In this document: positions 1 to 46,989 of the stretch, piece after piece
How positions within the stretch are numbered: the stretch's first letter is position 1
Layout: each line of letters opens with the position of its first letter
Assembly: GCA_027487315.1 (NCBI GenBank)
Contig: JAIYDW010000149.1
Coordinates: forward strand, 1-46,989
Reading direction: 5' to 3'
Length of the DNA stretch: 46,989 nt
DNA from: Verrucomicrobiaceae bacterium
GTDB lineage: Bacteria; Verrucomicrobiota; Verrucomicrobiia; Verrucomicrobiales; Verrucomicrobiaceae
Notes under the pieces: model-generated
The model's database searches: none
What the model was told of the DNA's origin: nothing
The model's input: the letters and a program-made list of their open reading frames with translations, nothing else
Made by a program: the position numbers and the translations under genes

Positions 1-102
1 ACCGGATGATGCCAATTCGCTTATAGCGCAGGCTTGGCACCTTGGATCGTGTTCGTTTTCCCACCCCGGCGGATGTCCGTGGTCTTTGTAAGTTTCGCTC
101 AT
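1..102 (-). CDS. Partial small protein, 5' end only
   Basis: An open frame runs leftward from an ATG at 102 off the window edge, giving 34 residues. A purine-rich AAAGGA lies about 7 bases upstream of the ATG and supports the start. The peptide begins MSETYKDHGH and contains two cysteines spaced C-x2-C (RCQAC) after a histidine-rich start, which could be the beginning of a small zinc-binding protein. It follows the ParB-like gene by 16 bases on the same strand, so it is probably the next gene of the element operon. I do not recognise the family. Confidence 0.5.
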   Translation of the reverse strand, partial: MSETYKDHGHPPGWENEHDPRCQACAISELASSG

Positions 103-118
103 GGCATATCCTTTCCGT

Positions 119-1546
119 TCACTCCCCCACCACCCCCGCCATCGCCGTCATCCCCTCCAACGGATCCACCGCCCCATCGCTCTCGATGCACAGCATCAGC
201 ATCAGCGCCCACCGGATCGCCCCCCGCTGCCCCATATCCCCCTGCACCCGCTCCCACAGCGCATCATACCCCCGGCACCCCGTCCACGCCTCCGCCGCCC
301 CCGCATCCACATCCGACGCCGCATGCACCAGGTGCGGCAGCAGCAGCTCCCACACCCCCGTCGTCATCGCCGCCGCCGGCCGCAGCGTGATCCGCTCCAT
401 GATCCCCCCCAAAATCACCTTCATCCGCACCCCCATCTCATCTTCATATTCCGCCTCCTCATCCACCGCCACCTTCACCCCACCCCCATCCCCCAAATCC
501 GCCCCGATCACCTCCACCGCACCCTCATCCTCATCACCGGCCTCCCGCTCACCCAATCCGCAATCCGCATTCCGCAATCCGCAATTCTGAGCCTCCGCCA
601 TGATGAGCAGCTTTTTATTCACCAGCCGCACCATCTCATCCTTATGGAGCGGCGCCGCCACGATCTGCACCGGCACCCCCACCGCCTTCGCCCGCTCCTC
701 CCAGGAAAGCCGCACATCCCCCCGCACCGGAAACCCATCCGCAAATTCAAAATCCCCCCACGGCTGCCCACTCTCCCCCTGCACAAACGTCCCCTTCCCC
801 TCCCACGGCACCACCTCATACCCATCCGCCATAGGAAACTTCCGCTTCAACCCCGGCACCTTCCCCTCCCACTCCTTCCGCCACTTATTCGGCATCACAT
901 AAGTCGCCTGGATGAAAGCCTTCGCCTGCCCGTGACTCATCACATCCCCCGTCACCTGATCCTTCAAAACCAGCTGCGTCACCTTCCGTCTGTCCTCCCC
1001 CTCCACCTCCAGCAAAAGCTCCGCCGTATTCACCGAAAGCACCCCCTTCGCCAGCGCCACCTTCGCCGCACTCGGCAGCCCCGCCTCCAAATCCAGCCAA
1101 AGCTGCACCCGCTCCACCTTCACCCCCATCGCCGGTGCCAGCTCCGCCGCCGTCATCCCCAGCGCCACCCCACCCCGCGCCGCCACACACCGCTCCCAGC
1201 TATCCAGCGCATCCGTATGCCCGTGATCTTGCAGCAGATACCGATACGCCGCCGCCTCATCCTCAAACTCCACCACCACCTGATCACACACCTCCCACCC
1301 CAAAAGCCGCATCGCATCCAGCCGCCTGTGCCCCTTCAGCACGTAATCCCCATCCACCCGCACCCACACATGGATCGCATCTTGCAGCCCGATCGCCGCC
1401 AGCGACTCCGCCAGCACCTCCACCCCCCGATACACCCCCTGCCGCGGATTCTTCTCCCAATCCCTGACCCGCGCCAAACTCCGCCCCCGCACCAAAGTCC
1501 CCACCGTCTTAGTCTCATTCATCGTCGTCGTCATAGTCATACTCAT
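119..1546 (-). CDS. ParB/Spo0J-like nuclease-fold protein of the integrated element
   Basis: 475 residues. The N-terminal 100 residues fit a ParB-type nucleotidase domain: an NPR segment near residue 33, a stretch beginning LAESLAAIGLQDAIHV, and the GHRR motif at residues 72-75 followed by LDAMRLLG. Residues 100-230 probably form a helical DNA-binding part. The rest is not recognisable. Residues about 320-331 are encoded by a short tandem repeat (553-587) and are followed by an acidic linker rich in D, E and G. Orphan ParB-like proteins of this kind are common in phages and islands and need not act in partition; no ParA partner is in view. The first of several ATGs was taken as start; one a few codons downstream is possible. 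It lies 20 bases after the helicase-methyltransferase gene in the same operon. Confidence 0.7.
   Translation of the reverse strand: MSMTMTTTMNETKTVGTLVRGRSLARVRDWEKNPRQGVYRGVEVLAESLAAIGLQDAIHVWVRVDGDYVLKGHRRLDAMRLLGWEVCDQVVVEFEDEAAAYRYLLQDHGHTDALDSWERCVAARGGVALGMTAAELAPAMGVKVERVQLWLDLEAGLPSAAKVALAKGVLSVNTAELLLEVEGEDRRKVTQLVLKDQVTGDVMSHGQAKAFIQATYVMPNKWRKEWEGKVPGLKRKFPMADGYEVVPWEGKGTFVQGESGQPWGDFEFADGFPVRGDVRLSWEERAKAVGVPVQIVAAPLHKDEMVRLVNKKLLIMAEAQNCGLRNADCGLGEREAGDEDEGAVEVIGADLGDGGGVKVAVDEEAEYEDEMGVRMKVILGGIMERITLRPAAAMTTGVWELLLPHLVHAASDVDAGAAEAWTGCRGYDALWERVQGDMGQRGAIRWALMLMLCIESDGAVDPLEGMTAMAGVVGE
553..587 (-). repeat. AATCCGC/ATTCCGC tandem mini-repeat inside a coding region
   Basis: About five imperfect copies of a 7-base unit (AATCCGC or ATTCCGC on the + strand) lie in frame inside the ParB-like gene. 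A related tract is at 35520-35550 in an intergenic region. The purine-rich strand is minus. Confidence 0.7.
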
Positions 1547-1566
1547 GTTAGAAATCAGTTAGAAAA

Positions 1567-3768
1567 TCAAAGCAGCGCCAGCTGCGCCCGTGCATTCCTC
1601 AAATTCATCGCCGCCTGCTTGAAATAGCTCTCCTTCAGCTCACTCCCCACAAAACGCCGCCCCAGCTCCAGCGCCCCCACCCCCTCACTCCCGATCCCCG
1701 TAAAAGGCGAATACACCAGATCCCCCTCATTCGTCCACAGCTCGATCGCCCGCTCGATCACATCCAACTGCAAAGGGCAGATATGCCGCTCATCCGCCTC
1801 ATCCCGCGCCCCATCCTTATTCAGCACCCGCCCCTGATCCACCGTCATCCACACCGGACTCGCCACCTCCTGCCACCAGTCCACCGGATACCGCGTCACA
1901 TCCTTCGTCACTGGCCTCGGATTCTCCCCCGGCTTGCGAAACACCAGCAGATAATCCGCACACCCCACCCGCGAATCACAGCTATCCGCCTTCAGCGTCT
2001 TATACAGCAGCCCATGTGCCTTCGTCCGCTGCATCTCCGTCACCGGACTCTTCCAAATGCAGATCCGCGAATGAAACAAAAAACCCCGTCTCCAAAACGC
2101 CCGAATAATCTCCCCGCTAAAATCCTGAAACTCGATCCGCCCATGCTTCCACTTCGTGCTCAGCAGATCCACACAATGCACCGCCACCTCACGCCCTGGC
2201 ACCATCACCCGCGCCATCTCATCGATCAAAAGCTCAAAATGCCCCGTGAACTCCTCCAGACTCGCGCAGTTCCCCATATCCTGCGGATCATCCGAATACG
2301 TAAACAGATCCGCAAACGGCGGGGAAAACACCGCAAAATCCACCGACTCATCCGCCATCCCCCGCGCCACCCGCACACAATCCCCGTGATGCAATACCCA
2401 CCCATCACCCGTCAAAGTATCAATGTCTGTTTTCATCGTCTTCTTCATCTTGTTCTCTGATTTGAAAGCCTCCGCCGCCAGCCGCATCCGCGACTGCATC
2501 TCCGCATGCTGATCCATCTTTCGCCGGATCGTCTGCAAAATCGCCCCCTCCGTCCGCGCCTGCACAATGTAAGCATTCACCTCCCGCACCTGGCCGAATC
2601 GATAGCTCCTCCGCAGCGCCTGATAAAAATCCTCAAAGGAATACGACAGCCCCACAAACGCCACATTCCGGCAATGCTGCCAGTTCATCCCAAAACCACA
2701 AATGGATGGCTTACTGATCATCACCCGGCATCTCCCCTCACTGAAAGCCCGCAGCTTCAACTCCTTATGCTCCGGCCTGTCCGACCCACGCACCTCCACC
2801 GCCGCAGGAATCCGCAGCACCAGCTCATCCGCCTCCACATTCGTATTGCACCACACCAGCCAAGCCTCATCAGATCCATTCACCAGCTCCGCCACCGCCT
2901 CCGCCCGCGCCGCCGCCGTCTCCCTCAGCTCCCGGTGCATCGTCGTCGCAGAAAGCGTCGCATGCTTGAAAAGCTCATCACTGCCCACCGGCGCAGACTC
3001 ATCCACCTCCACCCACACCGTCTCCATGTTCAGCGTCGGCAGCACATACCCCGCATCCTCAAACCCAATATCGGACGGCTTACCCACACACGCCGCCCAG
3101 CTCGCCACCCACTCCCAAAAATCCGCCTCCGCATGCCGCTTCAGCCGCCAATCCCCCGTATTAAAGGTATCGTTCACAAAGAACGTCGCCAGCATCTGCG
3201 CAGGACTGCACACCCCCAGAAAATCCGCATGCTGCCCGAACTCCGTGTAATCATTCGGCGAAGGCGTCGCCGTGCAGCACAGCCGATAGGGCGTCTCTGA
3301 AAACCGCGCCGTCAGCTTCCGCCGCGTCTTCCCCGTGAAATTCTTCAGAATCGAACTCTCATCCACCACCACCCCCTCAAACCGCACCTCATCGAACAAA
3401 TCCAGCTTCTCATAATTCGTGATATTGATCCCCGGCCCCACCTCCTCCGGCTGCCGCACCACCCGCGCATCGATCCCAAACCGCCTCGCCTCCTCCAGCG
3501 TCTGCGCCGCCACCGCCAGCGGCGTCAGAATGATCACCGCCCCGCCCGAATGCACAGCCACCTGCCGCGCCCATTCCAGTTGTTGCAGCGTCTTCCCCAG
3601 CCCGCACTCCTCAAACAGCGCCGCCCGCCCCTTTCGGATCGCCCACCGCGTCACATGCTCCTGAAACGGAAACAACGGCGCCACCACCACCCCAGGCTCA
3701 AAACCCGCATCGATCGCCTTCCGCGTCTTAGCCGCCACAAACTCATCATAATCCAAAAGTGCACTCAT
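1567..3768 (-). CDS. Helicase-DNA methyltransferase fusion
   Basis: 733 residues with two enzymes in one chain. Residues 1-435 form a superfamily 2 (SNF2/DEAD-like) helicase. Walker A is CGLGKT at 55-60, motif II is VVDES at 134-138, motif III is TATPS at 166-170, and a motif VI-like QALRRSYRFGQ sits at 383-393. Residues 446-733 form an amino-methyltransferase with SPPF (motif IV) at 482-485, a motif X-like segment near 662, and an FTGIG AdoMet-binding loop near 689-693. That order is the beta class, and SPPF points to N4-cytosine or N6-adenine methylation. The linker at 436-445 holds two internal methionines that could allow a separate methyltransferase product. Phages and islands use such fusions against host restriction or during their own replication; the role here is inferred. 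A repeated leader (3776-3813) ends just before the ATG. Confidence 0.85.
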   Translation of the reverse strand: MSALLDYDEFVAAKTRKAIDAGFEPGVVVAPLFPFQEHVTRWAIRKGRAALFEECGLGKTLQQLEWARQVAVHSGGAVIILTPLAVAAQTLEEARRFGIDARVVRQPEEVGPGINITNYEKLDLFDEVRFEGVVVDESSILKNFTGKTRRKLTARFSETPYRLCCTATPSPNDYTEFGQHADFLGVCSPAQMLATFFVNDTFNTGDWRLKRHAEADFWEWVASWAACVGKPSDIGFEDAGYVLPTLNMETVWVEVDESAPVGSDELFKHATLSATTMHRELRETAAARAEAVAELVNGSDEAWLVWCNTNVEADELVLRIPAAVEVRGSDRPEHKELKLRAFSEGRCRVMISKPSICGFGMNWQHCRNVAFVGLSYSFEDFYQALRRSYRFGQVREVNAYIVQARTEGAILQTIRRKMDQHAEMQSRMRLAAEAFKSENKMKKTMKTDIDTLTGDGWVLHHGDCVRVARGMADESVDFAVFSPPFADLFTYSDDPQDMGNCASLEEFTGHFELLIDEMARVMVPGREVAVHCVDLLSTKWKHGRIEFQDFSGEIIRAFWRRGFLFHSRICIWKSPVTEMQRTKAHGLLYKTLKADSCDSRVGCADYLLVFRKPGENPRPVTKDVTRYPVDWWQEVASPVWMTVDQGRVLNKDGARDEADERHICPLQLDVIERAIELWTNEGDLVYSPFTGIGSEGVGALELGRRFVGSELKESYFKQAAMNLRNARAQLALL

Positions 3769-3775
3769 AAAAAAA

Positions 3776-3813
3776 ATCCCGTTAATCCTTCAAAATCCTG
3801 TTAATCCTGTCTC
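3776..3813 (-). repeat. GGATTAAC mini-repeat leader, copy 1
   Basis: Read on minus this tract starts GAGACAGGATTAACAGGATT, continues with a further AGGATTAACGGGATT, and runs into a T-rich stretch ending at the ATG of the helicase-methyltransferase gene. Similar tracts with the same ends precede the genes starting at 5236 and 6674. Confidence 0.75.
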
Positions 3814-3822
3814 AAAAAACCC

Positions 3823-4701
3823 TCACTCCACCCCCAACCGCCGCCGCTCCGCCGCCTCATGCAGCGCATCCAGCCGCATCCGCAGCTGCCCTGGACTCAA
3901 CCCCCGAAACTCCGCCTTCACCGGCACCGGCTCCGCCCGCACCCGGATCCGCCCCACCATCTCATACACCTCATCCGTCAGCACCCGCACCTCCTCCCGC
4001 ACCCGCACCGCCTCCTCATCCTCCTCCTCATGCTCCACCTTGGCCCCACCCTTCCTGTTATGATTCCCACGCTGCACCACCTCATAACTCACCCGCGCAG
4101 ACCGCGCCTTTTGAAACCACAGCACCGCCGGCTCCCGCATCGTCAGCCTCATCCCGCACTTATCCATATCCGCCTGAATCTTCATCATCGCCGCACAGAT
4201 CGCCGAACGCTTATTCGTCGCCCGCAGCCCCCACAGCAGACCGATGCTCTCCATGCACGGCAGCGCCTCCCGCACCACCGGCCCCCGCTCCAGCATGTAG
4301 GCCAGAAGCGAAACCCGCCGCCCCAGCTCCATCAGCCCACCCGCATCCCCCTTCACCAGCTCCCCCACCCGCCACCTATCCACCATCTCCACCTCCGCCG
4401 CCCCCGCAAGATCCAGCCCACAGCACCCACCCACCAAAGCCCGATCCCCCCTACTCAGCCTCACCCCCGCCAAACCAAGGCCCGGACACAGCACCCCCAG
4501 CATCCACCACATCCGCGCCCCCATCACCACCAGCCCGGGCCTGCCCCCCACCGCATTGCACAACAGCAGAGAAAGCAAACTCAACCGCGCCGGACTCACA
4601 TCCACCCCCAGCACCCCCTCCTCCTCACGCATCAACTCATCCACCGGCGTCTCATCGACGACCGCCGCCCACATCCCATCCACCCAAGCCCCACTCATCA
4701 T
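3823..4701 (-). CDS. Unknown element protein, 292 residues
   Basis: I do not recognise this protein. The N-terminal half is rich in leucine, glycine and valine. The middle contains a conserved-looking stretch (NKRSAICAAMMKIQADMDKCG) and a tryptophan-phenylalanine segment. Residues about 215-240 are acidic, and the C-terminal 50 residues are predicted helical and charged. The start at 4701 overlaps the stop of the upstream gene in an ATGA arrangement, which implies translational coupling. The order within the operon, just before the helicase-methyltransferase, suggests an early phage or island function. The stop is followed at once by the repeat leader of the next gene. Confidence 0.6.
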   Translation of the reverse strand: MMSGAWVDGMWAAVVDETPVDELMREEEGVLGVDVSPARLSLLSLLLCNAVGGRPGLVVMGARMWWMLGVLCPGLGLAGVRLSRGDRALVGGCCGLDLAGAAEVEMVDRWRVGELVKGDAGGLMELGRRVSLLAYMLERGPVVREALPCMESIGLLWGLRATNKRSAICAAMMKIQADMDKCGMRLTMREPAVLWFQKARSARVSYEVVQRGNHNRKGGAKVEHEEEDEEAVRVREEVRVLTDEVYEMVGRIRVRAEPVPVKAEFRGLSPGQLRMRLDALHEAAERRRLGVE

Positions 4702-4928
4702 ACCCCCACCTCCTCTAGAAGCGATCTATCACCCACCCGCAGCAACCCCCGCCGCATCGCCGCCAGCTCCACCGCCTCCACCCGCCGCAGCTCCTCAAAT
4801 CGGCCCCGAAGCCACCCCAAATGCAGCCGCAACCGCGCCACCGCATCCTCAGCCTCATCATCCAGCTCAGTCACCAAAGCCAGCTCCTCCGCCATCCGCT
4901 CCACCGTCGCCAGCATCTCCCTCTTCAT
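4698..4928 (-). CDS. Small coiled-coil protein
   Basis: 76 residues from the ATG at 4928, starting MKREMLATVERM. It is nearly all charged helix with heptad-like leucines, so a short coiled coil is likely. The frame is open upstream to 5000, but that part is encoded by a CACGAAG-type mini-repeat (4935-4962). The sequence GGGGGAG directly before the ATG at 4928 is a plausible ribosome site, so the shorter form is preferred. Its stop overlaps the next start (ATGA). No family is recognised. Confidence 0.55.
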   Translation of the reverse strand: MKREMLATVERMAEELALVTELDDEAEDAVARLRLHLGWLRGRFEELRRVEAVELAAMRRGLLRVGDRSLLEEVGV

Positions 4929-4934
4929 CTCCCC

Positions 4935-4962
4935 CACGTTCGTGACTTCGTGTCTTCGTGTG
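4935..4962 (-). repeat. CACGAAG-type mini-repeat
   Basis: On minus, three imperfect copies of a CACGAAG-like unit lie between the genes at 4698-4928 and 4973-5236, slightly upstream of the former's start codon. Confidence 0.65.
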
Positions 4963-4972
4963 ACCAAAGAAC

Positions 4973-5236
4973 TCACAGCCCACCCCCTTCCCACCCACAC
5001 CCGTTCAAATTCGCCTCACGCTCCCGCCGCTCATACAAATCCCGGATCGACTCAAACCGATCCACAAACAACGTCTCATCCCCCAGCACCGCCTCACACA
5101 TCTCAATCTCCGCCCCCGCCAGCCCCCCATGATCCGGCAGCACACGCGCCCGCACCCTCGCCTCCAGCAACATCCCAGGCAAAGGCGAAACCGCCACCCC
5201 ATCCTCATTCAAAAGAAAACTTGTAGTCATACTCAT
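4973..5236 (-). CDS. Unknown element protein, 87 residues
   Basis: The protein begins MSMTTSFLLNEDGVAVSP and contains a central acidic segment ending in a helix with RFESIRDLYERREREAN. No known domain is recognised. The ATG at 5236 directly follows the second copy of the GGATTAAC leader repeat and the T-rich stretch after it. The gene is in line with the leftward operon, about 45 bases before the coiled-coil gene. Confidence 0.6.
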   Translation of the reverse strand: MSMTTSFLLNEDGVAVSPLPGMLLEARVRARVLPDHGGLAGAEIEMCEAVLGDETLFVDRFESIRDLYERREREANLNGCGWEGGGL

Positions 5237-5243
5237 AAAAAAA

Positions 5244-5263
5244 ATCCGTTAAATCCCGTCTCA
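5244..5263 (-). repeat. GGATTAAC mini-repeat leader, copy 2
   Basis: A shortened copy: on minus it begins GAGACGGGATTTAACGGATT, followed by eight T and the ATG at 5236. It abuts a CACGGAGG-type tract at 5271-5300, and the stop of the upstream gene lies at its edge. Confidence 0.7.
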
Positions 5264-5521
5264 AAAACTCCCTCCGTGCCCTCCGCGTCCTCCGTGCGAA
5301 CCCCCACCCGGATACTGCCCACTAGCCACCCTCGAACTCACATCCTCCACATCCGCCCACCGATAAAACACCGAATCCCGCCCCCGCCCCGTCTTCCGCA
5401 CACACGGCCGCAGCCACCCAAACTTCACCGCATCCTCAAAGACCCCACGCTTCAAATAAGTGATCGCCTCACTTTGCGACATATGGTGAGACATCGGCAC
5501 CCTGGACACCCGCGCACTCAC
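5261..5521 (-). CDS. Small DNA-binding-like protein with repeat-encoded tail
   Basis: 86 residues from a GTG at 5521 that overlaps the upstream stop (GTGA). The central part (SQSEAITYLKRGVFEDAVKFGWLRP) reads like a short helix-turn-helix or excisionase-like fold, but this is a weak resemblance. The last dozen residues are a glycine-rich tail (GGSHGGRGGHGGSF) encoded by the CACGGAGG repeat at 5271-5300, so the tail probably has no conserved role. A later in-frame ATG (MSHHMSQS) is an alternative start. Confidence 0.55.
   Translation of the reverse strand: MSARVSRVPMSHHMSQSEAITYLKRGVFEDAVKFGWLRPCVRKTGRGRDSVFYRWADVEDVSSRVASGQYPGGGSHGGRGGHGGSF
5271..5300 (-). repeat. CACGGAGG-type mini-repeat
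   Basis: On minus, three imperfect CACGGAGG/CGCGGAGG units lie in tandem. They encode the C-terminal tail of the gene ending at 5261. A second tract of the same family is at 7064-7094. Confidence 0.7.
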
Positions 5522-6351
5522 AGCCCGCCCCCCTTCTCCATATTGTTCAACCGCATCAGCCCCACCTCAAGCGCCTTCAAAGTCTTCAAAGTCGGCAGCT
5601 TCCCCGCCCTGAAATCCTTCACCGCCTGATCACTCAACCCCGAAGCCCTCGTCAAATCCACCATCCACAGCCTCCTCAACATTCTCCCCTTCTCAAACCG
5701 CCCCCAGGCCACCCGCACCCGCCCCAACGTCGCCTCCACCACCTCCACATGCGCCCGCAGCACCGGCAGCGCCCCCCGCACCCACCCCACCATCTCCATC
5801 GTCCACGCCATCCCCCGCTCCAGCCCATTCAAAAACACCCCCTCAGTCCCACCCATCTTCCGCACCGCCCCAATCATCATCGACCTCGGCGAATCCATCC
5901 GATTCATCCTCTTCGAAAGCGCCTTGTATTCCGCCACCAGCCCCGCCTGCTCCTCACAAATCTCCCGCCCAGGCCGCCCACCCGCCCCACGCATCGCCCG
6001 CCCAAACCCCTCCGCCAAAACAGACCCCACCCGCCCAAACGGTACCGCCCGCACCACCCGCAGCTTCTTCTTCCCCCGCCGCACCCGCGCCTCCAAAATC
6101 GCCCGCGCCTTCCGCACCTTCCCCTCCGCCCCCAACTGCCACCCCCCATCCACGATCGGCACCGAAACCTCCACCGGCAGCTCCCCCAAAATCTCCACCT
6201 CCAGCTTCACCTCCTCCAGCTTCAGCAACCCCCGCCGAAACAGCGCAAAATTCACCTTCTTCTCATCCTCATTGCACCCCGGCATATCCCGCCACCGATA
6301 CCCATTAAAAGACATCTCCCACGGCCTCAAAACAGCAGCAGCCTCACACAT
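5518..6351 (-). CDS. Unknown protein with C-terminal HTH-like segment
   Basis: 277 residues from an ATG at 6351, two bases after the upstream stop. The C-terminal 45 residues (DLTRASGLSDQAVKDFRAG then LPTLKTLKALEVGLMRL) resemble a lambda-repressor or XRE-type helix-turn-helix, in which a short helix-turn is followed by a helix ending in a leucine-rich segment. The N-terminal 230 residues are basic and not recognised; a KVRKARAILEARVRRGKKK stretch could bind nucleic acid. It may regulate the element or act in its replication; neither is shown. The next gene overlaps its stop. Confidence 0.55.
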   Translation of the reverse strand: MCEAAAVLRPWEMSFNGYRWRDMPGCNEDEKKVNFALFRRGLLKLEEVKLEVEILGELPVEVSVPIVDGGWQLGAEGKVRKARAILEARVRRGKKKLRVVRAVPFGRVGSVLAEGFGRAMRGAGGRPGREICEEQAGLVAEYKALSKRMNRMDSPRSMMIGAVRKMGGTEGVFLNGLERGMAWTMEMVGWVRGALPVLRAHVEVVEATLGRVRVAWGRFEKGRMLRRLWMVDLTRASGLSDQAVKDFRAGKLPTLKTLKALEVGLMRLNNMEKGGGL

Positions 6352-6353
6352 AC

Positions 6354-6674
6354 TCACATCACCCCCCCTTCCATCTTCACCGGATCCTGATTCAACCCAC
6401 CCTCCACCCGCCCCACCCATCCGCCATCCCCGCGACTCACCACCCGCATCATCGGCCTCGGCGTAATCCGCCCTAGCCCCTCCTCTCTGCCACGCGCCCG
6501 CCCCGCATCATAAGCCTCATCAATCGCCCGCCTCACCGACCCCGCATCCCCGCCCCCCCGTCTCCGCCTCGGCCTCATCGGCCGCAGCACAAACGCCAAA
6601 ACAATCGCCAAACAAAGCACCGCCCCCGTCACCATCCCACCCAAAAAAAGCTCACTGTTAGAATAAAGAGTCAT
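6354..6674 (-). CDS. Single-pass membrane protein, 106 residues
   Basis: Residues 10-32 form one hydrophobic segment (FLGGMVTGAVLCLAIVLAFVL), followed by a very basic stretch (RPMRPRRRRGGG), so the C-terminal part should face the cytoplasm. The remainder is a charged helix and a variable tail. It could be a phage holin-like or small accessory membrane protein; the sequence alone does not decide. The ATG lies nine bases after the third copy of the GGATTAAC leader repeat. Confidence 0.6.
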   Translation of the reverse strand: MTLYSNSELFLGGMVTGAVLCLAIVLAFVLRPMRPRRRRGGGDAGSVRRAIDEAYDAGRARGREEGLGRITPRPMMRVVSRGDGGWVGRVEGGLNQDPVKMEGGVM

Positions 6675-6682
6675 AATATTAA

Positions 6683-6718
6683 AATCCCGTTAATCCTGAA
6701 ATCCTGTAAATCCTGTCT
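6683..6718 (-). repeat. GGATTAAC mini-repeat leader, copy 3
   Basis: On minus, GAGACAGGATTTACAGG is followed by AGGATTAACGGGATTTT, ending nine bases before the ATG at 6674. The tract also encodes the last residues (ETGFTGFQD) and the TAA stop of the upstream gene. Confidence 0.75.
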
Positions 6719-6977
6719 CCAAAGCAGCCACCTCCGCCTTCAGCATCCGCCCCCACATCGGCGTCCCACTCACAGCCGCCAGCCACGCCACCTCCGGCGT
6801 CACCTCACGCACCCGCACCATCTCCACCGGCACCGTCGGCAGCAGTTCAAACACCCGCCGCACCTTCCGCTCCGCCTCCATCGCCGCCACCCAATCCACC
6901 TCCGCCCGCACCAACACCATCACCGTGTAGCAATACAAAGCCGACTCAAACCCCATCAACACCTCAAAGCACCTCAT
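6690..6977 (-). CDS. Unknown element protein, 95 residues
   Basis: From the ATG at 6977, which shares one base with the upstream stop (TGATG), so coupling is likely. It begins MRCFEVLMGFESALYC and is mostly helical. The last nine residues (ETGFTGFQD) and the stop are encoded by the mini-repeat at 6683-6718, so the repeat has replaced or extended the natural end of the gene. No family is recognised. Confidence 0.5.
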   Translation of the reverse strand: MRCFEVLMGFESALYCYTVMVLVRAEVDWVAAMEAERKVRRVFELLPTVPVEMVRVREVTPEVAWLAAVSGTPMWGRMLKAEVAALETGFTGFQD

Positions 6978-7198
6978 CACGCGCCCCTCCCTTCCATCAT
7001 CGGCCTCACCCGCCCCGCCGAAACCTCCTCCACCCACGCCGCAGACGCCCCCACCATCATCATCCCTCCGTGTCCCTCCGCGCCCTCCGTGCGCAACCTC
7101 ACCTCCCCCGCAATCGCCCCACTACACATCGCCGGCATCCCTCGCGACTGCTCGCCAGCCCCATCACATCTTCTCAAACTGGTTGTTTCATTGATCAT
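6977..7198 (-). CDS. Unknown element protein, 73 residues, interrupted by repeat
   Basis: The frame from an ATG at 7198 begins MINETTSLRRC and ends SAGRVRPMMEGRGA. Its middle (VRLRTEGAEGHGG) is encoded by the CACGGAGG repeat at 7064-7094. Directly after that repeat come three ATG codons in a row preceded by GGAGGG, so translation of a shorter C-terminal protein from about 7063 is possible. Either one gene carries a repeat insertion, or two small genes are joined through the repeat. Confidence 0.4.
   Translation of the reverse strand: MINETTSLRRCDGAGEQSRGMPAMCSGAIAGEVRLRTEGAEGHGGMMMVGASAAWVEEVSAGRVRPMMEGRGA
7064..7094 (-). repeat. CACGGAGG-type mini-repeat, second copy
   Basis: On minus, three imperfect units (CGGAGGGCGCGGAGGG, then ACACGGAGGG) lie just before a run of three ATG codons in the gene at 6977-7198. 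Confidence 0.7.
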
Positions 7199-7247
7199 TA
7201 GCGTTGTCCTCCGCTTGGTTTTTTTTGTTTTGGTTGTTCCCTGAAAA

Positions 7248-7433
7248 TCATCCCGACATCTCCACCGGCTCCTGCATCGTCAAAATCTCCAATCTCCCAG
7301 ATCGTCTCACCTCCATCACGATTCTCAGAAGCCCCTGCCGCGCCAAATCCGCCGCACTCAACCGCGTCGAATTTTCCACCTCAGTCAGCGCCTCCGCCAA
7401 CTCTTCATCCAGTTTCGTGTGAACCGATCTCAT
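7248..7433 (-). CDS. Ribbon-helix-helix-like regulator, leftward
   Basis: 61 residues, starting MRSVHTKLDEELAEALTEVE and continuing NSTRLSAADLARQGLLRIVMEVRRSG. The pattern of a short beta strand followed by two helices fits an Arc/MetJ/CopG-type ribbon-helix-helix DNA-binding protein. It is the first gene of the leftward element operon and is divergent from a second protein of the same type at 7513, with an 80-base control region between them. It probably represses one or both promoters; that is inferred from position and fold. Confidence 0.6.
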   Translation of the reverse strand: MRSVHTKLDEELAEALTEVENSTRLSAADLARQGLLRIVMEVRRSGRLEILTMQEPVEMSG

Positions 7434-7498
7434 GTTGGCATTGTTGGCAGAGTTGAAAATGATTGCAACAACTTTTTGTTGGCAAAGTCAACTTTTTG
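7433..7498. promoter_or_regulatory. Putative operator between divergent regulators
   Basis: The gap between the two ribbon-helix-helix genes is full of repeats. CAACTTTTTG occurs at 7469-7478 and 7489-7498, spaced exactly 20 bases, about two helical turns. TGTTGGCA occurs at 7433, 7442 and 7477. An inverted pair CAACA/TGTTG brackets the T-run at 7466-7481. Such spacing suits cooperative binding by ribbon-helix-helix dimers. Confidence 0.55.
7462..7491 (-). promoter_or_regulatory. Putative promoter of the leftward element operon
   Basis: On minus, TTGACT (7491-7486) is followed after 18 bases by TGCAAT (7467-7462), 29 bases before the ATG at 7433. The repeats of the putative operator cover both boxes. 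Confidence 0.45.
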
Positions 7499-7512
7499 AT
7501 ACAGGCTCCCAA

Positions 7513-7836
7513 ATGAAGAACGGACGCAACCTCGGCCTACGGCTCGACCCCACCACCAGCGCACAGCTCGACGCCTTTGAAGCGCAAACCAAAATCCAAG
7601 GCGCCACCCTCGCCCGCGCCGCCCTGGAAGCCGCCCTGGAAGCCTACGCCAAACAAGGCTCCATCGCCTTCCCCCTCCACGTCGTCACCGCCAAAACGCA
7701 AAGCGACCACACCAGCACCACCCACGCCGACGGCCTCGCCGCAGACATCGCCCACCTCACCCGCCAAAAAGCCCACCTCAACGAACCCGAAAGCCAATAC
7801 AAAGCCGCCACCGGGAGCAAAAAGAAAGCGAGTTAG
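7513..7836 (+). CDS. Ribbon-helix-helix-like protein, rightward
   Basis: 107 residues from the ATG at 7513. The start MKNGRNLGLRLDPTTSAQLDAFEAQTK then GATLARAALEAALEAYAKQG fits a ribbon-helix-helix DNA-binding domain (strand, helix, helix). A linker follows, then a polar C-terminus with a short helical stretch and a basic end. The frame is open 27 codons further upstream, but that part crosses the putative operator. It is transcribed away from the rest of the element, so it may be the lysogeny-type regulator or an antitoxin-like protein without a toxin partner; this is not settled. Confidence 0.6.
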   Translation: MKNGRNLGLRLDPTTSAQLDAFEAQTKIQGATLARAALEAALEAYAKQGSIAFPLHVVTAKTQSDHTSTTHADGLAADIAHLTRQKAHLNEPESQYKAATGSKKKAS

Positions 7837-7950
7837 AAAAAACCTCGCTAAAGGAAACCTGTTTTCTAAACGTGCGCTCGTATCTTAGGAAAAACATCAT
7901 AAGCGGACCTTGGAAGCTGAAGCCTTGACTTCAATGGTAAAGTAAACGCC

Positions 7951-8130
7951 ATGAAATCACTCCTCATGTTTTTGATCGCCATCGTCCTCCTCATCATCGG
8001 CGCAAACATCCTCGTCAACACCGACACCGCGCACAGCTTCACCGCCGGCACAACCACCATCGCCCTCGGCCTTCTCACCTTCCTCATCGGCACCATCATC
8101 AACCATCAGGAGCACACCCGCCGCAAATAA
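7951..8130 (+). CDS. Small two-helix membrane protein, 59 residues
   Basis: A short frame starting MKSLLMFLIAIVLLIIGANI has two hydrophobic segments (about 3-22 and 35-50) separated by a polar loop, and ends with a basic tail (QEHTRRK). The pattern and the C-ending codons look like a real inner-membrane protein. No family is recognised. It lies in the element, 114 bases after the rightward regulator. Confidence 0.55.
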   Translation: MKSLLMFLIAIVLLIIGANILVNTDTAHSFTAGTTTIALGLLTFLIGTIINHQEHTRRK

Positions 8131-8163
8131 GCAGCGTCCCAAATCCATTCGCGCCAAAGCCCC

Positions 8164-8367
8164 TCAAAGCCGCCCCGCATTCCGCGCCTGGCTATCCCGG
8201 ATCCGCTCCCGCTCCGCCTGCTCCCGCATCAGCTTCTCGATGCGCCGCGCCTTATCATTGATCGCAAACACCGCGAACGGCACAATGATCCAAAGAATCG
8301 CAATCACCGCCCCCACCACCCAAAGAAACACCATCAGCCCCTCAGAAAACAGTTGCGGTTCATTCAT
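8164..8367 (-). CDS. Small membrane protein with coiled-coil tail, 67 residues
   Basis: Residues 11-35 (LMVFLWVVGAVIAILWIIV and onward) form one membrane helix. The following NDKARRIEKLMREQAERERIRD is a charged helix of the kind seen in many small single-pass proteins. The function is unknown. It lies between the 59-residue membrane protein and the attachment site. Confidence 0.5.
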   Translation of the reverse strand: MNEPQLFSEGLMVFLWVVGAVIAILWIIVPFAVFAINDKARRIEKLMREQAERERIRDSQARNAGRL

Positions 8368-8409
8368 ACAGCAGCTTGCCCAAAGTCAAAAAACAATCAA
8401 GCTCAAACC

Positions 8410-8754
<345 letters not shown>

Positions 8755-9377
8755 TGCGTCACCATCACGAGGCTCAAATTCAGCGCCTGCCTCAACTCCA
8801 GTAGCAACTCCGTCAGCGCCGTCGCGTTCTTCTCATCCAACGCCCCCGTCGGCTCATCCGCCAAAATCAACCGCGGCTGATTGATCAACGCCCGCACCAC
8901 CGCCACCCGCTGCCGCTCCCCTCCCGACAGTTTCGATGGCAACCACTGCTGCCTCCCCTCCAATCCCACCCGCACCAGCAAATCTCGCGCACGCTCCACC
9001 GCCCCCGCATCCCGCATCTCCTTCGGCAGCGCCAGCGTCGGCAGCAGCACATTCTCCATCACCGTGCATTGCGGCATCAAATGATGCATCTGAAAAATGA
9101 AACCCATCTTGCTCCCTCGCAGCAAACTCAACCGCTCCGCCGAACACCCCCGCACCGACTCCCCTTCAAACAACACCTCCCCCGAATCCGGCTCATCCAA
9201 AGTCCCTAAAATATTCAGCAACGTGCTCTTCCCGCATCCCGACGGCCCCACGATCGCCACCGAACTCCCCTCTCCAATCTGCCACGTCACATCCCGCAGC
9301 ACCGGCACCTCCACCGCCCCACCGGGCTCCCGATAGGTTTTTGAAACATGCTTCAATTCGACAAGTGCCATAGCGCT

Positions 9378-9383
9378 CTCCTT
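9378..9383 (-). promoter_or_regulatory. Ribosome binding site of the ABC ATPase
   Basis: AAGGAG on minus, six bases before the ATG at 9371. It overlaps the TAA stop of the upstream gene and decides the start against the longer frame. Confidence 0.75.
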
Positions 9384-10674
9384 AACCAACGCCAGCCCCG
9401 GACGCAACCTTCCTCCATCGGTTCGATTTGAATTCATGCCTCGGCAACGTACCCGCCGCCACCACCCGCACCGGCATCCTCAAAGAAAAAATATCCCGCA
9501 GCTTCGCACCCAACCGCTCCACCACCCCCGCATCCGTCCCCTCAGCCAATTCCACCCGCAACGTCAGTTCCGTCATCGCCTCCACCTCCCGCTGCTCCAC
9601 CTCAAACTCCACCACCTCGGCAAATCCCCGCACCACCTCCTCCACCGCCGCCGGATACACATTCACCCCGCGCACCAAAATCATGTCATCCACCCGACAC
9701 AAAATCCCACCCTCCAAAAACAAACGCCCATCCACAATCCGCTTCCTCACCAAATCCCCCGTTCGATACCTCAACAACGGACACGCCGCCCGGTCCAGCG
9801 TCGTCAACACCAACTCCCCGCACGCCCCCTCCTCGACCTCCTCACCCGTCGCCCGATCCACCACCTCCGCCAAATAAGCCTCCTCAATCACCATCAATCC
9901 ACCCGGCCGCTTCACCGTCTCATAACTCACCGGCCCCACCTCCGTCATCCCATGATGATCAAACACCCGCGCCCCCCACAGCGCCTCGATCCGACGCCGC
10001 ACCGCAGGCACACATCCTCCCGGCTCACCCGCCACAATCACCTTCCTCACCGCCAACTCCTCCAACCTCACCCCCGACACCTCGCCAATCTGTTCTCCCA
10101 ATCGCAAAGCATACGTCGGCGTGCAGCACAACACCGTCGCCTGATACCGCCGCAAACACTCCAGCCTCGCCTGACTCGATAACCCACCACCCGGCAACAC
10201 CAGGTAATCCCTCGCCGCCGCTTCAAACGCGGTCCAAAAACCCAAAAACGGCCCAAACGAAAACGCAAAAAACACCCGATCCACCCCCGGCACCATCTCC
10301 GCCGCCTCATACACCCAGCGCCAGCACTTCAACATCGACTCCCAACTCTCAGGCGTGTCCAACCAAGCCATCGGCTGCCCCGTGCTCGTCCCGCTCGTCT
10401 GACAAAATCGCGTGTAACGCTCAACCGCCTCCAGCATCTGCGATCCAAAAGGCGCCCGCTCCAATCGATCCGCCAGCAGCTCCTCCTTCGTTGTAAACCG
10501 CACCCGCCTCACAAACGAATCCAAATCCCCAACCTCACCCCACTTCACCCCATCAGCCACCAACCTCCGGGCATAAAACGACTCCGACGCGCCAATCCGC
10601 TCCATCAATCCCGCCAGCTTCCCCCACTGCATTTCACGCAGCGCAGTTCGGTCCAGTCGGTTCTCGGCATCCAT
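9382..10674 (-). CDS. PaaK-like AMP-dependent CoA ligase
   Basis: 430 residues from the ATG at 10674. The ATP-binding loop TSGTSTGQP, the GEPGG segment before a HHGMTEVGP motif, and a C-terminal part with YRTGDL and a VDDMILVRGVNVYP stretch match the phenylacetate-CoA ligase family, in which a carboxylic acid is adenylated and then joined to CoA. The real acid substrate is unknown; no phenylacetate pathway genes are nearby. The frame extends to a TTG at 10713 overlapping the PfkB stop, but that part crosses a GGGGAA/TTCCCC hairpin, so the ATG is preferred. It probably forms an operon with the PfkB kinase upstream and the ABC ATPase downstream. Confidence 0.8.
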   Translation of the reverse strand: MDAENRLDRTALREMQWGKLAGLMERIGASESFYARRLVADGVKWGEVGDLDSFVRRVRFTTKEELLADRLERAPFGSQMLEAVERYTRFCQTSGTSTGQPMAWLDTPESWESMLKCWRWVYEAAEMVPGVDRVFFAFSFGPFLGFWTAFEAAARDYLVLPGGGLSSQARLECLRRYQATVLCCTPTYALRLGEQIGEVSGVRLEELAVRKVIVAGEPGGCVPAVRRRIEALWGARVFDHHGMTEVGPVSYETVKRPGGLMVIEEAYLAEVVDRATGEEVEEGACGELVLTTLDRAACPLLRYRTGDLVRKRIVDGRLFLEGGILCRVDDMILVRGVNVYPAAVEEVVRGFAEVVEFEVEQREVEAMTELTLRVELAEGTDAGVVERLGAKLRDIFSLRMPVRVVAAGTLPRHEFKSNRWRKVASGAGVG

Positions 10675-10709
10675 GCATCCAAGGGGAACGAGGATTCCCC
10701 CGGGGTCAA

Positions 10710-11624
10710 TCAAAACGCCGTGTATCCCCGAAGCTCCGCCAGCCGCGCCGCCACATCCGCCTCAGTCACCTCTTGCAGTCGATGCGTACTGAACGCCTCG
10801 CACGTGTAACTCGCCAGCACACTCCCGTGCACCACCGCGGTCTTCAAATCCTCAAACGTCGGATCCGTCTTCCCATTCGCCGATAGCCATCCGGCCATCC
10901 CTCCCAAAAACGAATCCCCCGCCCCGGTCGGATCAAACACCGAACTCAGCGGATAAGCCGAGCACGAGAAAAACTCCTCCTCCTTCTCACCAAACAAAAA
11001 GCTCCCATGCTCACCCCGCTTCACCACCACAAACCGCGGCCCCTTCGCCTGCAACTTCCGACCCGCGTCCACCAAATTCGTCGTCCCCGCAAACTCCTTC
11101 GCCTCGCTCTCATTGATCACCAGCAAATCAATCTTCTTCATCACCTCATGCAGACGCTCATTCGCAATCTCAATCCACAAATCCATCGTGTCCGCCGCCA
11201 CAAACGTCGCCCCGGTGCACTGCTCCAAAGTCTGCAACTGATTGTCCGGACTCATGTTCGCCAGCACCGCAATCTTCGCCTCAGCCGCCGCCCCAAAAAT
11301 CTTCGGCGCCCAATCCTCCAGCACGTTCAACCCCACCTTGTGAGTCGTCCTCTGGTTCATGTCAGTAAAGTACTCCCCGCTCCAGGTAAACGTCTCCCCA
11401 GCCGTGTGCTCAACGCCCTCAATCGAAACCCCCCGGCTCTCCATCATCGCCAAATGCTCAGCCGGAAAATCCTTCCCAATGATCCCCACCAAATGCACCG
11501 GCTTCGCGAACACCGCCGCCGCCAGCGACGCATACGATGCCGAGCCACCCAGCAAATTCTCCTGATAAGCCTGCGGCGTTTTGACGTGATCCAAGGCGAC
11601 GGTTCCAGTGATGACAACGGACAT
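10710..11624 (-). CDS. PfkB-family sugar or nucleoside kinase
   Basis: 304 residues. The N-terminal GGSASYAS segment and the C-terminal signature DPTGAGDSF at 231-239, with D237 as the expected catalytic base and the GAGD anion hole, define the ribokinase/PfkB family. These enzymes move phosphate from ATP to a sugar or nucleoside hydroxyl. The overall pattern is closest to adenosine- or ribokinase-like members, but the substrate cannot be read from sequence. It is divergent from pgi across 205 bases and is the first gene of the leftward group with the ligase and ABC ATPase. Confidence 0.85.
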   Translation of the reverse strand: MSVVITGTVALDHVKTPQAYQENLLGGSASYASLAAAVFAKPVHLVGIIGKDFPAEHLAMMESRGVSIEGVEHTAGETFTWSGEYFTDMNQRTTHKVGLNVLEDWAPKIFGAAAEAKIAVLANMSPDNQLQTLEQCTGATFVAADTMDLWIEIANERLHEVMKKIDLLVINESEAKEFAGTTNLVDAGRKLQAKGPRFVVVKRGEHGSFLFGEKEEEFFSCSAYPLSSVFDPTGAGDSFLGGMAGWLSANGKTDPTFEDLKTAVVHGSVLASYTCEAFSTHRLQEVTEADVAARLAELRGYTAF

Positions 11625-11829
11625 GTTCGGGTAGGGTGGGTTGGCGAGAGTTCAGGGTTGGACCATTTGAAGCCCTTTTGGACCTCAAACAGCGGCGGAG
11701 TATCCCGCACCTCGCCCTCCTGTCAATCCCGGAACACCACACTTCGAACCCGCAATCCCCTTGCACCGACACGGCTCCCGATGCACCCTCCCTCGCCGCT
11801 TTCCTAAAACCCCACGCTTCTCACTCATC

Positions 11830-13401
11830 ATGTCCTCACCCTCCTGGAACCAGTTCAATCAATCCTTCGTCCGCTACCCAGATCTCGGCTTCTCCATCGA
11901 CTTCAGCCGCGTCGATCTTCCCTCCGGCTACTTCGATCAAATGACCGGCAAAATCACCGCCGCCGAAGCCGCCATGCGCGCCGTCGAAGCCGGTGAAATC
12001 GCCAACCCGGACGAAAATCGCATGGTCGGCCACTACTGGCTGCGCAACTCCTCCCTCGCCCCGGCCGAACTCAAATCCGAAATCGACTCCACCCTCGCCG
12101 CCACCCTCCAATTCGCAGCCGATGTTCACGCCGGCCATATCGCCCCCCCAGCAGGCGGCAAATTCACCCGCGTCCTCATCGTCGGCATCGGCGGCTCCGC
12201 CCTCGGCCCCCAACTCGTCGCCGAAGCCATCACCCCCGCCAATCCTCCCCTCGATATCTCTTTCCTCGACAACACCGACCCCGACGGCATCGACCGTGTC
12301 ATCACCAAAATCGGCTCCGAACTCGCCTCCACCCTGACCATCGTAATCTCCAAATCCGGCGGCACCAAAGAAACCCGCAACGGCATGCTCGAAGCCGAAG
12401 CCGCTTACCGCGCCGCCGGCCTCGACTTCGCCCGCCACACCGTCGCCGTCACCGGCCTTGGCAGCGATCTCGACAAACACGCCGTCGCCCAGGACTGGCT
12501 CGCTCGCTTCCCCATGTGGGACTGGGTCGGTGGCCGCACCTCCATCATGAGCGCCGTCGGCACCCTCGCCGCCGCCCTCCAAGGCGTCGACGTCCCCCAA
12601 TTCCTCGCCGGTGCCGCCGCCATGGACGAAAAAACCCGCTCCCTCCCCGCCTCCCAAAACGCCGCCATGATCCTCGCCCTCATGTGGTATCACATCGGCC
12701 AGGGCAAAGGCGCCAAAGACATGGTTGTCCTCCCCTACAAGGACCGCCTCGTTCTCTTCAGCAAATACCTCCAGCAACTCGTCATGGAGTCCCTCGGCAA
12801 AGAACTCGACCTCGACGGCAAAATCGTCAACCAGGGCATCGCCGTCTACGGCAACAAAGGCTCCACCGACCAGCACGCCTATGTCCAGCAACTCCGCGAC
12901 GGCGTGAACAATTTCTTCGCCACCTTCATCGAAGTCCGCAAAGCCCAGGACACCCCGCCCCTCGAAGTCGAACCCGGCTTCACCAGTGGCGACTTCCTCC
13001 AAGGCTTCCTTCGTGGCACCCGCCAGGCCCTCTCAGGCAATGACCGCCAATCCCTCACCCTCAGCATCGCCGAACTCAACGCCTTCTCTCTCGGCATGCT
13101 CGTCGGTCTCTTCGAACGCGCCGTCAGCTTCTACGCCTCCCTCGTCAACGTTAACGCCTACCATCAACCCGGCGTCGAAGCTGGCAAAAAAGCCGCCACC
13201 GTCTTCCTCAACAACCTCACCGCTGTCCGCGCCGCCCTCCCCTCCGACGACTCCGGCCTCACCGCCGAAGCCATCGCCTCCTCCATCGCCATCGATCCCG
13301 AGGACGCCTTCCACATCCTCAATCACCTCACCGCCAACGGCAGCGCCCGCCAAACCCACCTCGGCACCACCCCCGCCGAAGATCGTTTCGCACGAGTTTG
13401 A
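11830..13401 (+). CDS. pgi: Glucose-6-phosphate isomerase
   Basis: 523 residues. It interconverts glucose-6-phosphate and fructose-6-phosphate in glycolysis and gluconeogenesis. The sugar-phosphate isomerase segments are clear: [10 protein letters not shown], then [22 protein letters not shown], and a C-terminal [12 protein letters not shown] carrying the expected histidine and lysine. The frame is open 23 codons upstream of the ATG at 11830, but those are rich in arginine and proline and not conserved-looking. TTGCAC at 11761 could be a -35 box, but its -10 is weak. Codon third positions are almost all C, in line with the strand bias. Confidence 0.93.
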
Positions 13402-13423
13402 TCCACTTCTCAGATCAATCCTC

Positions 13424-13452
13424 TTGCACCTTTTCCGCCTAACCCCTATCCT
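13424..13452 (+). promoter_or_regulatory. Putative promoter for the 13494 gene
   Basis: TTGCAC at 13424-13429, a 17-base spacer, and TATCCT at 13447-13452, 41 bases before the ATG. Confidence 0.5.
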
Positions 13453-13493
13453 GCAAAACGATTGATCACCCGACCGAGTGATAGTTTGAAGCC

Positions 13494-13841
13494 ATGGATG
13501 AACGTCTGCCACTTCCTTTCCAAATCGCCTGCCTTATCCTGACGGCACTCTTTGTCTGTGCCTTCAACCTGTCTCGTGAACCCCGGAGCTGGCGCCGCCT
13601 CTACCAGTCCACCTTCACCAGCGCGGACCGCATCTCGGTGAACAAAAACAAATCCATCGACGCCAAACTCAAAAAATTTGGTATCCGGATCGCCATGCTC
13701 ATCCTCATCGTTGATGTCGCCGTCTTCCTGTTCGGCGTCACCGCCCCATCCAGGAAACGACAAAATGAAATGAGCCTTGATGATTGGAATCGGTTCAACG
13801 AAATGAAAAGGCTAGAATCCATCTCAGCACCGAGCTTGTAG
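13494..13841 (+). CDS. Two-helix membrane protein, 115 residues
   Basis: Two hydrophobic segments are visible (about 9-25 and 69-85) with a basic polar loop between them and a polar C-terminus. No known family is recognised. A good promoter lies 41 bases upstream. It is convergent with the PVC heme protein gene ending at 13892. Confidence 0.6.
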   Translation: MDERLPLPFQIACLILTALFVCAFNLSREPRSWRRLYQSTFTSADRISVNKNKSIDAKLKKFGIRIAMLILIVDVAVFLFGVTAPSRKRQNEMSLDDWNRFNEMKRLESISAPSL

Positions 13842-13891
13842 ATCGTGTCTGACAGTTTCATTCCTTGGCCGCTATCCTGATGGGGCCAACA

Positions 13892-16561
13892 CTACTGCTT
13901 CGTTCGAAGCGCTTCCAGATAAGCCACCAAATCGCGAATCTCCGCGTCCGTCATGCGCCCGGTCAAGTCCCCCGGCATCACCGTCACCGCGACCCCTTCT
14001 CGCTTCTCAATTTCACCATGCCCCCATTCGTAAACCCGGCTCTTCATATCCATGTAACGCCTTCTCTCACCCATCCCAGCCATCTCAAACACCAGATGCG
14101 ATTCCCCCTCTCCGGTCACAATCGTCCACCCCGAACCCCGTGTCCCCACCTGCAGATTCGGCTGCAACAGACTCTCCAAGACCGATTCCCCGCTCGCCTC
14201 TTCACCCTCCCCCACAATCGATAATCCGTCCACGTTGCCCAATCCTTCGGCGTGATGGCAAACCGCGCACCCCCCTCTCACCTGGGACAAAAACACCTGC
14301 CTCCCCTGCTCCACATCCGGCTCTCCCTCCAACCGCTCCAAATACCCCTTCCAAGCCGCCAGATTCGAAACCGCGGGCCTCTGCACCGGCACAAAAACTT
14401 CTCCCAACACCCTCTTCGCCGCCATTTGATTCTCATTCCCCTCCAAAGCCTTGAGCCTCTTCTGTTGATCAAACGACAACCGCAGCCCCTGCATCCCGGC
14501 CAGCACCGCCCCCCGCAACAACTCCCCCGCCGACTCCGCCATCTCCAACAACGGCGGCACATCCTCATCACTCGTCGTCAGATGCGTTAACGCCGCCGCC
14601 CGCACCGCCGTGATCTCCCCCGCATCAAAAGCCAACCCACGCAGCATCACCCCCTTCTCGTCCCCGGGCATCTGCCCCAAAAAGTGCGTCATCCACACCC
14701 GTCGCTCATCCTCCGACTTCTTCAGCAACCCCAACACCAACTCAGGCGTCACCTCTTCCCGAATCCCCGGAACCACCCTCAAGGCCAGCGCTTGAATCCC
14801 CACATCCGCCTTCTCATCGCGAATCAATTCCATCAGCTTCTCCTTCAATCGCTCCCCGGAAAAAACTGCTTCCTCAGGCCGATCAATTCGATCCAAGGCC
14901 GTCAATGCCGCCACAAAAACAGCTTCATTCAACTGCGGATCTTCCGAGATGCCTCGCACCAGAAACCGATGCCGCTTGATGCGATGATCCGCCACCCAAT
15001 GCAAGGCCGGCAAACTCACCTCCGGATCAGCATCCAACAACGATGCCCGCAAAAGCTCATCCACCTCGGTCGGCAAAGAGTTCATGTCCACCCCCTCCCG
15101 CTCCGTTCCCAGCCTCGCCGCAAGCAGCAATCCCACCCGCACCCTCGGATCCGGCTGATACCCCACCTCCGCCAGCTTCTTCGCTAAAACACCATCCCGG
15201 GATAACCTCCTGATCGCCGCCCGATAAATCACCGGCTTGTCACTGGCCAACCACTCCAGCATCATTTCCTCAGTGGCTGCCGGCCCCTCCAAAATCGTCT
15301 CGCACAGGCTAACCACCGGATCCGCAATCCCCACCCACTTCGGCGCTTCCGCCAAAGGACTTGCCTCTTTTTTTCGAATCAACCAAACCGCCCCGGTCCC
15401 GTCCATCTCCCCTCCTTTTCCCGCCCAGTCCAACACATAAATCGCACCGTCTTTTCGAGCCGCCAATGCCACCGGCCAAAACCCAGCGTCCCCCTGGCAC
15501 AGCGTCTCACGCTTCAACCCAAACGTCCCGCTCATCACTCGCCTCGCTACCTCACACCTCTCCACTCGATGCTCCCCCCACAATGCCACCAACAGGCTCC
15601 CGTTTTGATCCACGGGTAACCCCCGATACATCGGCGATGCCTCCACCGAATACCTCACCAGATCCTCAGGCCGCTCTCCCAAACGCCCAACCATCGGCAT
15701 CGTCCCAAGCCGACTCCCGTCCCAAGACAAAAACGGATGCCGCTTGTTCGAGGCATAACGATCCTGAACCCCAAAGTCCCACCCTTCCCCCACATGCAGC
15801 AATCGGCTGGGCCAATCAGCTCCCCATCCCGCATCCGTCACAAACACTTCACCCATGCCATCAACCGTCAAACCCGCCGGCTCATAAAACCCAGTCGCCA
15901 CCCGCTTCAATCCAGACCCATCAAGCTTCGCCCGCCAGACCTGACCGCCTTCGCACTGATCCTCAAACATCATCCCATCCGCTCCCCGAATCTGATACCC
16001 CTTCCCACTGTTCTCCCCCATTCCAAAAACAAATCCACCCCTTTGATCAAAAGCCAAACCCGTCAATCCCTTCGCCGGCACCCCCTCATCCGTCTCCATC
16101 CAAATCAACCGCCGCTCCACCTGCTCCGCCCGGCCATCCCCATCTCCATCCCGCACTCGAAGGATCTCATTCCGAGTCACCAAATACACCCAACCCTCAG
16201 GCCCCTGCGCAATGTCACTCGTGAACGCACTCCCCGCAAAAAAAACCTCCCGTCGGTCCGCCACATCATCCCCATTTTCATCAATCAACACCACCACCTG
16301 ATCCTGCTCAGGCCCCTTCCATGATTGCGGCCGTCCTTGGGTCTGATTCTCCACCACCATCAAACGACCCGCACCATCCACCGCCGCCGCCACAGGATGC
16401 TGCACCAGGCTTTTGGGCGCAAACAAAACAGCCTCCATCCCCTCCTCACTCACCGCCACAGCCTCTCCCTCAGCGGCAAAAATCACCCCCGGCGAATTCC
16501 AGAGTCCTTGCCCCAGCACCCACAGAACCGCCAAAGCAGCACTTTGATTTCGAAACCTCAT
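13892..16561 (-). CDS. PVC-type secreted heme protein with beta-propeller and HEAT-like repeats
   Basis: 889 residues. An N-terminal signal peptide is followed by a glucose-dehydrogenase/NHL-like beta-propeller domain (about 40-420), with stretches such as GPEGWVYLVTRNEILRV and NGSLLVALWGEHRVERCEV. A helical HEAT-like region spans about 430-730. A C-terminal cytochrome c domain has CAVCHH as the heme site near residue 765 and a later methionine as likely ligand. This architecture is typical of the large secreted cytochrome family of Planctomycetes and Verrucomicrobia, thought to oxidise sugars or polymers. The frame extends ten codons further upstream; the ATG at 16561 gives the cleaner signal peptide. 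Confidence 0.85.
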   Translation of the reverse strand: MRFRNQSAALAVLWVLGQGLWNSPGVIFAAEGEAVAVSEEGMEAVLFAPKSLVQHPVAAAVDGAGRLMVVENQTQGRPQSWKGPEQDQVVVLIDENGDDVADRREVFFAGSAFTSDIAQGPEGWVYLVTRNEILRVRDGDGDGRAEQVERRLIWMETDEGVPAKGLTGLAFDQRGGFVFGMGENSGKGYQIRGADGMMFEDQCEGGQVWRAKLDGSGLKRVATGFYEPAGLTVDGMGEVFVTDAGWGADWPSRLLHVGEGWDFGVQDRYASNKRHPFLSWDGSRLGTMPMVGRLGERPEDLVRYSVEASPMYRGLPVDQNGSLLVALWGEHRVERCEVARRVMSGTFGLKRETLCQGDAGFWPVALAARKDGAIYVLDWAGKGGEMDGTGAVWLIRKKEASPLAEAPKWVGIADPVVSLCETILEGPAATEEMMLEWLASDKPVIYRAAIRRLSRDGVLAKKLAEVGYQPDPRVRVGLLLAARLGTEREGVDMNSLPTEVDELLRASLLDADPEVSLPALHWVADHRIKRHRFLVRGISEDPQLNEAVFVAALTALDRIDRPEEAVFSGERLKEKLMELIRDEKADVGIQALALRVVPGIREEVTPELVLGLLKKSEDERRVWMTHFLGQMPGDEKGVMLRGLAFDAGEITAVRAAALTHLTTSDEDVPPLLEMAESAGELLRGAVLAGMQGLRLSFDQQKRLKALEGNENQMAAKRVLGEVFVPVQRPAVSNLAAWKGYLERLEGEPDVEQGRQVFLSQVRGGCAVCHHAEGLGNVDGLSIVGEGEEASGESVLESLLQPNLQVGTRGSGWTIVTGEGESHLVFEMAGMGERRRYMDMKSRVYEWGHGEIEKREGVAVTVMPGDLTGRMTDAEIRDLVAYLEALRTKQ

Positions 16562-16642
16562 GCCTTCCATCATCAACATGAACCGACTCATGCCAAGCCA
16601 ATTTCGTCACCTCAATCCGCACGACTGAACTCCAGCCACCCG

Positions 16643-17413
16643 TCAAGCCAGCGCCGCCTTCGCAAAACTCGATACCAAATGCCCGGGATAATCCGTCTTG
16701 ATCCCACTCACACCCAAATCAGAAAACCGCCGGGCACTCGGCGCCCGATTCACGGTCCACACGTGCGTTTTAACCCCTCTCTCCATCATCACGTCAACCA
16801 TCTCCGGCTCAGCCGCCAAACTCCGCGAATCAATCGCCACAACTTCCGCTCCCACCGCCAAAGCCACCGTCATCATCATTTCAATTTCAGGAAGCCAAAC
16901 ATCTGATTTTTGCGTCCATCGCCGCTCACAATGAAGAATCAACCCACACTCAGGCAACGCCTGCTTCACCGCCATCAAAACTTCAACTTCGGCACTCATC
17001 AACCGCACTCGATTGATCAATTCACCCGCTGCCTTCAGCAACTCAATCAACCGCACCACCCCTTCAGGCCCAATCTTCAAATGCAAAAGCAGCAGCTTCT
17101 CCTCAGGCATCATGGCCAACACTTCCTCCAAACGCGGCATCCGCTGACCTTGCCCCTTCTTCGTCTTGACTCGCCCCACATCCAATCCGCGCAACTTCTC
17201 CAACGAGGTTTTCGACACCTTCAAACTCACGCCCGAAACCCGCTTCGTATCCTCGTCATGCACCACCACCAAATGTCCGTCACTCGTCATTCTCACATCC
17301 GCTTCCACCGCATCCGCCCCTTGCATAAAGGCCAGTAAAAACGCCATCAAGGTGTTTTCAGGAGCTTCGGCAGATGCACCGCGGTGCGCAATAATGAGAG
17401 GACGTTTGGACAT
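16643..17413 (-). CDS. Glycerophosphodiester phosphodiesterase family protein
   Basis: 256 residues. The family motif HRGASAEAPENT near the start, followed by EADVRMTSDGHLVVVHDE, places it in the GDPD family, which splits glycerophosphodiesters to glycerol-3-phosphate and an alcohol with a metal-dependent TIM barrel. The HR, the E-x-D pair and the later HD are present. No signal peptide is seen, so it should act in the cytoplasm. The frame extends 12 codons further upstream; the ATG at 17413 gives the standard compact N-terminus. Confidence 0.85.
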   Translation of the reverse strand: MSKRPLIIAHRGASAEAPENTLMAFLLAFMQGADAVEADVRMTSDGHLVVVHDEDTKRVSGVSLKVSKTSLEKLRGLDVGRVKTKKGQGQRMPRLEEVLAMMPEEKLLLLHLKIGPEGVVRLIELLKAAGELINRVRLMSAEVEVLMAVKQALPECGLILHCERRWTQKSDVWLPEIEMMMTVALAVGAEVVAIDSRSLAAEPEMVDVMMERGVKTHVWTVNRAPSARRFSDLGVSGIKTDYPGHLVSSFAKAALA

Positions 17414-17589
17414 GGAATGTTTCAGTATGAGGCGCGTTGTGACTTTCAAAACACTCGATCAGAAAACGATGAGCACGTTGTAAGACACCACCACCGGACA
17501 AGTGTTGAATCATTTTTTACACTTGCTGACAACCCGTCGCTGCCTCCCCTTTTCCGAGCCTCGTAGCCACGCTTCACCCGCTTCTTTCC

Positions 17590-17630
17590 CTTGAAAAACA
17601 AAGGGCCGGTGACTTTCGTCACCGACCCTT
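17590..17630 (-). terminator. Intrinsic terminator of acpP
   Basis: On minus, arms GGGTCGGTGAC and GTCACCGGCCC enclose a GAAA loop at 17601-17630, followed by a T-rich tract. It lies about 30 bases after the acpP stop. Confidence 0.85.
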
Positions 17631-17662
17631 CGTGTTGAATTAAATTCGAGTTAGCCTGCGCC

Positions 17663-17902
17663 TCACTCAGCGTTCTCTTCGATGTAACGCACCACGTCTC
17701 CCACCGATTGCAGCTTCTCAGCTTCATCATCAGGAACGTCGATCGAGAACTCTTCTTCGAACGCCATCACCAATTCCACCGTGTCAAGAGAGTCAGCTCC
17801 CAAGTCTTCGATGAACTTTGCTTCAGGTGTGACCTGCTCAGGGTTCACACCCAGTTGTTCGACAATGATGTCGCGGACTTTGTCAGTAATGTTGTCAGCC
17901 AT
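17663..17902 (-). CDS. acpP: Acyl carrier protein
   Basis: 79 residues, the usual length. The carrier of growing acyl chains in type II fatty acid synthesis. The prosthetic-group site is GADSLD with serine 38, surrounded by the conserved acidic helix ([13 protein letters not shown]). The protein is highly acidic, as expected. It is a single-gene transcript with its own strong terminator. No fab genes are adjacent, which differs from the usual fabD-fabG-acpP-fabF cluster. Confidence 0.96.
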
Positions 17903-17981
17903 GATAGTTGGGGGGATTGCTTAGCGGCTGAGGTCTAGCAGTTCCAATCCACTTGGCAACCAAAAAGATTCCTCATTTGCG

Positions 17982-18722
17982 CTATTTGACCTCAGATTCG
18001 CTGGTCACTTCAACGCCTTCCTGATCCACTTCAGCAACCTTTTCGATCAACTCACCCTTAAAGGCACCCAGCAATCGCTCCAGCACCCGGTCCGCCCCGC
18101 CAAACTTCAGATCGTCAATCACCACCCGCTTTTCCCTTCCACCAGGCTCCGTCTGATACCACGCATACGCCAGCCCCTTGTTGTCCCACTTCCGCTTGTC
18201 CACTCGAACCACATCCGCATACCGCACCGTCTCCCCCTCCGGCGTCACCCAATGATCCGCCTCCCCCCTCAAGACCTTTCCCCGATTCAACAGCAGCACC
18301 ACTCCCGCCGCCATCCCGATCCCCATCGTCCCCAATCCCCACCACAACTGCTCATCCACCTCCTTCTGCGTGAATCGCTTCGGCTTCTCCGGCCACCCGT
18401 TCACCGCGGCGTATTGCAACCACTTCGGCGGCTCCCCCGCCTTGCCCTTCGGCCACCCCTCCGCATCCGCTTTCACCATCCACTCCTCCAACTTCCCCGC
18501 CTTCTGCGCCTCATCATAACTCGGCAGCAACACCTTCTCAAACCACTCCTGCTTGTCCGCGATCTCATTCGCCTTCGGATACCCCACCTTCCAATCGTAA
18601 ATGAAATACAGCCCAAACGCCACGCACATCCCCGCCATCATGCCCATGCGCCGATAATACCAGGTCGTCACCCGGCACACGATCGGCTCCCCGTGATTCT
18701 CCACCCTTAAGGTCTCACTCAT
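17982..18722 (-). CDS. Membrane protein of unknown function, 246 residues
   Basis: Two membrane helices are visible (about 26-44 and 130-147). Between them lies a soluble stretch rich in tryptophan, lysine and proline (WVKADAEGWPKG, then NGWPEKPKR). The C-terminal 90 residues form a soluble domain with a repeated pattern of charged strands (VTPEGETVRYADVVRVDKRKW). I know of no assigned function for this type of protein. It is divergent from the metallopeptidase gene at 18886. Confidence 0.65.
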   Translation of the reverse strand: MSETLRVENHGEPIVCRVTTWYYRRMGMMAGMCVAFGLYFIYDWKVGYPKANEIADKQEWFEKVLLPSYDEAQKAGKLEEWMVKADAEGWPKGKAGEPPKWLQYAAVNGWPEKPKRFTQKEVDEQLWWGLGTMGIGMAAGVVLLLNRGKVLRGEADHWVTPEGETVRYADVVRVDKRKWDNKGLAYAWYQTEPGGREKRVVIDDLKFGGADRVLERLLGAFKGELIEKVAEVDQEGVEVTSESEVK

Positions 18723-18885
18723 CGCTAAATCAAAGCGGTGTCAACGCCATCTGGCAACTTCCCTTTTCGTCACTCTGCCCCCTGAACTTCCACGCATTTC
18801 TGCACCAAAATCACTGGTATTCGGCGTTTTATATGTTGTATCATCATTCGACCCCGTTCGCCCTAACCCCTCACCCCCTCGATCC

Positions 18886-19575
18886 ATGTTCTTCTACCTC
18901 GCCCTCTTCATCGGCACCATGGCCATCGGCGCCTTCGCCAGCTACCGCGTCCGCTCCACCTACAACAAATACTCCCAAGTGCCCGCCTCCTCCGGCATGA
19001 CCGGCGCCCAGGTCGCCCAGCGCATCCTGGACCTCAATGACATCCGCGACGTCACCATCCACGCCACCCCCGGGCACCTCACCGATCACTACGACCCCTC
19101 CCACCGCCGCCTCGTCCTCTCCGAAGAGAACTACTACGGCAACTCCGTCGCTGCCCTTGGCGTCGCCGCCCACGAGTGCGGTCACGCCATCCAGCACAAA
19201 CAACTCTACGCTCCCCTCCAGTGGCGCATGGCCGCCGTCGGCATCACCAACATCGCCTCCCAGGCCGCCATGTGGATCCCCATGCTCGGCCTAGCAGGCG
19301 GCCTGATTCCCGCCAAACTCGCCATCACCATCATGACCCTCTGCATGGGCGTCATCATGCTCTTCCAACTCGTCACCCTCCCCGTCGAATTCGACGCCAC
19401 CGCTCGCGCCAAAAAAATCCTCGCCAGCACCGGGGCCGTCGCTCCCGGCACCGAATTCAATGCCATGAGCAGTGTCCTCAGCGCCGCCGCCCTCACCTAC
19501 GTCGCCGCCTTCATCTCCTCCCTCGGCTACTTCCTCTATTACCTCCTCCGCATGGCGGGCGGTTCACGCGATTAA
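18886..19575 (+). CDS. YugP-like zinc metallopeptidase, membrane-bound
   Basis: 229 residues with an N-terminal membrane helix, the zinc-binding motif HECGHAIQHK near residue 96, and two or three more hydrophobic helices in the C-terminal half. Length and motif match the YugP/neutral zinc metallopeptidase family of bacterial membranes, whose substrate is not known. The HExxH motif is read with C in the third place, which the family allows. It is followed six bases later by the YdjY-domain gene, so the two are probably cotranscribed. Confidence 0.85.
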   Translation: MFFYLALFIGTMAIGAFASYRVRSTYNKYSQVPASSGMTGAQVAQRILDLNDIRDVTIHATPGHLTDHYDPSHRRLVLSEENYYGNSVAALGVAAHECGHAIQHKQLYAPLQWRMAAVGITNIASQAAMWIPMLGLAGGLIPAKLAITIMTLCMGVIMLFQLVTLPVEFDATARAKKILASTGAVAPGTEFNAMSSVLSAAALTYVAAFISSLGYFLYYLLRMAGGSRD

Positions 19576-19581
19576 TCCGCC

Positions 19582-20325
19582 ATGCACTCCATCACTCCTC
19601 GCCTCATCGCTGCCTTGCTCCTGCTTGGCAGCGGTTTGCTTTCCGCCCAGGAAGCCGTTGTCGACCCTGAAAAACAGCTCGCCGAAAAAATGGCCGCCGC
19701 CCAAGGCCGCCTCCAGAAAACCTCGCCCACCCAATACACCCTCGGCACCATCCAAATCGACGCCGCCAAACGCGAAATTCGCTTCCCCTGCACCCTCCTC
19801 CATCAGCAAATCCCCATCGAATACATCCTCGTCCACGAAACCGGCAAAGACCACGAAACCATCCTCACCACCGCCGTCACCCCCATCGACCTCCAAGTCG
19901 CCCTCCTCCTCGCCAACTACACCCCAGGCTCCACCGGCCTCTTCGCCAAACTCCCCAAAGACGAACCCCTCCCCTTCAAGGAACAGGAACCCAAAACCCC
20001 CGGCGCCCACCGCGTCCAACTCGCCGCCGAATGGGAAATCGACGGCAAAAAACACACCTCTCCGCTCTCCCAGTGGTTCCAAAACAGCGACCTCCGCGTC
20101 CCCCCGCCCGACCTCGACACCTGGATCTTCAACGGCTCCAAAATCGATAACCGGGGCTTCGTCGCCGAAAGCGAAGGCTCCTTCATCGCCGTCTACGCCG
20201 ACGCCAACGCCCTCTTTAACTCCCCCGCCGCCGGCAACCACCGCGACGACATCTGGATCAGCCTCCCAAAAAACATCCCCCCGGAAGGCACCGCCGTCAC
20301 CCTCGTCATCACCCCCGCCCCTTAA
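19582..20325 (+). CDS. Secreted YdjY-domain protein
   Basis: 247 residues with a signal peptide (MHSITPRLIAALLLLGSGLLSAQ, cut after the alanine). The mature part carries the pattern of the YdjY domain: a strand ending RFPCTLLHQQIPIEYILVHETGK, then HETILTTAVTPIDLQVALLL. Proteins with this domain are frequent in Planctomycetes and Verrucomicrobia and have no established function. It lies between the metallopeptidase and a squalene-cyclase-fold protein, all on the same strand with short gaps. Confidence 0.7.
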   Translation: MHSITPRLIAALLLLGSGLLSAQEAVVDPEKQLAEKMAAAQGRLQKTSPTQYTLGTIQIDAAKREIRFPCTLLHQQIPIEYILVHETGKDHETILTTAVTPIDLQVALLLANYTPGSTGLFAKLPKDEPLPFKEQEPKTPGAHRVQLAAEWEIDGKKHTSPLSQWFQNSDLRVPPPDLDTWIFNGSKIDNRGFVAESEGSFIAVYADANALFNSPAAGNHRDDIWISLPKNIPPEGTAVTLVITPAP

Positions 20326-20347
20326 TCCCTTCCCGTCCACCCACACC

Positions 20348-21523
20348 ATGCGCCTCTTCCTCACCCTCGCCGCCGCCTGCTCCATCGCCGCTCCCGCCGC
20401 CCGCCTCCACGCCCAGGCCGCCACCGTCCCCGCTCAAAACGCCTCCCTCAAACAGGAAATCGCCCTCGCCTACCAGCGCGGTCTGTCCTTCCTCAAATCC
20501 AAGCAAAACCCCGACTCCGGCCAGTGGGGCGATGCCGAACCCGTCGCCTTCACCGGCCTCATGTCCGCCTGCTTCCTCCTCGACCCCAATCGCACCCCCG
20601 ACTCACCCGCCCCCGCAGAGGCCTCCAAAGGCATCGCCTTCCTGCTCAAAAACACCCAACCCGACGGCGGCATCTACATCAAAGCCCGCGCCAACTACAA
20701 CACCGCCCTCGCCCTCATGGCCCTCCTCCTCGACCCCAAACTCGAGAATGAAGAAGTCATGCTCAAAGCCCGCCGCTTCCTCGTCTCCCGCCAAATGGAC
20801 CTCGATGAACCCGGCAAAAACGACAACCCCCTCGACGGCGGCATCGGCTACGGCGACGACAAAGGCAACCACGCCGACCTCTCCAACACCCACTTCGTCA
20901 TGGAAGCCCTCCACCACGCCGAAGCCCTCCTCGCCGACAAAGGTGACGCCGCCAAAAACGAGCCCAAACTCAACTTCGCCGCCGCCATCGACTTCATCCA
21001 ACGCTGCCAGAACCGCCCCGAATCCAACAAAGCCCCTTGGGTCAGCAACGATCCCAAAGACGCCGGCGGCTTCATCTACAACCCCGTCGAAACCCGTGGT
21101 GAGGAAGTCAAAACCGCCGACGGGCGTGTCGCCCTCCGCTCCTACGGCAGCATCAGCTACGCTGGCCTCCTCAGCTTCATCTACGCCGGCCTCACCCAGG
21201 ACGACCCCCGCGTCCAAGCCGCCCTCCAGTGGCTCAGCCAAAACTACACTCTCGACGAAAACCCCGGCATGGGCGCCCAGGGCAAATACTACTACTACCA
21301 CACCATGGCCAAGGCCCTCAACGCCGCCAACATCGACTTCCTCAAACTCTCCGACGGCAAAGTCGTCGACTGGCGCCAGCAACTCGCCGAAAAACTCCTC
21401 AACATCCAAAAAGGCGACGGCTCCTGGATCAACGACGAAGCCGCCCGCTGGATGGAAGGCGACGCCGTCCTCACCACCGGCTACATCCTCATGGCCCTAG
21501 CCCGAGTCCACCAAAGCCTCTAA
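20348..21523 (+). CDS. Secreted squalene/prenyltransferase-fold repeat protein
   Basis: 391 residues with a signal peptide (through about residue 23) and then alpha-alpha toroid repeats: GQWGDAEPVAFTGLMSACF, DGGIYIKARANYNTALALM, DGGIGYGDDKGNHADLSNT and GSISYAGLLSFIY. These QxxDGxW-like units belong to the squalene cyclase/prenyltransferase fold, which in secreted bacterial proteins is often non-catalytic. The cyclase DXDD acid motif is not seen. Cotranscription with the YdjY gene 22 bases upstream is likely. Confidence 0.75.
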   Translation: MRLFLTLAAACSIAAPAARLHAQAATVPAQNASLKQEIALAYQRGLSFLKSKQNPDSGQWGDAEPVAFTGLMSACFLLDPNRTPDSPAPAEASKGIAFLLKNTQPDGGIYIKARANYNTALALMALLLDPKLENEEVMLKARRFLVSRQMDLDEPGKNDNPLDGGIGYGDDKGNHADLSNTHFVMEALHHAEALLADKGDAAKNEPKLNFAAAIDFIQRCQNRPESNKAPWVSNDPKDAGGFIYNPVETRGEEVKTADGRVALRSYGSISYAGLLSFIYAGLTQDDPRVQAALQWLSQNYTLDENPGMGAQGKYYYYHTMAKALNAANIDFLKLSDGKVVDWRQQLAEKLLNIQKGDGSWINDEAARWMEGDAVLTTGYILMALARVHQSL

Positions 21524-21634
21524 CCCCCGCAGCCGCATTCGCCAGAATGCGATCCCATAGACTCCCCCGCAGCCGCATTCGCCAGAATGCGTTCCTCCTC
21601 ACCGCACCCCTTAGACGCATTCGCCAGAATACCC
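21524..21634. repeat. REP-like palindromes, three copies
   Basis: CGCATTC-GCCA-GAATGCG occurs at 21534-21551 and 21574-21591, the two being part of a 28-base unit repeated with a 40-base period. A degenerate third copy lies at 21615-21632. The stems are perfect in the first two. A related palindrome, CGTTC-GTCA-GAACG, is at 38458-38471 after murC-murB. Confidence 0.75.
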
Positions 21635-21640
21635 CTCCCC

Positions 21641-21680
21641 TAATCCTGTTAATCCAAAAAAATCCTGTTAATCCTGTTAG
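21641..21680 (-). repeat. GGATTAAC mini-repeat, intergenic copy
   Basis: Four ACAGGATTA-like units on minus between the squalene-fold gene and aspS. Unlike the element copies, no start codon follows in the repeat direction. Confidence 0.7.
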
Positions 21681-21720
21681 AGCCAGGACGTGGCCCACTC
21701 ACAGCCCGTGCAACTCCCCC

Positions 21721-21750
21721 TTGCACACCGCCCCGTTCATGGGACTTTAA
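21721..21750 (+). promoter_or_regulatory. Putative promoter of aspS-gltX
   Basis: TTGCAC at 21721-21726 and CTTTAA at 21745-21750 with an 18-base spacer, 22 bases before the aspS ATG. GTGCAA just upstream of TTGCAC makes an inverted pair around a C-rich loop. Confidence 0.45.
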
Positions 21751-21772
21751 CCGCTTTTCACCGACCCCTTCC

Positions 21773-23599
<1,827 letters not shown>

Positions 23600-23609
23600 A
23601 CGCGCCCCC

Positions 23610-23637
23610 GATCTTCTATCTTCCATCTCCCATCTCC
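23610..23637 (-). repeat. ATCTTCCATCTCC mini-repeat
   Basis: Four imperfect 6-7 base units (ATCTTC, CATCTCC) between aspS and gltX. The purine-rich strand is minus. Confidence 0.6.
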
Positions 23638-23652
23638 GCTCGCGTAGCGAGC
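23638..23652. repeat. Palindrome before gltX
   Basis: GCTCGC-GTA-GCGAGC, eight bases before the gltX ATG at 23661. A related palindrome is at 33545-33561. It could affect gltX translation or be a dispersed REP-like element. Confidence 0.6.
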
Positions 23653-23660
23653 CTACCGCC

Positions 23661-24974
23661 ATGTCCATCCGCGTCCGCTTCGCCCCTTCCCCCACCGGCT
23701 ACCTCCACGTCGGCGGCGCCCGCACCGCCCTGTTCAACTGGCTCTACGCCCGCAAACTTCATGGTGCCTTCATCCTCCGCATCGAGGACACCGACGAAGC
23801 GCGTAACACCGAAGCCGCCCGCAACGCCATCTTCGAAGGTCTCCGCTGGCTCGGCATCGACTGGGATGAAGGCCCCGAAGCCGGCGGCGACTGCGGCCCC
23901 TACTTCCAAAGCCAGCGCCAAGCCATCTACGACCGCTACCTCGACACCCTCACCGCCGCCGGCCGCACCTACACCGAGGAATCCGGCGCCGTCCGCTTCA
24001 AGTTCTCCCGCACCCCCATCACCGTCCCCGACCTCGTTTGCGGCGATGTCGAATTCGCCGCCACCGAAGAGCCCGACATGACCCTCCGCCGCCCCGACGG
24101 CAGCTACATCTTCCACTTCGTCAACGTCGTGGACGACATCGAAATGGGCATCACCCACGTCTTCCGGGGCGAGGACCACCTCTCCAACACCTGGAAGCAC
24201 ATCGACCTCTTCGAAGCCTTCGGCAAAAACCCGCCCACCTACGCTCACATCCCCCTCATTCTGAACCCCGGCGGCTCCAAAATGAGCAAGCGCGACGAAG
24301 GCGCCGCCGTCGCCAGCTACGCCGACGAAGGCTACCTCCCCGAAGCCGTCTTCAACTACCTTTGCCTCCTCGGCTGGACACCCCGCGCCGAAACCGAAAA
24401 GCTCGATCGCCAAACCCTCATCCAGCTCTTCGACACCCGCGAGATCCACTCCGGCAACGCCCGCTTCGACGCCGCCAAGTTGAAGTGGCTCAACGCCCAC
24501 TACCTGCGCGATCTCTCCCCGGAAGCCATGCTTGCCGCCGCCCGCCCCTTCCTCGACCGCGCTGGCCTCGTCATCGAAGACGAAGCCAACGCCGCCGCTG
24601 CCATCTACAGCGTCCGCGAAAAAGTCCACCTCCTCACCGAGTTCCCCGAGTGGGTCCACTATTTCTTCCGCAATGACTTCCCCATGGAAGCCGACTGCCT
24701 CGCCAAGCTCCAGTCCAAACCCGAAAACGCCGCCCTCCTGGCAGCCGCCGCCACCGCCTTCTCCGCCCTCCCCGACATCTTCACCGAGGACCAAGCCCAC
24801 GAAGCCCTCAACACCGCCGCCGCCGCCCAAAGCGTTAAACCCGGCGCCCTCATGCCCCTCCTCCGCGCCGCCCTCACTGGCCAAAACCGCGGCCCCGGCG
24901 TCACCACCATCGCCCACCTCCTAGGCAAACAAAAAGTCCTCACCCGCCTCACCGCCGCCATTGCTCTTCTTTAA
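23661..24974 (+). CDS. gltX: Glutamate-tRNA ligase
   Basis: 437 residues, short compared with the usual 465-490, with the loss in the C-terminal anticodon-binding part. The class I signatures are intact: HVGGARTALFNWLYA (HIGH motif) near residue 16 and SKMSKRDEGA near residue 210. It charges tRNA-Glu. It follows aspS by 61 bases, with two repeats between. No gatCAB genes are in view, so I cannot say whether it also charges tRNA-Gln. Confidence 0.94.
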   Translation: MSIRVRFAPSPTGYLHVGGARTALFNWLYARKLHGAFILRIEDTDEARNTEAARNAIFEGLRWLGIDWDEGPEAGGDCGPYFQSQRQAIYDRYLDTLTAAGRTYTEESGAVRFKFSRTPITVPDLVCGDVEFAATEEPDMTLRRPDGSYIFHFVNVVDDIEMGITHVFRGEDHLSNTWKHIDLFEAFGKNPPTYAHIPLILNPGGSKMSKRDEGAAVASYADEGYLPEAVFNYLCLLGWTPRAETEKLDRQTLIQLFDTREIHSGNARFDAAKLKWLNAHYLRDLSPEAMLAAARPFLDRAGLVIEDEANAAAAIYSVREKVHLLTEFPEWVHYFFRNDFPMEADCLAKLQSKPENAALLAAAATAFSALPDIFTEDQAHEALNTAAAAQSVKPGALMPLLRAALTGQNRGPGVTTIAHLLGKQKVLTRLTAAIALL

Positions 24975-25014
24975 ATTCGACCGGCAGCCGAATCCCATAT
25001 CTGACCTCAGTGTG

Positions 25015-25428
25015 TTAGCGATTCAGGATTACGTGAGCCTGCTTGGCCAGAATGAGAACTAGGGCTCGTGACTGAAACTCGAATGCCCTCAGCCACTTGG
25101 AGTCTGGCGGATCAGAAGCGACATAGATGCCATTAGCACAGTCTTCATCCGTCCAGTAGCCCACAGTAAACAAACAGTCGTCTTCTGTGAATGGAAGCTC
25201 TGCGTCTCTTGGATGAAACTCGAATCGCTCGACCCCCTCGTAAGTCAGCTCAATCTCCCTTGGACCATCCCCCGGCACCCATTCGCCATCCCCTTTTCGC
25301 CAATAAAGACTGACGGAGCGATTCTCAACCGAGTAATGCAGCGCACAGAAATCGTAATCATTGTGCAAATCCAACTCCAGCCCTTCTGCGCAAAGGTAGA
25401 CGTCTCGAAGCGTAAACTGTTCGTCCAT
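25015..25428 (-). CDS. Hypothetical protein, 137 residues
   Basis: From the ATG at 25428 (start MDEQFTLRDVYLCAEGLELD). The sequence is acidic and rich in aromatic residues, with a likely all-beta fold, and has no known motif I can identify. The frame continues ten codons further upstream. Base composition here is nearer to neutral than in the flanking core genes, which could mean a later arrival. Confidence 0.55.
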   Translation of the reverse strand: MDEQFTLRDVYLCAEGLELDLHNDYDFCALHYSVENRSVSLYWRKGDGEWVPGDGPREIELTYEGVERFEFHPRDAELPFTEDDCLFTVGYWTDEDCANGIYVASDPPDSKWLRAFEFQSRALVLILAKQAHVILNR

Positions 25429-25482
25429 ACCTTGCGCCACATGTCCTCCGTTCAACAACCAGTTGCAAGGAGTGGTCCCACC

Positions 25483-25683
25483 TCACCCCCTCGCCTTCCG
25501 ATACCGCGAAACACACAAAACCAGCACCCCCGCCGCACAACCCGCCACCAAACTCCGCTGCCAGCCTGACTCAAACGCACCCCGCTCACCCATCAGCACC
25601 CCAAACACAAGGATGCCCACAGCGAGCCAAACCCAAGAATAGCTCTTCCGCTCATTCACCTGTTCACGTGCGATCTCACTCAT
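25483..25683 (-). CDS. Two-helix membrane protein, 66 residues
   Basis: Two hydrophobic segments (about 15-31 and 44-58) with a polar N-terminus and a basic end (SRYRKARG). No family recognised. Confidence 0.5.
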   Translation of the reverse strand: MSEIAREQVNERKSYSWVWLAVGILVFGVLMGERGAFESGWQRSLVAGCAAGVLVLCVSRYRKARG

Positions 25684-25807
25684 AAAATGGCCTTTCTATC
25701 CCGGATGAATCCAACGCCACCCCAAACTCTCACATCCACTCCCCAACGCCAAGCCAAATCCCCAAAATAACCCAACTCGCTTCCACCCAACACACCTCCC
25801 CCACCCT

Positions 25808-26365
25808 TCAGCCGCCTCCAATCCTCGAATAAACCCGCGTGTCACGAAGCCTCCCCGACAAATCTCGCCGATCCCTCCGCAACACGCCCTCAAGCTGAAA
25901 CCCCGCCCTCTCCGCCAGCTTCCAACTCGCAACGTTCCGGTCATCCGTCGTCAGAAAAACCCGCGACGCCCCCAACCGATCCAACGCATAGTCAGACAAC
26001 GCCGCAACCCCCTCCGTGATCAATCCCCGCCCCGCAAACTTCGCATGCCCCCAATAACCGACTTCAAAGCACCGCAAATCCCAGTTCGCATCGTGAAGAC
26101 CACTGCCACCCACGAGTGCCCCATCTGACTTCTGAAAAAAGAAAACCATCAGGTCTTCGTTCACCAAAAAACGCGCATAAGCCTTCCGACACGACGCCTC
26201 CGATTGCTCAACAGTAGGTGTTGGCGAAACCCACCCCAGCCAAGGCGACAACCGCTCAAAAGATTCAACAACCGCCGCATTGAACATCGCCCCGTCCCCT
26301 GGTCGAGCCACACGAATGATCAGCCTCTCGCTCTCGATTTGTTCAGGCAGGGTGGATTCCATCAT
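25808..26365 (-). CDS. GNAT-family N-acetyltransferase (RimJ/RimL type)
   Basis: 185 residues. The pattern matches RimJ/RimL-like acetyltransferases: SERLIIRVARPGDGAMFNAAVVES at the start, VGYWGHAKFAGRGLITEG as acetyl-CoA-binding motif A, and ASRVFLTTDDRNVASWKLAERAGFQLEGVLR at the end. Such enzymes acetylate N-terminal or side-chain amines; the substrate is not known. AAGGAG lies directly before two ATG codons (26365 and 26362); the second may be used. Confidence 0.85.
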   Translation of the reverse strand: MMESTLPEQIESERLIIRVARPGDGAMFNAAVVESFERLSPWLGWVSPTPTVEQSEASCRKAYARFLVNEDLMVFFFQKSDGALVGGSGLHDANWDLRCFEVGYWGHAKFAGRGLITEGVAALSDYALDRLGASRVFLTTDDRNVASWKLAERAGFQLEGVLRRDRRDLSGRLRDTRVYSRIGGG

Positions 26366-26789
26366 CTCCTTTTCGTCAAACCTTCCTCATTCAGCAAACA
26401 GATTCAAAGGCCACGCCCTCTCCCAGCCACTCAACTTTGATATCCCCCGCTCCTCAGGCGAAACTGACCCTAAACAATTCAGAGAGGCCCAATGACCACC
26501 GCTCAACAACTCGAAACCCGTCAGTTCAAAGCCGCCCTGCGTAGCGTTGGACTCACTCTTGTCTGCCCGACGGCGCCGCCTCCAAACCGCCGCATTCCCA
26601 CCCCCACTCTTGCCGGGGATGCCCGCACGGACGTGAATTCGATCCAGGCCATGCGCCGCCATCGGGACTGGTAAAAAACCACGCCCCCAAATGTATCTCT
26701 TCTTCGACACTAACGCCGCCACCCACCTCAAGCGTGGTAACAACTAGGTGCAACTCGCGGCGGCATCCAGCCATTCCCGAATCTGAAGC
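26366..26789. other. Gene-poor stretch, 424 bases
   Basis: No convincing gene is seen. Short frames on both strands (26492-26674 on +, 26387-26743 on -) have arginine- and proline-rich translations and no ribosome site or domain. The stretch may hold remains of a gene or a dispersed sequence; I cannot identify it. Confidence 0.4.
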
Positions 26790-29700
26790 TCAGTTTTTCC
26801 GCACCACGCGAAACCCAGCCCACGATAGTGCTAGGCCAGGTGCGGCAGCCTCCCTTGCAGCGCAGCGGGCCTGCATGGCACCATCCTGCCCAGACCCACC
26901 TCGCAGGACACGTTTAGGCGTCAACGCCGGCTGATCGGCACCTTTCGGATTCGTGGCTGAGCCAGGCGCATAGGCTGCCAACCAATCCCAACACCACTCC
27001 GCCACATTGCCAGACACATCATAGATTCCGGCCGGATTGGCAGGAAATCTCCCCACCGGTGCCGTGAAAGGGGAGCCTCGCGCCCCGAATACAGGGTGAT
27101 AGCCTCCGGTCGCACTCACATCAATACCAGCCAAAGTCGCCACTGTTGGTTCAGCAAAATAGGCCGCCTGCGTATGGCTTATCGTCCCGCCACTCGGAAA
27201 TCGCCTACCATTCACACCACCTCGCGCCGCACATTCCCACTCCGCCTCCGTCGGCAGACGGTATCCATTACCCAAATAACTTGGTCCGCCAACTAAGTAT
27301 AGGTTAGCGTTCAGCACATCGACTCGTCCAGAGCGATAAACATTCTGGGCAGAAAAGGGCGTCGCTATATAGTAGCACGGCTCCCTCTGCTCCATTTCAC
27401 TGCGCGCGTTGCACCACTTGACCACATCATACCAGTTAATCCCCTGCACTGGATGATTCACCGCCCGCGCGGCGCCCGTGTTGTCAAAATCGTAACCGTT
27501 CTTTAATGCCCACTCCATCACAGCACGCCACTCCTCCAGCGTGACTTCTTTTTTCTGGATCACAAACGCGTTTAATGTGACCGATCTCACAGGGAGCTCA
27601 TCCGCTTCACCTTCACCGAGACTGTCGCCCATCTGGAACGTACCCGCCGCAAATGCAGCAAATTCTGGAGACAAAGTCGACGTCGCAGGCATCACCTCCA
27701 CTCGACCGGACAGCAGCGGCGAGTTCACAGGCGTCGTAGCCGGAGACCCCTCCTCTGGTAACTGCGCCAGCATAAAGTGCCCCGCCGCCATACTTTGATT
27801 AGACAGCAACACTCCCTGCATCGTCGTGCGCCGCGTCACATCTTCCATAGGCACCAGTGGGTTCTCATCCACAAACATCAGTTCACCGCTAAAAGTACCC
27901 GTTGCAGCATTTATCTGCCACTTCATAGCAGGTGCGCCCTCCCACACCGGATCCAGTTTCACCAGTCTCATCCCTCCCGAACCCGTTTCCACACTGGTCC
28001 ACGTCATCCTGCGCGAGATCTCCGAGGGCAGCCCGGCACCTTGGAGAAGGCACCTCGCATTGTTCGGGTCATCACTAAAACCCATCACCACACCCCACCT
28101 CGCCGGCGGCACATAGCGCCCCCCTTGCACCGCAAGCAGATGCTGTTGAATGCCAGACCCGTAACTGCGCCCCGCGCTTCCAACAGCCTCGGCGTGCTTC
28201 ACCCAGTCCAAACTTCCCCGCACTTGAACCAAATCAACGGAATCTGTCACAGCATCCGCCTCCAACCAGCCCATCAGGCTCCCCCGTCCATGCCGATAAG
28301 GCAAAGCATAGATCGGAATGAATTGCTCAAAATCTGAACTCGCCATGCCACAGATCGGAGTGCTACCGGTGAGGCGGACCCCATCCGCCAGTGCACCCGT
28401 CCAGCGTGCCATGCCACTGGAGCCGATAGTCACAGTCAAATACCCCCAACCCTCCGGCAAAGTTCCTGCCGCAGGAACTCCTGCCGCACGGAACGCTACT
28501 GTGTAGAGCCCCCGATGCAGCGTCGGTGCCTGTCGCCCCCTAAAGGACCGCAATTGCATCTGTCCCTGGGCCTCGTTGCCTACGCCATCACTCAGTCGCA
28601 ACGCACGGACACTCCACAAATTCACTTCCACCCACAAAGTCAACGGTGTTAGGCCCGACCCGCGCGAAACCACCAAACCAACCGCCCCCCCAATCGTCGG
28701 GTGAGCCGATGGCGCAGGCAAACTGCTCCGAAAACCGTAGCTCTTTCCCCCATGGTAAAGACGGCCACTCAGCACACCTTGCGCTGTCGCATTCAACGTC
28801 ACCCTTGACCCCAGCCCCTTCCCGCCATCCAGCGCACTATTCCTTGTCAAGAGACCATCGTAACTCCCTGGTAGAACAGAAGCATAGACATACCACGGCA
28901 AGGTCACGGTTTCACTTTTTCCCGCCTTGTTAAACGCGGTCAGTTGCACCATGTAGGGCTCCTGATCTTCGTAAACAATTGGTGGCACCCGGGTTGGTTT
29001 ACCAACGAGCTGACCCGTGCGCGAGTTCAGCACCACCCCTGGTGGCAGACCGCCGGCGGTGATCCGCTCTGGATAACCGAATGTACCAATGGTCAAATTC
29101 ACTGACTCACCAAGCTTGACTTCAGGAAACTGAAATTCAGGATCGATCATCGGCAACGACGCATAACTCAGCTCTGTCGGTCCGTGAAACACTGAATCCG
29201 TCCGCCCTCCCACCCGCAGCGTGACCCTGCAATCATAAGCCACCCCCTCGTCATACCACCCAACATTCGACACCCTTAACCTGGGCGTTCGGGTCCCACT
29301 GAATCGCCCCACTTCAGGCAATAGCACTCCGTTCCGATACCATTGAAAATCGAGACTTGTTCCTTTGGGTGCCTGTGTCACACACTCCAAAGACAACGTC
29401 TCTCCCTCCAAAAAAATCTCGACAGCCTTCGCCGGCTGCACCACGGCCAGAGTCACTCCTTTGCCTAAAAGGCTACCCCGCCCATTGCTCAGCCGTAGAG
29501 CATATTGACCCGCATCAGACAAGCGAACAGCGGGAAATGACAAAGGCACTCCCCCAGGAACCACCCGCCCATTTTTCAACCACCTAATCGTCATCGGCTC
29601 CTGCCCCAAAAAGGAAGAGTGAAAGTTCACCTCCCCACCCGCCAGCGCCAGCCGGGAATCCGAGTCACTCAAAAACATCGGCGCTCCTTCAGTCACAATG

Positions 29701-32519
29701 CTGCCAGACAGCCAAATTGAAAAACCAGCTGGCTCAGCCCCCGCATGAGACACCCTCACCAATGCCTCGAACTTCCCCGTCGTCGCCGAAGTCAATACGG
29801 CATCAAAATCCAACGCCGCGCCCGGCACCAAGTCCGTCCCCATTTCTCCCTCCAAATCATACACACCCGCCGTATCCTCGCTCAGCGCCAACTGTATGCC
29901 ACGGATCGTATCGTAACCCGTGTTGCGCAGACGCAACTTCAGACGCGCCTCGCGCAACGGGTTCTGTTTAAACAACGCCACTTCCTCACCTTGAGAAATC
30001 GCAGTTTCAATTCCATCATCATTCACTCTCGCCAAGCTCCAAGTCCCATTCAAAGGCAGCGCGTAAGGCTCCAACCCGGTCGTCTCATGCTCCTGCGCAA
30101 TCAGCAATTTGTCTTCGAACCACCCGATGTTCGCTCCATCAATATGAAGGCTCACTGCTCCCCCAGCCACTGGGCCCGTATTGTCCGCACGACCCCGACT
30201 CTGCCACAACACCGGCAGTCCTACGCCTCGCTTCAGGGAAAAAAACAAAGTCTCCATCCGGTTACCCAAAAAACGCAGGCTCTGGGCTTCATTGCCTTGC
30301 CAGGAACTTACCTTTTCAAAGCTGTCACTCCCGGCCCGCATCGACATCAAACAATACGACGAAGCCCCCTCACCTGTTTCCTGACCGTAAACATACAAAC
30401 AGTCCGCGCTCGCCGCTAGCGACAGGGGGCGGACCCCGTCTAGTGGAAACTTAATTGTCCCCAGTGCGGTGCCATCGCTTTTCCACAGTTCCCACTTCAA
30501 CCCGTCGTGTGCCAACACGTAACAGTTCCCATGGAACAGAGTGAGGTCACGAGGACCGGAGGAGACTTCGCCAACGCGAAAGTCTTTTACCAATACGGTC
30601 CCACTCACCGTGCCGTCGGACTTCCACAATTCATTCCCCGCACTGGCAGCGTAGCCCGAGAAGAACACCCCACCCCCACCCCGAATAATCCTCTCCACAT
30701 TCGTGACCGTACCCACCATTTGTGGAGGGTTAGCCCCCTCGGCAAACCATAGACGCCCATTGAACGAGTAGAACACCTTATCGTCGAACGCTTTCAGGTC
30801 CCTCAGTTGCACATGCTCGGGCCGCACGCGCATGTCAGTAAGAAGTGTAGTGCCTGCCTCTGTGCCGTCGGATTGCCAAAGAGCAAGACCAAGCCCATTG
30901 TTCGCTCGAAAGATCAGTGTGCCGTTGTCCAGGAGGCCCAATGAATCACTCACTCCCCCCTCAATCCCAGGCCTCAGATCTTTGACCAATCTCGTACCCA
31001 CCTCCGTGCCATCCGTGAACCACAGCTCACGGCCATGCACCCCATCGTCCGCTTTGAAAAAGTAACCGTCTCCCCCGCGAACAAAGGAATGCGGATCAGA
31101 ACCCACGTCACCCGGTGCACTCTTGATCAACACCGTCCCCGGTTCAGTGCCGTCACTACTCCACAAACTTTGCCGAATCCCATCTTCCGACCCTGCAAAG
31201 TACACGCGTCCCCCAACTCCTTTGAGCGACGCCCCCAGACCAGACCCCGCACCTGCCAGCACATCACGTGTCTGTCGAGTTCCCGCGAACGACCCGTCGC
31301 TCACCCAAAGCTCTGCCCCCTGCTCCGCACTGCTCATCCGGAAAAACAGTTGGTTTCCCCCATCAACAAGTCCAGAAAGTGCCACCGAAGTCAAACCCGG
31401 TTCGATCAGTTTCACTAACGCTGCCTGGGCGGGATCCCCATCCACCGCCCACAACTCACCTGCTCTTGATGAACTGCTCGGAAAACGAAAATACAACTTC
31501 CCACCTGCCGCCGTCAACTCCTGTGGACCCGCTCCCACGCCACCTCCCGGCACGCCCGCAACCCGCCGCGTGCCATCCGCCGTTCCATTCGTGTGCCAAA
31601 GGCCCCGAGTTCCATTCTCATTCAGCGCTGTAAAAAACACCCGGCCATTCAACACCGTAAACTGTTCAGGAAACGATCCCTCAAAACCTTCTAGCACGTC
31701 ATAAACCAACCTTGTTCCCGCCACCGTACCGTTGCTCTTCCAAAGCTCGAAACCGTTCTTCCCATTGTCAGACGAAAAATAAACCGTGCTCCCCACCGCA
31801 GCCATTCCTTTGATCTCAGAGTAGGTCACATCAGGCTCCATCAGCCGAATCCGGCTAGTACCTTTTTCACTTCCGTCGCTCTTCCACAACTCCAAACCTT
31901 GGCTCGAGTACACCTGAAAAAGTAAGTTTCCTCCTGCAACCACACTCTCGGCAATCCTCTCCTGATCAAGGTATCTCCCAGTCCTACCAAGCCCGCGTAT
32001 GATTCGCGTGCCCTTCTCACTGCCATCACTGACCACCAACACATTTTGGTCTTCCAAATACCCAAAAAAAGACACTCCATTCTTCAACAAACGTAGGGCT
32101 TCCGGTAGTGCACTGCCATTTCCAGGCTGCACATCCACCACCATCCTAGTTCCCTCAAAGGTACCGTCAGAAACCCAAAGCTCACGACCGTGCGGGCCGT
32201 CATTGGCAGTAAAAAAAAGCTTCCCATTGGACACCACCAATTCGGCGGGTTCACTTCCCAACGGCCCGGGGAATATGTCACGCACCAGCACAGTGCCCGC
32301 CTCCGTCCCATCTGTCCGCCAAAGCTCCTCCCCCTGTCCCACCATCGTAGCCGTAAAAAACACCTTCGAATCAAACGCGCAAAAATTCGCCGGCTTCAAA
32401 CTTGCTGGCACAGCCACATTGATGTTCTTCACCAACTCCACATCCGGATTAGCCAAAGCTAAGTGGCAAAACCCGCTGGCCAGCAGTATCCCAAGTATTT
32501 GCCCCCAACACTTTTGCAT
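26790..32519 (-). CDS. Giant secreted ELWxxDGT/Ig/SUMF1 protein
   Basis: 1909 residues with a signal peptide (cut after about residue 23, CHLALA). Residues about 30-870 hold many ELW-x-TDGT-x2-GT units, a repeat type found in large bacterial surface proteins. Residues about 880-980 look like a CARDB-type beta domain. Two Ig-like domains (about 985-1150) and one putative Ig/cadherin-like domain (about 1155-1240) follow, then an uncharacterised beta-rich part (about 1250-1630). Residues about 1660-1909 are a formylglycine-generating-enzyme (SUMF1) fold with RLPTEAEWECAARGG and VSGNVAEWCWDW. The two catalytic cysteines of true FGE appear absent, so the fold is probably structural or ligand-binding. 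Lower strand bias than the neighbours suggests transfer. Confidence 0.85.
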   Translation of the reverse strand: MQKCWGQILGILLASGFCHLALANPDVELVKNINVAVPASLKPANFCAFDSKVFFTATMVGQGEELWRTDGTEAGTVLVRDIFPGPLGSEPAELVVSNGKLFFTANDGPHGRELWVSDGTFEGTRMVVDVQPGNGSALPEALRLLKNGVSFFGYLEDQNVLVVSDGSEKGTRIIRGLGRTGRYLDQERIAESVVAGGNLLFQVYSSQGLELWKSDGSEKGTSRIRLMEPDVTYSEIKGMAAVGSTVYFSSDNGKNGFELWKSNGTVAGTRLVYDVLEGFEGSFPEQFTVLNGRVFFTALNENGTRGLWHTNGTADGTRRVAGVPGGGVGAGPQELTAAGGKLYFRFPSSSSRAGELWAVDGDPAQAALVKLIEPGLTSVALSGLVDGGNQLFFRMSSAEQGAELWVSDGSFAGTRQTRDVLAGAGSGLGASLKGVGGRVYFAGSEDGIRQSLWSSDGTEPGTVLIKSAPGDVGSDPHSFVRGGDGYFFKADDGVHGRELWFTDGTEVGTRLVKDLRPGIEGGVSDSLGLLDNGTLIFRANNGLGLALWQSDGTEAGTTLLTDMRVRPEHVQLRDLKAFDDKVFYSFNGRLWFAEGANPPQMVGTVTNVERIIRGGGGVFFSGYAASAGNELWKSDGTVSGTVLVKDFRVGEVSSGPRDLTLFHGNCYVLAHDGLKWELWKSDGTALGTIKFPLDGVRPLSLAASADCLYVYGQETGEGASSYCLMSMRAGSDSFEKVSSWQGNEAQSLRFLGNRMETLFFSLKRGVGLPVLWQSRGRADNTGPVAGGAVSLHIDGANIGWFEDKLLIAQEHETTGLEPYALPLNGTWSLARVNDDGIETAISQGEEVALFKQNPLREARLKLRLRNTGYDTIRGIQLALSEDTAGVYDLEGEMGTDLVPGAALDFDAVLTSATTGKFEALVRVSHAGAEPAGFSIWLSGSIVTEGAPMFLSDSDSRLALAGGEVNFHSSFLGQEPMTIRWLKNGRVVPGGVPLSFPAVRLSDAGQYALRLSNGRGSLLGKGVTLAVVQPAKAVEIFLEGETLSLECVTQAPKGTSLDFQWYRNGVLLPEVGRFSGTRTPRLRVSNVGWYDEGVAYDCRVTLRVGGRTDSVFHGPTELSYASLPMIDPEFQFPEVKLGESVNLTIGTFGYPERITAGGLPPGVVLNSRTGQLVGKPTRVPPIVYEDQEPYMVQLTAFNKAGKSETVTLPWYVYASVLPGSYDGLLTRNSALDGGKGLGSRVTLNATAQGVLSGRLYHGGKSYGFRSSLPAPSAHPTIGGAVGLVVSRGSGLTPLTLWVEVNLWSVRALRLSDGVGNEAQGQMQLRSFRGRQAPTLHRGLYTVAFRAAGVPAAGTLPEGWGYLTVTIGSSGMARWTGALADGVRLTGSTPICGMASSDFEQFIPIYALPYRHGRGSLMGWLEADAVTDSVDLVQVRGSLDWVKHAEAVGSAGRSYGSGIQQHLLAVQGGRYVPPARWGVVMGFSDDPNNARCLLQGAGLPSEISRRMTWTSVETGSGGMRLVKLDPVWEGAPAMKWQINAATGTFSGELMFVDENPLVPMEDVTRRTTMQGVLLSNQSMAAGHFMLAQLPEEGSPATTPVNSPLLSGRVEVMPATSTLSPEFAAFAAGTFQMGDSLGEGEADELPVRSVTLNAFVIQKKEVTLEEWRAVMEWALKNGYDFDNTGAARAVNHPVQGINWYDVVKWCNARSEMEQREPCYYIATPFSAQNVYRSGRVDVLNANLYLVGGPSYLGNGYRLPTEAEWECAARGGVNGRRFPSGGTISHTQAAYFAEPTVATLAGIDVSATGGYHPVFGARGSPFTAPVGRFPANPAGIYDVSGNVAEWCWDWLAAYAPGSATNPKGADQPALTPKRVLRGGSGQDGAMQARCAAREAAAPGLALSWAGFRVVRKN

Positions 32520-32635
32520 CCAAATTTTTAGATCATTTCAACCGCTCTGGCAAAGAATTTGAGATGCGAGATGAAGAAGATGGGTACAGGCACTTCGTAT
32601 TCTACCCCAAACCACTAGCAATCACCAATTTTGTT

Positions 32636-32665
32636 TTGCAGCCCACCCCCCACCTGTGATATTCA
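32636..32665 (+). promoter_or_regulatory. Putative promoter of the SirB1-like gene
   Basis: TTGCAG (32636-32641), an 18-base spacer and TATTCA (32660-32665), ending eight bases before the ATG at 32674. The transcript would be leaderless or nearly so, which favours that ATG over the GTG at 32656. Confidence 0.5.
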
Positions 32666-32673
32666 CCTCTCAC

Positions 32674-33516
32674 ATGTCGGGCATCGCCAATCTGGACAAC
32701 CTCCTCCGCCTCCTCGACGACGACTCCGAAGTCGTCCGCAAAGCCGTGCAGGAAAAACTCGCCTCCATGAGGCCGGACCTCCCCCTCCACCTTTCCCGCC
32801 TCGAGCGCCCCCTTACCGTCGAGGAAGACCGCCTCGTCTCCCGCATGCTCGACCCCGTCCGCCGCAACGAACTCCTCGACTCCTGGATGCGCTGGCGTTG
32901 GCTCGACTCCCCCACCGCCCAGCTCGAAGAAGGCCTCGCCCAACTCTCCGCCTTCCTCGCAGGCTGGAAAGTCCGCGCCGCCGATCTCGCCCCCCGACTC
33001 GACGCCCTCGCCGAAGAAGCCTTCCGCGACGGCGGCAAAATGGATGCCCGCGAACTCGCCGAATGGCTCTTCGGCAAAAAAGGCGACCCCGTCCGCTTCC
33101 GGGGCAACAGCAAAGACTACTACGCCCACCAGAACAGCAACCTCTTCTGGGTCCTCGACACCGGCCTCGGCAACCCCATCAGCCTCTGCTGCCTCTACCG
33201 CCTCATCGGTCATCGCCACGGCCTCAACATCGAAGGCTGCAACTTCCCCGGTCACTTCCTCGCCCGCATCGTCTCCGACAACCGCCTCTACCTCGTCGAC
33301 TGCTTCAACCGCGGCCGCTTCATGCTCGCCAGCGACGTCGCCCGCCACCATCCCGCCGCCAACCCCGGCATGGACGAAATCATCCGCGAACCCGCCAGCA
33401 CCGACGCCATCCTCCTCCGCAATCTCCGCAACCTTGAGGAAGCCTACGACCGCGCCAGCGCCATGAGCGACCGCCAACTCATGCGCAAACTCGCCATCCG
33501 CCTCATGGAGGACTAG
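32674..33516 (+). CDS. SirB1/transglutaminase-core family protein
   Basis: 280 residues. A short helical front (NLDNLLRLLDDDSEVVRKAVQEKLAS, a HEAT-like start) is followed by the conserved part of the SirB1 family: NSNLFWVLDTGLGNPISLCCLYRLIGHRHGLNIEGCNFPGHFLAR, with the cysteine and histidine of the transglutaminase-like core. Such proteins are widespread in bacteria near peptide release or translation genes, but their biochemical role is not established. The frame extends six codons further upstream to a GTG; promoter position favours the ATG at 32674. Confidence 0.75.
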   Translation: MSGIANLDNLLRLLDDDSEVVRKAVQEKLASMRPDLPLHLSRLERPLTVEEDRLVSRMLDPVRRNELLDSWMRWRWLDSPTAQLEEGLAQLSAFLAGWKVRAADLAPRLDALAEEAFRDGGKMDARELAEWLFGKKGDPVRFRGNSKDYYAHQNSNLFWVLDTGLGNPISLCCLYRLIGHRHGLNIEGCNFPGHFLARIVSDNRLYLVDCFNRGRFMLASDVARHHPAANPGMDEIIREPASTDAILLRNLRNLEEAYDRASAMSDRQLMRKLAIRLMED

Positions 33517-33544
33517 CCCTTCCTCCTTATCAATTCCCCGTGGC

Positions 33545-33561
33545 GCGAGCTGCTAGCTCGC
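33545..33561. repeat. Palindrome between convergent genes
   Basis: GCGAGCT-GCT-AGCTCGC, perfect seven-base arms, between the ends of the SirB1-like gene and the zinc-ribbon gene. There is no T-run, so it is either a REP-like element or a weak two-way terminator. Confidence 0.6.
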
Positions 33562-33563
33562 CA

Positions 33564-33866
33564 TCAAAAAGCGCTCATCAAAAGCGCCAATCCCATCGCC
33601 CCCAGCACCGCCACCGCTGCCCACCACCAAACCCGCGCCCACTTCCCCTCCCCAATCCGCCGCTCCGTCCCCCCGCCAAACTCCTTCTCAACAAACGCCT
33701 CATAATCAAACGCCTCGTCCGGATCCGGCAAATCCAGCCCGTCATAGCCCGACTCCGCCTTCCACCCCGACTTCTCACACGCCCCGCACTCCGCGCACGC
33801 CGCCTGCCCGCGATACACCCACTCCCCGCACACCGGACACTGCCCTGGAGGTCGAAATCGCTTCAT
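33564..33866 (-). CDS. Zinc-ribbon single-pass membrane protein, 100 residues
   Basis: From the ATG at 33866. The sequence CPVCGEW then CAECGAC gives two C-x2-C pairs, a zinc ribbon, at residues about 10-30. A charged acidic linker follows, and the C-terminal helix (VWWWAAVAVLGAMGLALLM) is a membrane anchor. It starts seven bases after the stop of the TIM-barrel gene, so the two are probably cotranscribed. The longer frame to 34028 runs through the upstream gene and is not preferred. The role is unknown. Confidence 0.7.
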   Translation of the reverse strand: MKRFRPPGQCPVCGEWVYRGQAACAECGACEKSGWKAESGYDGLDLPDPDEAFDYEAFVEKEFGGGTERRIGEGKWARVWWWAAVAVLGAMGLALLMSAF

Positions 33867-33873
33867 CGCCTGC

Positions 33874-34788
33874 TCACAAATCGCACACCATGCACCCGTG
33901 TCGCAGCGCCAAAATCGGATCCTCCCACGTCGGAATGAACTCCTGCGCAATGAAATCCGAATACCCCGTATCGAGAATCGCCTGAATGATCGGCGGATAG
34001 TAAATTTCCTGGAACTCATCCAACTCACACCGCCCAGGATTCCCAGCCGTGTGGTAATGCCCGATCAACTCATGGTTCGTCCGAATCCGCCGGATGATGT
34101 CCCCGTTCATGATCGACACGTGATACATGTCGAACAGCAGCTTGAAGTTCGGACTCCCGATCTGCTTCACCAGATCAAAACAAAAATCCACATCATCCCC
34201 AAAGTAACCCGGATGACCCTTCATCGGATGTGTCCCATCCCGTGAGTTCAGATGCTCCAGCACCAGCGTCACCCCCTTCTCCTCCGCCAGCGGCAGCACC
34301 TCCTTCCAAGCGTCCAAACAACTCTTCACCGCCGCATCGTGCTCCATGCCCTCAAAGCGCATGCCGGTAAATGTAATCACCTTCTTGCACCCCACATCCG
34401 CCGCCAGCGTGATCGACTTCGTCAGCTTCTCCTTCACCTCCGCACGAAACATCGGATTGCACGGCCCATTCGAAAACCCATGGCTGCCCACCAGTGAAAT
34501 CTCCATCCCCATCTTCAGCACATTCGGATAAAACTTCGGATCAATCCCCTCCATCCCCTTCAGCCCGATCTCCTTGCAGTGCTTGGCCAATTCCAGTGTC
34601 TCCATCGGCTTGAAGCACCATCCCATCACCGTCTGCTTCAGCCCCCCATTGCGAATCTTAAACGCCGGATCCGCCGCCGCCTTCGCCACATTCACCGCCG
34701 ACACACTCGCCGCACGCGCCTCCCCCCCACTCAAAGACACACCACCCGCCGCCAAAGCCGCCGAACGAAAAAAGCACCGTCGATTCAT
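33874..34788 (-). CDS. Tat-exported xylose-isomerase-like TIM-barrel protein
   Basis: 304 residues from the ATG at 34788, with GGGAG three bases upstream. A Tat signal (NRRCFFRSAALAAGG) is followed by a TIM barrel of the AP endonuclease 2/xylose isomerase family: GLKGMEGIDPKFYPNVLKMGMEIS, a metal-binding E in VLEHLNSRDG, H in FDMYHVSIMNG, and a late QEFIPTWEDP. Its closest known relatives are hydroxypyruvate isomerases and sugar epimerases; the substrate cannot be assigned. The Tat signal places it outside the cytoplasm, which is common for these families in Planctomycetes and Verrucomicrobia. Confidence 0.8.
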   Translation of the reverse strand: MNRRCFFRSAALAAGGVSLSGGEARAASVSAVNVAKAAADPAFKIRNGGLKQTVMGWCFKPMETLELAKHCKEIGLKGMEGIDPKFYPNVLKMGMEISLVGSHGFSNGPCNPMFRAEVKEKLTKSITLAADVGCKKVITFTGMRFEGMEHDAAVKSCLDAWKEVLPLAEEKGVTLVLEHLNSRDGTHPMKGHPGYFGDDVDFCFDLVKQIGSPNFKLLFDMYHVSIMNGDIIRRIRTNHELIGHYHTAGNPGRCELDEFQEIYYPPIIQAILDTGYSDFIAQEFIPTWEDPILALRHGCMVCDL

Positions 34789-34829
34789 ATCTCCCAATTA
34801 AAGCAGCCCCAATCCCAAAGCACAAGCCC

Positions 34830-35393
34830 TCACCCACTCATCCCCAAACACCGCCCCCTCACCCATACCACCGCGCCAATCAAACCCACCAGCGCCCCCA
34901 GATAGCTCGAATTGTGAATGTACCCCACCGTCGCAAACGCCCGAACATCCACCACATCAAAGCCCCGCATCGCCTCCGTCCACTGCGCCACCCCAGCCAC
35001 ATCCAATCGCCATTGCGCCCAAAGCCAACCCCCAAACCCAAACACCAGCGTCACCCCCAGCATCAGTCCAACACCAAAAAAACTCAACCGCACCGCCCGC
35101 CCCAGCGCCACCCTCGGGATCGCTACCCGACCCAAAAACCACCCCGCAAAAAAACCCACCCACCAACTCGCCTGAAACCCAATCTTCGCCGCCACCCACC
35201 GACCCGGATTCGCCACCCCCTCATAGCCAAACTGATAAACCTTGAACCTCGTGAAATACTCCGGCCCAAGCCCAAACGTCACCTGATCGTGCAACACCCC
35301 ATACCCCCCCGCGATCAAAGCCCCGAACAACCCAAACACCAACATCCACACCCCCTGCACCAGCGAGAACTTCGGAATCAAAAATCGCATCAC
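34830..35393 (-). CDS. Polytopic membrane protein, 187 residues
   Basis: Four hydrophobic segments are visible (about 13-33, 72-90, 101-123 and 160-178). A polar loop lies after the first (GPEYFTRFKVYQFGYEGVANPGRW), and another before the last. No known family is recognised. It lies 41 bases upstream of the Tat-exported TIM-barrel gene on the same strand. Confidence 0.6.
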   Translation of the reverse strand: MMRFLIPKFSLVQGVWMLVFGLFGALIAGGYGVLHDQVTFGLGPEYFTRFKVYQFGYEGVANPGRWVAAKIGFQASWWVGFFAGWFLGRVAIPRVALGRAVRLSFFGVGLMLGVTLVFGFGGWLWAQWRLDVAGVAQWTEAMRGFDVVDVRAFATVGYIHNSSYLGALVGLIGAVVWVRGRCLGMSG

Positions 35394-35492
35394 TCAACCC
35401 TAACGTCACCACCGCCCACCCCCAGCCTACCTTTCCCCACCCGCCACTCAATCACCCTCCTTTTTTCTGCCCCCCTTTATTTCTGCCAGTCT

Positions 35493-35550
35493 CGCTCTCC
35501 ACTCTCCACTCTCCACTCTCCGCATTCCGCAATCCGAAATCAGCATTCCC
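35493..35550 (-). repeat. ACTCTCC and ATTCCGC tandem mini-repeats
   Basis: On + the tract runs through four copies of CTCTCCA-like units, then ATTCCGC and AATCCG units like those at 553-587. The purine-rich strand is minus. It lies in the gap between the divergent genes at 35393 and 35601. Confidence 0.75.
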
Positions 35551-35600
35551 CTTGCACCCAGCCCATTCCCCTCCAAAAAACCAGTGTCCATTCACGTCCG

Positions 35601-36080
35601 ATGAATCCCACCCCGCTCTGCCTCGCCCTTCTCCTCGCCAGCATCCTGCTCGGCACCTCCTGCCAGGGCCCCTCTGACCCCGCCAAACCCCGCCTCTCCT
35701 ACCTCGACCTCTCCCGCACCCGCGTCCCCAATCAACCTCAACACCCCCTCTTTCCCGGCGTCACCCTCAGCGCCGATCAAACCACCCCCTCCGCCACCGG
35801 CGAACAGGAATTCACCGGCCACATCTTCTGCGATAGCACCGAGCAAAAAAAAGCCATTGTCGAATCCGGCGCTCAAGACATCGGCTGGCCCCTCTACGCC
35901 ACCGCCAAAGAAGCCACCTGGAACCCCGCCTCCCATACCCTCGAACTCCGGGGTCGCCCCGCCATCCAGTTCGCAGGCTCCATCGTCGAAACCCTCGAAG
36001 AAGACGGCGTCATCACCCTCTCCCCCCTCAAAGTCAATATCCTGGGCCAAAGCAAATCCACCCTCTTGTCTCAGCCCTGA
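35601..36080 (+). CDS. Lipoprotein, 159 residues
   Basis: A signal peptide ends in a lipobox (ASILLGTSC), so the mature protein should be anchored by a lipid on its first cysteine. The C-terminal half (HTLELRGRPAIQFAGSIVETLEEDGVITL) is beta-rich, reminiscent of OstA-like strands, but no domain is firmly assigned. It lies 41 bases upstream of murC-murB and is probably cotranscribed. The role is unknown. Confidence 0.65.
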   Translation: MNPTPLCLALLLASILLGTSCQGPSDPAKPRLSYLDLSRTRVPNQPQHPLFPGVTLSADQTTPSATGEQEFTGHIFCDSTEQKKAIVESGAQDIGWPLYATAKEATWNPASHTLELRGRPAIQFAGSIVETLEEDGVITLSPLKVNILGQSKSTLLSQP

Positions 36081-36121
36081 TTCCGCACGATTCATCCTCT
36101 CTCCTCGCTCTCTTCCTCCCC

Positions 36122-38443
36122 ATGAACCAAGCCGTCCTCAGCCTCCTCCAAGAAAACCGCCACTCCATGCGCATCGACCTCATCGGTGTCGCTGGCTCAG
36201 GCATGAGCGGCCTCGCCTCCCTCCTTCTCGCACTCGGTCACAAAGTCAGCGGCTCCGACAAAGTCACCACCGAGGAAACCGCCCGCCTTCAAAAACTCGG
36301 CCTCGAGTTCTTCTCCCCCCACTGCGAACGCGAAGTCGAAGACTGTGACATGGTCATCTACTCCTCCGCCATCAAACCCAACAACATCGCCTACGACGCC
36401 GCCTTCCGCGCCGGCATCCCTCTCGTCCGCCGTGCCGAAGCCCTCGCCGCAATCATGGCTGTCAAAGACGGCATCGTCGTCGCCGGCACCCACGGCAAGA
36501 CCACCACCTCCGCCCTCACTGCCCACGTCCTTCGCCACGGGCAAATGCATCCCTCCCACTACGTCGGCGCCGAAATTCCCATCCTCGGCACCAACGCCCA
36601 CTGGGACCCCGAAGGCTCACTCTTCGTCGCCGAAGGCGATGAAAGCGACGGCACCCTCGTCAACTTCCGCCCCGCCCACTCCATCATCCTCAACATCGAA
36701 GCCGAACACCTCGACCACTACGATGGCATCGACGCCATCAAAGCCGTGTTCGCCCAGCTCCTCAGTCAAACCTCGCAACACTGGATCTACTGCGCCGAAG
36801 ACCCCGTCGCCAGTGAAGTCTGCTCCCCCTCGCCCCAAGCCATCGGCTACGGCTGGCACGGCAACCCCAACGCCGCCTACGCCGCCCACATCCTCGCCAG
36901 CGAACCCGACCACTCCGACTTCGAAGTCTACCAGCGCGGCACCCTCCTGGGCACCGCCACCCTCGGCATCCCGGGCAAACACAACGTCTCCAATGCCCTC
37001 GCCGCCATCGCCCTCGCCACCGAACTCGGCGTCCCCTTCGACGCCATCCAGCACGCCCTGAAAACCTTTCGTGGTGCCAAACGCCGCTTCGAAATCCGCC
37101 ACCGCAGCCCCCGCTTCACCCTCGTCGACGACTACGGCCATCACCCCAGCGAAATCGCCGCCACCCTCGCCACCGCCAAAGGCCTCAACCCGGCCCGCAT
37201 CCTCTGCCTCTTTCAACCCCATCGCTACAGCCGCACCCAACTGCTCAAAAAAGAGTTCGGCGCCTCCTTCCACGACGTCGACCAACTCTTCGTCACCGAC
37301 ATCTACCCCGCCAGTGAAAAACCCCTCCCCGGCGTCACCGGCGAAACCATCCTCGAAGAGGTCCGCGCCCAAAGCCCCGTCAAGTGCGCCTCCACCCCCA
37401 CCATGATCGAGGCCCGCGACCAGCTCGGCAATGCCATCCGCCCCGGTGACCTCATCATCACCCTCGGCGCAGGCAACGTCCACGAAGCCGGCCGCTGCAT
37501 CGCCCGCGACCTCCCCGTCCTCGACCGCCTCTGGGACATCCTCGACGCCAATGGCGGCGGCCTCGCTCGTCTCTACGAGCCCATGCACCTCCACACCACC
37601 TTCCGCATCGGCGGCCCCGCGCAATTCTGGATCCAACCCCAAACCATCGCCGCCTTTGCCGACATCGTCCGCTACCTCCGCGGCGCCTCCATCCCCATCC
37701 GCGTCATCGGCCGCGGCTCCAACCTCCTCGTCCAGGACGGAGGCATCCGCGGTGCCGTCATCCATCCCGCCAAAGGCGAATTCGAAGACGTCCGGGTCGA
37801 GGGCGATACCCTCATCGCCGGTGTCGGAGCCCGCCTCAAAAAAATCGCCATCACCGCCAGCAACGCCGGCCTCGGCGGCTTCGAATGGATGGAAGGCATC
37901 CCCGGCAATCTCGGCGGCGCCATCCGCATGAACGCCGGCGCCATGGGCATCGAAACCTTCGACCAAATCGTCTCCGTCCGCTTCATCGACCTCGACGGCA
38001 GCCTCAAAGAAAAACCCCTCGCCGACATCGAGCACCACTACCGCAACGTCCCCGAGTTCGAAGAGCGCCTCATCGTCTCCGCCGTCCTGCGCGGCACCCC
38101 GAACGCCCCCAAAGACGACATCACCGCCAAGCTCGCCGCCTCCCATCACAAACGCCGCACCACCCAGCCCGTTGGCGCCAGCGCAGGCTGCACCTTCAAA
38201 AACCCCGAACTCTGCGGCGCCGGCAAACTCATCGACGACCTTGGCCTCAAAGGCAGGAGCGTCGGCCCCGCCCAGGTCTCCGACATCCACGGCAACTTCC
38301 TCGTCAACACCGGCGGCGCCAAAGCCCGCGACGTCCTCGACCTCGTCGCCCAGATCCAGGAACACGCCCTCCAAACCCGAGGCATCCAGCTCGAACTCGA
38401 AGTCAAAGTCATCGGCTCCCCCACCCCCCTCCCCTTGTCATAA
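36122..38443 (+). CDS. murC-murB: MurC-MurB fusion
   Basis: 773 residues, two peptidoglycan enzymes in one chain. Residues 1-470 are UDP-N-acetylmuramate:L-alanine ligase, with the dinucleotide-like GVAGSGMSG at 22-30 and the ATP loop GTHGKTTTS at 122-130. Residues about 475-773 are UDP-N-acetylenolpyruvoylglucosamine reductase, with FAD-binding GRGSNLLVQDGGIRG near 530, GIPGNLGGAIRMNAGAMG near 595, and a catalytic-position cysteine at 690 (SAGCTFKNP) where many MurB proteins have serine. A late glutamate is in place near the end. In both halves all core motifs are intact, so the fusion should make UDP-MurNAc and then add L-Ala. Confidence 0.93.
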   Translation: MNQAVLSLLQENRHSMRIDLIGVAGSGMSGLASLLLALGHKVSGSDKVTTEETARLQKLGLEFFSPHCEREVEDCDMVIYSSAIKPNNIAYDAAFRAGIPLVRRAEALAAIMAVKDGIVVAGTHGKTTTSALTAHVLRHGQMHPSHYVGAEIPILGTNAHWDPEGSLFVAEGDESDGTLVNFRPAHSIILNIEAEHLDHYDGIDAIKAVFAQLLSQTSQHWIYCAEDPVASEVCSPSPQAIGYGWHGNPNAAYAAHILASEPDHSDFEVYQRGTLLGTATLGIPGKHNVSNALAAIALATELGVPFDAIQHALKTFRGAKRRFEIRHRSPRFTLVDDYGHHPSEIAATLATAKGLNPARILCLFQPHRYSRTQLLKKEFGASFHDVDQLFVTDIYPASEKPLPGVTGETILEEVRAQSPVKCASTPTMIEARDQLGNAIRPGDLIITLGAGNVHEAGRCIARDLPVLDRLWDILDANGGGLARLYEPMHLHTTFRIGGPAQFWIQPQTIAAFADIVRYLRGASIPIRVIGRGSNLLVQDGGIRGAVIHPAKGEFEDVRVEGDTLIAGVGARLKKIAITASNAGLGGFEWMEGIPGNLGGAIRMNAGAMGIETFDQIVSVRFIDLDGSLKEKPLADIEHHYRNVPEFEERLIVSAVLRGTPNAPKDDITAKLAASHHKRRTTQPVGASAGCTFKNPELCGAGKLIDDLGLKGRSVGPAQVSDIHGNFLVNTGGAKARDVLDLVAQIQEHALQTRGIQLELEVKVIGSPTPLPLS

Positions 38444-38457
38444 ACCCAATGTACCCA

Positions 38458-38471
38458 CGTTCGTCAGAACG
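38458..38471. repeat. REP-like palindrome after murC-murB
   Basis: CGTTC-GTCA-GAACG, similar in build to the palindromes at 21534-21632. Confidence 0.55.
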
Positions 38472-38486
38472 CGCCCCCCTGTCACC

Positions 38487-38523
38487 CCTCTGCGCCTCTC
38501 CTTCCTCTCTGCGCCTCTGCGTG
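38487..38523 (-). repeat. CTCTGCGC mini-repeat
   Basis: On + three CTCTGCGC or CTCTGCGT units with a pyrimidine-rich linker, between murC-murB and the convergent FAD enzyme gene. The purine-rich strand is minus. Confidence 0.65.
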
Positions 38524-38528
38524 CCCCT

Positions 38529-39869
38529 TCACAAACCCTGGGCCGCCAATCTCTCATCACCCACCTCCCCCTCTCGCTCCATCCGCTCCGGCGACCTCCC
38601 ATCCACCCACCTCAACCGTGGCACCACCGGCACAAACCGCTGCAACTTCACCAGCCAAAAAAACACCCGCAACCGCCACCGCGCCGCCCACGGCAACTTC
38701 GCCCTCCCCGCCAGCACCGCATTGATCGCCGACCCCAAATTCAGCACCGCCTTCGGCTGCAAAAACAACTCAATGAACGGCCGCGTGTAGAACGCCTCCA
38801 CAAACTGCCAAAACAGCGCCAGGTGATCCTTCACCCCTCGCTCATAAGCCCGCATCGCACGCGTCATCGACCGCCCCTCCCGCACCGCCTCACCCACCAC
38901 CCGAGCCGCATCCCGCCCGCTCTCCATCGCCAGCATCACCCCTGACGAAAACACCGGATCCAAAAACCCCGCCGCATCCCCCGCCCGCACCAGCCTCGGC
39001 TCCACCAATCGCTCCACGCTAAACGAGTAGTCCGCCTCCACGTGCAGAGCCCCCAGCCGACTCGCACCCGCCATCCGCCGTTTCAACTCCGGCGTCTGCC
39101 CCACGATCTTTTCCCACAACACCTCCACATCAGCCCGACCCGCATCAAACTCCGCCCGCCCCATCACCAGCCCCACACTCGTCCGCTTCTCATCCAAAGG
39201 AATCATCCACACCCAAGCCTGATCCCGAATCAACAACACAATGTCCCCCGTCTCCTCCCCACCCGGCATCTCCACCCCTTCAAAGTGCCCGTAAAGCGCC
39301 ACCTTCCGGTGCCCCTCACGCTCCTTGCGCAGCCCCGCCTTCCGCGCCGTCACCGCCTGCATCCCCGTCGCATCCACCACAAACTTCGCCCCCACCTCCC
39401 GCGTCTCCCCCGCCTCATCCCGACAAGTCACCACCACCCCCGCTTCCGTCACCGCGTGCGACACATAACCGCAACCCTCCCGCACCTCCGCCCCGCGTGC
39501 TTCCGCCAACCGCAGCAGCTTCTCATCAAACACCGATCGCTCCACCTGATAAGCCTGCTTGTGCTCCGTAAAAGTCCCCTTCGCAAACTCCAACCGCCCA
39601 CCCACCTCACCCGCCCCGCTCCAAAACTGCGCCGCCCGCTTCACCACATGCCCACTGCTTTTGACCTCCTCCTCAATCCCCAACTCCTCAAACAATCCCA
39701 TGTTATACGGCAGCAAACTCTCCCCCACATGGAACCTCGGAAACCGCGCCTTCTCCAGCACCCGCACGTTTAGCCCCTCACCCGCCAACACCATCGCCGC
39801 CGTCGCCCCGGCGGGTCCCCCGCCAAGCACAATCACATCCAAGTTGTCCGCCTGAGTCTGCACCTTCAT
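38529..39869 (-). CDS. FAD-dependent halogenase-like oxidoreductase
   Basis: 446 residues. The FAD-binding start VIVLGGGPAGATAAMVLAG at 12-31, the VGESLLP segment at 48-54 and the WVWMIP hexamer at 219-224 (pattern WxWxIP) fit the flavin-dependent halogenase family. A lysine in VVKRAAQF at residue 77 sits where halogenases carry the catalytic lysine. However, related non-halogenating enzymes, such as geranylgeranyl-reductase-like oxidoreductases, share the FAD parts. No polyketide, resorcinol or peptide synthase genes are near. The best statement is a halogenase-like FAD enzyme of unknown substrate. Confidence 0.7.
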   Translation of the reverse strand: MKVQTQADNLDVIVLGGGPAGATAAMVLAGEGLNVRVLEKARFPRFHVGESLLPYNMGLFEELGIEEEVKSSGHVVKRAAQFWSGAGEVGGRLEFAKGTFTEHKQAYQVERSVFDEKLLRLAEARGAEVREGCGYVSHAVTEAGVVVTCRDEAGETREVGAKFVVDATGMQAVTARKAGLRKEREGHRKVALYGHFEGVEMPGGEETGDIVLLIRDQAWVWMIPLDEKRTSVGLVMGRAEFDAGRADVEVLWEKIVGQTPELKRRMAGASRLGALHVEADYSFSVERLVEPRLVRAGDAAGFLDPVFSSGVMLAMESGRDAARVVGEAVREGRSMTRAMRAYERGVKDHLALFWQFVEAFYTRPFIELFLQPKAVLNLGSAINAVLAGRAKLPWAARWRLRVFFWLVKLQRFVPVVPRLRWVDGRSPERMEREGEVGDERLAAQGL

Positions 39870-39919
39870 AGCCTCTCAGAATACGCCCACCACGCAAGCA
39901 CGAACGCACTCCGCAAAAA

Positions 39920-40765
39920 TCACTTCTTCACCGAAACCCTCACCATCCCCTCCGGCAACTCAGCCCCCCACTTCACCCCCGGCGCCCCCAACAAAGTCAC
40001 CTCCAAAAAATCCAACGCCGTCTCCCTGAAAAGCCGCTGCCGCTTCTCATCCACCCGCCCGCACGCCAACTGCCCCAGCCAATCCGTCGGCGATTCCGGA
40101 TCACAATGCGTCGCCCCCACCACCTTCCACACCGTCACCTCACCCCCATAATCCGCCAGCATCGACAAAGCATTGCCCTCCAGGTTGAACGGCGCCGGTT
40201 CCGCCAGCAACGCCAACCCGGGCACCTTCACCCGACCCGACACCGCCGCCCCCTTGCCATCAAAATCCACCGGATCCAACCCCACCCACGCCTCCACCGG
40301 CTCATCCATCCGCGAGGCCGCAAGCAAGGTCGTCAAACCTCCCATCGAAAAGCCCATCAACCCCATCCGACCATTCAACGCCATCGGCCACTCCTGCCTC
40401 CGGCCCGCCGCCACCACCGCCTCAAGCGCCTTCGCATTCCTCAAGTGCTTCGCCAAAAACGGCTGCGTCACCACCGCCGCCACTATCCCCCGCTCCGCCA
40501 GCGCCGCCCCCCAGCCCGCCATGTAGCGCTTGCTCCGCATGAACCCATGCGCCACCACCACCCCCGGACGCTTCACCCCATCGTCCCGAAAATAAAAATC
40601 CACCGCCACCGCTGTTCCCTCACTGTCCACCGTCCCCGACCGCTTCACCACCCCTGCCGCCAATTTCGGCGAGGTCGTGCAAGTCACCAACGCCACCATC
40701 AACCCCAGCGCAACCGCCGCAAAGAACAGCATCCGCAGACATCTTTTTAACGAAGGCCTCATCAC
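39920..40765 (-). CDS. Secreted or lipid-anchored alpha/beta hydrolase
   Basis: 281 residues. A hydrophobic start (RMLFFAAVALGLMVALVTC) could be a lipoprotein signal ending at C29. The nucleophile elbow is GFSMGG with S140. HGF after a strand (VVVAHGF) gives the usual oxyanion region, and a late GATHCDPES supplies the histidine. It is a serine hydrolase of the dienelactone hydrolase/esterase type; the substrate is unknown. It is divergent from the thioesterase gene with 59 bases between. Confidence 0.75.
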   Translation of the reverse strand: MMRPSLKRCLRMLFFAAVALGLMVALVTCTTSPKLAAGVVKRSGTVDSEGTAVAVDFYFRDDGVKRPGVVVAHGFMRSKRYMAGWGAALAERGIVAAVVTQPFLAKHLRNAKALEAVVAAGRRQEWPMALNGRMGLMGFSMGGLTTLLAASRMDEPVEAWVGLDPVDFDGKGAAVSGRVKVPGLALLAEPAPFNLEGNALSMLADYGGEVTVWKVVGATHCDPESPTDWLGQLACGRVDEKRQRLFRETALDFLEVTLLGAPGVKWGAELPEGMVRVSVKK

Positions 40766-40789
40766 AGTTCACATTCCATACCGGATCGC

Positions 40790-40818
40790 TTGCACGGAGC
40801 AAGCCCCGAAGTTAGCTC
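40790..40818 (+). promoter_or_regulatory. Putative promoter of the thioesterase gene
   Basis: TTGCAC (40790-40795), a 17-base spacer and TAGCTC (40813-40818), ending six bases before the ATG at 40825. The expected start of transcription falls on the ATG, so the mRNA may be leaderless. Confidence 0.5.
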
Positions 40819-40824
40819 TGCCCC

Positions 40825-41265
40825 ATGACTTCCCTGCATCCCGATACCCCCACCATTGAGACCCGCGAAGAAGTCATGTTCTTCGACACCGATTGCGGCG
40901 GCGTCGTCCACAACATCGCCTACCTCCGCATGATCGAAACCGCCCGCACCCGCCTCGCCGCCAAACTCGGCATGGCCCTCAGTGAAATGGCGCAAACCCA
41001 ACTCTACCCCGTCGTCGTCCGCACCGAGATCGACTACCGCAAACCCGCCAAACTCGCCGACGAACTCATCATCCACGGCCACCTCGAAAAAGTCGAACGC
41101 GCCCGCTTCTGGTGCGCCTTCGAAGTCCGCCGCGCCGCCGACTCCCACCTCCTCATCACCTGCCGCCAGGCCCTCGCCCTCGTCCAAATGCCCCAAGGCA
41201 AACCCGTCCGCCTCCCCCCCGACTGGTCAACCCGCTACGCCCACCTCACTGGCCCGCAATCGTAG
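40825..41265 (+). CDS. YbgC/4-hydroxybenzoyl-CoA thioesterase family protein
   Basis: 146 residues, a hotdog-fold acyl-CoA thioesterase. The signature FFDTDCGGVVHNIAYLRMIETAR near the start carries the catalytic aspartate, followed by YPVVVRTEIDYRKPA. The usual role is hydrolysis of short acyl-CoA or acyl-ACP. It may be transcribed without a leader. Its end overlaps the end of the convergent RNA methyltransferase gene by 20 bases. Confidence 0.85.
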   Translation: MTSLHPDTPTIETREEVMFFDTDCGGVVHNIAYLRMIETARTRLAAKLGMALSEMAQTQLYPVVVRTEIDYRKPAKLADELIIHGHLEKVERARFWCAFEVRRAADSHLLITCRQALALVQMPQGKPVRLPPDWSTRYAHLTGPQS

Positions 41266-42487
41266 CACCCAACTCCAAAGTCATCACGCACTCCAAGTGC
41301 TTCGTCTGCGGAAACAAATCAAACGGCTGCACCCGCCGCAGCACATACCCGCCCGCATTCAACTGCTTCAAATCCCGCATCTGCGTCGCCGGATTGCATG
41401 ACACATACACCAGCGTCTTCGGACGGAACGCCAGCAACTGCGTCAAAAACGCCTCACTGCACCCCGCCCTTGGCGGATCAATAATCACCGCTGTCGCCTC
41501 CGCCGGACTCGTCACCTGCGCAAAGATCTGCTCCGCATCCGCCGCCAAAAAGCGACAATTCGTCAGCCCGTTCAGCGCCGCATTGTGCCCCGCCTTCACC
41601 ACCGCGCTCGCCGACACCTCCACCCCGATCACCTCCTCAAATCGCCGCGCCGCGCAGATCCCAAACAACCCGCTACCGCAATACGCATCCACCAAAAACC
41701 TCGCCCCACCCGCCACCGCCTCCTTCACCACATGCTCGACAAACGCCGGCAGAATAAACGGATTGTTCTGGAAAAAATCCCCCGCCTGAAACTCAAACCG
41801 CACCCCATCCACCACCTCCACCGACAGCTCATCCGCCCGCCGTTGCACCTTCCCTTGCGACGCCCGCATCAGCAGCGTCGCCCCATTCTTATAGCTCGCC
41901 CCCTTCTCCCTCGCCTCCCGCCTCACCATCTCCAGCTCCGCATTGATCTCATCCATCGCGATCCAGCACTTCTCCACATCCACCAGCGCATGCCGGCTCC
42001 CCGCTCTCAGAAATCCAATCTCCCCGATCTCTCCATCCTTCGGCTTCTGAAAATGCGGTGTGATCTTGGACCGATACCCCAACTGCACGGGCGACGGATA
42101 AACCGCCTCCACCGGAAAATCGACCCCCGCCATCCGCTCCAGCAACTCCCCCACCTGCCGCTGTTTCCAAACCAACTGCTCCTCATACGCCAAGTTCTGA
42201 TACTGACACCCCCCGCACCGCCCAAACAACGAACACACCGGCTCCCGCCGATGCGGCGACGCCCGCACCACCTCCACAAAATCCGCATCCGAATAGCTCT
42301 TGTAGTTCCGAAACACCCGGCACCGCACCCGCTCCCCAGGCAGCGCAAACGGCACAAACACCACCCACCCCTCCACCCGCGCCACCCCCGCCCCCATGTT
42401 CGTCAAAGACTCAATCTCCACCTCCAACTCCTGGTGGTAAGCGAAAGGATGCGGATTGAATTGACGAGGCGGGCGACGATCAGACAC
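41246..42487 (-). CDS. RNA m5U methyltransferase (RlmD/TrmA family)
   Basis: 413 residues. The N-terminal TRAM-like domain (residues about 20-75) is followed by cysteines C85, C91 and C94 (CSLFGRCGGC), part of an iron-sulfur site. The AdoMet-binding loop VDAYCGSGLFGI lies near residue 270, and the catalytic motif VSCNPATQ near 380. The length and Fe-S site match RlmD-like or RumA enzymes that methylate uracil at C5 in 23S rRNA; TrmA proper lacks the TRAM and Fe-S parts. The exact target base was not determined. Confidence 0.88.
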   Translation of the reverse strand: MSDRRPPRQFNPHPFAYHQELEVEIESLTNMGAGVARVEGWVVFVPFALPGERVRCRVFRNYKSYSDADFVEVVRASPHRREPVCSLFGRCGGCQYQNLAYEEQLVWKQRQVGELLERMAGVDFPVEAVYPSPVQLGYRSKITPHFQKPKDGEIGEIGFLRAGSRHALVDVEKCWIAMDEINAELEMVRREAREKGASYKNGATLLMRASQGKVQRRADELSVEVVDGVRFEFQAGDFFQNNPFILPAFVEHVVKEAVAGGARFLVDAYCGSGLFGICAARRFEEVIGVEVSASAVVKAGHNAALNGLTNCRFLAADAEQIFAQVTSPAEATAVIIDPPRAGCSEAFLTQLLAFRPKTLVYVSCNPATQMRDLKQLNAGGYVLRRVQPFDLFPQTKHLECVMTLELGATIAGQ

Positions 42488-42577
42488 AAAAACCCCATCG
42501 CCCCAAGCCAGAACCTTTCAAGCAAGAATCACCCCTCCCCGTCCTGCAGTCCCCACTTCAACCAATTCCCCAAAACA

Positions 42578-42955
42578 TTACCGCGAGTGAGGATATAGAA
42601 CAATGTACAGAATCTCCATCGACCAAACAAAGCTCCAAGTCAAAGCCACGGCAGTCGCCGTGCCAGCCAACCAGAGCCCATAACGCACGGTCGCGCCCCA
42701 GCTTTTACCAAAGAAAACCCGGGCGTAACTCTCCGCCGCCGGACCTAGGGTGTAGAAGACATTGGCGGTCGCCCCAAACGCCGCGATACTCCCCCAATAA
42801 CCCAAGAGGGCTTGGTCAATCATGGTCTCTCTCAGGTTCCAGGACCACAGCAGGCCTAAGGCCAGCAGAATCGCATTATAGACCCATCGCCCTAACTCCC
42901 AAAACCGCAGGGCGCGGCGCAGATCACTCAGCGTTTCAACGGGCTTTTCACTCAT
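42578..42955 (-). CDS. Polytopic membrane protein, 125 residues
   Basis: Three to four hydrophobic segments (about 25-40, 52-75 and 92-120) with short loops. No known family is recognised. It lies in the accessory patch upstream of the decayed membrane gene on the same strand. Confidence 0.55.
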   Translation of the reverse strand: MSEKPVETLSDLRRALRFWELGRWVYNAILLALGLLWSWNLRETMIDQALLGYWGSIAAFGATANVFYTLGPAAESYARVFFGKSWGATVRYGLWLAGTATAVALTWSFVWSMEILYIVLYPHSR

Positions 42956-43027
42956 GTAAGCACAATACCATAGATTGACCCGCGAGAGCCAGTCTCGATC
43001 ACAGCCATCTTCGAGTTACCTCCCCCA

Positions 43028-43435
43028 CTAAGCTCCTATTTGCCAAATGACGATAAAGATGAGCAACACGACCAGCACCGCCAAAAAAATCCAGCCGGCG
43101 CGGGACGTTTTGTTTTTCGCGTGTAGCGTAGCAGCAATGATATCCTGGCTCTCCGGAGTAATGACAAAACGCCCCTACTTCCCCAGCACCTTCACGAGAG
43201 TGTAGGCGTTTATCAATGTCCCAATGGGAATGCTCAGCAGTCCGATGCCGGAGAGGATAATCGTGGGAAGGCGCGCCCAACTCCGCAAGCGGCGTAGCCC
43301 GAAGCCAGCAACGAACTGAACAACGCCGAGGATCACAAGGATCGCCATCGAGACCCATTCCGAAGTCAACTCATCGGTCGCCGCCATGGAGAGGCCCGCT
43401 GCAATGACAATAAACGCGCCCAGGAAATACAGCAC
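43028..43435 (-). pseudogene. Membrane-protein gene with in-frame amber codon and missing start
   Basis: The frame from 43435 encodes three hydrophobic helices and reads to a TAG at 43177-43175 after VLGK. The same frame then continues for 48 codons (GRFVITPESQDIIAATLHAKNKTS, then a clear membrane helix WIFLAVLVVLLIFIVIWQIG) to a second TAG at 43030. The part after the stop is protein-like, so one codon has become amber. At the other end the frame stays open past 43435 to a stop at 43541 without an ATG, so the 5' end has also been lost against the ATPase gene. It is best read as a decayed gene of a four-helix membrane protein family. Confidence 0.8.
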
Positions 43436-43530
43436 GCCGACCGTTTTTAGAGTAGCCTCTGCACAAGTGGCTTTCGGCGTGGTTTGGAGATGGGGAGTGA
43501 TGCAATCTGAAGATTTCCCAAGGGCAGGAT

Positions 43531-44157
43531 TCAGGACGCGCTATGGGAAAGGGCACTGACGATGGCCTGCAGGGTCTCGAGTCCGGTGCTGATTTTTCCA
43601 AAAAAGGACGCTTGATGGGGAATTAGGTGAAACGCAGGGTGGCGACTCCAAAGAGCACGCAGTTTGGAGTCGAGCACGATGGCTTGATCCAGAGTCTCGT
43701 TACGGATGGGATTTCCACCCTCAATGGAGCAACCTCCGACGGCGGCGGTTTCGAAAAAGATGACGGCGTCATAACGGGCGAGTTCCTCTTCAAAGGTGGT
43801 TTGGACGCTCGCGAAGTAGCTTTCTTCAGAATCAGGCCAATAGGCGGCTCCATCGATTGTGCCACGATCACAAAGCAAAACCCGTCCGGGATAGAGCGCG
43901 TCATATTCGCTCTCCAGGTGTCGCTGGACGTGGAAAATGGCGGTTTGAGTGTGACGCTGAGCCGAAGGTTGGGCAGCGCGGGGAAAGCCACCTTGGAAAA
44001 GGATAGTTGCGGCTTCTGGAACCACAACGACATGATCCCCGATTTCCCGGCGGAAAAGATCCGCCGAAGTGGTCTTGCCACCACCCGGCCCACCGGAAAG
44101 CACAATGCGAAGAGGTCTGCTGGAAGGCATGGGTTGATCAGACAGAGGTGAAGCCAT
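43531..44157 (-). CDS. P-loop ATPase/kinase of the AAA_28 type
   Basis: 208 residues. A Walker A loop (SGGPGGGKTT) follows a strand near residue 20. A later VLLCDRGTIDGAAYW is a Walker-B-like part with an aspartate and an arginine, as in small P-loop kinases. The pattern and length match the AAA_28 group, whose members resemble nucleoside or NMN kinases; the substrate is unknown. Base composition is more even between strands than in the core genes. It is the first gene of the accessory patch in this direction. Confidence 0.75.
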   Translation of the reverse strand: MASPLSDQPMPSSRPLRIVLSGGPGGGKTTSADLFRREIGDHVVVVPEAATILFQGGFPRAAQPSAQRHTQTAIFHVQRHLESEYDALYPGRVLLCDRGTIDGAAYWPDSEESYFASVQTTFEEELARYDAVIFFETAAVGGCSIEGGNPIRNETLDQAIVLDSKLRALWSRHPAFHLIPHQASFFGKISTGLETLQAIVSALSHSAS

Positions 44158-44363
44158 CGATATTGACGGCCCGTGAACGCATCAACTTAATCCCATCCGA
44201 CTGAAATCTGTCAATCGATCAAACTGGCCAGCGCCACATCCACTTTCGCCTATCCAACGCCTCCATGCGCCCGGGCAACCTTCTTCCATCACCTCCCAAG
44301 CCACTAAAAATGAGGGACTTACATCCAATAACTGACACATCACTCCAATCCTGCCTCGAAGTC

Positions 44364-44673
44364 ACCCACGGCGGTTTGAATCCAATGTCCTGAGCGCGAA
44401 AGTTCCCCGCAAAAGCCAATCCCAACCACCTTACTGCCCCAAAGGCGGCCCATACCACCGGTAGCACATCAAATACACAATCACCCCCGTGATCGACACA
44501 TACAACCAAATCGGTGCCGTGAACTTCGCCAGCTTCCGATGCTTATCAAACCGCTGCCTCAACGCCGGAATCACCGTTAAAATAATCATCGGCAGGTTCA
44601 CAATCGCCAAAATCAAAGGCTTGATCAAGATCGTGAAAGAAACCGTCCGCACCGTCTACTGCCCCGCAAAGCC
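44364..44673. repeat. Direct repeat, left copy, with truncated DUF420 gene
   Basis: About 310 bases match 45697-46006 at roughly 90 percent identity by eye, in the same orientation. The repeat carries the last 70 or so codons of the DUF420 gene and some sequence past its stop. Confidence 0.85.
44431..44673 (-). pseudogene. Truncated DUF420 copy
   Basis: The C-terminal part (FTILIKPLILAIVNLPMIILT onward to RWYGPPLGQ) is nearly the same as the end of the intact DUF420 protein encoded at 45764-46198, with about four changes in 70 residues. The 5' half is absent, and an in-frame TAG replaces GGG near its upstream edge. It is the displaced tail of a DUF420 gene. Confidence 0.85.
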
Positions 44674-44806
44674 ATCAACGGCCTTCCAAAGCATCAGGAA
44701 ACGATCTTCAAGGCGGGAGCGGGAATGCGGGGCACGGTATCGCAGGCAGAGCATGCCCTGCGTGGCGTGACAATGACTCGGCGGGCCAGGTCAGTAGAAA
44801 CTGCAT

Positions 44807-44835
44807 TTGCAGATTTTCTGCTTTCCTGCTAATCT
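44807..44835 (+). promoter_or_regulatory. Promoter of the VapBC-type pair
   Basis: TTGCAG (44807-44812), a 17-base spacer, and TAATCT (44830-44835). The -10 ends seven bases before the ATG at 44843, so the mRNA should be leaderless. Confidence 0.65.
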
Positions 44836-44841
44836 TAGCAG
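44826..44841. promoter_or_regulatory. Palindromic operator over the -10 box
   Basis: CTGCTAA-TC-TTAGCAG has perfect seven-base arms, overlaps the -10 box and ends at the start codon. Binding by the antitoxin would block transcription, the usual autoregulation of such pairs. Confidence 0.65.
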
Positions 44842-44842
44842 C

Positions 44843-45076
44843 ATGAAAGCTACCCTAACTGTCACTGACCGCGGTGTCGTATCACTGCCCGCCAAGATGC
44901 GCTCTCTTCTGGGGATCCGCGGCAAAGATGTCCTCATCGCCGAAACGACTCCCGAAGGCATCCTGCTGCGGTCAACAGTGACACTCCCCGTTGAACTCTA
45001 CGCACCCGAGCGCATCGAAGAATTCGACTCCGAAGAGGCTGCTCTGGCCAAGGTTCTCAAACGGAAGACGCTCTGA
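44843..45076 (+). CDS. AbrB/VapB-type antitoxin
   Basis: 77 residues from the ATG at 44843. The start MKATLTVTDRGVVSLPAKMRSLLGIRGKD is a swapped-hairpin AbrB/SpoVT DNA-binding domain. The rest (EEFDSEEAALAKVLKRK) is an acidic tail of the kind that blocks a PIN toxin. It is followed by the toxin gene after six bases. The frame extends upstream to a TTG, but that would cross the promoter. Confidence 0.85.
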   Translation: MKATLTVTDRGVVSLPAKMRSLLGIRGKDVLIAETTPEGILLRSTVTLPVELYAPERIEEFDSEEAALAKVLKRKTL

Positions 45077-45082
45077 TCGGCA

Positions 45083-45478
45083 ATGCGCATCTTTCTCGAC
45101 GCGAACATCCTGTTTTCCGCCGCACGAGCAGATGGTGCCATTCGCGCCTTGCTAAGCTTGCTCAAGGAAGCTGGCCATGTTTGCTGCGTGGACGCTTACG
45201 TGCTGGAAGAGGCCCGCCGCAATCTACTCGCCAAGTCCGCATCAGGTCTCATCTGGCTGGAGGATTCAATGACTGAATTCCAGGTTCAACCCATCCGGCT
45301 GCGGGACAAAGAGTTGGAGGCACATCTGCCAGTGGTGGAAAAGGACCAACCTGTGCTAGCTGCCGCCATTCAGTCAGGTTGCCACTACTTGGTGACAGGT
45401 GACCGCACCCACTTTGGAGCGCTTTTCGGGCTTTCGATTCAGGATGTGAAAGTGATGTCTCCGGCGCAACTGGCCTAA
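45083..45478 (+). CDS. PIN-domain toxin of the VapC type
   Basis: 131 residues. A PIN-domain ribonuclease. D6 in FLDANILFSAA, E in VLEEARRNLL and D in LVTGDRTHFG are the expected acidic metal ligands. Such toxins cut tRNA or rRNA when freed from the antitoxin. Paired with the AbrB-type antitoxin six bases upstream. Confidence 0.85.
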   Translation: MRIFLDANILFSAARADGAIRALLSLLKEAGHVCCVDAYVLEEARRNLLAKSASGLIWLEDSMTEFQVQPIRLRDKELEAHLPVVEKDQPVLAAAIQSGCHYLVTGDRTHFGALFGLSIQDVKVMSPAQLA

Positions 45479-45497
45479 GAACTTCTCTGAGCCGTTA

Positions 45498-45661
45498 GAG
45501 CATTTTAAGAAAAGAGGTGGCCGTTGATTTGGGAGCGCCGGAGGTGGAGATGGGCCGTTGGTAGCGCAGGGACATATGAGTAAATACGTCCCAAGCTGAC
45601 GACGGCCCCGATCCGCCTCCGCCGCCCCAAAGATGCAGCTACAGTTTTTCTTAAACTGCTC
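45498..45661. mobile_element. MITE with TA target duplication
   Basis: 164 bases with terminal inverted repeats of 16 bases (left GAGCATTTTAAGAAAA, right complement GAGCAGTTTAAGAAAA, one mismatch). TA lies on both sides (45496-45497 and 45662-45663), the target duplication of IS630/Tc1-mariner elements. No transposase is encoded, so it would be moved by a relative elsewhere. Confidence 0.8.
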
Positions 45662-45696
45662 TATTCCAACCCCTCTCGAATTCACCAAAGGCACAG

Positions 45697-46006
45697 ACCC
45701 ACGGCGGCATGAACCCCATGTCTAAAGCGCGAAAGTTCCCCGTAAAAGCCAATCCCAACCACCTCACTGCCCCAAAGGCGGCCCGTACCACCGGTAGCAC
45801 ATCAAATACACAATCACCCCCGTGATCGACACATACAACCAAATCGGTGCCGTGAACTTCGCCAGCTTCCGATGCTTATCAAACCGCTCCCTCAACGCCG
45901 GAATCACGGTCAAGATGATCATCGGCAAGTTCACAATCGCCAAAATCAAATGTGTGATCAAGATCGTGAAATACACCGTCCGCACCGTCCCCTGCCCCGC
46001 AAAGCC
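45697..46006. repeat. Direct repeat, right copy
   Basis: The partner of 44364-44673. It contains the end of the intact DUF420 gene and sequence downstream of its stop. Confidence 0.85.
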
Positions 46007-46198
46007 CACGTGCCCCACGTGGTAATGATAAATCAAATAACTCGTCAAAAACGCCGCCGAAACCCCAAGCGCCGCAAACATGAACGCCGAATGCACCTTC
46101 GGCTTCTTCAGCTTGATCGCCGTCAGCCCGGCGATGATCAACACCGTGGCACAGCTGTTGAGAATGGCATTGAGCGCCGGCAGATCAGTCACAGTCAT
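45764..46198 (-). CDS. DUF420 membrane protein
   Basis: 144 residues with four hydrophobic helices, matching the DUF420 family, found in cytochrome c oxidase and SCO1 operons and thought to be linked with oxidase assembly. Its ATG overlaps the stop of the SCO1/SenC gene (ATGA), so they are cotranscribed. The end (CYRWYGPPLGQ) is duplicated at 44431-44673. Confidence 0.85.
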   Translation of the reverse strand: MTVTDLPALNAILNSCATVLIIAGLTAIKLKKPKVHSAFMFAALGVSAAFLTSYLIYHYHVGHVGFAGQGTVRTVYFTILITHLILAIVNLPMIILTVIPALRERFDKHRKLAKFTAPIWLYVSITGVIVYLMCYRWYGPPLGQ

Positions 46199-46926
46199 GG
46201 TTGTTTCACTTCGGTTGTCTTCACACGTTCAGCTTTCGCCTTTTCCTTGAACAAGTACTCCAGGTCCAGCCGCAACTGCTTGTCCCAGTAACCCGCCACC
46301 TCAGGATCCACATTCACCAGATCCGCCATCCGCCTCACATTCCCCAAATGATCCAGCAACACCACCCGCAAGTCGTGCATGTACTTGTCCTCCGGTGAAA
46401 GCCGATCCTTCTCCGGCATGACCTGCGTTGGCCGGAACTTCAATTGCCTCGTCATGAAAGACTCAATCTTCACAGCATCACCATTCACAAACCAAAACGG
46501 CGCGGTCTTGGGAATCCCCACCTGATCCGCAAATGCCGACATCATCGCCGGGGTATCATCAGGATCGAGTGCAAAACAAATGAAATGCACATCATCCCGC
46601 CCCGCATACTCCTCCGCCAACTTCTTCAACTTACCCACCACGCCCGCACAACCTCTCGGACACCGCGTGAACACCCACGAAGCCAGGATCACCTTCCCCC
46701 TCAACTCACTCAGCCGCACCGTCCGCCCATCCCGTTCTGTCAAAATCAAATCCCCCTCCGCTCGATGAATGTATGGCGGCCGCCCCGCCTCTTCTTCACG
46801 CGACTTCTTCTCCAGGTAAACCAACCAGTTGTAAGTAATCACCCCCGCCAATGCGATCATGATGATCGGAACCCAAAGGGTCCAGGGACGAATGCTAGGC
46901 GCTTCGGGAGGGGTCTCAGACATCAC
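46195..46926 (-). CDS. SCO1/SenC-family copper chaperone
   Basis: 243 residues with an N-terminal membrane anchor (about 15-37) and a thioredoxin-like domain. The copper site is CPRGC (C89 and C93) with a histidine in KYMHDLRVVLLD (H184), as in SCO proteins that deliver copper to subunit II of cytochrome c oxidase. It is followed by DUF420 with overlapping stop and start, and is preceded by the tail of another membrane protein gene, so this is probably the end of an oxidase operon extending right of the window. Confidence 0.92.
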   Translation of the reverse strand: MMSETPPEAPSIRPWTLWVPIIMIALAGVITYNWLVYLEKKSREEEAGRPPYIHRAEGDLILTERDGRTVRLSELRGKVILASWVFTRCPRGCAGVVGKLKKLAEEYAGRDDVHFICFALDPDDTPAMMSAFADQVGIPKTAPFWFVNGDAVKIESFMTRQLKFRPTQVMPEKDRLSPEDKYMHDLRVVLLDHLGNVRRMADLVNVDPEVAGYWDKQLRLDLEYLFKEKAKAERVKTTEVKQP

Positions 46927-46943
46927 AATTCAATCATCAAAAT

Positions 46944-46989
46944 TCACCGCCAAGTCAACGCGGCCAGCAACAGCAACCCCGGCAAGTAA
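46944..46989 (-). CDS. C-terminal end of a membrane protein (partial)
   Basis: The minus frame ends at a TGA at 46946-46944 and encodes at least LPGLLLLAALTWR, a leucine-rich helix end. It lies 17 bases before the SCO1 start. In related operons this place is often held by a heme O synthase or other oxidase assembly gene, but the fragment is too short to tell. Confidence 0.5.
   Translation of the reverse strand, partial: YLPGLLLLAALTWR

Follow-up and report, generated by a model that had tools for sequence, protein, structure and literature searches.

Tracts at gene starts in a Verrucomicrobiaceae genome belong to a small, dispersed repeat of intergenic regions

Genes and repeat tracts of the element-like block

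The window, that is, the whole stretch of 46,989 nucleotides of Verrucomicrobiaceae DNA that was analyzed, carries on its minus strand (positions 1–7433) an element-like block of mostly overlapping genes, encoding a ParB-like protein, a helicase-methylase, and several proteins without a family match. The repeats of this block sit at junctions where the genes do not overlap (Table 1). The sequence GAGACRGGATT occurs on the minus strand as three exact matches in the window, against approximately 0.12 expected, each of them shortly before an ATG. The tracts start with GAGACAGGATT in copy 1 (3813–3803), GAGACGGGATT in copy 2 (5262–5252), and again GAGACAGGATT in copy 3 (6719–6709), and at their 3' ends GGATT and a T-rich run are followed 6–8 nt on by the ATG of the next gene (ORF starts 3768, 5236, and 6674). 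The three tracts, with their shared GAGAC(A/G)GGATT start and T-rich end before an ATG, are thus present in the window sequence as the first-pass annotation had described them. Its statement that copy 3 provides the upstream gene with its stop codon and last residues is borne out by ORF 7037–6690, which runs into the copy and ends at the TAA of GGATTAACGG. A second such case, ORF 5521–5261 upstream of copy 2, whose TGA comes from the start of the tract, was overlooked there, as were the fourth full copy at 21641–21679 and the genome-wide nature of the tract.

Table 1. Repeat copies, the genes behind them, and neighboring short repeats in the window
Feature	Position	Strand	Remark
Repeat copy 1, full four-unit form	3775..3813	-	6 nt upstream of the ATG at 3768
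Repeat copy 2, reduced two-unit form (GAGACGGGATTTAACGGATT)	5244..5263	-	Gives the upstream ORF its TGA; ahead of the ATG at 5236
Repeat copy 3, full form	6683..6719	-	Last residues and TAA of ORF 7037–6690; ahead of the ATG at 6674
Repeat copy 4, full form	21641..21679	-	In a spacer, with no adjacent start codon to lead
Gene behind copy 1, SNF2-type helicase and N6/N4 DNA methylase	1567..3768	-	Missing together with copy 1 in sister species G003
Gene behind copy 2	4973..5236	-	No family match; N-terminus of the G003 ortholog diverged
Gene behind copy 3	6354..6674	-	No family match; start and early codons conserved in G003
Short repeat of another family (CACGGAGG), 9-bp period	5270..5297	-	Adjoins copy 2, within the 3' end of ORF 5521–5261
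Short repeat (CACGAAGA), 8-bp period	4939..4961	-	At the start of ORF 5000–4698
Short repeat of the CACGGAGG family	7063..7091	-	

Further short tandem families, of GCGGATT-type and CTCTCCA heptamers, occupy spacers and ORF ends elsewhere in the window (554–585, 35519–35549, and 35495–35521). Beside copy 4, at 21529–21640, a palindrome of the CGCATTCGCCAGAATGCG type is repeated, and it is present in fewer copies in G003.

Architecture and placement across the genome

Rather than forming a leader peculiar to three genes, the tracts belong to a small intergenic repeat that is dispersed through the genome. It is roughly 40 letters long: a T-tract-GG is followed by ACAGGATTnACAGGATT, and after a short spacer, which varies, come GGATTAACRGGATT and a T-tract. 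Its core, VRGGATTNACVGGATT, has 85 exact matches in the 5.87-Mb genome, where approximately 0.6 would be expected, and none in the reversed control; with one mismatch allowed, the core matches form about 69 clusters. When 35 full copies were compared, both half-sites were nearly invariant, with the T-tract-GG upstream and a T-rich stretch downstream, and the spacer varied in length and sequence. The earlier remark that the ends of the tracts are more alike than the middle consequently holds genome-wide and is therefore a property of the repeat rather than of leaders. Like small dispersed repeats and multicopy intergenic sequences in general, the repeat is short, intergenic, and present in many copies, and its presence varies between close relatives.

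Most copies are intergenic, and usually fewer than 40 bp separate their T-rich 5' end from a gene boundary, as located with a simple codon-usage gene finder whose gene starts are approximate. Between co-directional genes, 30 copies were antisense and 13 sense to the near start codon (p = 0.014; p = 0.004 after leaving out two element copies). Sense copies that directly abut a downstream ATG comprised, among the approximately 69, only those of the window and one or two others.

A palindromic REP-like element (e.g., GGGCTGCCTTTGGCAGGCTG) is nested in ACAGGATT copies, between or within the half-sites (L083:8780–8869, L330 [G003 C220], L051, and L071), and these copies look as if they had served as its landing site.

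Turnover between sister species and the role at gene starts

Much of the gene block is also present in the sister species G003, at a DNA identity of about 80–93%. Copy 3 has kept its position near the ATG there, with a changed middle, and copy 2 is present in a short form, with GAATGGATTAACAGGATTTTTTTATG at the site; the place of the neighboring CACGGAGG repeat of the window is taken in G003 by a GCGGATT-type heptamer repeat. G003 lacks copy 1 together with the helicase-methylase gene that follows it, the ParB-like gene is led by a CACGAAT-type repeat in G003 and by a different leader in the window, and the ortholog of copy 4 differs in unit composition. From the joint absence at copy 1 and the differing leaders of the ParB-like gene, it follows that gene order changes at one leader, that of copy 1, and that leaders differ in repeat family. 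The proposal that the tracts are sites of recombination between genes gains one suggestive case from the joint absence of copy 1 and its gene.

Elsewhere in the genome, 20 sites were mapped to the G003 sequence compared, some of the rearranged G003 sites being assigned by judgement from pairwise alignments, and most were shared, some with identical copies and some with an altered middle or unit number. Five of the 20 copies (L083:8862, L072:2382, L027, and two in L094) were absent or replaced in G003; the replacements are repeats of unrelated 6–7-bp units, among them (TTTCGGA)n, (GGAGATG)n, and (GAGGAC)n. An additional 216 kb gave no further mapped sites. The sole clean empty site was L083:8862, where the repeat contains a nested REP-like palindrome and neither G003 nor a second relative, G001, has a copy; the uninterrupted G003 site reads CTTTTTTTGGG. 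A T-tract flanks the insert on both sides, and G003 has the T-tract alone; a single site of this kind does not establish a target-site duplication such as MITEs make.

These observations bear on whether the tracts serve the genes that they precede. A functional 5' leader, in which a U-rich unstructured tract would act as a translation-initiation or regulatory element through S1- or Csp-type binding, would be consistent with the T-rich end lying 6–8 nt before the ATG in all three element copies and with copy 3 staying close to the ATG in G003 despite its sequence change; the same role has been proposed for heptamer repeats just upstream of starts, the TAACTGA repeats of Beggiatoaceae (PMC4679880). 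However, the genome-wide orientation is mostly antisense to the near start codon, hardly any other copies adjoin an ATG, and the two species do not share the leader of the ParB-like gene in this block. Neither RNA structure nor an Rfam match speaks for it: the single arms in the window fold no better than shuffled sequences, and a search of window positions 3700–6800 against Rfam gave no match at E values of up to 1. We therefore consider a leader function unlikely, and the translation enhancer suggested by the first-pass annotation is unsupported as a general rule. What stands of its leader cassette inserted at gene starts is the insertion at junctions, in that the repeat is dispersed, varies between close species, and supplies stops and leaders; a general leader role is not supported.

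Occurrence across phyla and origin of the repeat

The motif was found in 36 of 57 relatives and in none of the controls. In a scan with one genome per species, exact bipartite matches occurred, among the matches listed, in at least eight phyla and also in isolates; the groups with an exact match were Verrucomicrobiota, Kiritimatiellota, Gammaproteobacteria, Acidobacteriota (Holophagae and Blastocatellia), Chloroflexota, Bacillota, Bacteroidota, and Desulfobacterota. When 25 of these genomes were scanned whole, each had 2–270 matches, with none in the controls. Because the scan pattern fixes the architecture, the core shared among the loci of other phyla is partly so by construction, but the pattern does not build in the inverted partners of the arms or the palindromic outer ends, which are specific to each lineage. 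Contamination was ruled out as the cause of the trans-phylum matches because isolates of Geothrix, Pelotomaculum, Thiobaca, and Thioalkalivibrio carry the repeat. In a search of distant plasmids, a Thiodictyon plasmid matched the repeat, and the only other match was an unrelated one in Paraburkholderia. A phage origin is unlikely, since the full pattern was confined to five stretches of viral contigs, which also lack relatives of two of the element proteins.

In the other phyla, the repeat often takes a hairpin form. Inverted pairs of arms were convergent in 53 of 54 cases and divergent in one, with loops of 13–231 nt, and one pair folds at −66.9 kcal/mol (z = −16). Terminal inverted repeats, a trait of MITEs, with outer ends specific to each lineage, are present in these phyla and absent from the genome studied here, in whose loci the same search returned no inverted pairs; the copies of this genome may be solo arms.

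Taken together, these features are probably best explained by a dispersed intergenic repeat of the mobile type. Its core consists of two half-sites of 9-bp period (ACAGGATTnACAGGATT and GGATTAACRGGATT) around a free spacer; in many phyla it occurs in inverted pairs that form a long hairpin, and in this genus single arms would remain. Copies enter intergenic spacers, here beside T-tracts, and are gained, lost, or swapped for other short repeat families within the time of divergence of sister species; in the block of the window they have settled at the non-overlapping junctions and become 5' leaders and even stop codons and C-terminal residues. Movement would be by an enzyme acting in trans, the hairpin form may be ancestral, and the spread was presumably horizontal. 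With a motif this short, descent of the copies in different phyla from a common ancestor is unproven. In a further-reaching version, which we put forward tentatively, one hairpin-forming family with 9-bp-period arms would move within and between phyla by a mechanism other than a known transposase system, and single arms left at junctions would be recruited as leaders, stops, and C-terminal tails.

No enzyme that moves the repeat was found. Most of the genomes checked have RAYT genes, but these do not track the repeat: an arm lies within about 1.5 kb at 1 of 30 RAYT loci, two copy-rich genomes have no RAYT match, and several RAYT-bearing relatives lack the repeat. Neither the presence test nor the proximity test thus supports RAYT as the mover. 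These results weigh on the reading of the repeat as a REPIN- or MITE-type element moved by a resident REP tyrosine or other IS transposase and present here as degraded halves. The hairpin-forming inverted doublets of other phyla and the singlets found here fit such an element, since REPINs and REPs with RAYT likewise comprise small intergenic inverted doublets that form hairpins, with singlets as a second form (PMC3116915), and both the RAYT genes of most of the genomes and the separate palindromic REP-like element nested in some copies are in keeping with it. However, the arms are direct repeats, whereas those of REPINs are imperfect palindromes, and they do not flank RAYT genes, so that we regard this origin as doubtful. 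Least likely is an origin in which replication slippage expanded chance seeds into a simple, non-mobile sequence repeat, which would account for the 9-bp periodicity and for the unit-sized steps by which L076 and L029 differ between the sister species but leaves unexplained the same bipartite sequence at approximately 69 sites, fixed half-sites around a non-repeat spacer, whole copies being present or absent, and the same core with inverted pairs in many phyla.

For years, individual genomes have been reported to contain short intergenic repeats for which no mover is known. In the present case, one architecture is common to at least eight phyla, often as hairpins, with probable solo arms in this genome and turnover between sister species. 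The repeat offers a concrete case in which the spread of tiny repeats, and the gain of leaders, stop codons, and protein tails at gene junctions, can be put to the test.

Small dispersed repeats (SDR) of cyanobacteria are tiny, intergenic, and apparently mobile and encode no enzyme. The repeat described here is likewise tiny, intergenic, apparently mobile, and without an encoded enzyme, but differs from them in sequence. In a literature search of openly readable main texts, the literal sequence of the repeat occurred in no relevant paper. The multicopy intergenic sequences of Geobacter bemidjiensis comprise, according to the main text of the paper, several families of direct or palindromic repeats of 6–42 nt, one of which also occurs within protein-coding genes (PMC2996986); that main text contains neither this sequence nor a trans-phylum claim. 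As in that genome, going by the same text, several families share intergenic regions and insertion is non-random. The TAACTGA heptamer direct repeats of Beggiatoaceae, Cyanobacteria, and Bacteroidetes are intergenic, lie near start codons, and have no evident transfer mechanism (PMC4679880). They resemble the present repeat as short intergenic direct repeats near starts with a patchy distribution over distant groups, but their forward placement before starts is shared by the copies of the window and not genome-wide (30 antisense versus 13 sense). They also have another unit and period, whereas the repeat described here has a fixed bipartite layout and forms hairpin pairs in other phyla.
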